DNA from: a virus
Direction: 5' to 3' (one strand)
Length of the DNA: 52,349 nucleotides
Virus record (IMG/VR): IMGVR_UViG_3300045257_000113
Span: 1 to 52,349 of that record
Below the pieces are notes generated by a model, which was not told the DNA's origin, searched no databases, and was given only the letters and a program-made list of their open reading frames with translations. Positions 1 to 52,349 of this stretch are shown here, piece after piece (the first letter of the stretch is position 1; each line of letters opens with the position of its first letter). The position numbers and the translations under genes were made by a program.

Positions 1-650
1 ACCCGCTATGCGATACCACTAATGAGGGCGTAAAGATCAACTACTGCCCCTGCCGCTGCCCGCTCGACGATCTCGACGAGTACGGCCACTGCAAACATTT
101 GGTGGGCCACACGAACACGATGGGTCTGCCGCGAGACGTGCCGCTGGCCTTGAACGACTTGCTTCAGAGTCCTCACTTCGAGCCGATTGGTCCGCTGGAG
201 CGCAAGAGTTTCTCGACAGGGCAGAACTTCGACACGGGCTATAAGCAGACCCTCGGCGACTTCACGAAGCGCGGAGGCAAGGTGGTGCGGAGCCTGCCGA
301 TCCAGCCCGGCGACATCATTGTGAACCCCACGCACTGGCAGGAGGGGCATAACATCCCGAAGCATCTCGCTGACAAGTGGGTGTCTTCGCGGGTGTACCG
401 ACCGACCGCTCAGGTGCCACTTGCTGAGCGTCCTCCGGTTGGTGAAGAGGATTCGGACGAATACGAGGCGAAGGTGCTCGTGAAGCCAACCGCTCCCAAG
501 CCTGACGCGACGGCGCTGATTCTCGAAAAGATCCTCGACCGTCTCGAAAAGATGGACAGCAAGCCCAAGCGGGTGCAGAAGCGAAAGACTCAGAAGAAGA
601 CAAAGAAAGAGCCGACCGCTGATGAAGAACTAACGGCCTCAGTGGAGTAA
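1..650 (+). CDS. Major capsid protein, C-terminal part (continues from the right end of the window)
   Basis: The frame is open from base 3 to the stop at 648-650 and has no convincing start (the first candidate, TTG at 99, lacks a ribosome site). Base 52349 plus bases 1-2 form one codon, so this is in phase with the capsid gene starting at 51323, giving a 558-residue product if the molecule is circular. The first residues are cysteine/histidine rich (YCPCRCP, then GHCKH) and would complete a zinc cluster begun by CHFC at the right edge. About 150 residues of mixed composition follow, then a Lys/Arg/Glu-rich coiled-coil-like tail. Canonical HK97-fold capsid proteins normally end near the junction, so this is an appended domain of about 215 residues. 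The joining is inferred from frame and motif continuity. Confidence 0.75.
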   Translation, partial: PLCDTTNEGVKINYCPCRCPLDDLDEYGHCKHLVGHTNTMGLPRDVPLALNDLLQSPHFEPIGPLERKSFSTGQNFDTGYKQTLGDFTKRGGKVVRSLPIQPGDIIVNPTHWQEGHNIPKHLADKWVSSRVYRPTAQVPLAERPPVGEEDSDEYEAKVLVKPTAPKPDATALILEKILDRLEKMDSKPKRVQKRKTQKKTKKEPTADEELTASVE

Positions 651-654
651 ATCC

Positions 655-1638
655 GTGAGCGTAAAAAGCAATCAGTACAGTTCCGGTGGGCTCACTCAGG
701 ACACCGCTCGTGGTCCGTCTCAGGCTCTCTGGGATGATTGCCCTCTTGAGGACATGATTCAGTCGTTCGGCGGTGGCGTCGGCACGGCTGGGTATCTGGT
801 GCAGGACGACTTCTGTCCCATAGCGACCCCTTCTGTCCTTGCTGCGATTGGTCAATTGGGCCAATGGGCTACGTGGGCTGCCACGGGAACCACGATCACG
901 GATGGCGCCAGCGAAGGCGGTGTGGCCAAGATCAATGGCACCACCACCAACAAGGCTTGCATCCTCACCAGCAATGCGGGCATGTTCCGCATGGTGGGGG
1001 CCACAGCGAACTTCAGCCTGTACGGCAAGCTGTGGTTTGAATGCCGTCTGGCGCTAGGTTCGGTGGCAGCTAGTCAGCAGGGCGTCTTTATTGGGTTGGC
1101 CGACAACACGGGTTCCCAGATCAACTCTGTGGACACGACGATCATCGCCGCAGGCGGCAACACCCTCACCACGACGAAGAACGTCTTTGGCTTGTTTAAC
1201 CGGACAACGACTTGCCCCAACGACTTCAGCGTTGTTTACCAGCCGGCCGCGGGTACGGCGGTTTACCCGACGAACCTTACTACGCTGGTCAACACGGTGG
1301 TCGGGACGCCGATGGTTGCCTGGGCGGCCGGTACAGATCAGAACGCAACGGGCTTCGTGAAGCTCGGCTTCGTGTTCGATCCAACCGTGTCCAATCTGCC
1401 CAAAGTCATCAGTTCGGCGTCGACAGGCCAGACGGCGGGCACGCTGAACAAGCCGCTGATTCAGTTCTTTGTTAACGGGCAACTGGCACCGGCCTTCTTG
1501 ACCTCGACGAACCTTCAGGCCACGGCGTTCCCGGTCAACTGCTGCTGGAGCCCGGTGATCGAGTATTTCAACGTCGCTGGCGCCACGGCCCCGATCTACG
1601 TGGACTGGATTCGGATTGCCCAGCTCGCAACTATTTAA
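655..1638 (+). CDS. Head decoration-type structural protein
   Basis: 327 residues from a GTG start preceded by GGAG, four bases after the capsid stop. The sequence is rich in Gly, Ala, Thr and Asn with alternating hydrophobic residues, typical of an all-beta virion protein. A segment LYGKLWFECRL followed by a GVFIGLAD motif resembles the jelly-roll or lectin-like fold of capsid-associated decoration proteins encoded next to major capsid genes. Position directly after the capsid gene supports a role on the outer capsid. Family assignment is by resemblance and position only; a head fibre is the alternative. Confidence 0.55.
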   Translation: MSVKSNQYSSGGLTQDTARGPSQALWDDCPLEDMIQSFGGGVGTAGYLVQDDFCPIATPSVLAAIGQLGQWATWAATGTTITDGASEGGVAKINGTTTNKACILTSNAGMFRMVGATANFSLYGKLWFECRLALGSVAASQQGVFIGLADNTGSQINSVDTTIIAAGGNTLTTTKNVFGLFNRTTTCPNDFSVVYQPAAGTAVYPTNLTTLVNTVVGTPMVAWAAGTDQNATGFVKLGFVFDPTVSNLPKVISSASTGQTAGTLNKPLIQFFVNGQLAPAFLTSTNLQATAFPVNCCWSPVIEYFNVAGATAPIYVDWIRIAQLATI

Positions 1639-1647
1639 GGAGCAGTC

Positions 1648-1986
1648 ATGAGCCACAAGGTTGAAGATAAAGAAGAGGCCCCCAAGCACGAGACTCACAA
1701 GCATGAGGCCTATAAGGCCGAGCCCCCCAAGGCCGAACCTCACAAGATCGGCGACAAGGTGAAGAACAAGGATGGTCTGGAGTGCCTCGTGGTCAACGTG
1801 GACAAGGACATGGTGTGCATCGACGACAGGGTGATCTCGGCCGATGGGCTGAGCGAGGAGAAGCCCTCGTCGTACAGGGCGTGGCATAAAGCTTCGGAGG
1901 TGACAGGTGCCAGCGAAAAGCCGACAGCAGCAAAAGTGGGCGTTCGCGGTCAAGGGGGCGAAGTGGGCTCGAAAGCATCACTTTGA
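1648..1986 (+). CDS. Small charged protein with His/Lys/Glu/Pro-rich N-terminus
   Basis: 112 residues from an ATG with AAGGAGCAGTC upstream. Residues 1-35 are low complexity, made of repeated KHE, AEPPK and AEPHK units, and are probably disordered. Residues 35-75 (IGDKVKNKDGLECLVV then MVCIDDRVISADG) look like a small SH3-like or KOW-like beta barrel. The last third overlaps the next gene in another frame. Function is unknown; the location among head genes suggests a virion or assembly role. Confidence 0.6.
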   Translation: MSHKVEDKEEAPKHETHKHEAYKAEPPKAEPHKIGDKVKNKDGLECLVVNVDKDMVCIDDRVISADGLSEEKPSSYRAWHKASEVTGASEKPTAAKVGVRGQGGEVGSKASL

Positions 1987-2059
1987 CACCAAAGGTAAGC
2001 TTCCTACTCGCGTGCGAAAGAAAGCGGCGAGAAAGACAAAGAAGAGGAGCAAGCGATGA
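1907..2059 (+). CDS. Very basic 50-residue protein (MPAKSRQQQ type)
   Basis: Short gene inside the 3' end of its neighbour, with a GTG start and a strong GGAGGTGACAG ribosome site. The product begins MPAKSRQQQKWAFAV and ends in a Lys/Arg-rich tail (KKAARKTKKRSKR). Proteins starting MPAKSxxQQ are common small phage proteins in head regions (DUF3008-like). Its stop overlaps the next start by ATGA. The charge suggests nucleic-acid contact, which is inference. Confidence 0.6.
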   Translation: MPAKSRQQQKWAFAVKGAKWARKHHFDTKGKLPTRVRKKAARKTKKRSKR

Positions 2060-2283
2060 AGAAGGGCAAAGCAAAGAGTCACACGGGCAAGATTCGTCAC
2101 GGCGACATGGGCAGCCTCATGGATGGTCACGGCAGCCCTGATCCGCTGGCCTCGAAGGAATACAAGGCCCACAATGCCGAGCACGGAATGCCCCACGGCT
2201 TGAGCCCGCAGGGTGAGTACGACAATGGCGGGGAAGAATCGGAAGCCGCTGGCACAGGCGGAAACTGCACGTATCACGAGTGA
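2056..2283 (+). CDS. Hypothetical Gly/His-rich small protein
   Basis: 75 residues, ATG coupled by ATGA to the preceding basic gene, with GAGGAGCAAGCG upstream. The sequence is hydrophilic, rich in His, Gly, Asp and Glu, with no recognisable domain; residues 1-20 are basic and the rest acidic. It belongs to the run of small head-associated genes between the capsid and adaptor genes. Function unknown. Confidence 0.55.
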   Translation: MKKGKAKSHTGKIRHGDMGSLMDGHGSPDPLASKEYKAHNAEHGMPHGLSPQGEYDNGGEESEAAGTGGNCTYHE

Positions 2284-2303
2284 GCCGACCTTGAGGAATT
2301 AAG

Positions 2304-2939
2304 ATGGCAGCTTTTCAGGACTATGCCGGCAATTCCGCGACCGCTGCTGGTGGTCATTACCGAATCGGCTTCACCACAGGAGCCGTAACGGGTTTGACGG
2401 CCAACCAGTATTTCTTTGGCTGGCGCTGGAACGTGAACGCCTGGTCTTGCCGTATGAGGCAGATCAAGGTCACGGCCAACATGAACGTGGCCTTCGGTAC
2501 AGCGCAAATATCGGATGTGGCCCTATGGCGCTGCCAGGGTTGGTCGGTGGCTCCCACGGCTGGCACAGCCATCACCATGCCCACGACGAACAATCAGGTG
2601 ATGGCGGACCAGACTGTTGGCGCGAGCATGGCGCAGTTCAGCAGCTTTATTTCTACGGCAACCTTTGCTGGACTAGCTGCTATCGCGTCTACAGGCGCTC
2701 TGACCACTGGTTCGCCGACCGTTGACGCCAACCCGCTGGCCTACGACGTCTTCAACATCACCGCACTTGGATCGGCGGACAGGGTGGTTCTGTACGATAC
2801 GACTTTCGGCATCGACTACCCGCTCACCTTCGGCAACCTGGAAGGATTCCTGTTGTCCGTGCCCACAGCGCAGGGCGCCACAGGTAAGGTGCTCTATTAC
2901 GTCGATCTGGTCTTCCAGGCAACCAACACGGCGTTTTGA
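2304..2939 (+). CDS. Structural protein, beta-rich (head or tail)
   Basis: 211 residues, ATG with GAGGAATTAAG upstream. The composition (Ala, Thr, Gly, Ser, Val with periodic aromatic residues) and lack of charged helices indicate a beta-sandwich virion protein. There is no recognisable enzyme motif. The stop overlaps the next start (TGATG), so it is translationally coupled to the adaptor-like gene and probably made in similar amounts. Exact role unknown. Confidence 0.55.
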   Translation: MAAFQDYAGNSATAAGGHYRIGFTTGAVTGLTANQYFFGWRWNVNAWSCRMRQIKVTANMNVAFGTAQISDVALWRCQGWSVAPTAGTAITMPTTNNQVMADQTVGASMAQFSSFISTATFAGLAAIASTGALTTGSPTVDANPLAYDVFNITALGSADRVVLYDTTFGIDYPLTFGNLEGFLLSVPTAQGATGKVLYYVDLVFQATNTAF

Positions 2940-3739
2940 TGGCTGAGAGTACTCTTTCTCTCAAATTGGTGGACATTCAGGCGAAGCTCGGGACATTCGC
3001 CGGTTGGGGCACAGATCCCACGGGATGGGACAGCAGGATGCAGGCGATAATCGATGACTCGACGCAGAGCGGCCTACGCCGCTTTTATTATCCGGCTCCC
3101 CTGGAAGGCGAGGCGCTCACGTATGACTGGAGTTTCCTGCGACCGCTGGCGACGCTGGCTTTGGCAAAGGGAGCCCAGAGCATTCCGCTGCCGGACGATT
3201 ATGGTGGGTGGGATGGAACGATCTCGGTAAAGACGGCATCGACAGTATCGCAGCCGTGGAGGGTGGAATGGTCGAACGCACCGCGAATCAGGGATATGTA
3301 CAGCGTGACTCCGCTGATGAACGGGCCGCCGATGTATGTGGCGGTCGAGTCGCTCAAGGGCACGACGCTCAATGCGGGGCAGAGATCGCAATTGATCGTG
3401 TTCCCGCAGGCCGATCAGGCTTACACGCTTCAGGGGACGTACTTTGTAAACCCCGACTATCTGACGGGTGCATTCCCATATGCACTTGGTGGCCCGGAGC
3501 ATATCGAAACCATCCTCGAAAGTTGCCTGGCAGTCATGGAGGAGCGGCTTGACGACATGAGCGGGGCGCACGCGGCAGCCTTCAACCGGAGGTTGGCGGC
3601 GAGTATCGGGATGGATCGCAAGAAAAAGCCGATCAAGTACGGCGAGAACCGGGACAGATCGGATGGGCAGGACTGGGATCGAGGGGACGTGCACTATTAT
3701 GCCCCAGCGGCTACCTACAACAGCCAAGGATTCAACTAA
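2939..3739 (+). CDS. Head-tail adaptor-like protein (tail tubular protein A-like)
   Basis: 266 residues starting at the ATG of a TGATG overlap. It has helical N- and C-terminal parts (DDSTQSGLRRFYYP near residue 42; HIETILESCLAVMEERLDDM near residue 190) flanking a beta-rich centre. This is the layout of adaptor or gatekeeper proteins that sit under the portal in short-tailed phages, and the size (200-270 residues) fits. The GPPMYVAVE segment resembles the central beta part of such proteins. The C-terminus is charged (RKKKPIKYGENRDRSDG). Assignment is by architecture and order after capsid and before the nozzle-like gene. Confidence 0.55.
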   Translation: MAESTLSLKLVDIQAKLGTFAGWGTDPTGWDSRMQAIIDDSTQSGLRRFYYPAPLEGEALTYDWSFLRPLATLALAKGAQSIPLPDDYGGWDGTISVKTASTVSQPWRVEWSNAPRIRDMYSVTPLMNGPPMYVAVESLKGTTLNAGQRSQLIVFPQADQAYTLQGTYFVNPDYLTGAFPYALGGPEHIETILESCLAVMEERLDDMSGAHAAAFNRRLAASIGMDRKKKPIKYGENRDRSDGQDWDRGDVHYYAPAATYNSQGFN

Positions 3740-4191
3740 TGAATAAGCGAGCGCTAGACCGCTTTCTCGAAGGTATGCCATCCGATCCGGTCATCCTGAC
3801 TGCTTCGGCCAATGTGGGTATGCGTGAGACTTATCGCCTGATCGTGCTCAAGGCGGCAGCAGGCTTGACTGTGACGCTGCCCAAGGCCACTGGCGCGGGT
3901 ACGCGGCTTCTCTTCGCCGTGGGCACGACTCTTACCAGCAACACCTACGTCATCTCGCGCGCCATTGCTGCTGACGTGATGCAGGGTATTGGCTGGGTGA
4001 GCTTCGGCACGACGAACGTCAACGGCTTCATCCCCGGCGCTGCGGACAACACGATCACCATGAACGGCACGACCTGCGGAGGGTACAAGGGCGACACCGT
4101 GGAATTGTTCGATACGGCCCTCAATTTGTGGTCTGTCCGGTTGTTCTTCCAGGCGACGACCTCGGCGGCCACTCCCTACTCGACCGTGTGA
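3739..4191 (+). CDS. Beta-structured virion protein
   Basis: 150 residues; the ATG overlaps the previous stop (TAATG) with AAGGATT upstream. After a short helical N-terminus it reads TYRLIVLKAAAGLTVTLP, then GTRLLFAVGTTLTSNTYVI, the pattern of small beta-helical or jelly-roll phage surface proteins whose strands bear T, V, L and G. Probably a decoration or fibre-associated protein. No enzyme motifs. Confidence 0.55.
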   Translation: MNKRALDRFLEGMPSDPVILTASANVGMRETYRLIVLKAAAGLTVTLPKATGAGTRLLFAVGTTLTSNTYVISRAIAADVMQGIGWVSFGTTNVNGFIPGAADNTITMNGTTCGGYKGDTVELFDTALNLWSVRLFFQATTSAATPYSTV

Positions 4192-4242
4192 GTTATGTCC
4201 CGTTACCGAAAAGCAGTTCAAACTCTGCGAAAGGAAGGCTTT

Positions 4243-4542
4243 GTGAGCGAGCAGACCAATGTTCAAGACGTGGCGGTGGTGGATAACACGCCGAAAATCC
4301 AGGGCTTGCCTCTGACACTGTTGTTCGACCCGGACACTCAACAGGTCCACCTGGTTTTCAAGCCGGAAGACTATAAGACCTGGGAGTTTGTACTGGCCAC
4401 TCTCGGCATGGCGACGGAGAAGGCCAAGTTGGTCCAGCAGGTGAACCATGCCGCCAGCATGCAGCAGGCCATGATCCAGCAGCAACAGGCTGCACAGATT
4501 GCTCAGTCGCTTCGGTCTCCAAACGGTGGTCGGCGATATTGA
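4243..4542 (+). CDS. Hypothetical protein with Gln-rich C-terminus
   Basis: 99 residues if translation starts at GTG 4243, which has AAAGGAAGGCTTT directly upstream. An ATG at 4195 would add 16 residues but has no ribosome site. Residues 15-50 form a small beta domain (LPLTLLFDPDTQQVHLVFKP); the C-terminal 45 residues are helical and Gln/Ala/Met rich (QQAMIQQQQAAQIAQS). Function unknown. Confidence 0.55.
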   Translation: MSEQTNVQDVAVVDNTPKIQGLPLTLLFDPDTQQVHLVFKPEDYKTWEFVLATLGMATEKAKLVQQVNHAASMQQAMIQQQQAAQIAQSLRSPNGGRRY

Positions 4543-4633
4543 TGCTTCGAGCGCTGGGTTGCCCGCTATGCGGTCTCCTTAACCTGGTCAGCTCGGGAGA
4601 AGCGCCGCGGGCTACCCCTTTTAGAAGGCACTC

Positions 4634-5236
4634 ATGTACCTCGACGAACGTAGCGATGCCGCATTTGGAATCAGCAATGCCGCGGGCATGGCTACGGGTC
4701 TGGTATTCCCGACCAACATTCCCACGATTGTTCCTCCAGAGAACCAGCCGCCAGGCCAGGGCGTGGTAGCCAAGGGCGATGGATTGATCCGCCTTGGCTC
4801 GCCGGATGGCGGTACAGCGCCGGCTGGCGTGCTCATTATTCCCTTTGGGACAGGTGGGGCAGGCGCGCAGTTCATGCTTCAGCTCATTGGCTGGTACGCA
4901 TCAAGCTCGAATTTACTCTGGGGAGCGGGGCAGGCGTACAACACCAAGCTTTGGATACCGATACTTCAGGCGCAATACACGATCACGCTGGGGCAAGAGG
5001 TTGGTGATCCCCAGGCGGACATTCAGACCCAGTACAACTTTGCTCAGACCATCGTGCAGACTTACGGACCATCCTTCTGGAACGCCAACTCCACACAGGT
5101 CGATGAGTGGTTCCTGAACGCCCTCAATGGCCAGACTGGCATGATTAAGCACCGTGTCTCGGGCGCTCGCTTTCTAGAGTTTGGCTATTCGCTCATCACA
5201 GCAACCGGGGCCAATTCACTTTGCGGCAAGATTTAG
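4634..5236 (+). CDS. Tail or head-completion structural protein
   Basis: 200 residues, ATG with AAGG upstream. The N-terminus is Gly/Pro/Ile rich, the middle is aromatic and beta-rich (MLQLIGWYASSSN), and a helical stretch contains DIQTQYNFAQTIVQTYG. It precedes the 904-residue nozzle-like gene by nine bases, so it is probably part of the connector or tail. No family recognised. Confidence 0.5.
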   Translation: MYLDERSDAAFGISNAAGMATGLVFPTNIPTIVPPENQPPGQGVVAKGDGLIRLGSPDGGTAPAGVLIIPFGTGGAGAQFMLQLIGWYASSSNLLWGAGQAYNTKLWIPILQAQYTITLGQEVGDPQADIQTQYNFAQTIVQTYGPSFWNANSTQVDEWFLNALNGQTGMIKHRVSGARFLEFGYSLITATGANSLCGKI

Positions 5237-5245
5237 GAGGAATGG

Positions 5246-7960
5246 ATGCCTCCTCCTCGACCTATCATTCCCAAAGAATCGTACATCGACCTTCACTTCC
5301 CGCTTGCGGGCATCGACTTGTCCACGGCCTTCGACGAGCAGCCCAACCGGCCGCTGCCAACGGGCCAAGGATATGCCCGTACGACACCTGTAGGGGTCAA
5401 CGTACGTGCGTACGAGCCGACCACACAGCGAGCCCGTGGGGGCCAGCGGCCGGGCCTCCAGAAGTACGTACAGGGTCAACTCAACGGCAATGCCCACATT
5501 CAAGAGTTGAACGTCATCGTGGCCACGTCGGGGAACATCCCCGGCTCAGGGACTTTGGTGCCGTCGCTGTTCTTCTTTGACTTATCCGGCAACGTGGGCC
5601 TGAGCAATGGGGCGAGTACAGTTTGGGCTTACCCTTGGGGGCAACTGGTAAAGACCACCATCGCGGGCATCGGTACGGCTTCTGGTGGGCCAACGATGAT
5701 GGTCATTGACGGCAGGATCATTGGACCCCCGCCTACAAGTTGGCAATGGTCCTTGCTTCAGGCAGGCGGCTTACTCTTGGCCAATCCTGTTACGCTTCCT
5801 CAGCCGGCGAGCAGCATCAAGGAACGAGACGCCACGGTTTGTACGGACGGCACCAATTACTACCCGGTCGGTCTGTCGGTAGTGGTGACGAGCGTTTACA
5901 CCTTTGCGTGGTGCGCTCAGGGCGTGGATGCCGTGGGCAATGTGCTCTGGTCCACGCAGAACACGATTGCCACGACCTCTTCACCGAGCATGGTCAACGG
6001 AGATGACGCTATCCCCTGCGCCGCGATCTCGGGCAAGCTTTACGCCTGGTTTGGCACACTCGGCATCGTCTCGCTCAACTCGGCTACAGGTGGAAGCTTG
6101 GCGACATTGGCCACGGCTGCCGCGATCCAGCCAGCCGGGTACACGGTGATGTCGTCGGATGACGCTAGGGCTGCCCTGACAGGCGGGGCTATGATGGCCA
6201 CGCCGGGCACCAATTTGGCTTTGATGCTCCAGAAGGGGGACAACAGCGCCTACGGGGTAGCCCTGATTGCTCGAGCTGGCGGGGCGGTGGTGACATTGGT
6301 AGGGTTGGCGCCGCAGGCTACCAACGTGCCGCTCTGGATTTCTTCGGACGGCACCGATGTCTACGTGATGAGCCGGACAGTGAGCGTGTCGCCCGGCACG
6401 GCGGTTGTCCAGAAGCTTTCAGGCACGACTGGGGCGGTTCTATGGACTTCGACGCCGTTCTCGGTGGGCGGGACAGTCTGTTACTTTGCCGAGAGCACGG
6501 TGGTTCTGACCAACGGCGGGCTCGACTCGATCTCGCTGAACCCGGCAACTGGGGCCAAGGTGGGGGCGGGGATTGGGGCCAACATGCTGGCCCTTCAGGA
6601 CGGCGGGAACTACACGGGACCGGGCATTCCGGTTCAGGGGACAGGAGCAAATCAGGCCAATGCCAGCACGAAACAGATCCTTGTGGGCGTGGCGGGTGGA
6701 ACGGTAAAGGTTGCGTATGGTGGACTTTGGCAGAACGTCACAAACGGTGCGACGGCGCTTAACACGATTGTTGATGTCATACGCTCGGCGGACAACAACG
6801 GGCGGCTTTACTTCTGCGATACGACTAATTTTAAACTCTATGATCCACCGACTAATAGCGTTCTTCCGTGGACGGCAACGCAAGGGTCGCTACCAGTGGA
6901 TAGTAACGGAGCGTTGCCGCGGCTGATCTGTAACTGGCGTGGCAGGCTTTGCCTGGCGGGCATCCCTGGTCTGCCCTACAGCATCTTCATGTCGGCTCAG
7001 GGGGACGCTACGAACTGGAATTACTTCCCCAACCAGATCACCCCAACGCAGGCTGTGGCCTTTACCCCTGGAAACCTGGGAGTCATGGAAGACGTGGTGA
7101 CGGGGCTGATCCCCTTCACCGATGATGTGCTGTACATTGGCATGGACCACATGCTCTACCGGCTAACCGGCGATCCGATGGACGCGGGCCGACTAGAGAA
7201 GGTGAGCAGCATCATCGGCATGGCCTGGGGGAACGCCTGGACGCGAGATCCTTATGGCAACATTTACTTTGTGAGCAACCGCTGCGGCATCTACAAGCTT
7301 GCTCCCGGTGAGCAGCCCATGCGCATCAGCCAAGCAATTGAGCAACTTTTGAGCAACATTCCCCTGAATGCCGTGGTGATCCGCATGGCCTGGGACGATC
7401 AGTCTCAAGGCGTCCACGTCTTCATTACGCCTTTCTCTGCCCCTGCGCCGGCTGTCCACTTCTTCTGGGAATGGCGTACGGGCGGTTGGTTCATGGAAGT
7501 GATGGCCGACAACACGATGAACCCGCTCTGCTGCCTGAGCTTCTTTGGGGACAACCCTTCGGATCGGGTATGCTTGATTGGTTCCTGGAATGGGTACGTC
7601 CGGAGTTTCCAGCTCAACGCGCCGGATGACGACGGGACGGCGATAGCGAGCAAAGTGACCATCGGGCCGTTCTTGACTAAAATCACCGATGACGTGATGC
7701 TCAAAGAGGTCCAGGGGGTCATGGGAGCTACCAGTGGTCCAGTTACATACGCGGTGCGAGTTGGTAGTACGGCTGAACTTGCTTTGGGTAACTCCCCCGT
7801 GGTCTCAGGGACGTGGGGATCGGCGCGAAACCTATCCAATTATGTTCGTCGAGCGGGGCACGCTGTTTATGTGGATTTGTCGGCCAACAACCCCTGGGCG
7901 CTTGAGACCATTCGACTGCTCGTGGCGCCTTTAGGAAAAGTGCGAAGGCGAGGTATGTGA
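5246..7960 (+). CDS. Large tail protein, nozzle-like with propeller-type repeats
   Basis: 904 residues from an ATG with AGGAGG at ideal spacing. From about residue 160 to 470 it carries repeated strands of the form LYAWFGTLGIVSLNSATG and VVLTNGGLDSISLNPATG, like the blades of PQQ/WD-type propellers. The second half (about 540-800) contains RLYFCDTTNFKLYDPP and NIYFVSNRCGIYKLAPGE, similar in style to the tail nozzle (T7 gp12-like, tail tubular protein B) and comparable tail-needle-knob proteins, which are also 800-900 residues with a propeller. Order (adaptor, nozzle, ejection proteins) fits a short-tailed virion. Assigned by architecture, not by sequence match. Confidence 0.55.
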   Translation: MPPPRPIIPKESYIDLHFPLAGIDLSTAFDEQPNRPLPTGQGYARTTPVGVNVRAYEPTTQRARGGQRPGLQKYVQGQLNGNAHIQELNVIVATSGNIPGSGTLVPSLFFFDLSGNVGLSNGASTVWAYPWGQLVKTTIAGIGTASGGPTMMVIDGRIIGPPPTSWQWSLLQAGGLLLANPVTLPQPASSIKERDATVCTDGTNYYPVGLSVVVTSVYTFAWCAQGVDAVGNVLWSTQNTIATTSSPSMVNGDDAIPCAAISGKLYAWFGTLGIVSLNSATGGSLATLATAAAIQPAGYTVMSSDDARAALTGGAMMATPGTNLALMLQKGDNSAYGVALIARAGGAVVTLVGLAPQATNVPLWISSDGTDVYVMSRTVSVSPGTAVVQKLSGTTGAVLWTSTPFSVGGTVCYFAESTVVLTNGGLDSISLNPATGAKVGAGIGANMLALQDGGNYTGPGIPVQGTGANQANASTKQILVGVAGGTVKVAYGGLWQNVTNGATALNTIVDVIRSADNNGRLYFCDTTNFKLYDPPTNSVLPWTATQGSLPVDSNGALPRLICNWRGRLCLAGIPGLPYSIFMSAQGDATNWNYFPNQITPTQAVAFTPGNLGVMEDVVTGLIPFTDDVLYIGMDHMLYRLTGDPMDAGRLEKVSSIIGMAWGNAWTRDPYGNIYFVSNRCGIYKLAPGEQPMRISQAIEQLLSNIPLNAVVIRMAWDDQSQGVHVFITPFSAPAPAVHFFWEWRTGGWFMEVMADNTMNPLCCLSFFGDNPSDRVCLIGSWNGYVRSFQLNAPDDDGTAIASKVTIGPFLTKITDDVMLKEVQGVMGATSGPVTYAVRVGSTAELALGNSPVVSGTWGSARNLSNYVRRAGHAVYVDLSANNPWALETIRLLVAPLGKVRRRGM

Positions 7961-9000
7961 TGCCTTACGGAAACTACGGTGGTTACGGTCATCCGGGCGG
8001 AAGCTACTCTTCCAACCAGAGCAACAATGCTTCCAGCGGATCGTCTTCAGGGTCGAGCAGTTCCTTCCTTGTGCCTGGAGCGCAGGCTGACTACGGCCAA
8101 CTTCTGGCCATGAACGAGCAGAACTACAAACAACTGCTTCCGCTCTACTCGCAAGGACAGGCCGCGATTGGGCAGGGTGTCGGCGCTGCCGAGAACACGC
8201 TTGGCCTGGGCGGAGCTCTAGGAGGGAGCAACTGGGGCGTGGCGCAACCTGCGGCCACAGCCATCCAGCAGCAATTTGCCGCGACAGGTGGGCAGATTAA
8301 GCAAGGGTTGGCCTCGTCTGGTCTGGGTAACTCGACGATGCTCGGGAACATGGAAAACCAGAACACCCTCTTTGAAGGACAGGCCCTCGGTGGGCTTGGG
8401 GCGCAGCTTGCTCAGACGGCGGCCGGCTACCAGATGCAGGGGCTTGGCATGGGCAACCAGCTCACGCAAGGGCTCTTGGGCAACCTTGCTGGATACCGCT
8501 TCGGCAATACGGCGGGCAATTTGCTGGGCACGCAGAGCGCCAACCAGTCGCTGAACAATACCCGTGGAAGCAGCGGCGGCAATCAAGGCTCGCCAGCGGG
8601 AGGTGGCCGTGGCGGGTATGGCGGCGGTGGAAGTTCTGGTAATCCGGTTGCTGGGGCAGGAGGCGGATTTGGTGGAGGCTTCGGCGGCGGGGCAGGTCTG
8701 CCGAGTTTTGGTGGCCCGCCTGTTTCTACGGCAAGCGGAAATCTGATCGGTGGAGGCAACTTCGGGGATGGATTCACGGGCGGGTATGGCGGGTACGGCA
8801 ATTACGCAGGGCAAGGGCTGCAAAGGAATAATCCGGGGGGCACGACTCAAGGCGCAGGTGAAGGCAGTGGCGAAGGCGGCCCAAACTACGCCATGCAGGA
8901 CGCCTTGCAGTTTTCTCAGCCCGGCTTCGACATCAACCGAGCGCCAGGCATTGTGGCGGAGCAAACACGCATGGCTTACCCAGGACAATCCAAACCATGA
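7960..9000 (+). CDS. Internal virion (ejection-type) protein with Gly-rich half
   Basis: 346 residues; the ATG overlaps the previous stop (TGATG). Residues 1-40 are Ser/Gly/Asn rich and disordered. Residues 45-200 are amphipathic helices with the pattern IQQQFAATGGQIKQGLASSG followed by LGNSTMLGNMEN, resembling P22 gp7-type ejection proteins. Residues 200-300 are almost pure Gly-rich repeats (GGGFGGGFGGGAG). The tail resumes mixed sequence. Expected to be packaged inside the head and expelled with DNA; inferred from helical pattern and location. Confidence 0.5.
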   Translation: MPYGNYGGYGHPGGSYSSNQSNNASSGSSSGSSSSFLVPGAQADYGQLLAMNEQNYKQLLPLYSQGQAAIGQGVGAAENTLGLGGALGGSNWGVAQPAATAIQQQFAATGGQIKQGLASSGLGNSTMLGNMENQNTLFEGQALGGLGAQLAQTAAGYQMQGLGMGNQLTQGLLGNLAGYRFGNTAGNLLGTQSANQSLNNTRGSSGGNQGSPAGGGRGGYGGGGSSGNPVAGAGGGFGGGFGGGAGLPSFGGPPVSTASGNLIGGGNFGDGFTGGYGGYGNYAGQGLQRNNPGGTTQGAGEGSGEGGPNYAMQDALQFSQPGFDINRAPGIVAEQTRMAYPGQSKP

Positions 9001-9860
9001 GCCGACCAAAGGTTCACTTCATCAGCGGCCTTCCCCGCAGCGGTTCGACGCTGCTCTGTAACCTTTTAGGCCAGAACCCACGCTTCCGGGTTGCGGGCAC
9101 ATCCGGGTTGGTGGATACTTTGGTCGAGGTTAGAAACAAGTGGGACCGGATACCGGAGTTCCGGGCGATGAAACCGCCGATGTCTGAGCGAAAGAAGATC
9201 CTTGCTCTGCGTGGTCTGTTCGACAACTACTTTGCTGGCCACTTGGAGGGGGACGAGAAGTACGGCGATGAAAGCACCCCCTGGATGGGGCACGTCCACT
9301 TCGACAAGTCTCGCTCGTGGCTCGGTCACATGGAAATGCTCGAAATGATCTTGGCAGGGCCAGCGAAAGTCATCGTCTGCGTCCGCGATGTCCGCGACGT
9401 GCTGGCCAGCCTGGAGAAGCTTTGGCGGAAGAACTCGGCGACTCGGCAGCTTCCCTTCGAGCGCGACCACTACATGCAGTGCCAGTCCTTGGCAGGCCGC
9501 TTAGCTCTCTGGACGGCGCACGACGGCATCGTGGGCCTGGCGTACAGCCGGATCAAGGATGCGATTCAGCGGGGGTACAGGGATCGGATGCTGTTTGTGC
9601 AGTACGAGCTTTTCACCAGTTTTCCGACAACTACGTTGCGACGGATTTACCAGTTTGTTGGTGAGCCTTGTCCGGCAGACGGGTTTCACAGTTCATCGAA
9701 TGTGGAGCAACTCACCCACGAAAACGACCTGGCTTACGACTTCCCTGGCCTGCATGAAATCCGCCCAAAGATCGAACCGCAGCCTTCCGACTGGGAGGAA
9801 TCGCTGGGGGAAGCGGGAAGACCGTTTGGCGTCTTGAATAAGCTTTGGGAGATGTCATGA
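8997..9860 (+). CDS. PAPS-dependent sulfotransferase family protein
   Basis: 287 residues, overlapping its neighbours by ATGA at both ends, so firmly inside the tail operon. Residues 7-20 (HFISGLPRSGSTLL) are the canonical 5'-phosphosulfate-binding loop of the Sulfotransfer family, and VIVCVRDVRDVLASLEKLW (about residues 123-141) matches the 3'-phosphate-binding region with its Arg and Ser. Members transfer sulfate from PAPS to hydroxyls or amines on sugars, proteins or lipids. Length is normal for the family and no key motif is missing. Embedded between ejection and fibre genes, it may modify host surface glycans or virion components; the substrate cannot be read from the sequence. Confidence 0.9.
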   Translation: MSRPKVHFISGLPRSGSTLLCNLLGQNPRFRVAGTSGLVDTLVEVRNKWDRIPEFRAMKPPMSERKKILALRGLFDNYFAGHLEGDEKYGDESTPWMGHVHFDKSRSWLGHMEMLEMILAGPAKVIVCVRDVRDVLASLEKLWRKNSATRQLPFERDHYMQCQSLAGRLALWTAHDGIVGLAYSRIKDAIQRGYRDRMLFVQYELFTSFPTTTLRRIYQFVGEPCPADGFHSSSNVEQLTHENDLAYDFPGLHEIRPKIEPQPSDWEESLGEAGRPFGVLNKLWEMS

Positions 9861-10477
9861 GGAAGCAGGTAGCGATCTGGTTTTCACCGACTCTCTGTGG
9901 CTGTGTGCTGGAACGCACCTACACCTGGACGGTAAGCCGGTTCCTGCGCGAGCGGATCGAAGCATTTTGCCGAGATGATGCTAAGCTGCTCGACCTTTGG
10001 GCGAGACACATTTACGAGATCGGGCATTACGATCAGGTCGTCACAACCTACGAAATTGTGCGGCGATGCGAGCGACACGGCTGCTTTCCCGATGGTACGG
10101 CCCTATCCAAAGCGTTGCTGCGCTGGGGGCAAAACTGCGTTCGTCCGGTGCAGTGCTGCAAATGCTCACTGTCTCATTGCTTTGAGAAGTCCGACGAGCC
10201 TGGACACGTCTATGACTTCATCCCGCTCGACCATCCTATGTACACGCGGCGCTGTGAGCGGCATGCTTACCTGACCGATCACGTCGAGCATTACCATACC
10301 GTGCTGGCTGAAGCGCGCGCTCCGGCCTTGGCTTTGAGGAAGTTCCGCGAGGAATTGGGCTACCTTGATTTCACGGTGATGGCTGAACCCATTCCAGAGG
10401 TCGTGTTTAACGGTGGGCGCATTCTGGATACGACGGACGTTGGCTATAACCGGCTCCAGGAGGTCCTGAGCAAATGA
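9857..10477 (+). CDS. Hypothetical Cys/His-rich protein
   Basis: 206 residues starting at ATG 9857 (GGGAG upstream, ATGA overlap). Contains LCGCVLE near the start, CERHGC in the middle, VQCCKCSLSHC and RRCERHAYL later, suggesting bound zinc or structural disulfides. The N-terminal CGCVLE and C-terminal NRLQEVLSK recur in the next gene, which looks like a shortened paralogue. Small phage proteins with CGCVxE and a later CxxH are common near tail genes but have no established function. Confidence 0.55.
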   Translation: MRKQVAIWFSPTLCGCVLERTYTWTVSRFLRERIEAFCRDDAKLLDLWARHIYEIGHYDQVVTTYEIVRRCERHGCFPDGTALSKALLRWGQNCVRPVQCCKCSLSHCFEKSDEPGHVYDFIPLDHPMYTRRCERHAYLTDHVEHYHTVLAEARAPALALRKFREELGYLDFTVMAEPIPEVVFNGGRILDTTDVGYNRLQEVLSK

Positions 10478-10683
10478 CATCAGACATAGTGACCAACGAA
10501 ATGCGGCCAAGCGCATGCGCTTGCGTCATCACGTTTCAGTTCGAGCGGGACAAACCTGACAAATGCACGGTCGTCAAGCATGAGCCTTGCGACAAGCATC
10601 CCTTGACGCTTGGCGATATAAATGATCACCCGGTTATCGTGGAAAGTCGCGCCAGGAATCGGCTCCAGGAGGTTCTGAGCTGA
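10474..10683 (+). CDS. Small paralogue of the upstream Cys-rich gene
   Basis: 69 residues, ATGA-coupled to its neighbour. It has ACACVITFQFERD near the N-terminus, HEPCDKHPLT in the middle and RNRLQEVLS at the end, paralleling the upstream protein's CGCVLE, CERHAYL and NRLQEVLSK. The last 21 bases, which include the ribosome site for the next gene, are a near-identical copy of the end of the upstream gene. Likely a partial duplication. Function unknown. Confidence 0.5.
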   Translation: MTSDIVTNEMRPSACACVITFQFERDKPDKCTVVKHEPCDKHPLTLGDINDHPVIVESRARNRLQEVLS

Positions 10684-12593
10684 TGGCCACGACCACGCTG
10701 CGCCGCATCCATGCAGCTACTACCTACACGACGGGCACAGCCGGCGATTCGGATGTGGCCACGATTGGGGATATCTCCGAGAGCCATCCAGTAGGCACCC
10801 AGGATGTTTACCTGACTGTCCGCTCGGTGGGCACGTACTCGAACCTCCTGATTCGGACCACAGCCGATGCGACCACTGCCGACTCAACCTTCACGTTTCA
10901 GGCTGCTACAACCAACCTTAGCCAAAGCACAGTCGTCACTCATGCAGTTCCCGGTGAGTACGAGGACACGACGCACACAGACGTTGTGAGTGCTGGGCAG
11001 GTAATCAATCACCATGCGCTCAATGGTGGTGGAGGGTCATTCACCAAATCGGTGCAGGGGATGCTATTCGCTGCCACGGTCAACACGTCCGCCTGGATAG
11101 GCGGGTACAACCACGTAAATAGCACCAATTCTGCGACGTTATTTGACAGGCTTGGCGGGGCCTCGGGAGTGAATCAAGCGTCCGAAGTGGCCAACATGCA
11201 GATCCAGTTCCAGACAGCCGGAACACTCAAAAATGGTTGCATCAATGCGTCGGCCAATGCCACCGGCGACTCAACGATCAGCACGCGCATCAACAGCGGC
11301 AACGGTACGATTGCGATACCCACTACCACCAATGCCAGCGGGCAGTCTGAAGACACGTCGCATTCGGATGCGGTTGCGGTAGGGGATCTGGTCAATTGGA
11401 AGATGGTCACTGGCGTACTTGGCCCCAAAGCCAACGGTCTCTGGGCGTGTGTGTTCGAGACTACCGATGGCTCGCAGATGGTTGGGGCTCAGACAGCGGC
11501 AGGGTCCCAGAACACGTCCTTCGCAACCAACGTGACTAGCTACGTCGGCTTGCAGGGAAACCTGGCCGGGCAAGTGACAGAGAACGATTGCAAGACCAAG
11601 ATCGGCGTCATCGGTACGTTGTCACGATATGAGACTTACGTGGACTCGGACGCCATAACGAATACTAGCGCAGTTAGGATCAGGAAGAACGGCGCCAACG
11701 GCAACGGACTTCTGTCGATCCCCGGCAGCCAAGCCGCTGCTTGGATAACAGATACGAGCGACAATGATGCCCTGATTGCTACGGACGAACTGGACTGGCA
11801 AGTTATTGGGGGGACAACGGGAGCCGGGCCGCTCAAACTATGCTTCATAGGTGCCAAGCTTTTTGGGCTGGGAGAGACCTACCCGGTTTGGGACGCCAAG
11901 AGCAATTCAGGGTATCAGGCGGCGACTTCAAGTTTGTCGTGGTCTCACACCTGGAACGGGGCAGACCGCTTCCTGGCCATTAACATCGAACTACTCTCAG
12001 TCACCGACACGGTTACGGCCATGACCTACGGTGGGGCAAACTGCACTTTTGTTGGGGCGCAGAATGTCATCGGGGGCACAGGGCGGGTTGAGATGTGGCG
12101 GATCTGCCAGAAAGACACGGGAGCCCCAGCAGCCGGGGCGAACACGATTAGCGTGACGATCTCGGGAAGTTTAGCGTGTGCGGGAACGGCGGTGAGTTAC
12201 ACCGGAGTCAGCCAGGGCAGCCCGACTGAAGCTTTCAACAGTAACAGCGGCATCAACGTCGGAGCCGCGAACGCCACCGTTACCGTGACGCCGATCACAG
12301 ATAAGACCGTGGTCATTGCCGCCTGTGCTACAAATGACGCAACTGCTACGGCCAATCAGACAGGTCGTAATGACGTAACGGGCGCGGCGGGAAGTGGGAT
12401 AGACGAGGATTCAGGGGCAACCCCTATCTCTCCGGCTGCCGCTCAGACAATGACTGTGGCCGTGGCTGCTTTGAAAGCCTGGACGATAGCCGGGTACGCC
12501 ATTAGGCCGCTCTTGGCGGCAGATTTGACTTACGTTCCGCAGCCCATGCCTTGGTTTTTCGAGGAGACTGTCGAGGAACTGGTTTACGGATGA
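10683..12593 (+). CDS. Tail fibre or receptor-binding structural protein
   Basis: 636 residues; the ATG overlaps the previous stop and has the ideal site AGGAGG. The sequence is Thr/Ala/Ser/Asn/Gly-rich with regular strand periodicity and two similar halves: residues 1-390 contain three recurring units ending in EDTTHTDVVSAGQVINHH, SEDTSHSDAVAVGDLVNWK and TSDNDALIATDELDWQV; residues 400-610 resemble a beta-sandwich (SLSWSHTWNGADRFLAINIE). The EDTxHxDxVxxGDLVNW repeat is the style of surface-exposed appendage proteins. Probably a fibre or baseplate decoration. Confidence 0.55.
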   Translation: MATTTLRRIHAATTYTTGTAGDSDVATIGDISESHPVGTQDVYLTVRSVGTYSNLLIRTTADATTADSTFTFQAATTNLSQSTVVTHAVPGEYEDTTHTDVVSAGQVINHHALNGGGGSFTKSVQGMLFAATVNTSAWIGGYNHVNSTNSATLFDRLGGASGVNQASEVANMQIQFQTAGTLKNGCINASANATGDSTISTRINSGNGTIAIPTTTNASGQSEDTSHSDAVAVGDLVNWKMVTGVLGPKANGLWACVFETTDGSQMVGAQTAAGSQNTSFATNVTSYVGLQGNLAGQVTENDCKTKIGVIGTLSRYETYVDSDAITNTSAVRIRKNGANGNGLLSIPGSQAAAWITDTSDNDALIATDELDWQVIGGTTGAGPLKLCFIGAKLFGLGETYPVWDAKSNSGYQAATSSLSWSHTWNGADRFLAINIELLSVTDTVTAMTYGGANCTFVGAQNVIGGTGRVEMWRICQKDTGAPAAGANTISVTISGSLACAGTAVSYTGVSQGSPTEAFNSNSGINVGAANATVTVTPITDKTVVIAACATNDATATANQTGRNDVTGAAGSGIDEDSGATPISPAAAQTMTVAVAALKAWTIAGYAIRPLLAADLTYVPQPMPWFFEETVEELVYG

Positions 12594-12646
12594 AGGCAAA
12601 TCGGATACACTTTTAGGAACTGAGCCGACCAAGAAAGTCATGCCAA

Positions 12647-13117
12647 ATGGCTCGCGTATACACGGTCTCCTTCGAGAACGTCACGATCACGGCGGTTCAA
12701 GACCTCATTTCGCTAAAGGGCAGCACGGGAAAAACCTGTCGCTTACTCCGGCTTTGGCTTGGAGCGACAAACACGACGCTTCAGACTGCCCAAAGCTTGC
12801 GCCTCAATGTCAAATATTCGAGCGCTACGTTTACGGCTGGCTCAGTCGGCACAGCTCCTACCCCGCGTCCTGTGGACCCCGGCGATGCCGCGGCTTCTTT
12901 CACGGCCCGCGCCAATGACACCACTCAGGGAACCACAAGCGGTGCTTTCACAAACCTTAATCCCCAGGGCGTCCACAATTATGCAGGCTGGGACTGGCCA
13001 TTCAAGAACCCGCCTGCATTCGGTCTCAATGAAGCAATCATCTTTGAACTGCTGTCAACGGTGTCAGGTACGTGTGCTTTCAGCGGTGGTGCCGAAGTCG
13101 AAGAAACAGGCAGTTAA
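12647..13117 (+). CDS. Beta-structured tail-associated protein
   Basis: 156 residues from ATG 12647; no strong ribosome site is visible. Begins with alternating strands (ARVYTVSFENVTITAVQDLI) and ends FELLSTVSGTCAFSGGAEVEE. Similar small jelly-roll proteins accompany tail fibres in phages and may be cleaved-off tips or chaperones. It lies between two large fibre genes. No specific family recognised. Confidence 0.5.
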   Translation: MARVYTVSFENVTITAVQDLISLKGSTGKTCRLLRLWLGATNTTLQTAQSLRLNVKYSSATFTAGSVGTAPTPRPVDPGDAAASFTARANDTTQGTTSGAFTNLNPQGVHNYAGWDWPFKNPPAFGLNEAIIFELLSTVSGTCAFSGGAEVEETGS

Positions 13118-13128
13118 AAGGAGCCTTG

Positions 13129-13359
13129 ATGTATACCACAGAGCGAAGTGGGCATGAGGTTGTCGTTTCTTTTGCCGATACCGGCAAGGTCGCAGCCCGT
13201 GTCACCACACATAGCGAGAAAGTGAACACAACTGGTGAACCGACCTACAAAAAGCTTCCGCAAGAAGAATGGGTTGTCCACTTTACAGGTCTAAAATTCA
13301 CTGGCTCCGGGCTAGCCGAGTTCTTGAAACTGCTTCCTTCGTGGGGAGTGCTTGAATAA
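13129..13359 (+). CDS. Hypothetical small protein in the fibre cluster
   Basis: 76 residues starting at ATG 13129 with AAAAGGAGCCTTG upstream; longer starts overlap the previous gene without a ribosome site. Mixed charged sequence with a central predicted strand-rich part (EEWVVHFTGLKF) and a hydrophobic C-terminus. Function unknown; probably accessory to the flanking fibre genes. Confidence 0.5.
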   Translation: MYTTERSGHEVVVSFADTGKVAARVTTHSEKVNTTGEPTYKKLPQEEWVVHFTGLKFTGSGLAEFLKLLPSWGVLE

Positions 13360-13370
13360 GCAGGTGAGCC

Positions 13371-15281
13371 ATGCCGAAGGTCATTCGGACGGTAACGCCC
13401 GTCTGGCGCAAACGGCTTGGCTGGCACCCTGGCGAAACAGTAGCGGTAGCGGCAGTCGCCGACAACCTGCCGTGGTTTAAGAGACCGACTCTTCTTCCGC
13501 CCGACCCTCTTCCCTTCGATGGTTTACGGTCCCTCGGCTGGTTAATTGGCAGTGAGCAAGGACAAGGCGGCGACACCCTCCCTTGGCTTGTCCATAGGCC
13601 GATTCTTTATCCGGCAGATCCATCGTTAGATCCTGGGCCACCACGAGGTTGGCTGTTTAGCACAATGGTTGCGCCGCCAGCAACCAGTGCCGATTTCAGT
13701 TGGTGGCGCAGACCAATTGTTCTCTATCCCGATCCTCCGCCATTCGAGCGCCCGCCGCCCTGGAATCCCGGCGTCTTCATGACGGTCCTGACGTTCACCG
13801 GCTCGCCACCGGCAACGACCTGGCGCCCTCCGGCCGGTGTCACCTCAGTCTACGTCGATGCCTGGGGAGCAGGCGGTGGGGGCGGATCTAGTTCTCCATC
13901 TGGCCTTGGCGGTGGCGGCGGTGGCGGTGGCGCCTATGCTCGCGGGCTCGTCTCGGTCAATCCAGCACTTCCTTACGTCGTGCAACCCGGCAATGGCGGG
14001 TTTGGTGGAAGTAACCCGCAAACTGGGGGCCAAGGCGACAATGCTATTTTCGGCGATGTCTCGACCGTAATGGCCAAAGGCGGCGGACCAGGAGGTGGCG
14101 GGAATGCTGGTGTGGCCGGTGGTGGCGGCGTAAGGGGCACGGCTTCTGGAAGCGTTGGCAATATCACCACGATTGATGGCGGCAATGGTGGCAGCGGCGT
14201 CTCAAATCCTGGTGGCGGTGGAGGTAGTTCGGCTGGCAACACGGCTGTCGGCGCGGTAGGCGGTGACTCGTCAGGTGCCACAGAAGGCGCTGGCGGTATC
14301 GCTCCGTTTCCTGGCGGCAATGGCGGAAGCGGCGGTAAGGTTCAGCAGACGGGACATGACGGTACTGTTCCTGGTGGTGGTGGTGGTGGTGGTGGTCTGC
14401 CGATAGCCGGTTGGGCCAATGGCGGCGCGGGGGCCAATGGCAAGATCGTTCTGACATTTGCTTCTTCATCTCCTTCCTACCCGGATCAATTCGAGTGGAT
14501 GCTGAAGTGGAAGCCGCTCTTTCCACCGGACTTTGAATACCTCGGTGCTCAGCACAGCCTGGCATTCATCTTCAGCACGATGGCGCCGCCACCGCCATAC
14601 GTAGAGACTTACGGCTGGGTGCAACATCGTCCCAGCGACGATTCTTTTGCTAAGAAGTTTGAGGCTCTGCCCACGCAGATTACCTGGCGGGCAATGTTTA
14701 GTCCTCAGCAAGCGCCGCCAGCAGCCCCAGAAGGATATGCGTGGATCAGACGGGTGCCCAAGGAAGGCTCGTTCTCCGTGCCATTCGAGCCTCTCCCCAA
14801 TCAGGTGACGTGGCGGCCGATGTTTAGCCCTCAGCAGGGACCGCCGTCTTATGTCGAGACATACGCCTGGATAAATCGAAAGCCCAACGAGAACTCCTTC
14901 TGGCAGCCCCAGCCGCCGCTTGTGCTGCCTCCGCCGTGGATAGGATGGTTTGTTCCCCAAGTCTCGCCTTCCTTAGCCCTGAGTGGTATCGGCCTCATTA
15001 GCCGCGATCCCCAGGCCGACGAGCGCACGCGCCGCCATCTCGATCAGGTGTCGAGTTTGCTCAACTCACTGTTGACGCAGGGCTACATCGTGGCAACGGG
15101 GGTGCAGGCATTCAAAATCGTGGGTGGGGGCGTTAGTATGAACCGAGCGCCCAACGTTATGGACGACGCGGCCCACGGCTTCCCGGTGGGCGTCTTGTGG
15201 GTCCAGACGAGTCCAGCGGTGCATGTGTGGGTAAATGTCAGCAACGCGGTGGGGGCAGCAGTCTGGCAGCTTCTCGTGTGA
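13371..15281 (+). CDS. Glycine-rich tail fibre with Trp/Pro repeats
   Basis: 636 residues, ATG with AGGTGAGCC upstream. Residues 25-135 and 365-520 contain about 40-residue repeats with the core W(x2)R, P(x4)F, PLP and WRPMFSPQQ, alternating Pro and Trp. Residues 138-362 form a glycine-rich domain starting at TWRPPAGVTSVYVDAWGAGG and ending ANGKIVLTF, the hallmark of glycine-rich fibre tips, with GGGGGGGG runs. The last 70 residues (MNRAPNVMDDAAHGFPVGV then VWVNVSNAVGAAVWQLL) match the small C-terminal tip module seen in many tail proteins. Likely the host-range fibre. A (GGT)n tract near 14370 could be slippage-prone. Confidence 0.65.
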   Translation: MPKVIRTVTPVWRKRLGWHPGETVAVAAVADNLPWFKRPTLLPPDPLPFDGLRSLGWLIGSEQGQGGDTLPWLVHRPILYPADPSLDPGPPRGWLFSTMVAPPATSADFSWWRRPIVLYPDPPPFERPPPWNPGVFMTVLTFTGSPPATTWRPPAGVTSVYVDAWGAGGGGGSSSPSGLGGGGGGGGAYARGLVSVNPALPYVVQPGNGGFGGSNPQTGGQGDNAIFGDVSTVMAKGGGPGGGGNAGVAGGGGVRGTASGSVGNITTIDGGNGGSGVSNPGGGGGSSAGNTAVGAVGGDSSGATEGAGGIAPFPGGNGGSGGKVQQTGHDGTVPGGGGGGGGLPIAGWANGGAGANGKIVLTFASSSPSYPDQFEWMLKWKPLFPPDFEYLGAQHSLAFIFSTMAPPPPYVETYGWVQHRPSDDSFAKKFEALPTQITWRAMFSPQQAPPAAPEGYAWIRRVPKEGSFSVPFEPLPNQVTWRPMFSPQQGPPSYVETYAWINRKPNENSFWQPQPPLVLPPPWIGWFVPQVSPSLALSGIGLISRDPQADERTRRHLDQVSSLLNSLLTQGYIVATGVQAFKIVGGGVSMNRAPNVMDDAAHGFPVGVLWVQTSPAVHVWVNVSNAVGAAVWQLLV

Positions 15282-15288
15282 GGTGAGC

Positions 15289-15528
15289 ATGACCTGCAAA
15301 GAGTTTTGGGAGATTTCATCCAAGGGGCCTGTTGCCTTACTTCCTTCGGAGATTTTTTGGTGTTTTAGTCACTACGACTCTTGCAGTGCGTGTCGAAATG
15401 AAGTGATTAAGGCCAGGGACGCCACCACGGGAGCGGTCAGAGAAAGAATCGAATGGGAAGCGTCTTATTCTATCGCAAAAATGGCGCGAGCAAAGGCTTT
15501 AGATCCGGAGTTGCAACATGTCCGTTGA
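15289..15528 (+). CDS. Small zinc-finger protein, anti-sigma (ZAS)-like motif
   Basis: 79 residues from ATG 15289 (GAGGTGAGC upstream). Begins MTCKEFWEISSKG and contains HYDSCSACRNE, an H-x3-C-x2-C motif as in zinc-containing anti-sigma factors, which also typically begin MTCxEF. The N-terminal Cys could be the fourth ligand. A second phage gene on the other strand (37017-37259) has the same start and motif. A role in modulating host sigma factors is possible; it could equally be a structural zinc fold. Confidence 0.5.
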   Translation: MTCKEFWEISSKGPVALLPSEIFWCFSHYDSCSACRNEVIKARDATTGAVRERIEWEASYSIAKMARAKALDPELQHVR

Positions 15529-16837
15529 CTATGCCCTCGACGATCCTCTCCCGCCGACAGCCTTGATGCAGGATGCCCAGCAGGGTAACGTGTCGCAGAG
15601 CCAGGTCCCCGCCTTTGCGGACTCGCCTAGAGGCCCGACTGCCCCAGCTCAGAGTTTCGATCAGTACATCCAGTCTGCCCCCTTCGGCCAAGCCGACATT
15701 CAGCGCATCAACCAACTTCAGGCCGGCCTCTCGGGGCTCGACAAACAGGTGATGTCTGGAGAACTCCACCCCGTTGAGGCGCAGGCCCCAAAGCGAGAGA
15801 TCATGGGGCAGCTTGGCCCCTTGCTCCAAAAGAAGCAGCAATCCCAGCAGAAGATGATGCAAGAACAGGCGCAGCAGGCCATGCACGCGGCGGCGATGCA
15901 GGCTGGGGTTGAGAACGTCAACCGGCAGGTGCAGGCAGAGGCTATTCCTTCGCTCATCAGGACGCATACCGATCCGGTGACGGGCGAGACCATGCACCTT
16001 GTTCGAGATCACAAGGGGGATGTTGAGGAACTGAAATTTGAGCGGGAGGCGGCCAACAAGGACCGCATCACGCAGTCCCAGGCCGAGCCGGTTGCGGAAG
16101 AAGGACCGCCAGCCGGAACAGGAGATCAGCCAGACGGTTCGTTTATCCAGCGGATTCGCAACGGCGATCAGTACGAGTTTCACCGCTTCACACCGCGCCC
16201 AGGCGGCGGGTTTGAGACCCAGCCGATTGGGCAAGGCCAGCAAATGCCAGGCGGTCAACTCTCGGCTGGGGCGTTGCAAGAGATCTTCCGCCGTGCCGAC
16301 CAGGCTGTGCCTCAGCCCAAAGGTCAGGGGCCGGGAGGTAGGTTTCTTAACCCACGCATGGCGGCACTGGCGCAGCAACAGAGGAGAGCGGCAGTCGAGT
16401 CGCTGGCTCATTCGATGGTTAACGATGCCCAGCGCGTCCAGGAACATCAGCGGCACGAGACTTCGATGTCGGCAGAACGACAGCGGGCCGAAGCAGAGCG
16501 GCGTTCCCAGATGCAAGAAAAGTTGCAGGAGCAACAACGGCAGAAGCACAAGGACCATGTCGAGGACTACCTGAAGCACGAGAAGGCTTTGACGCGGACA
16601 GAGGATGGCAAGGTTCATTACCCGACGCATGAAGAGATCGTTCAGCACATGAAGAACGCCGAAAAGGCAAAGACGGAATTGGAGGGCCAGAGGCCGGCCG
16701 CCGAAGCTCCAGAGCAAAAACAGAAGTTTGATGATCTCGTGAAGACGCTGATCGCTGCCCCACCAGCTCCTACGGTGCAACCCAAACCGCCGTCAACGCA
16801 TGTCATTCGAGATCCGGGCGAAATGCCTGGGTTCTAG
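15518..16837 (+). CDS. Coiled-coil internal virion protein
   Basis: 439 residues, start overlapping the preceding gene by 11 bases with GGAG inside it. The N-terminus is disordered (Pro, Gln, Asp rich); residues 65-150 are a long Gln/Met/Lys coiled coil (LLQKKQQSQQKMMQEQAQQA); residues 155-260 form a small folded part; residues 280-400 are another Arg/Gln/Glu coiled coil (RQRAEAERRSQMQEKLQEQQ). It directly precedes the 1654-residue protein, as gp14/gp15-type core proteins precede gp16 in T7-like phages. Likely an ejection-core component. Confidence 0.5.
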   Translation: MSVDYALDDPLPPTALMQDAQQGNVSQSQVPAFADSPRGPTAPAQSFDQYIQSAPFGQADIQRINQLQAGLSGLDKQVMSGELHPVEAQAPKREIMGQLGPLLQKKQQSQQKMMQEQAQQAMHAAAMQAGVENVNRQVQAEAIPSLIRTHTDPVTGETMHLVRDHKGDVEELKFEREAANKDRITQSQAEPVAEEGPPAGTGDQPDGSFIQRIRNGDQYEFHRFTPRPGGGFETQPIGQGQQMPGGQLSAGALQEIFRRADQAVPQPKGQGPGGRFLNPRMAALAQQQRRAAVESLAHSMVNDAQRVQEHQRHETSMSAERQRAEAERRSQMQEKLQEQQRQKHKDHVEDYLKHEKALTRTEDGKVHYPTHEEIVQHMKNAEKAKTELEGQRPAAEAPEQKQKFDDLVKTLIAAPPAPTVQPKPPSTHVIRDPGEMPGF

Positions 16838-16840
16838 CAC

Positions 16841-19800
16841 ATGGACGACACCGACACACAAGTTGCTGATTTGCCGGCTCAGACGCCAGAAACTCCTGAA
16901 CCACCACAGGGGGTATTCTCTGCCAAGCCCTGGGAAGAAGTTGCCCCCAAGTTCAAAGAGGCGTTTCCTGCTCTTGACGAAGGCGAGATGAAGCGGCGTT
17001 ACGAGCAAGCTACGCTTCTTGCCCAGACCAGAGCACACTTCAATCAGCAAGGTTATAACCCCGGCGAGTTTGTTGCCAGGCGTGGACTGCCGTTCTCGTC
17101 GGCGGCAATTGGCGCCATGACGGATAGCGATTACACGTCTGCCAAGAAACGCTTCGAGGAAGGCAATCCGCAAAAGGGCGATGAGTTGTCCATCGCCAGT
17201 TATGAGCGATTGAAACGGCTGGATGCGGAAACAGAATCAACTGCTGGAGGATTTGCGGCATCCAAGGCTTTGCAAGGCGGGGCTATCGCGGGCGAGTATT
17301 TTGCTGGCATGGGGGCACTCAGGGCACTCGGCTTATTGCCGCAAGCGGCTGCTGGGGCGAGCCTGGCTTCCCGCGCTGCCAACTTTGCGGGACGGGCCGC
17401 TGCAACAACGGCCACGATGCCTTCAGCCATCCTTCCGGAATGGACCCAGAAGAACATTGAAGCGGGACGAAGTGCTACGGATCTCACTGGTCTGCCCTCG
17501 GCCGTCGCCAAGGGCCTCCTCTTTAATGCCATTCTCGAAGGCACTGGTGGCATAGCAAACAAGCTGCTTCCTGGCGGTGGATTAGCGAGGGCCGCAGGCA
17601 GGGTTCCTACTGCCGCTGCCGGTGGTGTCGCGGCTCAGCAAGTTGCCGACTTTGCTGGCGGCATGATGCAATATGCTTCCGGATTGAAAGGCGACTTCGG
17701 GGCTTTCTTTGAAGGCGACTGGGGAGATGCCGGGAAACGCTTGGCAGCACAGTTTGTTGGCTTTGCCGCCTTTGCTGCCCTTCACGAAGGCTTGGCGGCT
17801 GGCAGACGAGTGCTCGACGAGGCCAAGGAAGAGTTCCAGAAGCAGAAGGGGCTTGGATACTCGTCGGAAGAAGCCCTTCGGTTGGCATACAAGAAGCTTT
17901 CACCGCAAGACGCCTACCGCCGCGCATCTGCCGACATGCACCCGGACAGAAATCCTGGCGAGTCGGAAGCGGCGACTAAGGCAACCAAGGATCTAAACGG
18001 GGCCTATGACGACTACAAGGCGGCCGTCAAGAAAGGCGATGAGGCAGGTGCCAAAGCGGCGGCTGGGCGGATAGATGCGATCCATCAGGCTTGGAATGCC
18101 CGTCCCAAGCCGCAAGCTGCCCAGAAGCCCTCTGAACAAGCCCCGGAAGCGACTGGTGGCGAACAGTACCACGGAATGACCGTCAAAAGGGTCAACGCCG
18201 AAGAGTACCGCCAGCAGAGTCGTTCGGACCAGGAATTGGGGACGGCCAAGGTCCACGGCAACGTAATCTACCTGTCTGACGAGGTGGAACCGGGCAAAGA
18301 TACGGCTACGGTGATGCACCAGGCACTTCTTGAGCATAAGGCTGAGTCGAGAGGGCTGTCCGACGATCAAGCCGAACAGCTGATGATTGCTCATGAGCAC
18401 CACGAAGGCAAAAGGGGGACCGGCGCAGGGGAAGGGAAGGTGGTCCCCGCTAGCGTTTATGCAGATGGCGGAAACGGTGTTGGAAGAACTCAGACTGGCC
18501 AGGTGGTCCGGCTTGTCGATGGAGCAGAGGTCCGAGTTAAGCTTGATCCAACATTCGTTGAGGGAGGCAATCACCAGGCTCTCAAGTACATCCCCAAAGG
18601 AGAAATCTGGGTCGAAAAGACGCTGGCGGGTAAACACCCGCGCGAAGTGGCACTTACGGTTCACCACGAAGCGCTCGAAAGCGAGTTGATGCGCAAGGGT
18701 GCGTCCTACAAGAAGGCTCACCAGAAGGCTTCGCTGTCGGAGTTTGCGCTGCGAAGCGGTCAACAAGGTACGATGACTTCTCAACCACCGCCAACCGCAG
18801 CCGCTCCGGCAGCACCTCACCCCCTGGACGCCTTGGCCAAACGAGCGCAGTCAGGCCGTCCAGTTTCCATTGATGAAGTTGCCGACGCTGCCGGTCTTAA
18901 CGACCGCGAGTACGACCTGCTCATGGAAATGGGTAAGGGCAAGAGGCTGGAAGAGGCAGGACAGGCTATCAGCCTCAATAACCGGCAGCGGGCTCATCAA
19001 ATCGCTGGCGACATTGCCGAGAAGCTTGGCCTAGACCGCTCCCTGTCCAAACAGGTCGAGGATGCCGTTGCCGAACCTGGACTCAAGAAAGATGCGATCA
19101 AGCCCTTGGAAGGTGCAGCTTTCTCCGAAAAGGACATGAGGACCGATCCGGCACTTAAAGCAGAATTGAAACGCGCCAAGGCTCCCCGAAGTGAAGAGGA
19201 ACGCATCTTACAAAGGATGAACAAGCTTGGTCGTAGAATAGAGAGAGAGGCCCGCCAAAACGGCGGTGATTTGACCGATGAACAACACGAACGGTTTGCA
19301 TCCGAGAGTCAACGCCTTGCTGGCGAGCTTGAAGCAGCACGCGCCGAACGAGGGACCATCGAGCCGTCACCCGTTCGACGTGAGCCCAGCGGCCAATTAC
19401 AAGGCGGCAACCCGCCTCTTGGGGCTGCGGGTCCGCAACAAGAAGATCTCGGGCAGCAAGGGGCCGGCAATCCCCCAAGCCGTGCTCAAGCCCCCCGTAA
19501 CAAGCTAAGACAGCCAGGCCAGAAGGGGTCGGGCCGCAAGGGTCAACTTGACATCGGGGCCATCTTCGCCGCTATCAAGGGACCGCCCAAGCCCCAACCC
19601 GCACCAGTCCCGCCATCCAATGAGCCACGTCTGAAGTTCGGCCTACAGCGGACCTTCCCGGCACTGACGAAGCTCAGCCCGCGCACGGGGGCAGCCTTTG
19701 CTCGAGCGGCGAACGCCAAGGCCACGCTGGAGGCAACCAAGAACTACATGGAGCATGCGCTGAAGATAGCCGGCGAGACCATCGCTCACATGAAAGAAGA

Positions 19801-21805
19801 CAGCCCCAAGGACCTTCTGAGCGGCGCTGCGATTATGCAGACCCGCATGGATCTGGAGAGAGCAGCGGCGCAACAGGACGTGGCTCGCCTTCACCAGCAA
19901 CTCAACCAGAAGATCCAGGCCCTTATCGCCAAGAACCCCGCCATCACCCCAGCAGAGATCGCCACGGCCTTGAAGAACGAGATGGCGGCCTTTCAGGAAG
20001 CCAGGAGGCACGCTGGCACTGTCGCGGACCTGATAGGCAAGCCAGGTTCCCCTTTACAGACGCGAGCCGATTATAACCGCGTTATGGGGCACCTGGGGAC
20101 ATTTTTGCAGGATGCTCGCGGGATCTGGACGCCGAAGGTCGAGGGTTACTTCACGGACCTAACAGGACATCCGCCGTCCGGGCGCAACCAGATTCCCGGC
20201 TTTCCCGTCACGGCCATAGCGGTAGACGACCAGGGTCAGCCGCTTGGCAAGGGCGTGGTCCGGACTGGTAACACACTGGCCAATGAACGGCTGCGCAAGG
20301 GTGGCTACACGAAACACGCGGAACTTGAAGAAGACGCCTACGATCTCAGTCTCAAACGGATGATGGAGCGAACGCTTTCCCAGCGCATTCCTGAAGCAAT
20401 GCGAGCTGTGGCCGTGCGGACAGGAGTGCAGGAGGGCGTCATCAAGGTTGTCAAGAAAGGGGAGCAGCCGCCTCAGTTGTGGGAAGAATTAATGCTTAAG
20501 CCCGCCAAGGGCATTCCCGAATTGCCTGCTGGCGAGCGATACTTTACGCATCCCGGCGCGAAAAAGGACATAACACAAGCCCTGAACATTGAGTCAACAG
20601 CAGGTGAGAAGGTTGGCGAAGCGATCAGCACCGCTCTCGGTGGTGGCACAATCCCCGGCAAGTTCCTCGGACGCCTGACCCAGATAACCTTACTCACCCC
20701 GACCGAACTCATGGTCCATCTTGGCGGGAATATCCCCACGGCGCTGTTCAAGGAAGGGATGGGTTTCCCGGTATCCAGCGTCGGCCGTTGGCTGGTGGGC
20801 ATGTGGCACGCCTTCAAGGGAGATCCGCAGTTTCTTGAGAAGCTGATGAAGGTTGCCGAGATCGGAGCATCCTTCGAGCATCGAGAAGGCACAGGACTCT
20901 TTGCCAACCATCCCCTCGACCCGACCTATCTAATCAATAAGGTCTCGACTGCCCTCATCGACTTGGGGCAGGACTCGATGCGCGTCATGGCGGCGGATGC
21001 CTGGGACCGCATGGTAGCGTCTGGGCGCAAGCAACAATCGGAGAGTCTCAAGCGAGACTTCATCAACCAGATCCTTGGCAATTATTCCAAGAATGGCGGG
21101 AATGCTTTTCTGACGCTGCTCAAGGAATTGCACATTCAGCCCTTCGCCACGGCCGCGAGCACGTTCACCGAACAGGGCGTGCGAGCAGGCTACTTCGTCG
21201 GTAACTCGCCGAATCCGACGTGGGCCAAGTTCCTGCTCAACACAGCCTTGCAAATGGCCAAGCTTGCCCCTCTGTTTGTTCTGGGACCTTTCCTGAACTG
21301 GAAGAATCACGGCGAGTGTTTTCCCGCCGATGCCCCGCCATTTGCCATAAAGACTGGAGAAGGCAAGTACGTGGACCCTCTGGGCGTCTTTGGTGGTCGT
21401 CGCGGGTATCGAGCAACAGGGGCCGAAGCCTTAGCAGAGGGCAAGCCAGAGCGAGCATTGGGCGACATCGGTCATGCTGGCATTCATTTGGTTGCTGGCC
21501 CTGCTCCTGATTTCGTCAAGACCGCCATGACAGGCAGCAATCTCCAGGGTACGCAGCTTGCGGCCAAAGTCTCGACGGCAAAGACCGTCACCGGAATCAA
21601 CAAGGCTGCTCAGCGTGGATCGCCGCCAGCCAACTCCAGCCAGGCATGGGAAAATCTGAAGGCTGCCATCATTAACTCCAACTCGCTGCTGAAGACATTC
21701 TTCCCCCAGACGACGACCGAGAAGAACAAGTCTTTGAGCGAGCGGTTCCAGGGGATGATTCCCTTTGGAGAAAAGGGACACGCGCCCAAGGCAAAGAAGC
21801 GGTAA
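16841..21805 (+). CDS. Giant ejection/internal virion protein with embedded DnaJ domain
   Basis: 1654 residues, the longest gene here. N-terminal helices are followed by Gly/Ala-rich amphipathic segments (about 125-320) that could insert in membranes. Residues about 352-395 (YRRASADMHPDRNPGE, then ATKDLNGAYDDYKAA) form a J-domain with intact HPD tripeptide. Two His/Glu-rich segments follow (VMHQALLEHKAE near 490; LTVHHEALESELMRKG near 605). A LuxR/sigma region 4-like helix-turn-helix runs from LNDREYDLLMEMGKGK to RAHQIAGDIAEKLG (about 685-725). A long coiled coil covers 950-1050, and a hydrophobic segment lies near 1465-1487. Giant multi-domain proteins at this position are ejected into the host in short-tailed phages. 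Domain calls are from motifs; the overall role is inferred. Confidence 0.65.
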   Translation: MDDTDTQVADLPAQTPETPEPPQGVFSAKPWEEVAPKFKEAFPALDEGEMKRRYEQATLLAQTRAHFNQQGYNPGEFVARRGLPFSSAAIGAMTDSDYTSAKKRFEEGNPQKGDELSIASYERLKRLDAETESTAGGFAASKALQGGAIAGEYFAGMGALRALGLLPQAAAGASLASRAANFAGRAAATTATMPSAILPEWTQKNIEAGRSATDLTGLPSAVAKGLLFNAILEGTGGIANKLLPGGGLARAAGRVPTAAAGGVAAQQVADFAGGMMQYASGLKGDFGAFFEGDWGDAGKRLAAQFVGFAAFAALHEGLAAGRRVLDEAKEEFQKQKGLGYSSEEALRLAYKKLSPQDAYRRASADMHPDRNPGESEAATKATKDLNGAYDDYKAAVKKGDEAGAKAAAGRIDAIHQAWNARPKPQAAQKPSEQAPEATGGEQYHGMTVKRVNAEEYRQQSRSDQELGTAKVHGNVIYLSDEVEPGKDTATVMHQALLEHKAESRGLSDDQAEQLMIAHEHHEGKRGTGAGEGKVVPASVYADGGNGVGRTQTGQVVRLVDGAEVRVKLDPTFVEGGNHQALKYIPKGEIWVEKTLAGKHPREVALTVHHEALESELMRKGASYKKAHQKASLSEFALRSGQQGTMTSQPPPTAAAPAAPHPLDALAKRAQSGRPVSIDEVADAAGLNDREYDLLMEMGKGKRLEEAGQAISLNNRQRAHQIAGDIAEKLGLDRSLSKQVEDAVAEPGLKKDAIKPLEGAAFSEKDMRTDPALKAELKRAKAPRSEEERILQRMNKLGRRIEREARQNGGDLTDEQHERFASESQRLAGELEAARAERGTIEPSPVRREPSGQLQGGNPPLGAAGPQQEDLGQQGAGNPPSRAQAPRNKLRQPGQKGSGRKGQLDIGAIFAAIKGPPKPQPAPVPPSNEPRLKFGLQRTFPALTKLSPRTGAAFARAANAKATLEATKNYMEHALKIAGETIAHMKEDSPKDLLSGAAIMQTRMDLERAAAQQDVARLHQQLNQKIQALIAKNPAITPAEIATALKNEMAAFQEARRHAGTVADLIGKPGSPLQTRADYNRVMGHLGTFLQDARGIWTPKVEGYFTDLTGHPPSGRNQIPGFPVTAIAVDDQGQPLGKGVVRTGNTLANERLRKGGYTKHAELEEDAYDLSLKRMMERTLSQRIPEAMRAVAVRTGVQEGVIKVVKKGEQPPQLWEELMLKPAKGIPELPAGERYFTHPGAKKDITQALNIESTAGEKVGEAISTALGGGTIPGKFLGRLTQITLLTPTELMVHLGGNIPTALFKEGMGFPVSSVGRWLVGMWHAFKGDPQFLEKLMKVAEIGASFEHREGTGLFANHPLDPTYLINKVSTALIDLGQDSMRVMAADAWDRMVASGRKQQSESLKRDFINQILGNYSKNGGNAFLTLLKELHIQPFATAASTFTEQGVRAGYFVGNSPNPTWAKFLLNTALQMAKLAPLFVLGPFLNWKNHGECFPADAPPFAIKTGEGKYVDPLGVFGGRRGYRATGAEALAEGKPERALGDIGHAGIHLVAGPAPDFVKTAMTGSNLQGTQLAAKVSTAKTVTGINKAAQRGSPPANSSQAWENLKAAIINSNSLLKTFFPQTTTEKNKSLSERFQGMIPFGEKGHAPKAKKR

Positions 21806-21866
21806 GGTTACCGCAGGGTTTAAGCTGGAAACCACCGAAGCACCGACGCGGAGGCGAGAACGCAGA

Positions 21867-22424
21867 ATGGCGGAAGAAATGAACGGAGCATCGCAAAAAA
21901 GCATTCTCATCGCTCTGGGCATTGTGGCCACGGCCACCATATTCGGCTCTGCGCTGTCCGCTCCAAACGCCGCGCAGATCATCGGGTTTGGTTCCTTGGT
22001 CTGCGTTTCCCTCCTTGGCTTGCTTCAGCAGATTCGCAATAGCGCCAAGCTGGATGTGGCTGCTCAGAAAGTCGACGTGGCTGCCGTAAAAACAGAGGAA
22101 GTCAAGCAAGCGCTCGCCAAGTCCGACAAAAAGGTTGAAGAGGTGAAGCAGGCCCTCCTCGTATCAGACAAAAAGACGGATGTGCAGATGGCGGACCTGG
22201 CCAAGGTTGCCACGGCCACACACACGCTGGTCAACAACAAGATGGCCATTCAGTTGAAGATCAGCGCCACGGCCTTGCGTCAAGTGGCTAACCTCATGAA
22301 AGCCTCCAGTACCTCCGGTTGGCAGGAAGCCGAAAAGGCGGCAGGAGATGCTGACGCCTTATTGGCCGATCATGAGGCGAAGCAGGACAAGGTCGATGCC
22401 GTAACCGAAAAGCTGTCCGGATAG
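21867..22424 (+). CDS. Membrane protein with two N-terminal TM segments and a coiled coil
   Basis: 185 residues from ATG 21867. Residues 11-31 (SILIALGIVATATIFGSALS) and 36-57 (AQIIGFGSLVCVSLLGLLQQ) are hydrophobic and would form a hairpin; residues 60-130 are a heptad-rich coiled coil with two near-repeats (VEEVKQALxxSDKK). This resembles bitopic phage holin or spanin-like accessories and also superinfection-exclusion proteins. It ends just before an intrinsic terminator, closing the tail operon. Function not established. Confidence 0.55.
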   Translation: MAEEMNGASQKSILIALGIVATATIFGSALSAPNAAQIIGFGSLVCVSLLGLLQQIRNSAKLDVAAQKVDVAAVKTEEVKQALAKSDKKVEEVKQALLVSDKKTDVQMADLAKVATATHTLVNNKMAIQLKISATALRQVANLMKASSTSGWQEAEKAAGDADALLADHEAKQDKVDAVTEKLSG

Positions 22425-22465
22425 TCGTACAATACCCCCTGAGCGCTGACGGGGCGCTCTACGGG

Positions 22466-22503
22466 GCGGATCAGGGAGACAGGGGAACCAGATCCGCTCT
22501 TTT
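22466..22503 (+). terminator. Rho-independent terminator
   Basis: Seven-base stem GCGGATC / GATCCGC followed by TCTTTT. A second hairpin (GAGCGC, loop TGACGGG, GCGCTC) lies just upstream at 22441-22459. Located after the last large structural gene, it probably ends the late transcript or attenuates into the accessory genes. Confidence 0.65.
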
Positions 22504-22525
22504 CACTTCCCCAAGGAGAAATCCA

Positions 22526-22813
22526 ATGGCAAAGACACTTGCTGAAACGCTCACCGCCTGCGGATGCGATCCAGCCGAGCATAAGCCTGCGCTGGACCAT
22601 TTATCGCAGAATCCTGCCGTCAAGCGCTTCCACGAACTTGTAAAGAAGGGCGATCCCGCATCCGCAGCCGAAGGCGACAAGATCGCCAAGATGTGTGTGG
22701 TTACGCTCTTGCACTTCTTTGAGGCCGCCCACGAGGGCAACAAGGCCCACGGCACCAAAGACTCGCATATTGTAAAGCTCGCCCTTGAACACCTACCGCA
22801 CATCCTGAAGTAA
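22526..22813 (+). CDS. Hypothetical helical protein
   Basis: 95 residues, ATG with the strong site AAGGAGAAATCC. The predicted fold is helical with His and Lys throughout (VTLLHFFEAAHEGNKAHG) and two N-terminal cysteines (ACGCDP). First gene after the terminator, so it may have its own promoter or be expressed by read-through. No family recognised. Confidence 0.6.
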   Translation: MAKTLAETLTACGCDPAEHKPALDHLSQNPAVKRFHELVKKGDPASAAEGDKIAKMCVVTLLHFFEAAHEGNKAHGTKDSHIVKLALEHLPHILK

Positions 22814-22824
22814 AGGAGACTCCA

Positions 22825-23208
22825 TTGACTACTCTACTTATGCTCCCCGGCCTGGGACTGCCCTTGGCTCCTACGGCTGGCGTGAAGGGAGCCTTTGTTC
22901 CACCTCCCACGGCTCCCTACCTGCCGCCTCAGAACGTAGCGGTGACAACGTTGGACCGTACTGAAGGCGGCATCGACTTTTACAATATGACCATCCCTGG
23001 TGGCTTCTTCGGGTCGAACGACTTCCAGTTTGGCGTGCCAGCGGGAACGCCTGCCGGCAAGGTTGCCTTGGCTGCTGGCTATATCCTGTCCTGGAGCAAG
23101 TTTTACTCGACGGTCGTGGCACCGTTCCTGATGAGCGGCGACTATGCTTCAGGGGTTGCTGCGTGTTCTTGGTTCTCGGTGAATATCCAGCCGCTTTACG
23201 GAGTGTAA
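22825..23208 (+). CDS. Hypothetical protein, TTG start
   Basis: 127 residues starting at TTG 22825, supported by AAAGGAGACTCCA at correct spacing. The N-terminal 40 residues are hydrophobic and Pro-rich (LLMLPGLGLPLAPTAG); the rest is Gly/Phe/Ser-rich with strands such as GGFFGSNDFQFGVPAGTP. It could be a small surface or membrane-associated protein. Start of a series of five tiny genes with membrane segments or paralogy. Confidence 0.5.
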   Translation: MTTLLMLPGLGLPLAPTAGVKGAFVPPPTAPYLPPQNVAVTTLDRTEGGIDFYNMTIPGGFFGSNDFQFGVPAGTPAGKVALAAGYILSWSKFYSTVVAPFLMSGDYASGVAACSWFSVNIQPLYGV

Positions 23209-23210
23209 CC

Positions 23211-23393
23211 ATGACTGTATGGGTAGTTGTCTGGGTCGTTCTTATGATGTTTTGGCTGTTCTTCGGCTGCTGGTGGGGGTGGAACCCGGCCGCTCCCGCT
23301 GGGCTGGGTAACACGCTCATCCCCTGGCTGTGCGTGCTGATTCTCGGCCTCATCGTCTTCGGTGCTGTCAACCCTGGCGTGGGACTAAGGTGA
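23211..23393 (+). CDS. Small two-helix membrane protein, holin-like
   Basis: 60 residues, ATG with GGAGTGTAACC upstream. Residues 2-24 are Val/Trp/Leu/Phe-rich and residues 35-55 form a second transmembrane segment, joined by a short Gly/Pro loop. The size and two-TM hairpin topology match class II holins. Two further single-TM mini-proteins follow immediately. Holin function is an inference from topology. Confidence 0.5.
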   Translation: MTVWVVVWVVLMMFWLFFGCWWGWNPAAPAGLGNTLIPWLCVLILGLIVFGAVNPGVGLR

Positions 23394-23396
23394 CGC

Positions 23397-23504
23397 ATGG
23401 AAATCATTCTGGCTGCCGGCATCGGCTTCTTGATTGGCGTCGTCGCGTGCTACGTCCACAAGGTTGTCCGAGAAAACATCGGCGAACCGTGGCCTAGGGA
23501 GTGA
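23397..23504 (+). CDS. Tiny single-TM protein (35 residues)
   Basis: Begins MEIILAAGIGFLIGVVACYV, a single membrane-spanning helix, followed by a charged tail KVVRENIGEPWPRE. Four bases separate it from the upstream stop and three from the downstream start, so it fits the compact gene order. Possibly a holin regulator or lysis accessory. Too short for family assignment. Confidence 0.45.
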   Translation: MEIILAAGIGFLIGVVACYVHKVVRENIGEPWPRE

Positions 23505-23507
23505 TTA

Positions 23508-23651
23508 ATGCTGACGTTTTGGATCGGACTTGGCTGCTTCCTGATCGGCCTGATCGTTGGTGTGCCGGTTGGGAGCAGATTGGAATTGGCGCGCATGGCT
23601 ATGTGGATAGCCGACAAGAAAAAAGAGCGGGCAGCAAAGCTGATAAGATAA
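23508..23651 (+). CDS. Tiny single-TM protein (47 residues)
   Basis: Starts MLTFWIGLGCFLIGLIVGVP (TM helix), followed by a basic amphipathic tail ending KKKERAAKLIR. The topology is an N-terminal anchor with cytoplasmic positive charge, like small phage membrane peptides involved in lysis timing or superinfection exclusion. Same style as its upstream neighbour, possibly a diverged duplicate. Confidence 0.45.
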   Translation: MLTFWIGLGCFLIGLIVGVPVGSRLELARMAMWIADKKKERAAKLIR

Positions 23652-23655
23652 GAGC

Positions 23656-23829
23656 ATGTTTACAGTCACGTTAAACCTGAACGTCACGATTGGCGTCTCG
23701 ACCCCGCTCATGGCCATGCTCATGCAGTTGCTCGGGGACCCAGAGAAGATTCAGGAATTAACCGACAAGCTCAAAGCATCTGGCGATGCTCTTTCGGCGG
23801 CAGTTGCCGCTAATGCCCCCAAACCCTAA
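23656..23829 (+). CDS. Small helical protein, paralogue of the next gene
   Basis: 57 residues from ATG 23656. An N-terminal strand (TVTLNLNVTIGVST) is followed by an amphipathic helix LTDKLKASGDALSAAVAANA. The second half is clearly related to that of the downstream gene (LADKLKASADALATAVTANT), so the pair arose by tandem duplication. Proteins ending in this kind of Ala/Ser/Leu helix are frequent small phage proteins, possibly trimeric. Confidence 0.5.
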   Translation: MFTVTLNLNVTIGVSTPLMAMLMQLLGDPEKIQELTDKLKASGDALSAAVAANAPKP

Positions 23830-23840
23830 AGGAGAAATTT

Positions 23841-24062
23841 ATGGGAGACCTTGGACCTCTTACCGCACAAGTCACGGCCAATACGGACGTGGAAGGTTCA
23901 GCCGTCACGCTGATTAACGGCCTGGCTGCTCAGATCATCGCGTTGAAGAATGATCCCGTGGCCCTGCAAGCACTGGCCGACAAGCTGAAGGCATCTGCTG
24001 ATGCCTTGGCGACCGCAGTTACGGCAAACACGCCAGCGCCGTCCTCGAAGAAGAAACCCTGA
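23841..24062 (+). CDS. Small helical protein, paralogue of the previous gene
   Basis: 73 residues, ATG with AAAGGAGAAATTT upstream. A Val/Thr-rich N-terminus leads to an Ala/Leu-rich amphipathic helix (LADKLKASADALATAVTANT) and a short Lys tail. Duplicate of the 57-residue neighbour with a different N-terminus. The gene is followed directly by a strong terminator, marking the end of this transcript. Confidence 0.55.
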   Translation: MGDLGPLTAQVTANTDVEGSAVTLINGLAAQIIALKNDPVALQALADKLKASADALATAVTANTPAPSSKKKP

Positions 24063-24091
24063 ACTACTGCATGGGCGTAGCAGTAGCCTCG

Positions 24092-24126
24092 GAGCCGTCT
24101 CAGTGTGGAACGGAGACGGCTCTTTT
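24092..24126 (+). terminator. Strong rho-independent terminator
   Basis: A perfect 10-bp stem GAGCCGTCTC / GAGACGGCTC with an 11-base loop is followed by TTTT. No mismatches. Ends the small-protein cluster. Confidence 0.85.
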
Positions 24127-24157
24127 CATGCGCGGACATTCGGGGTAGAGTAAGTGC

Positions 24158-24403
24158 ATGGCACCACTCATCCACCCTGAAACGCTCTACAACGACTTGG
24201 ATCTTTGCATCCTGTTCGGCTTTTCGGCCGATGATCTAGCAGAGGCGCGGAAGTCGGAAGTTCTTCGCTTCTCACTTTACCGCATGGCCCCGCTCTACCT
24301 CGGCGAGTGGGTGATGGACTGGCTCTCGACGATGGACGAGTACGCCGGGGTTTACCAGTTGTCGAGCTACGGGCTGAGGCAGGCGGTTAGGGATTCGGCA
24401 TGA
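24158..24403 (+). CDS. Hypothetical helical protein
   Basis: 81 residues from ATG 24158; the ribosome site is weak (GTAGAG). N-terminal YNDLDLCILFGFSADDLAEARKSEVLRF resembles the short DNA-binding helix-turn segment of excisionase-like proteins, and the C-terminal part is Tyr/Leu/Trp-rich. First gene after the terminator. Function unknown. Confidence 0.45.
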   Translation: MAPLIHPETLYNDLDLCILFGFSADDLAEARKSEVLRFSLYRMAPLYLGEWVMDWLSTMDEYAGVYQLSSYGLRQAVRDSA

Positions 24404-24455
24404 GGGGTTCCTAGTGTGGTGTGTAGGCTGCTGATTCAACGAGAATGGCGAACAC

Positions 24456-24551
24456 GTGTATCGTGTCTTCGACAGCCAAAGAGAAGCCGAGATTTATGCT
24501 GGTAAGCTGCGGGCCAGCGGCCAGCGAAAAGTTTATCTCTGGGAATTGTGA
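24456..24551 (+). CDS. Possible 31-residue protein (GTG start)
   Basis: Reads YRVFDSQREAEIYAGKLRAS and ends KVYLWEL, which has normal protein character, unlike the competing frame (starting ATG 24445) that spans the same bases. No ATG or clear ribosome site is present, so the start is uncertain. The two overlapping frames cannot both be typical; I favour this one for 24456-24551. Confidence 0.3.
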   Translation: MYRVFDSQREAEIYAGKLRASGQRKVYLWEL

Positions 24552-24558
24552 TCCGGGC

Positions 24559-24645
24559 ATGAGCCGAGACAACTACTGCGACCTGCTCGCGTCACTGTGC
24601 GGCTACGCTTTTCTCGCCTTGCTCTTTTGGGCAGCTTGCCGATGA
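24559..24645 (+). CDS. Possible 28-residue membrane peptide
   Basis: ATG 24559 encodes MSRDNYCDLLASLCGYAFLA and continues as a hydrophobic helix ending AACR. Its stop overlaps the next start (ATGA), consistent with coupling. The same frame is open further upstream to ATG 24445, which would give a 66-residue product with an unconvincing N-terminal half. Assignment is tentative. Confidence 0.3.
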   Translation: MSRDNYCDLLASLCGYAFLALLFWAACR

Positions 24646-24854
24646 AACACGTGGTAATAATCGAGTACCTCAAGCCAGCCTGCTTGGAGAAGACGGACTG
24701 GAAGGTGTTCGACACCCTGGAAGAGGCGAATGCGTACCTCGACGACTGCAAGGCGCAGGTTGCGGAGTTTGAGCCTTTGAAGTCGGCAATCGTCGGGTAT
24801 CAGGTGCTGGCGGTCGAGTCCGTAGAAGAACCTAAAAGCAAGGAGGACGTATGA
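24642..24854 (+). CDS. Hypothetical small protein
   Basis: 70 residues from ATG 24642, ATGA-coupled upstream and downstream. A compact alpha/beta pattern is visible (KHVVIIEYL, then KVFDTLEEANAYLDDCKAQV, then IVGYQVLAVESVEEP), like small ferredoxin-like regulators. No known family. First of five consecutively coupled small genes. Confidence 0.55.
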   Translation: MKHVVIIEYLKPACLEKTDWKVFDTLEEANAYLDDCKAQVAEFEPLKSAIVGYQVLAVESVEEPKSKEDV

Positions 24855-25042
24855 CGAATGGCGTAACCGATGAGCAAATCGACAGACTTGCCACTGACAT
24901 TACCGAGTGCATTTTCACAGCAGGGTTTCACCACGCAGACCGACTTTCTCTGTTCGAGCTTGAACAGTGCGTCGGCAGTTGGAACAAGGAAGAGCTGACC
25001 CAGGCGGTCAAGAGCCTGCTACAGGGGGCGCTACAAAAATGA
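24851..25042 (+). CDS. Small protein, first copy of a tandem paralogue pair
   Basis: 63 residues, ATG with AAGGAGGACGT upstream. Begins TNGVTDEQIDRLATDI and ends SWNKEELTQAVKSLLQGALQ. The gene at 25315 encodes a related protein with the same beginning and end. Mostly helical, charged and cytoplasmic. Each copy is ATGA-coupled to a different partner gene, so a two-gene cassette appears duplicated and diverged. Confidence 0.6.
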   Translation: MTNGVTDEQIDRLATDITECIFTAGFHHADRLSLFELEQCVGSWNKEELTQAVKSLLQGALQK

Positions 25043-25302
25043 TTGGGGATGGCCTTGAGGCATATCGACGGGAGTTGCTGGGAATACCGGGAGTGATTCA
25101 GGCAAATGTCGGGCAATGCACCCCGTCTCATCCTGTCAAAATCTGGTTCCGAGTGTGGTGGAAAAACGAGACTGTGGAATTGAGGTCTGCCCTTTCAAGG
25201 TGCGAAGAGGCAATTGAGCAGATCAGAAAGATTGTCGCAGACAGCATGGCCCTTGAAGACGTGAAGCCGCAGACTTGGAGAGACAGACCGCCGCTGCTTT
25301 AA
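25039..25302 (+). CDS. Hypothetical protein, partner of the first paralogue
   Basis: 87 residues, ATG 25039 overlapping the previous stop (ATGA). Contains an aromatic beta stretch (VKIWFRVWWKNETVELRSAL) followed by a helix (CEEAIEQIRKIVADSM). No family recognised. Coupled expression with the upstream gene suggests a common complex or function. Confidence 0.55.
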   Translation: MIGDGLEAYRRELLGIPGVIQANVGQCTPSHPVKIWFRVWWKNETVELRSALSRCEEAIEQIRKIVADSMALEDVKPQTWRDRPPLL

Positions 25303-25314
25303 GGAGAACCCGCG

Positions 25315-25482
25315 ATGACTGATGAGCAACTCGACCAATTATCGAGCGACATTGCTGACTGCCTGTTCGGCCAAGGCGATAGGCTGAGCGTGTTTGAGGC
25401 GGACATCCTAAAGGGATCGTGGAACAAAGAAGAATTAACCCAGGCCGTCAGAGACGTGCTACAGGGGTCACTTCAGAAATGA
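25315..25482 (+). CDS. Small protein, second copy of the tandem paralogue pair
   Basis: 55 residues, ATG with AAGGAGAACCCGCG upstream. The N-terminus TDEQLDQLSSDIADCLF and C-terminus GSWNKEELTQAVRDVLQGSL match the 63-residue protein at 24851 with a shorter middle. The conserved ends suggest a helical pair with a shared interaction surface. Function unknown. Confidence 0.6.
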   Translation: MTDEQLDQLSSDIADCLFGQGDRLSVFEADILKGSWNKEELTQAVRDVLQGSLQK

Positions 25483-25664
25483 CTTATCTAACCAAACTCA
25501 AGTACGCAGACGCAGCCGAGCACTTGCCGGCCCATGGAGAATTGATCCAGGATGGCGACGGCGAGAAGCCGCTTGCCACAGTCTGCAAGATTCACGTGGA
25601 CACGGCGGAAGAATTGGCACGACTCAAGCAGCTTATTAAGACGGCTAACGAGGCAAATTCGTGA
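25479..25664 (+). CDS. Hypothetical small protein, partner of the second paralogue
   Basis: 61 residues from ATG 25479 in ATGA overlap with the upstream paralogue. Short strand-helix pattern (ATVCKIHVDTAEELARLKQL). Unlike the partner gene at 25039 in sequence, so only the first member of the cassette is clearly duplicated. Function unknown. Confidence 0.5.
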   Translation: MTYLTKLKYADAAEHLPAHGELIQDGDGEKPLATVCKIHVDTAEELARLKQLIKTANEANS

Positions 25665-25719
25665 TCGCGTTTCGCATCCTCTTTGTGTTTGCCGACCCTT
25701 TTCTTTTAAGGAGTTTCTC

Positions 25720-26055
25720 ATGCTCGAACGACGTGATTTTCTGACCAAGTGTGGTTCTGTGCTTGGAGCTGGGTTTGTTGCTGGCGGAATGGCCGCTGCC
25801 GAGCCGGGTAAGGAAGAAAGCAAGCCGGAAGAGCCGGTTGATGCTTCTGTGCAGTCACTACTCGACGATTTGAAGAACAAGCCGGGTAGCCTCGTAGAGC
25901 AGGGCATTGGGCGCGTCCTGCGTGTAGTGCATGACCTGCATGACAATGGCGGCGGTGTGCTGGACTATGGTGCCGCTGTCAGAATCGTGAGCAAATCACT
26001 TTCGATTCTGAACGAAGAGCATCGTCTTTTGAGGCGATTGGTGCCTCTGGAGTAA
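25720..26055 (+). CDS. Tat-signal exported protein
   Basis: 111 residues, ATG 25720 with AAGGAGTTTCTC upstream. The N-terminus ERRDFLTKCGSVLGAGFVAG matches the twin-arginine motif RRxFL followed by a weakly hydrophobic Gly/Ala helix and a GGMAAAEP cleavage-like region. The mature part is acidic then helical (SVQSLLDDLKNKPGSLVEQG), with no metal or redox motif. Tat signals are unusual on phage genes; they send folded proteins across the inner membrane. A host-derived gene or a periplasmic host-interference protein are both possible. The adjacent gene encodes a secreted peptidase. Confidence 0.6.
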   Translation: MLERRDFLTKCGSVLGAGFVAGGMAAAEPGKEESKPEEPVDASVQSLLDDLKNKPGSLVEQGIGRVLRVVHDLHDNGGGVLDYGAAVRIVSKSLSILNEEHRLLRRLVPLE

Positions 26056-26058
26056 CAG

Positions 26059-26385
26059 GTGGCCTCGTTCATAATCCTCTTTGTACTGCCGTCAATGAGC
26101 GACATCAGCCGTTTCCCCAGTCCTGCCGAGTGCTCGGCGTACGCTTCGTTTTACCACGAACGAATCGCCTGGACTAAATACCACATTTTCCCCACGCTGG
26201 CCGAGAAAAGAAGGCTAGTATACGAACTCGAAGATGAGCGGGAGTATTGGTACAAGTTCTTTGCCGCGCGTGACGTGCAGTTGCAGGATCATTGCCGCCG
26301 TGAAGCCTTGCTCTGGCTCTGGGTTCGATTGGGGCCGGATTACGGCAAGGCTCTCAGGGCCACTAAACCAAAGGAGACTGTCTAA
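26059..26385 (+). CDS. Hypothetical membrane-anchored protein
   Basis: 108 residues from a GTG with GGAGTAACAG upstream. The first dozen residues are hydrophobic (SFIILFVLPSM), too short for a normal TM span but possibly a signal or anchor; the rest is a charged, Tyr/Trp/Arg-rich helical domain (ERRLxYELEDEREYWYKFFA-like region). The stop overlaps the start of the peptidase gene (TAATG), so they are co-translated. Confidence 0.5.
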   Translation: MASFIILFVLPSMSDISRFPSPAECSAYASFYHERIAWTKYHIFPTLAEKRRLVYELEDEREYWYKFFAARDVQLQDHCRREALLWLWVRLGPDYGKALRATKPKETV

Positions 26386-27542
26386 TGCAAAAACTTTTGG
26401 CGTTCCTGGCACTTCTTTTTCTTCCCGGTCTGGCGGCTGCTCAGCACGGCAAGGGCTACAAGCCCAATCCGCCAGCGGTGCGGGCTCAGATGCACGCAGA
26501 CGCATTTGCCCGACACGGCAACCGCATCGCCGCTCTTGTGCGCCAGACGGCACCGCCAGCCGAGTTCGATTGCGTGACTCTGGGATGGGTGCCACCGATC
26601 CGAGATCAAGGCCAATGCGGTTCTTGCTGGCTGGTGAGTGCTGCCGACTGCCTGACGTGCTGCTTCATCAAGGGCGGGCTGGGGAAGGCAGACGATAGCT
26701 TCAAGATCAGCGACCAGTACGGAATGGACTGCCACACGGACTGGGGCGGGTGTAACGGCGGTGATGAGGCAAATCCCATCGACTGGTGCAAGAAGACCGG
26801 CTTCCCTGCTGAGCGCTGGGTGAACAACGGCACTCCTCAGAACGATTACCCAGCGTACACGGCCTCGGAGAGTTCTTGTCGGCTGAAGCAAGGCACGAAG
26901 CTTTGGCAGATAGCCGACTGGGGCTACGCTACCTCAGACCAATCGCAGCGTGGCGTCACCGTGGCCGAGTTCAAGGCCGCGATGTACCAGTATGGGGTGC
27001 TCTCGGTAGCCCTGGACGCGGGCGGTGAGTTCGGTAGCTACTCCGGGCAAGGCATCATTAACAGCATGGGCGACAGCATCGACCATGCGATTACGGCCGT
27101 GGGCTGGTCAGATGCGAAACAGGCTATTCGCGTTCGGAACCAGTGGAACGTCGATTGGGGCGACAAGGGGTATGGCTGGATTGCCTACTCTGCCGTGCCG
27201 CACATCGTCGAGGTCATCTGGGTATCGGCCGGGGTGATACCCCCCAAGCCGCCTGACCCGCCAAATCCGCCTGGGCCTGGGGGCACGATCACGCTCAGCG
27301 GGGACACCAAAGCTGGGACGTACCAGCTTGTTCCGTCCGGTAGTGAGATCGTACCGGCAGGGACGAATGCGAAACTGCTTGAACTGCAAATGAAGATCAA
27401 GGAACTCGAAGACTTGCTGAACCCGCCAAAGACAAAGCAGACCAAGGAACCACCAAAGGTCGAGCCAGCCCCGGACAAACCGGCGCCGGTCAAGAAGGAC
27501 GCTATGATCGACAGGCGGCCTCGGTACTTCTTGGCGGCATGA
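26385..27542 (+). CDS. Secreted papain-like (C1A) cysteine peptidase
   Basis: 385 residues with AAAGGAGACTGTCTA upstream. Residues 1-19 (QKLLAFLALLFLPGLAAA) are a Sec signal peptide. The catalytic pattern of the C1A family is complete: oxyanion Gln75 and nucleophile Cys81 in RDQGQCGSCW, the GCNGGD motif, His234 in IDHAITAVGW and Asn252 in RNQW, followed by GDKGYGWIAY. The propeptide is short (about 45 residues), lacking a recognisable I29 inhibitor. A Pro-rich linker (PPKPPDPPNPPGPGG) leads to a 100-residue C-terminal region with a short coiled coil and Lys/Pro tail. Cleaves peptide bonds outside the cytoplasm. Next to holin-like genes and with no other endolysin visible, it may serve lysis or act on host surface proteins. 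Confidence 0.9.
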   Translation: MQKLLAFLALLFLPGLAAAQHGKGYKPNPPAVRAQMHADAFARHGNRIAALVRQTAPPAEFDCVTLGWVPPIRDQGQCGSCWLVSAADCLTCCFIKGGLGKADDSFKISDQYGMDCHTDWGGCNGGDEANPIDWCKKTGFPAERWVNNGTPQNDYPAYTASESSCRLKQGTKLWQIADWGYATSDQSQRGVTVAEFKAAMYQYGVLSVALDAGGEFGSYSGQGIINSMGDSIDHAITAVGWSDAKQAIRVRNQWNVDWGDKGYGWIAYSAVPHIVEVIWVSAGVIPPKPPDPPNPPGPGGTITLSGDTKAGTYQLVPSGSEIVPAGTNAKLLELQMKIKELEDLLNPPKTKQTKEPPKVEPAPDKPAPVKKDAMIDRRPRYFLAA

Positions 27543-27576
27543 AGGCATCACCGCAGGCTGGTACGCTGGAGACGAA

Positions 27577-27861
27577 ATGACGGATGAAGCAGATTTCCTG
27601 ACTGGCGCGACTGAGTATTGGAGTAACACCTTCCTTGCTCAGATGGCGCATTTCTTCAGCGCCGCCACGGTGATGCTGCTCGGCGACCACTGGCACTGGG
27701 CCGGTTGGTTTTGTCCCACGCTTCTCGTATCCTGGGGGTTGGGCAAGGAGTTCATCTTTGACCCGGCTATCGAGGGTCAGGAGTTCTGGGGCAGTGTTCT
27801 TGACTTCAGCTTTTACATGATCGGTATGGTGTGTGCCGGTCTGGTGATCTGGTTGACATGA
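27577..27861 (+). CDS. Integral membrane protein
   Basis: 94 residues, ATG with GGAGACGAA upstream. Three hydrophobic stretches (about 20-36, 41-55 and 75-93) and several Trp/His residues (GDHWHWAGWFCP) suggest a three-helix membrane protein, compatible with a class I holin. It follows the secreted peptidase gene by 34 bases. Function inferred only from topology and position. Confidence 0.5.
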   Translation: MTDEADFLTGATEYWSNTFLAQMAHFFSAATVMLLGDHWHWAGWFCPTLLVSWGLGKEFIFDPAIEGQEFWGSVLDFSFYMIGMVCAGLVIWLT

Positions 27862-27869
27862 AAGGAAGT

Positions 27870-27973
27870 AGGCGGCTGCCGGTCTCGCGGCCGGTAAGGA
27901 CTTTTCCCACGGGAGTATCCAGCTCTGAAACCAGAAAGAGCATCGCCAGGTGTAAGAACTGGCCGGCCGCCTT
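27870..27973 (+). ncRNA. Structured leader element A (multi-helix)
   Basis: About 104 bases closed by AGGCGG / CCGCCT, with additional G/C pairing next to it (GCCGG / CCGGC). Inside are local stems GCTCT / AGAGC and CCAG / CTGG. The closing helix ends about ten bases before the ATG of the next gene. Similar closed multi-helix elements precede other genes here (29226, 31211, 39240). Could be a processing site, regulatory leader or small RNA. Confidence 0.4.
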
Positions 27974-27982
27974 ATCTCAACC

Positions 27983-28147
27983 ATGAAATGGCCCATCATC
28001 ATTGGCGGCATCCTCGGCCTCGGCTCGCTCATGATCTGGGTTGACCCGGTGATCGGCTCGGTGAGCCTCGGCGTGATCGCTGTCCTGGTGGTGATCTTGG
28101 CTCTGATTAACCAACCCTGTGGACCTACTTATGGCGATGGTGGATAA
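27983..28147 (+). CDS. Small two-TM membrane protein, holin-like
   Basis: 54 residues. Residues 4-19 (PIIIGGILGLGSLMIW) and 25-43 (GSVSLGVIAVLVVILALI) are membrane helices joined by a short Asp/Pro loop. Such hairpins are typical of small holins or antiholins. The stop overlaps the next start (TAATG). Third holin-like candidate in the region; which one acts cannot be told from sequence. Confidence 0.5.
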   Translation: MKWPIIIGGILGLGSLMIWVDPVIGSVSLGVIAVLVVILALINQPCGPTYGDGG

Positions 28148-28557
28148 TGTTTGACCTGGAGAAATTGACGCCGGCACCGTGGCGAGTGTGCCCGACCAGA
28201 GGCGAGGAAGATCCCGAGAGCGGAGCCGATACGCTGATTGAGACGACTGCCGATGTCCAGTATAAGGCCGTTGTTTTCATGGGTTGGTACGACGGACTGC
28301 ACCTTGGCTGCACAAAGCCAGACGCCGCTTTCATCGCCCTGGCCCGCAATGCTTTCGATGTGATGATGCGGCGGGGTTGGAATCCGCTAATGACAAGCAA
28401 CGGTTGGAGCGTAAGTGACTTCCATCGCAAACGCGTGTATGACAAGGCAAGAACGTTTCGAGACTGGGTTTTGGAGCAAGAGTGGCCCGATCCATTCACC
28501 GCCCTCGTAGAAGCCGACCGCTGGATGAAGGAACAAGAGGCAAGCAAACAACAATGA
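28147..28557 (+). CDS. Hypothetical cytoplasmic protein
   Basis: 136 residues, ATG overlapping the previous stop. Begins FDLEKLTPAPWRVCPTRGEE and contains KPDAAFIALARNAFDVMMRRGW, the layout of a common small phage protein whose N-terminal LTPAPW and later DAxFIAxARxAxxxM segment recur in phages of many hosts. Function of that group is unknown. The C-terminus is a charged helix. Confidence 0.6.
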   Translation: MFDLEKLTPAPWRVCPTRGEEDPESGADTLIETTADVQYKAVVFMGWYDGLHLGCTKPDAAFIALARNAFDVMMRRGWNPLMTSNGWSVSDFHRKRVYDKARTFRDWVLEQEWPDPFTALVEADRWMKEQEASKQQ

Positions 28558-28652
28558 TCCAGTATTCGTCAAAAATGTGGCCTGGCATCCGGCAACCCGG
28601 AGAAAGCCAGCTCATTTATCGTGTAGTACCTGACTCTTTGAAAGGAGAATTT

Positions 28653-28958
28653 GTGAACGCAACGACTTTGAAAGGCGACGTGGACTCGGTGTTTGCCAAG
28701 ATCGAGGGCCTGCGGGTGTTTCGGCTGTTCCCGCACAAACTGGCGTGGGTCAAGCAGGTCCACGCAGCGATCCTGACCGACATCGACGCCATCGCTACCA
28801 CGATCCCGGTCGGCAGTCCTTGGACCGTGATTGCGGACGCAATCATCACGTTCATCGAAGGCAAGTACCCGCAGTGGAAGATGGAGCTCGAATGGCTCAG
28901 GACCATAATCGACGCGCTGTTCGCCACGGCGCCGACAACCACCTTGCCAGCGGCGTAA
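28653..28958 (+). CDS. Hypothetical helical protein
   Basis: 101 residues using GTG 28653, which has the excellent site AAAGGAGAATTT. An in-frame ATG at 28554 (ATGA overlap with the upstream gene) would add 33 residues, but those bases also form stable hairpins (CTGGC / GCCAG, CCGG / CCGG) and read poorly. The protein is helical with amphipathic segments (IVGSPWTVIADAIITFIEG-like). No TM or enzyme motif. Function unknown. Confidence 0.5.
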   Translation: MNATTLKGDVDSVFAKIEGLRVFRLFPHKLAWVKQVHAAILTDIDAIATTIPVGSPWTVIADAIITFIEGKYPQWKMELEWLRTIIDALFATAPTTTLPAA

Positions 28959-28976
28959 CCTTGAAAGGAGCCTCTC

Positions 28977-29153
28977 ATGGCGAAGAAAAAGAAAGACTGC
29001 CCGGACGAACCGGCACCGAATAATTGTCCGTGTTGCGGTGAGTCCGAGCCTTGCGTGGATTGCGGGCCGATATGCAAGTGTGGCTGCTTGATGGTGTGTA
29101 ACGGTTGCGATCAATGCTGCTGCCACTGCACTTGCCCCATGCCGGCGAAGTAG
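28977..29153 (+). CDS. Cysteine-rich mini-protein (16 Cys in 58 residues)
   Basis: ATG with AAAGGAGCCTCTC upstream. After a basic start (AKKKKDCPDE) the product carries Cys in tight CxC, CxxC and CCC groups: NCPCCGESEPCVDCG, then CKCGC, then CNGCDQCCCHCTCP. There are no aromatic residues. This is metallothionein-like or a polynuclear zinc/iron cluster protein; a disulfide-rich toxin is less likely because there is no signal peptide. Downstream is an intrinsic terminator. No known family recognised. Confidence 0.65.
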   Translation: MAKKKKDCPDEPAPNNCPCCGESEPCVDCGPICKCGCLMVCNGCDQCCCHCTCPMPAK

Positions 29154-29191
29154 GGTAGTATCGACTTTGTAAGGTGCTTTTCCATTGTCCC

Positions 29192-29220
29192 GGCCCCTAC
29201 TTGTGGTAGGGGCCACTTTA
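29192..29220 (+). terminator. Intrinsic terminator
   Basis: Perfect 9-bp stem GGCCCCTAC / GTAGGGGCC with loop TTGTG, followed by ACTTTA. Placed directly after the cysteine-rich gene. Confidence 0.65.
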
Positions 29221-29225
29221 CTTAT

Positions 29226-29307
29226 GGCGGCTGGGTTGGATTCCACAAGTACCCCGGCTAGGCCGGATGAGACTTCCGGCTAATGTGAGGCACATCGGCC
29301 AGCCGCC
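29226..29307 (+). ncRNA. Structured leader element B (multi-helix)
   Basis: An 82-base region closed by a perfect 9-bp helix GGCGGCTGG / CCAGCCGCC, with internal hairpins CCGGC-TAG-GCCGG, ATGTG-AGG-CACAT and TGG-ATT-CCA. The closing helix is followed by TTCTCTTT and then the ribosome site GAAAGGATTTCCC and ATG of the secreted-protein gene. Could be a regulatory leader, processing site or attenuator. Starts only six bases after a terminator, so a promoter or read-through would be needed. Confidence 0.5.
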
Positions 29308-29328
29308 TTCTCTTTGAAAGGATTTCCC

Positions 29329-29772
29329 ATGCGTTTTTTGCTCGTTCTCGTGGCGCTGGTAATGTTCTCGGCCGACTCGCAGGCTCAGCTTCTCAGGCGG
29401 CGCTCTGCCTCTGCGTGTGCTTCGGGTTCCTGCTCTGCTGGGCCGTCTGTCGGTGTCTCGGTGCAGGCTGGGACGATTTACCCGGGGCCGACCCCTACGG
29501 CGACTGACGATCCCATCTTCAAGTCCAACCGAGATATGCAGATTGGCAGCTACAAGATCACCAGCGAAAGTGGAATCGTGGCGACTGTGACCATCCTGAA
29601 GCCTCTGCCGCAAGGTGAGTACACGATTACGAAGCCGATAGCCGGGGGCGGAGGAAATGCTTTTCCTCCAGCACCTGCTGGGGGCGTCGAGGTTCAAGCG
29701 GAGGCTGACTCTGGGAGCGGTCGGAAGCTATTCCACCGGCTGAGGGCTCGGAGGGCTGCTAGGGGGTGTTAA
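29329..29772 (+). CDS. Secreted or periplasmic protein
   Basis: 147 residues, ATG with GAAAGGATTTCCC upstream. Residues 1-20 (RFLLVLVALVMFSADSQA) are a Sec signal peptide. The mature N-terminus is basic then Ser/Cys-rich (LLRRRSASACASGSCSAG); the centre is beta-like (IGSYKITSESGIVATVTILK); then a Gly/Pro linker and an Arg-rich tail ending RRAARGC. No enzyme motif. The style resembles short exported planctomycetal proteins, but that is an impression only. Last plus-strand gene before the convergent terminator. Confidence 0.55.
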   Translation: MRFLLVLVALVMFSADSQAQLLRRRSASACASGSCSAGPSVGVSVQAGTIYPGPTPTATDDPIFKSNRDMQIGSYKITSESGIVATVTILKPLPQGEYTITKPIAGGGGNAFPPAPAGGVEVQAEADSGSGRKLFHRLRARRAARGC

Positions 29773-29834
29773 TCGCATTTGAATGGTTGTAGGACTGGAC
29801 CTGCCAACAGCGGCAGACAAACGGCCTTACTCGG

Positions 29835-29864
29835 ACCCCGGCTGCTTATGTGGCCGGGGTTTTT
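29835..29864 (+). terminator. Strong intrinsic terminator between convergent operons
   Basis: Stem ACCCCGGC / GCCGGGGT with a 10-base loop followed by TTTTT. It ends plus-strand transcription five bases before the 3' end of the minus-strand operon. The minus direction has no T-run, so it is directional. Confidence 0.85.
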
Positions 29865-29868
29865 CGTT

Positions 29869-30753
29869 TCAAACGCCGCACATTCCTTGACACTCTTCCG
29901 TCAGGCCGAAGCTTTTCTCTTTCGGCTTCAGCTCCACCATATCCAGCGGCACCATCGAGCGGTGCAGGTACAGTTCCCCGACCATGCCTTCCTTGCCGAA
30001 CTTCTCGAATGCGTTCCGCCGAGCGGCGGAACGCATTGCGTAATCGAACTCTACCGCGTTTTGCCACTCTTCAGGGTTGGCCTTGATCGAAGCCCACTCG
30101 GCATCAGAGTGAAACGGACAGCCAATGCAGGCTGAACGAGGAACATGACGACCCGGATAGTTTGCTTCCAACCAATCTAGGCAGTCTTGGCGGGTGTAGC
30201 CGTGCTCGATAAAGCTGCCTTGCTTCATGATCGTTACATCCGTGATTAGCGGGTAGCGGTGAACCTTCCAGGGTTCGCGTGACTGCCTCATGCGATGCAT
30301 CTCGTCGTAGCTGATGCCAAACCACTGCTCAATTACGACCTCGCGGGGTGATCGTTGACGAGGCTTGAGACCAAGAATGTGCCGCTTAATGAACAACTCG
30401 ATAGGCTCGATCTTGTATTCCGTGGTGCATTGACGGCGAACAATGCCCTGGCTGTCGTCCTTGTTTTTAACAAAGAACGGCATCGACGCAAAGCGTCGAT
30501 GGTCCGCAGACTTTCGATGCTCTCGAAAAGAAATGCTTTCTTCACGCAGGTTGCCAGCGCTAACGACGTGGATTGGTATACCATACTTTGCTGCTTCTTC
30601 TATCAGCCATGCCAAATGGACGTAGACGGCTTTTGGTTCCCACTCGGTATCGGCGAAGATAGCGGCATCGAGTTTCGGCAAGTCACCCTTGCAGGACATG
30701 AGCAGCGCCGTGCTTGATTGCACACCGGCCCCAAGTGACAGCACCTTAATCAT
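29869..30753 (-). CDS. PAPS reductase-family PP-loop ATPase
   Basis: 294 residues, ATG with CTGAAAGGATACTC upstream. Residues 5-17 (LSLGAGVQSSTAL) are the PP-loop of adenylating ATPases, followed by the FADTEWEP strand typical of PAPS reductase/DndC-like proteins, and a later CIGCPFHSDAEW motif (Cys-x2-Cys-Pro) plus a C-terminal CQGMC. Many phages carry this family under the name PAPS reductase. True activity may be sulfate reduction, phosphorothioate DNA modification or thiolation of another substrate. Last gene of the minus operon. The phage also encodes a sulfotransferase that uses the same cofactor. Confidence 0.85.
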   Translation of the reverse strand: MIKVLSLGAGVQSSTALLMSCKGDLPKLDAAIFADTEWEPKAVYVHLAWLIEEAAKYGIPIHVVSAGNLREESISFREHRKSADHRRFASMPFFVKNKDDSQGIVRRQCTTEYKIEPIELFIKRHILGLKPRQRSPREVVIEQWFGISYDEMHRMRQSREPWKVHRYPLITDVTIMKQGSFIEHGYTRQDCLDWLEANYPGRHVPRSACIGCPFHSDAEWASIKANPEEWQNAVEFDYAMRSAARRNAFEKFGKEGMVGELYLHRSMVPLDMVELKPKEKSFGLTEECQGMCGV

Positions 30754-30768
30754 GAGTATCCTTTCAGG

Positions 30769-30796
30769 ACCGCCTGGGTGATCTCACTCAGGCGGT
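30769..30796 (-). promoter_or_regulatory. Hairpin directly upstream of the PAPS reductase-like gene
   Basis: In the minus direction ACCGCCTG pairs with CAGGCGGT around a 12-base loop, ending 15 bases before the start codon and its AAAGGA site. In the plus direction the same hairpin is followed by TTTT and could terminate antisense transcription. It overlaps the 3' end of the adjacent minus gene. Confidence 0.5.
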
Positions 30797-30973
30797 TTTT
30801 GTTTCGTCTCGTGCCGAATAACCTTCGACAACTACTTCAGATTTTCGATTCTTGACTTTCCAAACCTTCATGGGGGACTTTTCCACTTGCCGCTCACTGT
30901 CCCAAACCACAAGCGACACCTTGGCTTCCTGGTTTTGTTTCTGAAGCAGGCTGATCAATTTTTGTACTGTCAT
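30788..30973 (-). CDS. Hypothetical small protein
   Basis: 61 residues, ATG overlapping the upstream stop, with AAAGGAGAGAAGGACTAG before it. N-terminal helix TVQKLISLLQKQNQEAKV, then strands VSLVVWDSERQ and SEVVVEGYS, like the small two-strand proteins common in phage early operons. Function unknown. Confidence 0.55.
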   Translation of the reverse strand: MTVQKLISLLQKQNQEAKVSLVVWDSERQVEKSPMKVWKVKNRKSEVVVEGYSARDETKTA

Positions 30974-31192
30974 CTAGTCCTTCTCTCCTTTCAGGGCGGC
31001 TTCGAGATCGTTATTCAGCAATAACTGGATGGTTTTTTTACCGAGCACTTCGACGCATTCCTTGGAGAGCGGCGAAGGTAGCACGTCGTTGACTACCTCG
31101 GCCTGCCAATAGTATATCCGAATCAAGCAGGCTCGCAGCCGATCCCGCTCGGCTTCCAGGTCGTTGATCGTGGACATCAGCATGTCGTGCAT
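30974..31192 (-). CDS. Hypothetical helical protein
   Basis: 72 residues, ATG with AAAGGACCGACCG upstream. Almost entirely helical: STINDLEAERDRLRACLIRI then VNDVLPSPLSKECVEVL. The 5' leader immediately before its ribosome site is structured element C. Function unknown. Confidence 0.55.
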   Translation of the reverse strand: MHDMLMSTINDLEAERDRLRACLIRIYYWQAEVVNDVLPSPLSKECVEVLGKKTIQLLLNNDLEAALKGEKD

Positions 31193-31210
31193 CGGTCGGT
31201 CCTTTCAAAA

Positions 31211-31291
31211 GGCGACGGCTAGTGTTTCACCTTCAGTTAGAGGACTTGAAGCGTCCGTAGTCGTCCTACGGCACCATGCCTAACCGTCGCC
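31211..31291 (-). ncRNA. Structured leader element C (cloverleaf-like)
   Basis: In the minus direction GGCGACGGTTAG pairs with CTAGCCGTCGCC (12 bp, one G-U). Inside lie CCGTAG-GACGA-CTACGG (6 bp), CTTCA/TGAAG (5 bp) and GCA-TGG-TGC, giving a multi-branched or cloverleaf shape of about 81 bases. It is followed by TTTTGAAAGGACCGACCG and the start codon of the next gene. No T-loop consensus, so not a tRNA. Confidence 0.5.
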
Positions 31292-31294
31292 AAG

Positions 31295-31672
31295 TCACTG
31301 CGAAATCGGTTCGAGGTCTTCCAGGGTGATCGTTACTCCAGACTTGGCCGCGCGGATATACGTTACCGGACCAAGTTCCACCGTTTCCTTACGGTCGTCC
31401 AAGAGGAGACCACATTTACTTAGGCCGTCGTTTATGACCTTCCAAATGGCTTCCGGGTCTGGGCCTTTCTTGCGAGGTCCTAATTCTATTTGCAGGCTCA
31501 CTCGCCGCTTGCCTCTGGCTTTGGGAACATCCTGCCCGAAGTAAGCGATTAGTTCATAATCTCCCTGCTTCAACTTGCTCCGTCGGCGAGGGTCGGTGCT
31601 GAGCAAACGATTCACTGTGATGGGCTGGTAATTTGGAATGTGGAACGAGTGCTGTGTTTCCGGTATCTTCAT
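31295..31672 (-). CDS. rusA: RusA-like Holliday junction resolvase
   Basis: 125 residues from ATG 31672. The RusA fold is recognisable: N-terminal strand-rich part (SFHIPNYQPITVNRLLS), central strand GKRRVSLQIELGP, then the metal-binding acidic cluster DPEAIWKVINDGL (Asp72 and Asp82) and LLLDDRKETVELGP (Asp92/Asp93) near the C-terminus. Normal length for the family (about 120). Cleaves Holliday junctions and branched DNA, resolving recombination or replication intermediates before packaging. It works with the exonuclease/annealing pair upstream. Confidence 0.85.
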   Translation of the reverse strand: MKIPETQHSFHIPNYQPITVNRLLSTDPRRRSKLKQGDYELIAYFGQDVPKARGKRRVSLQIELGPRKKGPDPEAIWKVINDGLSKCGLLLDDRKETVELGPVTYIRAAKSGVTITLEDLEPISQ

Positions 31673-31674
31673 GG

Positions 31675-31875
31675 CTAGTACACCTTTCCCGGATGCCGGC
31701 ATTGTTCCAAATCGCGATAGTGCTTGTGCCACTCTTCCAGCCGCTCCATCGTGATCGGCTCTGTTGGCTTCTTGCCGAGCAACTGCTGCTTGAGATTGAT
31801 GACGAGGCTGTTCATCCAGGTCATGGCTTCGGAGTGGGTACACAGTCCTTGCGGTTCTGCGATGCGCTTTGTCAC
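31675..31875 (-). CDS. Hypothetical small protein
   Basis: 66 residues, GTG start overlapping the upstream stop (GTGA). Helical with EAMTWMNSLVINLKQQLLG and a Glu/His-rich second helix (ITMERLEEWHKHYRDLEQC). Placed two bases before the resolvase gene and probably co-translated. No family recognised. Confidence 0.5.
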   Translation of the reverse strand: MTKRIAEPQGLCTHSEAMTWMNSLVINLKQQLLGKKPTEPITMERLEEWHKHYRDLEQCRHPGKVY

Positions 31876-32051
31876 GGCTTCTCCTCTACGATCTCAACTG
31901 CTCGGCCACGGCGGGTCTTGTACTTTGTGCCGCAAGTCGGGCAGGTGAAAATCAAGACTTCATTCCAATGCGCATGGACGTAGGCGGGGAACACGTATCG
32001 CCTTTTGCATTTGCACTCGAAGCTGCGCTCGGCTTTATTTTTCGTCTTCAT
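31872..32051 (-). CDS. Small zinc-ribbon protein
   Basis: 59 residues from ATG 32051. FECKCKRRYVFPAYVH followed by LIFTCPTCGTKYKTRRGR gives two cysteine knuckles (CxC and CPTC), a minimal zinc ribbon with basic surroundings suited to nucleic-acid binding. GTGA overlap to the next gene. One of several zinc-ribbon mini-proteins in this operon. Confidence 0.55.
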   Translation of the reverse strand: MKTKNKAERSFECKCKRRYVFPAYVHAHWNEVLIFTCPTCGTKYKTRRGRAVEIVEEKP

Positions 32052-32060
32052 TTCGGCTCC

Positions 32061-32231
32061 TCAGTTCGAGTAGCACTCACAAGGACCAATTCCGCCGCAG
32101 TAAAAACAGGCACTAGGGTCTGACGCTTTCTCCGGCTTTGGCTTTGCGATCAGCGGCTTCCAGTGGGTTGGAAGGTAATAGACGTACATGCTGCCGTCAC
32201 AGACGTACCACAGCCGACCTTGACGCTTCAC
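32061..32231 (-). CDS. Small Cys-rich protein (GTG start)
   Basis: 56 residues. Begins KRQGRLWYVCDGSMYVYYLP and ends ACFYCGGIGPCECYSN, the final part being a four-cysteine zinc knuckle. No ATG exists; GTG 32231 is the first usable start, with GGGGG upstream. The stop lies just before the next gene. Function unknown. Confidence 0.45.
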   Translation of the reverse strand: MKRQGRLWYVCDGSMYVYYLPTHWKPLIAKPKPEKASDPSACFYCGGIGPCECYSN

Positions 32232-32261
32232 CCAAATACCCCCACGCTTGCGATTCCGTCA

Positions 32262-32579
32262 TCAGATTTTTAGCCACGATAATTCTCCTCGCTTCTCCTT
32301 GGGGCACCGGAGCCATTCATCGACGCGGGCTTTTGCTTCCCCTGACTGGAGACCCATGCGATTCTCGACAATCTCCCAGAGGCGAGACCGCGGGATGGCT
32401 CCGTTGTGAATGCGGGTATGGCACTGGCAGTCCAGCAACGGGTCCAGGCCGACCCACAGAATATTCTCGGGCAGATTGCATTCTGAACCGCCTCCCATGC
32501 CACGGTGATAGATATGGTGCTTGCAACGGGCACGGCACCAGCAACCACAAACCTCGCAATTCCCAGCCATCAGGATCAC
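32262..32579 (-). CDS. HNH endonuclease-like protein
   Basis: 105 residues (an alternative ATG four codons in would give 102). CEVCGCWCRARCKHHIYHRG provides zinc cysteines and the HH pair, followed by NLPENILWVGLDPLLDCQCH then TRIHNG, matching the HNH/beta-beta-alpha-metal arrangement (HH ... N ... H). Such small HNH proteins assist packaging or recombination, or act as homing nucleases. In this operon, between recombination and zinc-ribbon genes, a role in DNA processing is likely. Confidence 0.7.
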   Translation of the reverse strand: MILMAGNCEVCGCWCRARCKHHIYHRGMGGGSECNLPENILWVGLDPLLDCQCHTRIHNGAIPRSRLWEIVENRMGLQSGEAKARVDEWLRCPKEKRGELSWLKI

Positions 32580-32696
32580 GATTGCTCTCCGGTAAGGATC
32601 TTGAAATCGGCTGGCGCCGCTGCGCTACGACGATCTTACCTAGCACGGTTCGGCACGACGCTTTTCAGCGGGTTCCGTGCGTTGACCAGCCAAAAA

Positions 32697-32957
32697 TCAG
32701 CCTTCTCCAGTCAGGATCTTCACCGCCACGCGTACCAGCGGTGGCAGGGTGTCTGCTTCGTTTGCCTTCAGGCCCTCAAGCACGATCACGGCGTTCTTGA
32801 TCCGCGATTCGAGGTCGGCGGCTTTGGCTTGGTAGTTGGTCCGCGTGCGGGGTCTAGCGGGCTTGGCACGATTCACCTTCGGATAGCCCGTCGCGTTAAC
32901 CTCGCGGTTCAATTTGTCCGCTTCTGTTGCTAATCGGTTGTCTGCTGGTTCGCTCAT
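32697..32957 (-). CDS. Hypothetical charged helical protein
   Basis: 86 residues, ATG with AAGGAGAAATC upstream. Very basic/hydrophilic middle (RAKPARPRTRTNYQAKAADL) and a C-terminal helix ending RVAVKILTGEG. A similar end (FKILTGEQS) appears in a remnant frame between 32583 and 32640, suggesting a lost duplicate. Function unknown. Confidence 0.5.
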   Translation of the reverse strand: MSEPADNRLATEADKLNREVNATGYPKVNRAKPARPRTRTNYQAKAADLESRIKNAVIVLEGLKANEADTLPPLVRVAVKILTGEG

Positions 32958-33103
32958 GATTTCTCCTTGGCTGCCGCATCACAAACTTCCTCGATGCAAT
33001 TACGCAGCATGTCCCATTCGATTACGTCCCAGCCATCGGCCTCGACGTACTCTTCGAGAGCCTCAGCCAAATCCTTCACAGCTTTACTTAATCGGTCGGT
33101 CAT
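32954..33103 (-). CDS. Small acidic helical protein
   Basis: 49 residues from ATG 33103, ending in an ATGA overlap with the next gene. Reads TDRLSKAVKDLAEALEEYVE, then DGWDVIEWDMLRNCIEEVCD. Highly helical and acidic; the start overlaps the 3' end of the primase gene by 20 bases. Function unknown. Confidence 0.5.
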   Translation of the reverse strand: MTDRLSKAVKDLAEALEEYVEADGWDVIEWDMLRNCIEEVCDAAAKEKS

Positions 33104-33998
33104 TGGTCCTCACAGTCGCGCCATTCGGCGCTGGTTGGGGTTCGTTGATCCATCCCGCATATTCGTCGCGGAAGAGCGGTCCTGAAACACTTGCCCACTC
33201 TCGCACGTCTTTGAACTTCGGCACAATGCGCCAGTCACATCCGAGCTTCAGGGAAACTACGGCGGCTCCGTAAATTCCAGGAAAGCACTGGGCACAACCA
33301 ATGCAGTCTTCGTGCCCCTTCACGGCTTTGCGATCCCTTTCCCCGACGACGACAACTTTGCGGCCCTTTGCTCGCCGCTTCAGGTACTCGGCAATGATCC
33401 TTGCCCCGCCCGTATTTGACGGCCTGCCCAGCGCGGGAAAGCCGTGCGTCACGAGCGCCGCCACGTCAGACGCGCCCTCGACTATCGAGATCGGCCCTGG
33501 CAGCTTCCACCAGTTCTCAGGGACGAAGACGCCGTTCGATGTGCCGGCCAAGGTCTTCTTGCGCCCATCCGCATACCGTCGCGTGATGCCGATGATTTTG
33601 CAGTCTGCACCACGCGACGGGAAGGAATAAAACATCTCGCCCGAACGATCCCAGCCGACGCCGACGTTCAGGGAGGCGAGCGATTCAAACGAGACGCCAA
33701 GTTTGTCAGCCAAGTGTCGCCGTTCTCCAGCAGCGGCCGAATCATTGAACATCTTCATGGCCAGCGCCGTTACGTCCTTGACCTTGCGAACGGGCTTGTC
33801 GTAGCGCGGCAGCACAGCGGGGATGTCGTGAACATCATGGAGCCAGCCTTCACCGCATGGAGACGGCCGAAGCGACTCAATGCGCATACACCGGGCCAAC
33901 TCGCCATCGGCTGTCCGTGTGCAGTAGTCCGGCTTGTCGCACACGACGCAAGGCCGACTTGCCGACACCCGGACCCATTCTGTTTTTGTGCGTGTCAC
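33084..33998 (-). CDS. TOPRIM primase-like protein
   Basis: 304 residues, GTG with GGAGGCAAA upstream. An N-terminal zinc-type segment (CVVCDKPDYCTRTADGELAR, then C) is followed by a linker and a TOPRIM domain: Glu174 and Asp178 in ISIVEGASDVAAL, and VVVVGERD (Glu220, Asp222). The gap between zinc and TOPRIM regions resembles the N-terminal half of T7 gp4-type primases, but no helicase domain follows. Expected to make primers on single-stranded phage DNA. No polymerase is encoded, so it would work with host machinery. Confidence 0.75.
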   Translation of the reverse strand: MTRTKTEWVRVSASRPCVVCDKPDYCTRTADGELARCMRIESLRPSPCGEGWLHDVHDIPAVLPRYDKPVRKVKDVTALAMKMFNDSAAAGERRHLADKLGVSFESLASLNVGVGWDRSGEMFYSFPSRGADCKIIGITRRYADGRKKTLAGTSNGVFVPENWWKLPGPISIVEGASDVAALVTHGFPALGRPSNTGGARIIAEYLKRRAKGRKVVVVGERDRKAVKGHEDCIGCAQCFPGIYGAAVVSLKLGCDWRIVPKFKDVREWASVSGPLFRDEYAGWINEPQPAPNGATVRTNDRPIK

Positions 33999-34180
33999 TT
34001 TGCCTCCTTGCGGGCTTCAGGACAGGTTTTCGTATGGGGCCTATGGCACATCCGCTGAGGCTCGCTTCCACGCGCCAATAGGACGCCCACAGGCTCAGCA
34101 TCCAGCGCGATTCTTTTGCCGTAGTAGCCTGTCACCCAGAATATCTTGGCTCCGCAGTCAGGGCAGTTTTCAGGTTCCAT
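33995..34180 (-). CDS. Small zinc-ribbon protein (PDCGAKIFW type)
   Basis: 61 residues from ATG 34180, GTGA overlap with the primase gene. CPDCGAKIFWVTGYYGKRIA then LDAEP and a C-terminal CHRPHTKTC form the widespread phage zinc domain CxxCGxxIxW...LDAEP...H...C. The same fold occupies the C-terminus of the gene at 35438-36334. Probably DNA- or RNA-binding; function unknown. Confidence 0.6.
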   Translation of the reverse strand: MEPENCPDCGAKIFWVTGYYGKRIALDAEPVGVLLARGSEPQRMCHRPHTKTCPEARKEAK

Positions 34181-34685
34181 GTTTTGCCTCCTTGCGGGCT
34201 TTCTTGTGCTTATCCAGCACGGTTTCAATCTGATCGACAGCCGCTTCTTGGCACCAGCCGGAAAGGTCACGCGCTCTGCACATTTCTTGTCCTTCGCCCA
34301 TCACCAGAGCAAGTCTTGTGGCAACCTGCCCCGTGCCACCGGTAAAGATCGCCTTGGCAATGAGCTTGGCAAGGTCGAGATTCGGACTAACTTTTCGCGC
34401 CACGTTTGGCCTCTTTCTTGTACCTGCCGCAGAGGATGCCTTGCGGTGCTGCTCGACTAACGCTTCTATCTGTTCGGCCGCATTTCTCCCGAGCGCATAA
34501 GCCGCGTTGAGCACGCGACACATATAGTCGGCATTGTCACTTTGAAGCGACGATTGCCAGGGCGGGAACCATTCAAACACTGCGATGGGTTCGGCCTCGA
34601 ATGACAATTGGAGTTTCTTGTCTCTGGTCCAGTGCCACTTCCAAACCGTTTCCGGCTTAGCCACTTCCTCTTGGGTTGGTTTCAC
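34170..34685 (-). CDS. Hypothetical protein
   Basis: 171 residues, GTG overlapping the upstream stop. N-terminal half contains KKLQLSFEAEPIAVFEWFPP (strands), followed by helices (NAAYALGRNAAEQIEALVEQ) and a C-terminal helix rich in Lys/Glu. The 3' end overlaps the next gene by 11 bases. No family recognised. Confidence 0.5.
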   Translation of the reverse strand: MKPTQEEVAKPETVWKWHWTRDKKLQLSFEAEPIAVFEWFPPWQSSLQSDNADYMCRVLNAAYALGRNAAEQIEALVEQHRKASSAAGTRKRPNVARKVSPNLDLAKLIAKAIFTGGTGQVATRLALVMGEGQEMCRARDLSGWCQEAAVDQIETVLDKHKKARKEAKHGT

Positions 34686-34891
34686 GACTTCTCTCCCGCT
34701 TCGGCAATGATGGCTCGCAAGTTGCTACATCCATAATGGGTTCTTGGATCACCGCCGCCTGCTTCAACCGCACACTCGAGCATATCCAGGGCCTCCTTGC
34801 ACACCTTGAGCAATTTCGGGGCAGCGCCATGCAGCGGACAATACACGATCTCTGCGCCTGGAAAACAACGGCAAGGTTTGGTCGGTTTCAT
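34682..34891 (-). CDS. Small Cys-containing protein
   Basis: 69 residues, ATG at 34891. CRCFPGAEIVYCPLHGAAPK resembles the C...CPLHxAAPxLL start of many small phage proteins, followed by a helix (LLKVCKEALDMLECAVEAGG) and YGCSNLRAIIAEA. Likely one zinc site. Function unknown. Confidence 0.55.
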   Translation of the reverse strand: MKPTKPCRCFPGAEIVYCPLHGAAPKLLKVCKEALDMLECAVEAGGGDPRTHYGCSNLRAIIAEAGEKS

Positions 34892-34921
34892 GACTGTGTA
34901 CTCCGTGGGGTTCAGTCGTCC

Positions 34922-35224
34922 TCAACCTGCCGCTTGGATAGCACTGATCCTGCGCTGGATGGCCAGCAAGATCGAGCCGGGGCTGTCCTTGAGGCCGAAC
35001 TTGGCTGAGAGGCCGCCGCAAATGGTCAGCGCCAAGGCCCGGCCGCGAAGCTGGCTGTGCGACAGTCCCTTGTGACAGCCGAAGTTCTTGCCACACGTTC
35101 TTTGCAGGTAGCCATTGCACGTCGGACAGCGAAACGCTTTGAGCAGCTCAGCCCAGACATCCTCGCTGGCTTGCGACAGATAAATCAGGGTCGGCGCTAT
35201 TTGTCTTTTGGTTTTCGTGGCCAT
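34922..35224 (-). CDS. Hypothetical zinc-finger protein
   Basis: 100 residues from ATG 35224 (AGGAGAGCAGCA upstream); a longer start at 35254 lacks a ribosome site. Central CPTCNGYLQRTCGKNFGCHKG gives a four-ligand zinc finger; the N-terminal helix (LSQASEDVWAELLKAF) and C-terminal part (LLAIQRRISAIQAAG) are helical. Function unknown; DNA binding is plausible. Confidence 0.55.
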   Translation of the reverse strand: MATKTKRQIAPTLIYLSQASEDVWAELLKAFRCPTCNGYLQRTCGKNFGCHKGLSHSQLRGRALALTICGGLSAKFGLKDSPGSILLAIQRRISAIQAAG

Positions 35225-35234
35225 TGCTGCTCTC

Positions 35235-35441
35235 CTAAAACGGCAGCGACACATCGGGCGCTGGTTCCAACGGTACGGGGTAATCCTCGACTTCTCTCTC
35301 CGTGCTCTCCAGGCGGTGCGGAGTAATCGGGTGCCTGGTGCGATCTCGCATGAACCGCCGCCAGGCTGCGCGCTCCCAGAACCGCCAGGTGGCGATCACG
35401 CGGTTGTCGTCAGTTTTCGCTTCGACGGTCCAGCAGGTCAT
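35235..35441 (-). CDS. Hypothetical small protein
   Basis: 68 residues, ATG with GGAGGGAAGCAA upstream, overlapping the upstream stop. Strand-rich start (TCWTVEAKTDDNRVIATWRF), then a basic helix (AAWRRFMRDRTRH) and a Pro-rich end. No family recognised. Confidence 0.5.
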   Translation of the reverse strand: MTCWTVEAKTDDNRVIATWRFWERAAWRRFMRDRTRHPITPHRLESTEREVEDYPVPLEPAPDVSLPF

Positions 35442-36334
35442 TTGCTTCCCTCCGGTTTGCAGTGGCCAAAGTGGCTTCGATAGCAGCGGCTATAATCGCC
35501 ATCCACAGTCCATTCAACCCGCACAGGGCGGTTCTCGATCAACTCGAAGCTCCCACCGCCCTGGTCGGCATCTAAAGCAAACCATGCCCCATTCTCAGTG
35601 AGAACCCAGAGGATGTCACCCTGGCATCGGTCACACTTCGCCTTGCGCGGCGCTGGGGCAGGCTTGGGCTGGGCTCTGACGATCTTTTCCAGGTCGCTGT
35701 AGAAACATTTCAGATGGTTCTTGGCGCTATTTACAACTATCTCCTGAGCCGACCGAAGCCTGCTTTGGCGAACTACTACCTCGATGAATGTTTCGCGCAT
35801 CTTGGCTGCTTTTTCGAGTAACTGTTCTTCCGGCTTGGGCGGCTCCCAGCCCGCCTCTCGCTTTGGTGCCGTGGTTCCTTTTGTCTTCTTGCGCAGCTTC
35901 CGGCAAATCTTGCAATCCTTGTTTTTCTTCTTGTCGTGAAACCCCTTCATCCGGCAGTCGCGGCAAGTAACCTTCCAAGACTCAACCGCTACTGGAGGAG
36001 GCTCGGACTTGTTCTCTTCTGAAATTGGCTCCATGTAAGAACTTAAGGCGTCATCCAAATGCGCCAGTGTCGCATTTGCATCTATTTCTGGTTCCTTAAT
36101 CCGCCTGAGCCATCGCTGCACAGTTCTCGGGTGCAATCCCAGTTTGCTCACGGTTGGCAACCATTCTGTATGAGGAATCCTTTTTCTGAGCCTTTCCAGT
36201 TTAGCCGCCAGCCTCTCGCTGTACCGCAGCAGGGATTTACCGGCATTGCAATACTGGGCACAATCTTCCTCGATGGATCGCATCAGCTCCTCTGTCGTTT
36301 CCTCTTTTTGCTGAACAGCAGCGGGCGGGCTCAT
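35438..36334 (-). CDS. HTH and zinc-ribbon DNA-binding protein
   Basis: 298 residues from ATG 36334; a TTG at 36358 with GGAAGG upstream is an alternative start adding eight residues. Residues about 20-60 are coiled coil; LPTVSKLGLHPRTVQRWLRR (about 65-84) is a helix-turn-helix; residues 120-150 hold CRDCRMKGF and CKICRKLRKK zinc knuckles in a basic stretch; the C-terminal 65 residues (CDRCQGDILWVLTENGAWFA, then LDAD, later CYRSHFGHC) match the same zinc domain found alone at 33995-34180. Probably a replication or transcription regulator. Confidence 0.55.
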   Translation of the reverse strand: MSPPAAVQQKEETTEELMRSIEEDCAQYCNAGKSLLRYSERLAAKLERLRKRIPHTEWLPTVSKLGLHPRTVQRWLRRIKEPEIDANATLAHLDDALSSYMEPISEENKSEPPPVAVESWKVTCRDCRMKGFHDKKKNKDCKICRKLRKKTKGTTAPKREAGWEPPKPEEQLLEKAAKMRETFIEVVVRQSRLRSAQEIVVNSAKNHLKCFYSDLEKIVRAQPKPAPAPRKAKCDRCQGDILWVLTENGAWFALDADQGGGSFELIENRPVRVEWTVDGDYSRCYRSHFGHCKPEGSK

Positions 36335-36347
36335 TGGCAAAACGTGT

Positions 36348-36620
36348 TTAGCGTCCAAGGGGCACCGCCTTCCCCTTAAAGACTTCCCGCATAACTTGGC
36401 GAGACGTAGCCCTGAATCCTTCAACACCTATCTCGTTGAACGCATTTCTCAGCTTGTCGGCATCCCATCGGCTCTCAATCAGCCAAGCAAAGTTCCGTGA
36501 GTCGAGCGATTCATCACATTCGCTTCTGGCGATCTGCCGCAAGCGGGCATGGCGTTTGGGCCAGTCGCCATCAAAAGGCCAGTAAACCGTGACGAGCCAG
36601 AACAGTTTCTTTGGAAGCAT
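36348..36620 (-). CDS. Hypothetical protein
   Basis: 90 residues if started at ATG 36620 (LPKKLFWLVTVYWPFDGDWP). The frame is open upstream to a TTG at 36725 that would give 125 residues; codon use does not settle it. Aromatic N-terminus, then charged helices (LRQIARSECDESL, then ADKLRNAFNEIGVEGF). No family recognised; start uncertain. Confidence 0.45.
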   Translation of the reverse strand: MLPKKLFWLVTVYWPFDGDWPKRHARLRQIARSECDESLDSRNFAWLIESRWDADKLRNAFNEIGVEGFRATSRQVMREVFKGKAVPLGR

Positions 36621-36787
36621 CCATCGTCTCCAAACAGAAAGAGCCTGATCCCGCTTCCTTGTCGCCCGCCGCGATGCACCGCAATGGAAGTGCTCGAAGC
36701 CAAGGAAGCGGGGCCAGGCCCACAATTATCATAGTGGCCCATTGCGTTAAGTTGCGTCGTCGGCGAAGACAACAGGAACAGTAGAAC

Positions 36788-37024
36788 CTAAACACGCTCG
36801 GGATGCAAGTGCTTTTTCTTCGCTGCTTCAAGAGCAGCTTCCCAGGTGGGGCCGGAGATGTCCGTGAATCTTGGCCAGTGCGTGGCATTAACTGCCCTAT
36901 CCGGATTCGCACTGAATAGGCGAATCGTGCAGCGGTTCTCGAATCCCTCCGACAGCAGCACCGCCCGCGCGTTCTCTCCGAACAGTCGGCGGACCTCGTC
37001 GTCAGCGGCGCAGTGGCTAAGCAT
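36788..37024 (-). CDS. Hypothetical small protein
   Basis: 78 residues, ATG with AAGGAAGACCG upstream, overlapping the 3' end of the upstream gene. Contains VRRLFGENARAVLLSEGFEN and a C-terminal helix WEAALEAAKKKHLHPERV. Mixed alpha/beta. Function unknown. Confidence 0.5.
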   Translation of the reverse strand: MLSHCAADDEVRRLFGENARAVLLSEGFENRCTIRLFSANPDRAVNATHWPRFTDISGPTWEAALEAAKKKHLHPERV

Positions 37025-37259
37025 CGGTCTTCCTTTCCTGGGTAACGGCCAGGGCTTCGGGATCGGCCATGATCGCTGCTAAGTCTTGAGCAGCTTGAAT
37101 CGCGTATCCCAAAATCTGCAACGCTGAACGGGTCGCCAAAAGGCTGTCGCAAAATCGCAGGCATGACCGGCAACCCATCGTGTGCCGAATCATGGCGGCA
37201 ATTGTAGCCCTGCTTTGGTTGCCCTTACCGCGCATCGCTTGGAACTCTTCACAGGTCAT
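37017..37259 (-). CDS. Zinc-finger protein with anti-sigma (ZAS)-like motif
   Basis: 80 residues, ATG with AGGAGGCAATCCC upstream. Begins MTCEEFQAMRGKG and contains RHTMGCRSCLRFCDSL, the H-x3-C-x2-C motif of zinc-binding anti-sigma factors, with the N-terminal Cys as possible fourth ligand. The C-terminus is a helix (AAQDLAAIMADPEAL). The plus-strand gene at 15289 has the same opening residues and motif. It could modulate host or phage sigma usage early in infection. Confidence 0.55.
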   Translation of the reverse strand: MTCEEFQAMRGKGNQSRATIAAMIRHTMGCRSCLRFCDSLLATRSALQILGYAIQAAQDLAAIMADPEALAVTQERKTDA

Positions 37260-38119
37260 GGGATTGCCTCCTGGGGCTGTTTGAGCGGTTTCTTTCGGAC
37301 CGATCCTAAAGTTTTTTCGTATTCACTGGGCGGCAAGTGCCGCATGCTGTCGATCTTCAGCGCGGCACAGGCTCGCTTCAGGCCATCAGGGGTGATCTCC
37401 CGCTTTTCGATTTCGGCCGAGAGTTCGTCGTACTGGGCCTGGGTGATGTATTGGCCGTTCTCGATGATCTCGCCATCGCTGGTTGTCGCTGGTGTGGCCT
37501 GCTCGATCTTACCTGTCATCTCGCCGAGCAGCTTGCGGAACTTCGGGTAGAACTCTTCGAGGGCGGCTCGGAGCTTGGCCGTGAAATCGTCCTCAGTCAC
37601 GCGCACGAGCAAAGCCGGCAAGCCTGGGGCGTAGGAAACGAAGTCTACCCACTTCCGCCCGGTAACGATCAATTCACCGTGAACCTGGGGCTTGTACTCG
37701 GCTGGAAGGATCTGCCCCGCCATGAGGTACTCGGCATGAGTCGAAGCATTCGGACATTTCAGCTCGAGCGCTCCGTCACCGTTTACCAGTCCGTCTGGAG
37801 AGCAGCCGAACCGCTTGTCATCCGTCATGCAGAATCCACCGTTGGTGACATTGACGCTGTGATGAGCGGCATACCACCGACGCGCCGACTCTTCGCACTC
37901 TTGCCCCCAGCGCACGGCCCGATTGGTAAACGACTCGGCGTGTTCTGGATAGTAGGGGCTCGTCACGTCGCCGATCAGTTGGGCGGCATACTTCGTCCAC
38001 TGCTTCGATAACTCGCCCTTGGCCGGCGTGATGATCTTGTCGAACTCGCTCGCCGTGGGGATGCCGCGGCGAAGCGTATGCCAGGTTGGCGAGCCTTGCT
38101 CAACGTCGTAAAAGATCAC
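37256..38119 (-). CDS. YqaJ/lambda-type recombination exonuclease
   Basis: 287 residues from GTG 38119, GTGA-coupled to the annealing-protein gene; the same frame extends upstream but has no better start. The restriction-endonuclease-like core is visible: LRRGIPTASEFDKI near the N-terminus, WGQECEESARRWYA, then FGCSPDGLVNGDGALELKCP with catalytic Asp109 and the Glu119-x-Lys121 pair. Generates 3' single strands from double-stranded ends for the annealase. The C-terminal 70 residues are a helical extension. Confidence 0.85.
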   Translation of the reverse strand: MIFYDVEQGSPTWHTLRRGIPTASEFDKIITPAKGELSKQWTKYAAQLIGDVTSPYYPEHAESFTNRAVRWGQECEESARRWYAAHHSVNVTNGGFCMTDDKRFGCSPDGLVNGDGALELKCPNASTHAEYLMAGQILPAEYKPQVHGELIVTGRKWVDFVSYAPGLPALLVRVTEDDFTAKLRAALEEFYPKFRKLLGEMTGKIEQATPATTSDGEIIENGQYITQAQYDELSAEIEKREITPDGLKRACAALKIDSMRHLPPSEYEKTLGSVRKKPLKQPQEAIP

Positions 38120-38877
38120 TTCTTGCCTGCCTTCCTCTTCGCCGCCTGCCACTCGGCGCGGTACTGCCCCATGATCGTCTCGTATTGAACCTTGGTCAGA
38201 TTCTCCAAGGCATCGAGCTTGAGCCACTTGAAATAGTCTGCCCGGTCAAAGGCAAGCGTGCGGAGAAGGTCGTCAACTTCCTTGAGTTGGTTTTCATCCG
38301 CCATTGCTGTGCGGTTTCCATCATTGTCCTCGCCGGCAATCGTCAGGTTGAAGATCCAGGTCACAAGCCGGCGCTGCCCGTAGCTCCCTGTTGAGACGGC
38401 CCCTTGCACTGCGTTCATTCCGCCAATCGGGTTCCCCTTGGGACCGATCCCATCAACCGGCAGATCAACCTGTGCGTGGTCGATGTGGCCTTCGACGTGG
38501 CGGATCGTACAAATCGTCCGCTTGTGATTTGGTAGCGGCGAGTCGGCCTCGCTAAATGACAGGCTGAAGCCATGCCTGGTGTAAACCGGCTTGGCTACCT
38601 TCTGGACCGTCTCCAGCTTGGCGTACATGGATTTGGTTTGGTCGTTCGTAGCGTCACGGACAACGATTTCCATTTCGGCCTGGGCGTCACGCATCGAACA
38701 GTTGTAGGCGGCCAGTGCACGAGCCGCTTCGAGCCGCTCATGCAAGCCGACGAGTTTTTCCAGTTCAGCGGCCGGCAGTTTCAATTCGACGGCTCGTTCG
38801 ATAATCGCCAGGCTGCCCTTCTGATGGACAGGCGGCTTGTCGGGCAAGGCATCAGTTACTTCTGGTTCTACTGTCAT
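38116..38877 (-). CDS. erf: ERF-family single-strand annealing protein
   Basis: 253 residues from ATG 38877 (GAGGCCAACCC upstream). The ERF superfamily core reads MRDAQAEMEIVVRDATNDQT, then YAKLETVQKVAKPVYTRHGF and SLSFSEAD, followed by HVEGHIDHAQVDLPVD and GSYGQRRLVTWIFNLTIAGE (the conserved YGxRxx segment), ending with an acidic C-terminal region. Anneals complementary single strands produced by the adjacent exonuclease, giving phage recombination and possibly genome circularisation or concatemer formation. Confidence 0.85.
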   Translation of the reverse strand: MTVEPEVTDALPDKPPVHQKGSLAIIERAVELKLPAAELEKLVGLHERLEAARALAAYNCSMRDAQAEMEIVVRDATNDQTKSMYAKLETVQKVAKPVYTRHGFSLSFSEADSPLPNHKRTICTIRHVEGHIDHAQVDLPVDGIGPKGNPIGGMNAVQGAVSTGSYGQRRLVTWIFNLTIAGEDNDGNRTAMADENQLKEVDDLLRTLAFDRADYFKWLKLDALENLTKVQYETIMGQYRAEWQAAKRKAGKK

Positions 38878-38894
38878 GGGTTGGCCTCGTGGGG

Positions 38895-39215
38895 TTAGGC
38901 GGTTGGTTGTTCTTGTAACGCTTTGACTTCGTGATCGGCGAGAATCTTGCCGTAGCGCAGAAGCGAGTCGATCATCCATTCATAGCCGCAGAACCCAGCC
39001 GACTTCTTGCGGATCTGCGCTGCGTCCGATTTGCTGACTTCGCGAACTCGGACGCACGCACACCAGCCATCGGACCATCGGTAAGTGTGCGAGCCGATTA
39101 ACTCGGCTGGTATGTCACGCAGACTGCGGATCACAGCCCATAGTCGATCTTCACCGGACCATTTGCCATTCCACGACGGCGCGGAAGGCATGGTCAACGA
39201 AAAACAAACGAGCAT
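38895..39215 (-). CDS. Hypothetical protein
   Basis: 106 residues, ATG with GGAGGCCAACC upstream (same site sequence as the annealing-protein gene). Contains AVIRSLRDIPAELIGSHTYR and WCACVRVREVSKSDAAQIRK, ending in a helical, Lys/Glu-rich part. Preceded by the tRNA-like element at 39240-39309. No family recognised. Confidence 0.5.
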   Translation of the reverse strand: MLVCFSLTMPSAPSWNGKWSGEDRLWAVIRSLRDIPAELIGSHTYRWSDGWCACVRVREVSKSDAAQIRKKSAGFCGYEWMIDSLLRYGKILADHEVKALQEQPTA

Positions 39216-39239
39216 GGTTGGCCTCCAGGGTTAGAGAAA

Positions 39240-39309
39240 GTGGACATCCGGCGTTGACCCGGAACCCCCGCTTAGCAGCGGAATGCTACTGCCCTTACAC
39301 CATGCCCAC
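39240..39309 (-). ncRNA. tRNA-like cloverleaf element D
   Basis: Minus-strand GTGGGCA pairs with TGTCCAC (7 bp, one G-U) as in an acceptor stem. A 5-bp arm TCCGG / CCGGA with loop GTCAACG has T55-C56-A57-A58 as in a T-arm, and a D-loop-like AAGGGCA lies near the 5' end. The anticodon-type hairpin is unusual: stem TTCCGC / GCGGGG with loop TGCTAA (or an 8-base loop CTGCTAAG containing GCT), a two-base variable region and no CCA. Length 70 bases, within tRNA range. A degraded or non-canonical tRNA, or a tRNA-like leader for the gene starting 25 bases downstream. Confidence 0.4.
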
Positions 39310-39317
39310 AAATCGAG

Positions 39318-39680
39318 TCAATCACGGTATCGGTCAGGGTCGGGCTCACTTGCCTCTGCGTGCTCAGCCACGTACTGTTGCAGCCGGTCAATCAGATTAT
39401 CGTCATTGTCGATTTGCTTGAGCATCGCGCGGCGCTCTTCATCCGTGGCAGTACGGCCGATCTCACCAATGGCCGTATGAAGCACACGGATGTTTTGCAG
39501 TTCGATCTCGCCGCCCTCAGCAGGGTCGCCAGGGTCGCTAGAATGCGGCTGGTACATGGTCGCTGGCGTGAACTCGCTGATCGAGTAATCCAGGCCAAGG
39601 GTAATGGAGCAGAGTTCCCCGCGAAACTCGAACTCCTCGTCTTCCCATTCCAGGTGTCCAGAAAATGCTGGTCGTTTCAT
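39318..39680 (-). CDS. Hypothetical acidic protein
   Basis: 120 residues, ATG with GGGAGCGGAGC upstream and ATGA overlap. Strand-rich start (FSGHLEWEDEEFEFRGELCS), then helices (TDEERRAMLKQIDNDDNLID). Acidic throughout. Function unknown. Confidence 0.55.
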   Translation of the reverse strand: MKRPAFSGHLEWEDEEFEFRGELCSITLGLDYSISEFTPATMYQPHSSDPGDPAEGGEIELQNIRVLHTAIGEIGRTATDEERRAMLKQIDNDDNLIDRLQQYVAEHAEASEPDPDRYRD

Positions 39681-39865
39681 GCTCCGCTCCCTTCTGCTGG
39701 CTCATCTTGGTAGTACCGCTCCTCGATCTCCTGCGAGCTGAGTAGCGGCTGTCCATGGCTCTCACGCCAGTCGTTGATCGCTTGGGCGCGTTGCAGGATC
39801 TTCTCGTCCTCGACGATCTTGGCACGGGCTAGTTCCTGCCGGTTGCGTTCATCGGTCAGAGACAT
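39677..39865 (-). CDS. Hypothetical helical protein
   Basis: 62 residues, ATG 39865, ATGA coupling to the next gene. Charged helices SLTDERNRQELARAKIVEDE and SQEIEERYYQDEPAE. Function unknown. Confidence 0.5.
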   Translation of the reverse strand: MSLTDERNRQELARAKIVEDEKILQRAQAINDWRESHGQPLLSSQEIEERYYQDEPAEGSGA

Positions 39866-40046
39866 TCGATTCCTCCTCGGAGTGAAACGCCAGCATTTGC
39901 CTCAAAAAAACACGCTCGGTAGCAAACTCGGCTCCATTGTGGGACCAGTGCTCAAGCTTCACCAAAAGCTGCGCTGCGAATAGTCGCCATTGCCTACTCT
40001 CTCGTTGCAGCGATGCTACCAGGTCGCCTAGGGTCATGTCGGTCAT
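39849..40046 (-). CDS. Hypothetical small protein
   Basis: 65 residues from ATG 40046 with AAGGAGGACCA upstream; overlaps its downstream neighbour by 17 bases. Sequence TDMTLGDLVASLQRESRQWR then AAQLLVKLEHWSHNGAEFAT is helical with a hydrophobic face. Function unknown. Confidence 0.5.
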   Translation of the reverse strand: MTDMTLGDLVASLQRESRQWRLFAAQLLVKLEHWSHNGAEFATERVFLRQMLAFHSEEESNVSDR

Positions 40047-40068
40047 TGGTCCTCCTTTGGGCGCGGTG

Positions 40069-40323
40069 TTAAATCTCACGCTCAATGCGTCCACCATCAG
40101 CGGGATTGCCGATCAAGAGCCAGCGCGAGCCATCGCTGCCGATCACGCGCAGCCGCTCATCGTCAATGACCTCGACCCCCACAATCGTAGCTTGTTGTTC
40201 TTCCCCCGTTACCGGACCGGGCAGGGTGAATGCTACGGGCAAATCCCAGTTGTCCGGGTCTTGTACCTTGGAGAGCATCACCATGCCCTCTTCGACTTTG
40301 CACGTTCGGTTCTGCCAGATCAT
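40069..40323 (-). CDS. Hypothetical small protein
   Basis: 84 residues, ATG with GAGGAACGCC upstream. Beta-rich (VAFTLPGPVTGEEQQATIVG, then LRVIGSDGSRWLLIGNP), possibly an SH3-like barrel. Preceded by a 470-base non-coding structured region. Function unknown. Confidence 0.5.
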   Translation of the reverse strand: MIWQNRTCKVEEGMVMLSKVQDPDNWDLPVAFTLPGPVTGEEQQATIVGVEVIDDERLRVIGSDGSRWLLIGNPADGGRIEREI

Positions 40324-40794
40324 GGCGTTCCTCGCGGTGTTAAATCACTCTCGACGAAAGCGGCCTTCCCTTCGGCATCCCTATCCTAAACAGGGCTTTG
40401 CTCTGGCTGGTGATTCCTCTAGCCGTTTCCGAGCACGTCACTGTAGCAAAGAGAGGGCGCCGGCTTATGCCTTTAGGGATGCCATTAGGACCCAGGACGT
40501 AGGCCGCATTGCAGGATCAACTACCTGCCCGGAGCTCTGGGATTTCGCCGTGCCTCTACACCCGCGCTGGGTAACAGCGCGTCTACTTCCACGGGTCGGG
40601 CCAATCCGTGGCGCGGTCCGCTTTTCGCCGGCAGCGGTCCGTGATCTTAACCGTGGCAGCACAGGTCCAAGATTTGGCTTGCAATGTGTTGTGAACATGA
40701 TAAGCTGATCTCGTCTGTGCTTGCCGCACCGAACTCGGGCCAGGGGTATTACCAACCTCTGGCCCTTCCGTTTTATCCTCACCTTAAAGCAAAA
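40324..40794. other. Non-coding region with tandem stable hairpins
   Basis: No convincing gene in either strand for 471 bases inside an otherwise packed operon. Several GC-rich hairpins are visible on the plus strand: GCAGG / CCTGC near 40510, CGCGCTG / CAGCGCG near 40566, CCACGG / CCGTGG near 40592-40614, GGTCCGCT / AGCGGTCC near 40620, and a 10-bp stem GGGCCAGGGG / CCTCTGGCCC near 40738-40766. Frames open here read as low-quality Arg/Pro-rich sequence. Could be a small structured RNA locus, an origin region or diverged tRNA-like genes. Confidence 0.4.
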
Positions 40795-41013
40795 TCAAGT
40801 CGAACTGCCCGGCTCTGGCAATGGGTCAAGCCCGGCTGCCAGTTCGGTCACGAACTTTGCCATTTGCCGCCGCACTGCTTGGATGGGCCATTCGCACCCG
40901 TCAAGCACGAAAGCTTCGGCTTCCCCGCCTATGTTGATCTGCCAGGGCTTTAGCGGCCACGCTGGGCTATTGCGGAACCAATCCTCAACGGCTTGTTCTA
41001 ATGTGCGTTGCAT
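40795..41013 (-). CDS. Hypothetical small protein
   Basis: 72 residues from ATG 41013 with AAAGGGGAATCC upstream; longer frames upstream run through a terminator and are unlikely. Begins QRTLEQAVEDWFRNSPAWPL, then strands with Gly/Glu, then a Met/Phe/Val helix (QMAKFVTELAAGL). Function unknown. Confidence 0.5.
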   Translation of the reverse strand: MQRTLEQAVEDWFRNSPAWPLKPWQINIGGEAEAFVLDGCEWPIQAVRRQMAKFVTELAAGLDPLPEPGSST

Positions 41014-41032
41014 GGATTCCCCTTTCAGGGTT

Positions 41033-41067
41033 AAAACCCCCTGCCCTCTCGGCTGAGCGGCAGGGGG
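41033..41067 (-). terminator. Intrinsic terminator, minus strand
   Basis: Perfect 9-bp stem CCCCCTGCC / GGCAGGGGG followed in the minus direction by TTTT. Lies just downstream of the 241-residue gene and just before the ribosome site of the next gene, so it may act as an attenuator within the operon. Confidence 0.75.
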
Positions 41068-41081
41068 CGAACATGAGGAAG

Positions 41082-41807
41082 TTACTCGGCAAATTGCTCT
41101 GCCACGCGCTGAAGGACGCCATCCATGATGTACTGTTGCCCGGTGCAGCAGCGGCCCCACCATGTCCCATAGGCGTTATCCAGGACGCATTCCCCGATTC
41201 CCTTGAGTTTGTCCGCGAGCCAATTGGTGACGCGCCACCATTCGTAAATCTCGGCTTCGTGCTCGCAAGCATTATCACTCACAGCGTCTCGGTAGTCCTT
41301 GAGGCCGTCAATCGTTTCATCGTCCATATTGGCGAGCAGGGCAAGGCGCAGCGTTTCGATGGTCTCATTATCTCGGCAATCGATTGAAGCGTCAGTAAGC
41401 AATTCGACCATTGCCTCACGGCTGAGCGCCCAGGGGTCAGGGTCAGGCTTGTCGATTCCTTTGTCTTCGAGCCATTCCCAGCATTGCTCAACGGTCCAGT
41501 CGGAAGAATCGACTGTCCGGTTGGCCACGCTGTCATAGTCCCACTCGCGGGCCATTTCGCCGGATAGCTCGCCGCTCATGCCGGCCTTGAGCAAATCATC
41601 CACAAGGCAGGAATCGCAGTGCAGGATATCCCGGTCCTGGTAGATTTCGGCGAGTTCTTCGATGCGGATTGCCCGGCGTTCTTCGGGAGTCGCCTTGCGC
41701 CAAGTCTGGCGGTCGGTGCGGATGCGAAGCTTGTCGCCGTGCGAATCACCCTTGTAGGTGATGCTCGTGCCACGCGGCCAGAGCTGTTTTGTGTGCGTTT
41801 CGGTCAT
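41082..41807 (-). CDS. Hypothetical acidic protein
   Basis: 241 residues, ATG with GGGAGGATCTGAATT upstream. Acidic and Trp-rich: WTVEQCWEWLEDKGIDKPDP, NETIETLRLALLANMDDETI, then YEWWRVTNWLADKLKGIGEC and a YGTWWGRCCTGQQ segment. This resembles large acidic early proteins that bind or mimic DNA-interacting partners, but no family was recognised. Confidence 0.55.
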   Translation of the reverse strand: MTETHTKQLWPRGTSITYKGDSHGDKLRIRTDRQTWRKATPEERRAIRIEELAEIYQDRDILHCDSCLVDDLLKAGMSGELSGEMAREWDYDSVANRTVDSSDWTVEQCWEWLEDKGIDKPDPDPWALSREAMVELLTDASIDCRDNETIETLRLALLANMDDETIDGLKDYRDAVSDNACEHEAEIYEWWRVTNWLADKLKGIGECVLDNAYGTWWGRCCTGQQYIMDGVLQRVAEQFAE

Positions 41808-41890
41808 AATTCAGATCCTCCCATGTTCTAGGTACACTAAGGCGAAGTTTACCCGGCTACAACAGGTAGCGGGGTGTCAAATTGCGTGTG

Positions 41891-42175
41891 TCATTTAGGC
41901 TTAAGCTTTATGGCGTCGTATCCGCATTTTGTGCATTCCCAGCCAGTGTCTAGTTCTCCAAGGCAGATCGGGCAGAAGTCCTGTTTTACCAGCTCCTTGC
42001 CTAATTTGCCGGGGCTTTGTTCGTCCAAAATTGCTTCTTCGTCTCCAGTCCACCATTCACGGTCACATTCGTGACAATGCTTCATGACGTTTCCTGGCTT
42101 GATTTCCAGGCGTGAGAGCTTGCCCACTGTTTTGCACCAAACGCAGCTGCCAGCGGTCTTTTCCCATTCCGGCAT
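41891..42175 (-). CDS. Zinc-ribbon protein with four CxxC knuckles
   Basis: 94 residues from ATG 42175, with GAGGACGAC upstream; upstream in-frame codons overlap the previous gene. CVWC, CHEC, CPIC and CTKC pairs at regular spacing give two zinc ribbons, the second at the C-terminus (FCPICLGELDTGWECTKCGY). Probably nucleic-acid binding. Function unknown. Confidence 0.6.
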   Translation of the reverse strand: MPEWEKTAGSCVWCKTVGKLSRLEIKPGNVMKHCHECDREWWTGDEEAILDEQSPGKLGKELVKQDFCPICLGELDTGWECTKCGYDAIKLKPK

Positions 42176-42182
42176 GTCGTCC

Positions 42183-42347
42183 TCATTTCGCGTGATAAAC
42201 AGCATGGATCTTGCGTCCGCAGTAGAGAGTTGCGTCAATAGTCTGGTTAGGCAGGATGTGCTCTACCAGCCACGCAACAGCGTCACGAAGCGAGCTGAAG
42301 TCAGGGCCGACACGGTAAGAGCCCTGCCTAATGGTCCATTTCTTCAT
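42183..42347 (-). CDS. Small basic protein
   Basis: 54 residues from ATG 42347 (AAAGGGAA upstream; an ATG six bases earlier is too close to it). Reads KKWTIRQGSYRVGPDFSSLR, then DAVAWLVEHILPNQTIDATL and YCGRKIHAVYHAK. An alpha/beta mini-protein of unknown function, seven bases from the next gene. Confidence 0.5.
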   Translation of the reverse strand: MKKWTIRQGSYRVGPDFSSLRDAVAWLVEHILPNQTIDATLYCGRKIHAVYHAK

Positions 42348-42432
42348 GTTCATTTCCCTTTCAATTCAGAGTGAGTAGGGGTATAGGCCACTTTGGGGCG
42401 TCCAAACGCCTTGGCGGGCCTGTTTTGGCGAT

Positions 42433-42783
42433 TCAGGCTAATAATTCGAGCTGTTCGGCCGCGTCAGACACCTTGCGGTTCAACTCGGCCAACGCCTCAG
42501 CCTTCATATCGTCGTAATATCCGCCCGGTTGCTTGAAGTCGGCCTCAGAGCGATACGAGCAGCAGCCAAGGTAGTCATCGCCCTCAAATTCGTTCCAATG
42601 GGCACTAACGCGGATTGTGCACCATGCCCATTCGTTGCCCGATTCGAGCTGATCTTCAATCCATTTCTCGGCTTTGCTGTCTTCCTCAGGGCTGATCGCA
42701 GAGCAATTGCCTTTGATCGATGCATCCTCAGGCAAGCACTCAAGCCTAAACTCTACTTCGGCTTCCGTCAATTTGCGGACCAT
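42433..42783 (-). CDS. Hypothetical acidic protein
   Basis: 116 residues, ATG with GAGGGAGTGATAC upstream. Contains AEVEFRLECLPEDASIKGNC, EWAWCTIRVSAHWNEFEGDD, YLGCCSYRSEADF and a C-terminal helix. This is the pattern of a widespread small phage protein with a WxxVxVxAxWxxxxGxDYLGxCSY core. Function unknown. Its leader contains the long hairpin at 42830-42878. Confidence 0.55.
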   Translation of the reverse strand: MVRKLTEAEVEFRLECLPEDASIKGNCSAISPEEDSKAEKWIEDQLESGNEWAWCTIRVSAHWNEFEGDDYLGCCSYRSEADFKQPGGYYDDMKAEALAELNRKVSDAAEQLELLA

Positions 42784-42829
42784 GTATCACTCCCTCATAT
42801 TCAAGGCGACTCCCAGACTGCACAGCGCA

Positions 42830-42878
42830 GCCCTTGCTTGACCCGCCCGCAACCGATGTCCAGGCGGGTAGCAAGAGC
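42830..42878 (-). promoter_or_regulatory. Long intergenic hairpin
   Basis: A 16-17 bp interrupted stem on the minus strand: GCTCTTGCT and ACCCGCC pair with GGCGGGT and AGCAAGGGC, with one two-base bulge and one mismatch, around a 15-base loop. There is no T-run, so RNA processing or translation control is more likely than termination. Confidence 0.4.
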
Positions 42879-42882
42879 AGAG

Positions 42883-43074
42883 CTAAACCCGCTCAATTGA
42901 CCTCAGCACAATCCCCGTACCAGGAATGGCGTCGTACAGGATATGCAAACCCCACAGCGTAGACCGATGGTGCAATAGGACATAGCCACGCTGCCAACCG
43001 CAGATGACGTTCCAGCCATGCCGCTTGGCCCGCTGCACAGCATCAGACACACTCCAAGCCCCGCGAATGCTCAT
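42883..43074 (-). CDS. Hypothetical small protein
   Basis: 63 residues, ATG with GGGGAGTACAGAAC upstream. N-terminal helix SIRGAWSVSDAVQRAKRHGW, then strands GWQRGYVLLHH and a hydrophobic end (GTGIVLRSIERV). Function unknown; the long hairpin follows its stop. Confidence 0.5.
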   Translation of the reverse strand: MSIRGAWSVSDAVQRAKRHGWNVICGWQRGYVLLHHRSTLWGLHILYDAIPGTGIVLRSIERV

Positions 43075-43099
43075 GTTCTGTACTCCCCAAGGGCGACCA

Positions 43100-43297
43100 C
43101 TAAACCAACCACGCCAACAACAGCGCGGTCACCACGCACGCTACCAACTCCCATACCCAAGAGCGGCCACAGCAGCCCTTGTGCAAGGCTCGGTACTGCG
43201 CCCGCACTGCATCCAAGCGACGTAGGTCATCCCACTCAAAGTCAGCATACACGTCCGCTGTGGCCGGCAGCGATACTGGCTCGCTCATGTTGTCCAT
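43100..43297 (-). CDS. Small membrane-anchored protein
   Basis: 65 residues if started at ATG 43297; a GTG at 43318 would add seven. An acidic N-terminal part (ADVYADFEWDDLRRLDAVRA) is followed by a C-terminal membrane helix (VWELVACVVTALLLAWLV). First gene of the minus operon. Tail-anchored topology with a charged cytoplasmic domain could suit an early host-takeover or exclusion role; unproven. Confidence 0.5.
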   Translation of the reverse strand: MDNMSEPVSLPATADVYADFEWDDLRRLDAVRAQYRALHKGCCGRSWVWELVACVVTALLLAWLV

Positions 43298-43479
43298 CGC
43301 ACACCCCACTGTTAGCACACTGGCTCATCCCCCTTCCCCGCAACCACTTGCGGCGAACTGGTGGTTTGCCTCTACCCTTAGCCGCGCTGTCAAACCGACC
43401 GTTTGCCTCTTCTTGTCGCGATCCAATCACCGCTGTCCGCTGGCTGTGCAAACTGAGCCATACCGTCGGGGGGTGCTGG

Positions 43480-43555
43480 TAGGGTGGTCGGGGGGACTTA
43501 TCCCCTGTCGCACTACGGACTTACCACGGAACCGGTTAGCCATTTAGGGTGGTCG
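43480..43555 (+). repeat. 11-bp direct repeats in the divergent region
   Basis: TAGGGTGGTCG occurs at 43480-43490 and again at 43545-43555, 65 bp apart, on the same strand between the two divergent operons. Possible protein-binding sites for replication or early control. Confidence 0.6.
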
Positions 43556-43578
43556 CAGATGGGACCCGATGGACGATT

Positions 43579-43609
43579 GCTGCGCTTTTGCTGCGCTTTT
43601 GCTGCGCTA
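43579..43609 (+). repeat. Tandem 11-bp iterons
   Basis: GCTGCGCTTTT is repeated exactly at 43579-43589 and 43590-43600, with a third partial copy GCTGCGCTA at 43601-43609. Tight head-to-tail repeats one helical turn long, immediately upstream of the operator region. Confidence 0.8.
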
Positions 43610-43631
43610 GGGACAAATGAGAATGTCGGCA

Positions 43632-43711
43632 TTGGGAGTTGTATCACAAATAGGGCTATACTGGACCATTTGGTTTGTGATACACTTTGGGGAGCAGGCA
43701 TTTGTGATACA
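43632..43711 (+). promoter_or_regulatory. Promoter with three TTTGTGATACA operators
   Basis: Perfect 11-mers: TGTATCACAAA (inverted) at 43640-43650, and TTTGTGATACA at 43674-43684 and 43701-43711. A -10-like TATACT lies at 43657-43662 with a weak -35 (TTGGGA, 43632-43637, 19-bp spacer). Site 1 falls between -35 and -10, site 2 just after the expected start, site 3 abuts the ribosome site AGGAGAAAGTG. This is the geometry of autorepression. Confidence 0.7.
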
Positions 43712-43721
43712 GGAGAAAGTG

Positions 43722-44321
43722 ATGAGCGAGGTGTTGCATTTGCGTTGGGAGAAGGATGAGGAGATAGCCGCGAAGAAGGCGGCTGATCGGTGCGGGGAGA
43801 AATATTCGTCATGGCTTAGACGGGTGATTGGAGAGGCAGCCGCTCGTGGGGACGAGGTGCTATGCGCGGTGGTTCAGGATTCTAAGAGCTATGAGCCGGT
43901 GGTTGCTGTGGAAAAGATACCAAGGCAGCTTGACGATGCTATGCCGGACAAGTTGCCGCCGAGCTACGCGCCTGGATCGACTGGTCAGCCGAACATTGAG
44001 GGAACCAGGTTTAGACAGAAGGAGCGTGGTCAGTTGTGTGCGCGTTGCAGGCGGATTGGTGCGCCAGCGTGTCCTGCTTGTCGGAAGCTGGTAGAATTGG
44101 GGCATGGAGATACTGGACCCTCCGGGGCTACTACTGGATTACAGATGGGTGCAGGAGAACCCCCAGGAGCCGGTGCCGTGCCCGTGGCAGGAGGAGCCGT
44201 TGAGGAACCTACGGTCGTTCTACAAGGACAATCCGCGGGGGTTTCTGGAGCAGATGGTGCGGTTAGAGACGGCATATTCGGCGGAGAAGGCGGAAGCGGC
44301 GAAGAGGGCGGGGCCGGCTGA
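43722..44321 (+). CDS. Ribbon-helix-helix-like regulator with zinc knuckles
   Basis: 199 residues from ATG 43722 with AGGAGAAAGTG upstream. Residues 2-40 follow the RHH pattern: strand LHLRW, helix DEEIAAKKAADRCG, turn, helix SSWLRRVIGEAAARG. Near residue 105, QLCARCRRIGAPACPACRKL gives two CxxC knuckles. The last 70 residues are Gly/Ala-rich and overlap the next gene in another frame. Three identical operators flank its own promoter, so it is probably an autorepressor and divergent switch. The fold call is from pattern, not alignment. Confidence 0.6.
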   Translation: MSEVLHLRWEKDEEIAAKKAADRCGEKYSSWLRRVIGEAAARGDEVLCAVVQDSKSYEPVVAVEKIPRQLDDAMPDKLPPSYAPGSTGQPNIEGTRFRQKERGQLCARCRRIGAPACPACRKLVELGHGDTGPSGATTGLQMGAGEPPGAGAVPVAGGAVEEPTVVLQGQSAGVSGADGAVRDGIFGGEGGSGEEGGAG

Positions 44322-44403
44322 GCCGGCGAACTTGCCCAAGGACGAGGGGACGGAGCGGATCGAAGAGGTGATCGACAGGTTTATTGAGGACATGAAGAGC
44401 TAG
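44104..44403 (+). CDS. Hypothetical protein overlapping the regulator gene
   Basis: 99 residues from ATG 44104, sharing 218 bases with the regulator in a different frame. It has strongly coding-like composition: PPGLLLDYRWVQENPQEPVP, then LRNLRSFYKDNPRGFLEQMV, and a charged C-terminal helix (ERIEEVIDRFIEDMKS). Placed near the terminase, it could be a small terminase subunit or DNA-binding adaptor, but no motif confirms it. Confidence 0.55.
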   Translation: MEILDPPGLLLDYRWVQENPQEPVPCPWQEEPLRNLRSFYKDNPRGFLEQMVRLETAYSAEKAEAAKRAGPAEPANLPKDEGTERIEEVIDRFIEDMKS

Positions 44404-44497
44404 TTCGGGCATGTGGGGGAAGTCGAGACCCGGCCATTTGTTGGAGATGGCTGCACAGCGGCAGAGGCTCCACTAGATACGCCTATGCAGTAAGACT

Positions 44498-44593
44498 GTG
44501 CGTGCAGGCTTGACACGCCTGCCGTGCCTGGGCGCCTTGGAGAGACGGGTGGAAGCTGAGCGCAGGCGAGTGGAACGCGAGAAGCAGGCATGA
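44498..44593 (+). CDS. Possible 31-residue coiled-coil peptide
   Basis: GTG start; the frame ends LERRVEAERRRVEREKQA with a stop overlapping the next ATG (ATGA). The charged-helix composition and coupling argue for translation, but the ribosome site is weak and a hairpin GCAGGC-TTGACAC-GCCTGC lies within it. Confidence 0.3.
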   Translation: MRAGLTRLPCLGALERRVEAERRRVEREKQA

Positions 44594-45054
44594 TTGACAA
44601 ACTCGTCACATCGTTTGCTGAAATCGTGCAGGACTGTATTCTAGATCTGGGGCGACTTCGGCCGACTCTGGTAGAGCAGATGCTTAGAGCCGATCCGGTG
44701 CTCTGCGTCCTTTTGAAAAAGGAACGGGTGTGTTTTGACGAAGGAAGGCTTGAAGATCCTATTTGTGCCACAGTCAAGTATCGCGTTTTGGCGCGACGGA
44801 TTCACAATGCCGCGCAGTGTGTAAGGATTTTGAAAGCTAGGCAGCGCAGGGCGGTTCGGCTTCTCATGGGAAGCTTGCGTGATTCGTTCTTGGTTGCTTG
44901 CCCCGGTGCCGATCCCTGGCAGTATCGCTTATGGATTTCCCGGACATGGATGATGCAAACGGTCGTGGACTATGATAGCGCAGTTGAGGTTTTGGTAGAC
45001 TGCGTTTATGAATTCCGCAGAACAGACGCGGTATCACCACCTGGTTCCGCGTGA
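44590..45054 (+). CDS. Hypothetical helical protein upstream of terminase
   Basis: 154 residues from ATG 44590. Helical, Arg/Leu/Val-rich with several Cys (IVQDCILDLGRLRPTLVEQM, VLCVLLKKERVCFDEGRL, ARRIHNAAQCVRILKARQRR). Its 3' end overlaps the terminase start by 47 bases. Position makes it a candidate small terminase, but size and sequence give no firm support. Confidence 0.5.
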   Translation: MIDKLVTSFAEIVQDCILDLGRLRPTLVEQMLRADPVLCVLLKKERVCFDEGRLEDPICATVKYRVLARRIHNAAQCVRILKARQRRAVRLLMGSLRDSFLVACPGADPWQYRLWISRTWMMQTVVDYDSAVEVLVDCVYEFRRTDAVSPPGSA

Positions 45055-46852
45055 TCCTCTGGAGAACGCGCTGTGGCGGCGAAAGCTGCACCGAAAGTGC
45101 CGGGAGCACCCTGAGTATCGCCGGGCGGTCCAGGAGATGTGCCGGCGAGACATCCTGTTCTTCGTCAATGCGTTCGTGTATCAGTTCAATCCTAAAGCAA
45201 AGGGGGACGAGCCCAAGTTTGGCCCGTTCTGCACCTGGGACTTCCAGGACGAAGCCCTGCTTAGTTTGGTGGAGTCAATCCACGACCAGCAGGACACGGT
45301 GATCGAGAAGTCGCGGGAGATGGGGGCGTCATGGATCTGCCTGATCGTAATGCTCTGGTATATCTTGTTCCGTCCGGGAGTTCAATTTTTATTGGTCTCA
45401 CGGGATGTGGACTCTGTAGACTGCAAGAGTCCGGACAGCCTCTTTTGGAAATTGCGCTACATGCTCAGGCACCTGCCAGATTGGTTGGCGCCCCGCATGA
45501 CGGATCAGAGCATGTACTTATGCAATGAGATCCTTCAGAGCTACATCACTGGGGAAGCGTCCACGAAAAAGGCGGGCATCGGCGGGCGAGCCACAGCGAT
45601 TTTCCTGGATGAGTTCAGCCTAGTTAACGATGCCCAAGAGATCTACGATCACACGTCGGATACGGCCTCCTGTCGGATCTTCAATTTCACCCATAGGGGA
45701 GAGAACACATGCGCGAGCCGGTTGTGCAAGATGCCGTTGATCAAGAAGATCGTGATGCACTGGTCACAGCATCCCAGGAAGAATCCGGGGCTTTATCGGT
45801 ACAATGCCGAAAAGCGGGCTACCGAATCGCTGGACTCACATTACGAGTATCCGCCGGATTTCCACTTTGTTATGGATGGGACACCCGTTGGCGGGCCTTT
45901 CCCCGGACTGAGGAGTCCGTGGTACGACAAGGAAGTTCCCCGGAAGGGGTCGAACCGGGCGGTGGCGATGGACCTGGACATCAACCCCGAAGGGGCGACG
46001 AGCCAGGTCTTTGACCCGTTGGTGATAGCACAGCTTATTCGCTCGGGAGCTAGACCGCCCTCGTGGGAAGGAGATTTGATTTATGATGACAAAACTGGCG
46101 AGCCAGAGCGCCTCGATAAGCGAGCTGGCGGACTCATTAAGCTCTGGTGTCCCCTGGACGCTTATGGTCGCCCAGGCAAAGCCAGGTATATATTCGGTAC
46201 GGATACGAGCACAGGCAAAGGCGCTTCGCCGACGGTGTTTTCGGTTCTTAACGAGGACACCGGCGAGAAAGTCCTCGAATACACCAACTCGCGCATCTAC
46301 ATCCACCACGCAGCGCCCTTAGCCGTGGCGCTCTGCAAGTTTTTCTACAATGCCTTGATGATCTGGGAAGACAAGGGGCCGGGAGAGACGTTCGGTTTGC
46401 TTGTCCTCGATTTGGGATACGGCAACTGCTATATTCGCCAGGACGACCATCGGCTGGACAAGAAGATGTCCAGTGGGCCGAAATACGGCTGGGTGCCCAA
46501 TCCTGCCAATATACGGACCTTGATAGAAGACTACTCCGAAGCTCTCAGAAGGCGCGAGTACGTCAACTACTCAGCCAGGGCCTTGCAGGAATGCAACGCC
46601 TTCATGTACGACAAGAGCGGGTACGTGATGCACTCAGGGATGAAGACGGGGGACGAGTCGGGCATTGGGGTCAACCACGGGGATCATGTGGTGGCGGACG
46701 CGCTGACGTGCAAGTTGGCCAAGCGGAAGGCGCGAGTGAAGAAAAACGAACCTCGGCCGGTTCCTCTGCTATCCTTGGAGTGGCGCAGGGATTATGCTAA
46801 GAGGCAGGCAGAGGGCGAAGAGGCGGCCATTGTTTGGGATGCGATAGCATAA
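45008..46852 (+). CDS. terL: Terminase large subunit
   Basis: 614 residues. ATPase motifs: Walker A-like VIEKSREMGASW (about 97-108), Walker B IFLDEF (about 197-202) with catalytic Glu, and a following SDTASCRIFNFTH coupling region. The nuclease part contains FGTDTSTGKGASPTVFSVL (about 394), with the metal-binding Asp, and later VNHGDHVVADAL with further Asp. It starts inside the preceding gene. The motor that packages DNA at the portal; circularly permuted ends of the contig would fit headful packaging by such an enzyme. Confidence 0.9.
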   Translation: MNSAEQTRYHHLVPRDPLENALWRRKLHRKCREHPEYRRAVQEMCRRDILFFVNAFVYQFNPKAKGDEPKFGPFCTWDFQDEALLSLVESIHDQQDTVIEKSREMGASWICLIVMLWYILFRPGVQFLLVSRDVDSVDCKSPDSLFWKLRYMLRHLPDWLAPRMTDQSMYLCNEILQSYITGEASTKKAGIGGRATAIFLDEFSLVNDAQEIYDHTSDTASCRIFNFTHRGENTCASRLCKMPLIKKIVMHWSQHPRKNPGLYRYNAEKRATESLDSHYEYPPDFHFVMDGTPVGGPFPGLRSPWYDKEVPRKGSNRAVAMDLDINPEGATSQVFDPLVIAQLIRSGARPPSWEGDLIYDDKTGEPERLDKRAGGLIKLWCPLDAYGRPGKARYIFGTDTSTGKGASPTVFSVLNEDTGEKVLEYTNSRIYIHHAAPLAVALCKFFYNALMIWEDKGPGETFGLLVLDLGYGNCYIRQDDHRLDKKMSSGPKYGWVPNPANIRTLIEDYSEALRRREYVNYSARALQECNAFMYDKSGYVMHSGMKTGDESGIGVNHGDHVVADALTCKLAKRKARVKKNEPRPVPLLSLEWRRDYAKRQAEGEEAAIVWDAIA

Positions 46853-46862
46853 GGAGTTGACC

Positions 46863-47039
46863 ATGAATCCGGAGAAGAGAAGTCCGCAGATCACGGGCGA
46901 TGAGCAGGTTATGCTTAACGTGGCGATGGAAGTGCTCAAGATGGCGAGGACGGATTTAGGCGATTTGGAAGAAGCGGCCGAAGGGTTTCTTTGCCAGATG
47001 TTCGCAAGATTAGAGCGACCAGGAAAGCGCGATGAGTGA
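46863..47039 (+). CDS. Small helical protein between terminase and portal
   Basis: 58 residues from ATG 46863 (AAGGAGTTGACC upstream). Helix-rich: GDEQVMLNVAMEVLKMARTD, then LGDLEEAAEGFLCQMFARLE. GTGA overlap with the portal gene. Function unknown. Confidence 0.55.
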   Translation: MNPEKRSPQITGDEQVMLNVAMEVLKMARTDLGDLEEAAEGFLCQMFARLERPGKRDE

Positions 47040-48892
47040 AGAAGGTCAGCCGGGAAATAGATGTCAGTCGTCTTTGTCAGGCCGTGCAGCGTTCCCGGTT
47101 GGCGCTACGCAAGCCTCGCGAGGTCATGCGCGACATCGCCCGCCAGGTGGCCGGCGAATACTACTCCGAAGAAGGCGCCAAGAAGCAAGTCATCCTGAAC
47201 CTCCTGTCGATGTACCAGTCGATCATCGGCCGCACCCTCATCCCGCACAACCCGCGGTTCATGCTCTCGACCTTCCAGAAGTCGATCAAGCCAGCGGTAT
47301 CGGCTATGCAGGGCTGGACGAACAAGGAGATCGAGCGGATCAAGTTTGCCGAGACAGCCCGGCGCATCGTGACGAGTGCGCTGTACTCGGTGGGGTTCGG
47401 CAAGGTGGCGATTGCCAGTCCTGCCGATGCGGCGCACGCTGCCTGGAACCTTCAGGCGGGTGACGTGAACTTCTGGGACATCGACCTCGACGACATGGTT
47501 TGGGACATGCACGCCCGCAAGTGGTCTGAGGTTTCCTTTATCGGCCATCGCATCCGGGTTCCCCTGGATGCGGTCAAGGACTCGAAGCTTTATGACAAAG
47601 CCAGAAAATTTCTTGAAGCATCGAACGATCCGATTTTCAATGCCGAGGGCGGTGATGAGCGAATATCAATGCTAGCTCGGACCTACCTCGAAGCAGACGG
47701 GCCGGAATTTCAGGATATGGTGGATTTATGGGAGATCTACCTTCCCCGCCACCGAACCGTCCTCACGCTGGCTGAGGGGCAATTGACGGGCGCCTACGCC
47801 ATGAACACGGCCAAGATGGGTGCATTGCGCGAGCAGGCGTGGGTTGGGCCAGATCGTGGACCCTACCATGTCCTGGGCTACGGGATGATCCCTGGAAACA
47901 TCCTGCCCAAGGGGCCGATGCAGGACCTCTTCAACCTGCACAGTACGACGAACATTGCCTTGCGCAAGTTAGTCCGCGCCATCGACCGCTTGAAGCAGGT
48001 CACGATGGTTAGGAATGGCATGGACGCGGACGGCAAGAGTGTGATCGAGGCCAACGATGGTCAGGCCATCGGCGTGCAAGACCCGTCGAGCATTGTGCAA
48101 GTGGTCATGGGAGGTGAGAATGTCCAGCTTCTTACCGGCATCGCCAATGCCTTCAAGGACTGGTTCGATTTCCTGGGAGGCAACCTATCGCTCCTGGGTG
48201 GCCGCGCTCCTCAGAGCCGGACTGCCACACAGGACAAGATGCTCGATGAAAACGCCAACGCGGGGGTCGCGGACCTCCAGCAGACGACGACGGACTACAT
48301 CTCGGACATAGGGCGGTCGATGTGCTGGTTCTGGTGGAACCACCCCAAGAAGGTGATGAAGGTCAAGCACTCCGTACCGGGCCTGTCGGACATGGAGATC
48401 ACGCGGCGGGTTTTTCCAGCCGGCGCCAATCGTCCCAACGGTCAGCCGCGGTTGCTTCAGCGCAATGGGCGGTTTGAGGATTTAGACATCGCGGTAGACC
48501 CGTACTCGCTCCAGCACTCCAGTCCGCAGCAGCGCTTCCAGCAGCTCAGTGCGGTGGTCGAGCGGATCATGCTGCCGATGCTTCAACTCATGGTCCAGCA
48601 GGGCAAGAACATCGACATCGACTTCTTCTTGAAGAAGGCTGCCGAGTACCTCGACCAACCGGACCTTGGCGAGTTGGTCAACATTACCGAGCCGCCGCAG
48701 ACGGATGAGGCTCCAGCAAGCGGCGGCCAACCGAAGATGCCGCAGAACACGAACCGAGAGTATACTAGGAACAACGTCAGTCAGCGCACGCCGCAGAGTG
48801 ATAGCCAGAACTTGACGGCTTCGATGCTGGGAACCGACATGGGTGGCAGTCCGAACAGAAACGGTAAGACTGCGGGGGCAGGTGTGGGATGA
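47036..48892 (+). CDS. Portal protein
   Basis: 618 residues from GTG 47036. Typical P22/T7-class portal features: helical N-terminus with GEYYSEEGAKKQVILN, DVNFWDIDLDDMVWDMHARK (wing region), then the long helix LFNLHSTTNIALRKLVRAID, a glycine-rich tunnel-loop area GGNLSLLGGRAPQSRTATQD and a disordered Gln/Asn-rich C-terminus. Forms the dodecameric channel at one capsid vertex; directly after terminase as expected. Confidence 0.85.
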   Translation: MKKVSREIDVSRLCQAVQRSRLALRKPREVMRDIARQVAGEYYSEEGAKKQVILNLLSMYQSIIGRTLIPHNPRFMLSTFQKSIKPAVSAMQGWTNKEIERIKFAETARRIVTSALYSVGFGKVAIASPADAAHAAWNLQAGDVNFWDIDLDDMVWDMHARKWSEVSFIGHRIRVPLDAVKDSKLYDKARKFLEASNDPIFNAEGGDERISMLARTYLEADGPEFQDMVDLWEIYLPRHRTVLTLAEGQLTGAYAMNTAKMGALREQAWVGPDRGPYHVLGYGMIPGNILPKGPMQDLFNLHSTTNIALRKLVRAIDRLKQVTMVRNGMDADGKSVIEANDGQAIGVQDPSSIVQVVMGGENVQLLTGIANAFKDWFDFLGGNLSLLGGRAPQSRTATQDKMLDENANAGVADLQQTTTDYISDIGRSMCWFWWNHPKKVMKVKHSVPGLSDMEITRRVFPAGANRPNGQPRLLQRNGRFEDLDIAVDPYSLQHSSPQQRFQQLSAVVERIMLPMLQLMVQQGKNIDIDFFLKKAAEYLDQPDLGELVNITEPPQTDEAPASGGQPKMPQNTNREYTRNNVSQRTPQSDSQNLTASMLGTDMGGSPNRNGKTAGAGVG

Positions 48893-49320
48893 GCGAAGCA
48901 GACGTGACCCGCGATGCCTTGGACGAGTTCTACAAGGGCTTGTACAAGCGAGAACGCAACACCGGCAGGGCCGGCAACGGCAACCGTCCCTGGTCCAAGC
49001 CGCTGGCTTCGGAGGCCCTAGCAGTCAACCCCAAGCAGATCAAAGAGGCGGTGGAAGATGCTCGTGTTAAAGGCGTACCCACTGACTTTGATGGGGCTGG
49101 AAGGCCACTCTTTCGAGATCGGAAGCACCGCCGTCAGTACATGCAGGTATACGGGTTTTATGATCGGGACGGTGGTTATGGAGATGCCCAGCGTGGAACC
49201 ACCAGAGGGCAGGACAAAGAGCCTGATATTCCGGATTATCGGCATCTTGATGAGGCTGCTGCGCCGCCCGGTGTAGAGGTTCGCAAGGAAGGGGTGAGGT
49301 ACTTCATCGCCAATGGCTAA
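48889..49320 (+). CDS. Hypothetical head-region protein
   Basis: 143 residues, ATGA-coupled to the portal gene. Basic, polar sequence with NPKQIKEAVEDARVKGVPTD and RRQYMQVYGFYDRDGGYGD. Compact alpha/beta domain of a type commonly found after portal genes. Possibly a head-assembly accessory. Function unknown. Confidence 0.55.
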   Translation: MSEADVTRDALDEFYKGLYKRERNTGRAGNGNRPWSKPLASEALAVNPKQIKEAVEDARVKGVPTDFDGAGRPLFRDRKHRRQYMQVYGFYDRDGGYGDAQRGTTRGQDKEPDIPDYRHLDEAAAPPGVEVRKEGVRYFIANG

Positions 49321-49933
49321 CGAGATCCATTTCACTGGCAGCCTGTCGGTCTTCAAGCCTGCTGTCATGGCGCAGGCTACGGGGATGTCGTTCAATGACC
49401 TGATCGCCTCAATGACCGGCAACGTCGCTATCGGCCCGACCTCGATCCTTGTTGCCTTGGCGGGCACGGCTATTCCGCTTGGCCAAGTCACACAGCCCCA
49501 CTGGGCGGCCTTCTACTCGAACCCGCTCTACAACACGATCACGCAAGGCGCAGCCACGACGATCACGGGCGCCGCCAACAACGGCTCCGGACTGGTGCGG
49601 ATAACCGACACGGCTCACGGCTACATCACCGGCGACTTCGTGACGATTGCTGGTGTGGGTGGAACGGTAGAGGCCAACGGCAATTGGCCGATCACGGTCA
49701 TTACGGCGAACACGTTCGATCTGGTGGGCAGCGCCTTTGCAGTCGCATACACGAGCGGCGGGACAGCGGTTCTTAATTCTTCGATCCAGCTTAGGAACGG
49801 GTCTGCGGGAGCGAGCTTGGGGCAGTTGTTCCCTGGAGAAGCTGCTATTTTGCCGCTTCTGGTGGGCTCCACGCCTTACGCTTACGCTAGCCCGACGCTT
49901 CAGAATTTGGACTACGCAATCTTTTCATGGTGA
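49313..49933 (+). CDS. Structural protein with FCCH-like beta domain
   Basis: 206 residues, overlapping the upstream gene by eight bases. Residues 90-160 read LVRITDTAHGYITGDFVTIA, GVGGTVEANGNWPITVITAN then TFDLVGSAF, the short beta-barrel module widespread in phage structural proteins (annotated as FCCH-like). The rest is beta-rich and neutral. Probable minor head or decoration protein. Confidence 0.6.
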   Translation: MANEIHFTGSLSVFKPAVMAQATGMSFNDLIASMTGNVAIGPTSILVALAGTAIPLGQVTQPHWAAFYSNPLYNTITQGAATTITGAANNGSGLVRITDTAHGYITGDFVTIAGVGGTVEANGNWPITVITANTFDLVGSAFAVAYTSGGTAVLNSSIQLRNGSAGASLGQLFPGEAAILPLLVGSTPYAYASPTLQNLDYAIFSW

Positions 49934-49936
49934 TTT

Positions 49937-50176
49937 GTGGACCCAGAAGTGCGTGACTGGATGCGGGCAATGAGGCAGAGTTTCTATTTGCTAGCGGGCA
50001 AAGTTCCTAATCCCCTTGTCGTTTCCGCAGCCATGTATCAGAAGATTTGCAAGGAGGTGGAACGTGGCAAAGACTTCCTGGGACCGGAGTTTTACCAAAT
50101 GCCGCCCACTTTCAGGGGTATCCCGATTGTGGCGGAAGAGGAAGAATGCGAGCCAATAGTCGTGACTGCCTCTTGA
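49937..50176 (+). CDS. Hypothetical small protein
   Basis: 79 residues from GTG 49937 (weak ribosome site). Reads DPEVRDWMRAMRQSFYLLAG then NPLVVSAAMYQKICKEVERG and TFRGIPIVAEEEECEPIVV. The middle resembles an oligomerising helix. Lies just before the candidate promoter for the scaffold gene. Confidence 0.5.
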   Translation: MDPEVRDWMRAMRQSFYLLAGKVPNPLVVSAAMYQKICKEVERGKDFLGPEFYQMPPTFRGIPIVAEEEECEPIVVTAS

Positions 50177-50201
50177 CAGTACGCCAAACGCTGTTGACAA
50201 T
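50173..50201 (+). promoter_or_regulatory. Candidate sigma70-type promoter
   Basis: TTGACA (50173-50178), exactly 17 bases, then GACAAT (50196-50201). A second TTGACA at 50194-50199 overlaps it. It lies 48 bases before the scaffold start and could boost capsid expression. The -10 matches only four of six consensus positions. Confidence 0.45.
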
Positions 50202-50248
50202 GCCAGAGTTACGTCACTAGTCAGAGCAGACCAAGTTATGGCTAGATC

Positions 50249-51292
50249 GTGGCCGACGAGCCGGAAGGCGTTGCTCTCATAACAGAGCCTCCGAAGGTCG
50301 AAGATCCTTACGACCTGGGAGACACGGAACTGCATCTGCGCCATGAAACGGAACCACTAGTTGGCGAAGGGCCAAAGGCTCCCGAGTCCACGCCGACAGA
50401 GGAGCCTCTTCCAACCGAGCCTTACCGCGACAAGAACGGCAAGCTGCACGATCCGGTAACGGGCGCCTTCCTTCCCGAGCCAGTCGAGCCTTCCCCGCCT
50501 TCACATCCCGCATGGCTTGCTCAGCAGGCCGCCGACCTTGGGTTTGACGAGGAAGATCTTGCCCAACCTACGGCGACCTTGACGAAGCAAGTCAACCGCC
50601 TCTTGAGACAGCGCGACCAACTCAGAGCAGATCAAAGCACACAGCGGACGCTCGAAGAGGGGCGGGTCAAGCCACAACCGCCAGCCGCAGAACCGGCTGA
50701 CGAATACGAGCAATACAAGGAAGAGGTAGCCCCGCAGATCCTCGACCTGCTCAGGAAGCAGGACGCCAAGATCAAGGCTCTCGAAGCATTGGGACAGAGG
50801 CTTTCTTCAGTCGAGCAATTCCAGGAGCAGCGCAAGCACGAGTCGCGGACGCAGTGGATCGACCGACTTGTGGCTGACGACGGTCGCGAAGCTCTCTTTG
50901 GCAAAGGCCCGATCGCGCAGCTCAAACCAAATTCTCCCGAGTTGTTTCGCCGCCAGGCTGTGGTAGATCAAGCCCGGCGCATGACAGGCGAGAAGGCCGA
51001 GCCGAAGGATTGGATACCCAAGATCCCCGAAGCAATCGAACTCCTCTTTGGAGCCAAGCCGACAGCGCCGCCGACTCCGGCCCCAACGGCTTCCAAGCAA
51101 AAGAAGACAGGCCAGCGCATCACCCCCGAGCAATGGGAAGCGGCAGCCCTCCAGCCCCCAAGTCACCGTAACGGGGCAGCCGAACCCAAGGGCGAGCAGA
51201 AGGCGATAGCTGCTCTGGACGCCAAGATGCGCGAGGCTGGGATTCACCCAGATCAACACGACGACGCCGAAGAACTCGAAACCCTCTTATAA
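50249..51292 (+). CDS. Scaffold protein
   Basis: 347 residues from GTG 50249. Very acidic and Pro/Gln-rich: N-terminal EPPKVEDPYDLGDTELHL and disordered stretch, a central coiled coil (LTKQVNRLLRQRDQLRADQS), more helices (EVAPQILDLLRKQDAKIKAL), then a Lys/Pro-rich C-terminus. Directly upstream of the capsid gene with a 30-base gap. No protease motif, so maturation may not involve scaffold cleavage by a phage enzyme. Identity is by composition and position. Confidence 0.7.
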   Translation: MADEPEGVALITEPPKVEDPYDLGDTELHLRHETEPLVGEGPKAPESTPTEEPLPTEPYRDKNGKLHDPVTGAFLPEPVEPSPPSHPAWLAQQAADLGFDEEDLAQPTATLTKQVNRLLRQRDQLRADQSTQRTLEEGRVKPQPPAAEPADEYEQYKEEVAPQILDLLRKQDAKIKALEALGQRLSSVEQFQEQRKHESRTQWIDRLVADDGREALFGKGPIAQLKPNSPELFRRQAVVDQARRMTGEKAEPKDWIPKIPEAIELLFGAKPTAPPTPAPTASKQKKTGQRITPEQWEAAALQPPSHRNGAAEPKGEQKAIAALDAKMREAGIHPDQHDDAEELETLL

Positions 51293-51322
51293 AGGCTTGC
51301 TGACCAGGAAAGTGCAATTTAG

Positions 51323-52349
51323 ATGGCCGTCATACAAGCCGAAAATGTCGTAGACTTCGTAAACGACACAATCAAGGATCTGGGCAAGCCCCACTTCACG
51401 GATATTTCGAGTCCCCTTCAGCGCCATACGGCGATGAAGAACCTCCTGCGCAAGAACCGAGCCGAATTGGAATCCGGCCAGGGCATCCAGTTCAACGTCT
51501 TGGTCTCGCAGTCTAACGCCTTCCGCAACGTGGCGCTCGCCGAGAGCGATAACGTCAACCAGGTTGACGGCATGGTGCAGGCTTCCACGGTCTGGCGCAA
51601 CTCGCAGACTTCGTACATGATTATCGGCCAGTTGATGGCCATGAACCGCGAGCCGGCCCGCATCGTGGATTTCGTCAAGCAGCAGCGCCTCATGGCGCTT
51701 ATCAGCTTGGCGGACGGCATGGAGCAGAACTTCTGGGCGGCGCCCTCCTCGACCGACGCCAAGACGCCGCTGGGCGTGCCGTACTGGATCTCGAAGAACG
51801 CCACGAAGGGCTTCAACGGTGGACCCATCGGTGCTTACACGACCAAGGCTGGCCTACCGAATACGACCTACCCGATGTGGGCAAACTGGACGTTTCCGTA
51901 CACGACGGTCTCGCGCGACGACTTCATTCGCGGTGCCAGGGAAGCGGCCACGAAGACGGACTTCCTGCCCCCGGTTGATGGCATCCCGACCCCGAACACG
52001 GGTGACGAGTACGGCTTCTACTCGAACTATGCGGTGATCCAGCCGCTTGAAGAAGCACTCGAAAGCCAGAATGACAACCTTGGCCCGGACATAGCTTCGC
52101 AGGACGGCAAGACGTTGTTCCGCAGAGTGCCTGTGACATGGGTGCCGTGGCTGGAGAGGGATACGACCAATCCGTTCTATGGTATCAATTGGGGATGGTT
52201 TAAGACGTACATTCTGCGAGGGTGGTGGCTCAAGGAAACGAACATTCCTTACACCCCAGGCCAGCATACGGTGGCGTCTCATTTTCTAGATTTGACCTAC
52301 AACTTCGTCTCCAAGAACCTCAGATGCCACTTTTGCGGTTCCAACGGCA
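51323..52349 (+). CDS. Major capsid protein, N-terminal part (HK97 fold)
   Basis: 343 codons up to the window edge, starting at ATG 51323. Segments such as DGMEQNFWAAPSSTDAKTPL, GVPYWISKN and GFNGGPIGAYTT resemble the loop region of HK97-fold capsid proteins, followed by YGFYSNYAVIQPLEEALESQ, NDNLGPDIASQDGKTLFRRV then PVTWVPWLERDTTNP and TPGQHTVASHFLDLTYNF. These are characteristic of phage capsid proteins that usually end shortly after the last segment. Here the frame continues (CHFCGSNG) and is completed at bases 1-650. The ribosome site is weak (AGGAAAG, 12 bases from the start). Confidence 0.85.
   Translation, partial: MAVIQAENVVDFVNDTIKDLGKPHFTDISSPLQRHTAMKNLLRKNRAELESGQGIQFNVLVSQSNAFRNVALAESDNVNQVDGMVQASTVWRNSQTSYMIIGQLMAMNREPARIVDFVKQQRLMALISLADGMEQNFWAAPSSTDAKTPLGVPYWISKNATKGFNGGPIGAYTTKAGLPNTTYPMWANWTFPYTTVSRDDFIRGAREAATKTDFLPPVDGIPTPNTGDEYGFYSNYAVIQPLEEALESQNDNLGPDIASQDGKTLFRRVPVTWVPWLERDTTNPFYGINWGWFKTYILRGWWLKETNIPYTPGQHTVASHFLDLTYNFVSKNLRCHFCGSNG

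Follow-up and report, generated by a model that had tools for sequence, protein, structure and literature searches.

Genome and gene context

The window analysed here is the whole 52,349-base record of an uncultured virus, a phage of the short-tailed type, and it is the source of a gene for a giant protein of 1654 aa. The coordinates of this gene, its parts and the genes used for comparison are given in Table 1. The giant gene follows genes whose products match an SU10-type adaptor and a Gly-rich protein of the tail-fibre type, and in relatives, too, it lies downstream of the portal gene. In six compared phages, the gene immediately before the giant gene is comparable to the Gln-rich one. No known ejection protein family was matched when the giant protein was searched against PHROGs, Pfam and a phage collection. 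From the gene order, the size, the Gln-rich or coiled-coil-like upstream gene of the compared phages, the Ala/Gly-rich N-terminal domain and the conserved ends, we infer that the product is a podovirus ejection (internal virion) protein. The original prediction had described a giant ejected protein; the size stands as stated, and ejection is our reading of the features just listed.

Downstream of the structural genes, a papain-family cysteine protease (PF00112, 102 bits) is encoded at 26385-27542 (+). Adjoining the portal gene, positions 49313-49933 (+) encode 206 aa with a match to the FCCH domain of ubiquitin-activating enzyme E1 (31.3 bits, above the cut-off), probably a small beta-barrel with a structural role. 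A YqaJ-type recombinase nuclease beside an ERF-type annealing protein (37256-38227 and 38116-38979, both on the - strand) makes up a phage recombination pair.

Table 1. Coordinates of the giant gene, its subregions and the compared loci (nucleotide positions refer to the window unless a locus is named).
Feature	Position	Strand	Basis
Gln-rich protein, 439 aa, directly upstream of the giant gene	15518..16837	+	ORF
Giant protein, putative ejection-type (internal virion) protein	16841..21805	+	ORF, 1654 aa
Conserved N-terminal region, residues 1-340, Ala/Gly-rich	16841..17860	+	Family alignment
Helical element KEEFQKQKGLGYSSEEALRLAYKKLS, residues 329-354, at the place of J helix I	17825..17902	+	Family alignment; model helix 342-352
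J-like segment, residues 355-398 (helix II 355-365, HPD loop 366-374, helix III 375-398)	17903..18034	+	Pfam DnaJ, viral J HMM, phmmer vs PDB, AlphaFold2
HPD tripeptide, residues 367-369	17939..17947	+	Sequence
Long helix after the J segment, residues 401-419	18041..18097	+	AlphaFold2; J helix IV unmatched in sequence
Module, residues 544-657	18470..18811	+	Separate small ORF in two related phages
Terminase large subunit	45008..46852	+	PHROGs
Portal / head-tail connector protein	47036..48892	+	PHROGs phrog_332; query for relatives
Small ORFs matching residues 544-657	G013:50681-51028; G006:44290-44583		Protein comparison
G015 GGDEF and sigma-70 region 4, residues about 628-689 and 822-867	L102:1318-7305	-	Pfam

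Sequence evidence for a J-domain

The string HPDRNPG occupies residues 367-373 of the giant protein, starting at nucleotide 17939. For the full-length protein Pfam returned a single family, DnaJ (PF00226), with residues 357-390 aligned to profile positions 19-51 of 63 at 20.1 bits (E 6.7e-4); the same profile scored 24.8 bits when the entire virus record was searched and 27.0 bits (E 5e-6) on the 102-aa fragment of residues 329-430 alone. All of these scores (20.1-27.0 bits) lie under the curated gathering cut-off of 27.8 bits, with significant E-values. When phmmer was run against PDB sequences, ranks 1-17 were all J-domain proteins (best E 0.0041). A profile built from 36 J-domains of other viral contigs, picked up by the HPDRNPG DNA pattern (hereafter the viral J HMM), assigned residues 356-398 a score of 30.8 bits. 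Across 5000 shuffled versions of the giant protein the maximum was 9.8 bits, and across 9,996 real stop-to-stop frames from the window and from other loci (1.3 million residues in all) the top non-J frame reached 10.7 bits, so the resemblance is far above chance. Because the members of the viral J HMM were chosen for HPDRNPG, part of its score is this string itself, a selection bias of which the Pfam and PDB matches are free. Used as a query, the J segment found no relatives in viral contigs and two weak phage matches only. Judged by these comparisons, homology of residues about 355-398 to J-domains is statistically clear, which confirms the observation of a J-domain-like stretch first placed at about residues 352-395.

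Completeness and predicted structure

Numbered as in E. coli DnaJ, the residues kept in the segment are A24, Y25, K26 (as R), R27, H33, P34, D35, R36, N37, G39, K48, A53 and Y54, and those changed are I21 to P, R22 to Q, L28 to A, F47 to T and V56 to D. Among the basic residues of helix II that contact Hsp70, Y25, K26 (as R) and R27 are thus retained and R22 is lost. Going by the known DnaJ-DnaK interface positions, most of the residues likely to face Hsp70 are kept.

Canonical helix I (YxxLG) and helix IV are unmatched in the segment, the viral J HMM match stops at residue 398, and helix III carries one extra residue. At the place of helix I, the family alignment pairs KEEFQKQKGLGYSSEEALRLAYKKLS with a similar element, LKxxGLsxeeA, of relatives that have no HPD. 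An alternative MAFFT alignment matched KEEFQKQKGL to helix I and opened an insertion of eight residues in helix II; the segment may either have lost helix I or carry an insertion in helix II.

AlphaFold2 run without an alignment (pLDDT 67) predicted helices at residues 342-352, 355-365, 375-398 and 401-419, with HPD in the 366-374 loop. Given an alignment of 33 viral J-domains, which biases the model toward a J-domain, it returned identical helices with pLDDT mostly >90 across about residues 352-419. Foldseek searches of the PDB with both models had no J-domain among their best 50 matches, two-helix hairpins being difficult for Foldseek, and searches of viral models gave nothing convincing and no J-domain by name; none of the matches had E <0.6, in runs made without a positive-control fold. 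The outcome named beforehand as refuting, a region lacking the helix II/III hairpin with HPD in its loop, did not occur at the level of secondary structure, where a helix, HPD loop and helix are predicted; the J fold is unconfirmed, because Foldseek returned no J-domain even for the alignment-built model. The earlier description as a DnaJ domain with intact HPD holds for the HPD but not for a full domain: with helices I and IV unmatched, several core residues changed and no J fold found by Foldseek, the segment is a compact or degenerate J-domain rather than a textbook one.

Relatives and the variable middle region

Searching viral contigs, genome contigs and phage records with the whole giant protein gave no relatives; these were gathered via alignment of the portal protein (80 found). 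Six related phages with long records encode a homologous giant protein of 1569-2139 aa (measured stop-to-stop) whose N- and C-terminal parts are conserved (26-37% identity in the main matched stretches of these parts, 21-28% overall), and two further records also carry the family. The middle of the protein, residues about 340-930, varies among family members. The J segment stands at its start, immediately behind the strongest N-terminal hydrophobic peak (residues 301-319, by hydropathy). PF00226 found no DnaJ match in any of the six homologues, so the J segment would be dispensable for the core job of the protein. A decayed J-domain at the equivalent site in all relatives was considered and rejected, as the viral J HMM gives them about 1 bit at most.

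The middle region of the homologue in one of these relatives, G015, matches GGDEF (27.3 bits) and sigma-70 region 4 (Sigma70_r4, 31.3 bits), both over the Pfam cut-off, which may be modules injected for signalling and transcription. Residues 544-657 of the 1654-aa protein correspond to stand-alone small ORFs of 168 and 153 aa in G013 (41% identity) and G006 (38%), respectively, and also match phage records weakly; a by-eye impression that they form a metal peptidase found no support in Pfam or PDB. In our preferred reading, the J segment would be an exchangeable module for docking DnaK, set in a protein of the ejection type.

Residues about 677-745 (18848-19240, +) resemble a helix-turn-helix aligned with the sigma-70 region 4 of G015. 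As a candidate this element ranked third among the real sequence and 2000 shuffles, which is not significant, and its family-wide conservation is unsupported for the 1654-aa protein, being clear in G015 only.

A second J-domain in a giant protein

A PF00226 search of 66 records related through the portal or giant protein returned one match, in G026, a distant phage whose portal is 30% identical to that of the window. The match (39.0 bits, above the cut-off) covers residues 370-418 of a 1695-aa protein, reads HPDTGG and begins at profile position 6, thus taking in part of helix I. In both giant proteins, the J-domain starts at about residue 355-370, after an Ala/Gly-rich N-terminal part. The G026 giant gene also has a coiled-coil-like gene upstream, and the distance from the portal gene to the giant gene downstream of it is ~20 kb in both phages (with the window taken as circularly permuted). 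Homology of the two proteins was evaluated and is unsupported (hhalign probability 5%).

The 36 viral J-domain ORFs sampled by HPDRNPG are 106-391 aa long; among the 14 sampled by HPDTGG, only the G026 protein (cut by the locus end) and one ORF of 880 aa exceed 400 aa. J-domains within giant virion-type proteins are real yet rare among the sampled ORFs. A literature search, which covered few subscription journals, found none in an ejection protein. Both results agree with the original remark that J-domains in internal virion proteins are rarely noted.

Comparison with known systems

Like the J-domain of DnaJ/Hsp40 (PF00226; E. coli DnaJ residues 2-70), the segment has the helix II core AYRR, the HPDRN loop and the A-Y pair of helix III; it differs in having no match to helix I or IV, a one-residue insertion in helix III and replacements of F47 and L28, and in being embedded in a 1654-aa virion-type protein. 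A further comparison is Rki (Gp057w) of phage RB43, a J-domain protein with demonstrated stimulation of the DnaK ATPase (PMC3486835). Rki is likewise phage encoded, with an intact HPD, key helix II/III residues and a weak helix IV, but is a separate protein of 237 aa outside any giant virion-type protein (PMC3486835).

The giant protein resembles podovirus ejection proteins of the T7 gp16 class in its very large size, the position of its gene after tail genes, the partner gene upstream, a mosaic exchange of domains and the refolding expected beyond the portal channel (PMC8954989), and differs in showing no detectable match to PHROGs families. A review of ejection proteins emphasizes domain swapping and refolding after portal exit and mentions no J-domain (PMC8954989). 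The polyvalent proteins of phages and conjugative elements are also large, thought to enter the cell with DNA and built of exchangeable domains (PMC5512222); the main text of the paper describing them makes no mention of a J-domain (PMC5512222). None of the Pfam domains of polyvalent proteins was found in the giant protein or the homologues searched.

A parallel for a J-domain beside a membrane passage that brings Hsp70 to an incoming chain is offered by Pam18/Tim14 and Sec63, which load Hsp70 at membrane channels. These belong to the cellular import machinery and any homology is limited to the J-domain, so the parallel is an analogy only.

Proposed role and alternatives

We propose that the giant protein is an ejection-type virion protein with conserved N- and C-terminal parts and lineage-specific modules in its variable middle. 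The first module past the N-terminal region would be the compact J segment, consisting of helix II, the HPD loop and helix III, with a family helix at the position that J helix I would occupy. As the giant protein emerged in the host cytoplasm, the HPD hairpin would dock on host DnaK and trigger ATP hydrolysis, and DnaK would clamp the partly unfolded emerging chain, helping its inward pulling and refolding. We infer in this way the virion location, the ejection, the folding of the J segment, the binding of DnaK and the action on entry.

That the J segment recruits host DnaK upon entry, aiding import and refolding, is a tentative reading, to which we give slightly less than an even chance. Docking on entry is favoured because the segment is carried in cis by a protein that has to refold in a new host, and because the Hsp70-facing residues are those kept. 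It gains support from J homology well beyond both null maxima, from an HPD placed in the loop between two helices even by the alignment-free model, from the position right after the N-terminal hydrophobic peak, opening the variable middle, from relatives with other middle modules (G015) and from the second J case in G026. It is weakened by the sub-cut-off Pfam score, the loss of helices I and IV and of core residues, the lack of a J fold in Foldseek and the six homologues without a J-domain. The interpretation first offered is partly supported: the J-type sequence with HPD between two predicted helices stands, while the ejection of the protein and its recruitment of DnaK are putative. If true, a DnaK-docking module in a giant ejection protein would point to a host energy source for entry, would bear on how such proteins cross the envelope and refold, and would widen the range of phage J-domains beyond small separate cochaperones to proteins of the virion type.

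A broader and rather doubtful version, by analogy, is that some short-tailed phages use host DnaK as an entry motor through a J-module of their own in an ejected protein. The HPD hairpin, once in the cytoplasm, would load DnaK onto the incoming chain, perhaps helping DNA to follow. If so, this use of a J-domain near residue 360 would have been invented independently in two giant proteins that share no detectable homology.

Recruitment of DnaK on entry must be weighed against a role in the producing cell, in which the J segment would bring DnaK to the newly made giant protein for solubility and capsid entry and be inert after ejection. A giant, low-complexity, Ala/Gly-rich protein would need help in folding, and for jumbo phages, the predicted task of J-domain proteins is to draw host Hsp70 into folding and assembly (PMC7824862). 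The six homologues, comparable in size and architecture, nonetheless manage without the segment, which moreover lies in cis in a virion-type protein, whereas the other sampled viral J-domains are mostly in small separate proteins; we consider this role unlikely.

Ejected proteins enter the cell in few copies and DnaK is abundant, so the copies per cell would be too few to titrate it. This makes it improbable that the segment is an injected effector that sequesters or redirects DnaK, for example by blunting a DnaJ/DnaK-dependent defence sensor or altering heat-shock control, even though the middle region has the look of a site where effector-like modules (GGDEF, sigma-70 region 4) are exchanged. 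There are precedents for such targets, as Rki binds DnaK and stabilises sigma-32 (PMC3486835) and phage sensing by bNACHT25 requires DnaJ and the contact of its J-domain with DnaK (PMC12169576).

The missing helix I, the changed core residues, the sub-threshold Pfam score and the Foldseek results would suit a relic, either a decayed J-domain or a helical hairpin of J origin now put to structural use, in both cases unable to work with DnaK. HPDRN and the majority of the basic residues in helix II persist, though such surface positions should drift early in a relic, and G026 has a J-domain at the same place; a relic is, in our view, just as improbable as an effector. Chance resemblance, an HPDRNPG string between two helices without J ancestry, could draw on a match of only ~44 residues that lacks F47 and helix I, but is very improbable given 30.8 bits against the shuffle and real-frame maxima (9.8 and 10.7).

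Other viral J-domains

The 880-aa viral ORF of the HPDTGG sample (L307:7562-10201, +) has its J-domain at the extreme C-terminus. In Tetrasphaera phage TJE1 (NC_019930), a J-domain frame scoring 51 bits lies at L240:3860-4588 (+), and the record assigns no gene to the matched stretch.
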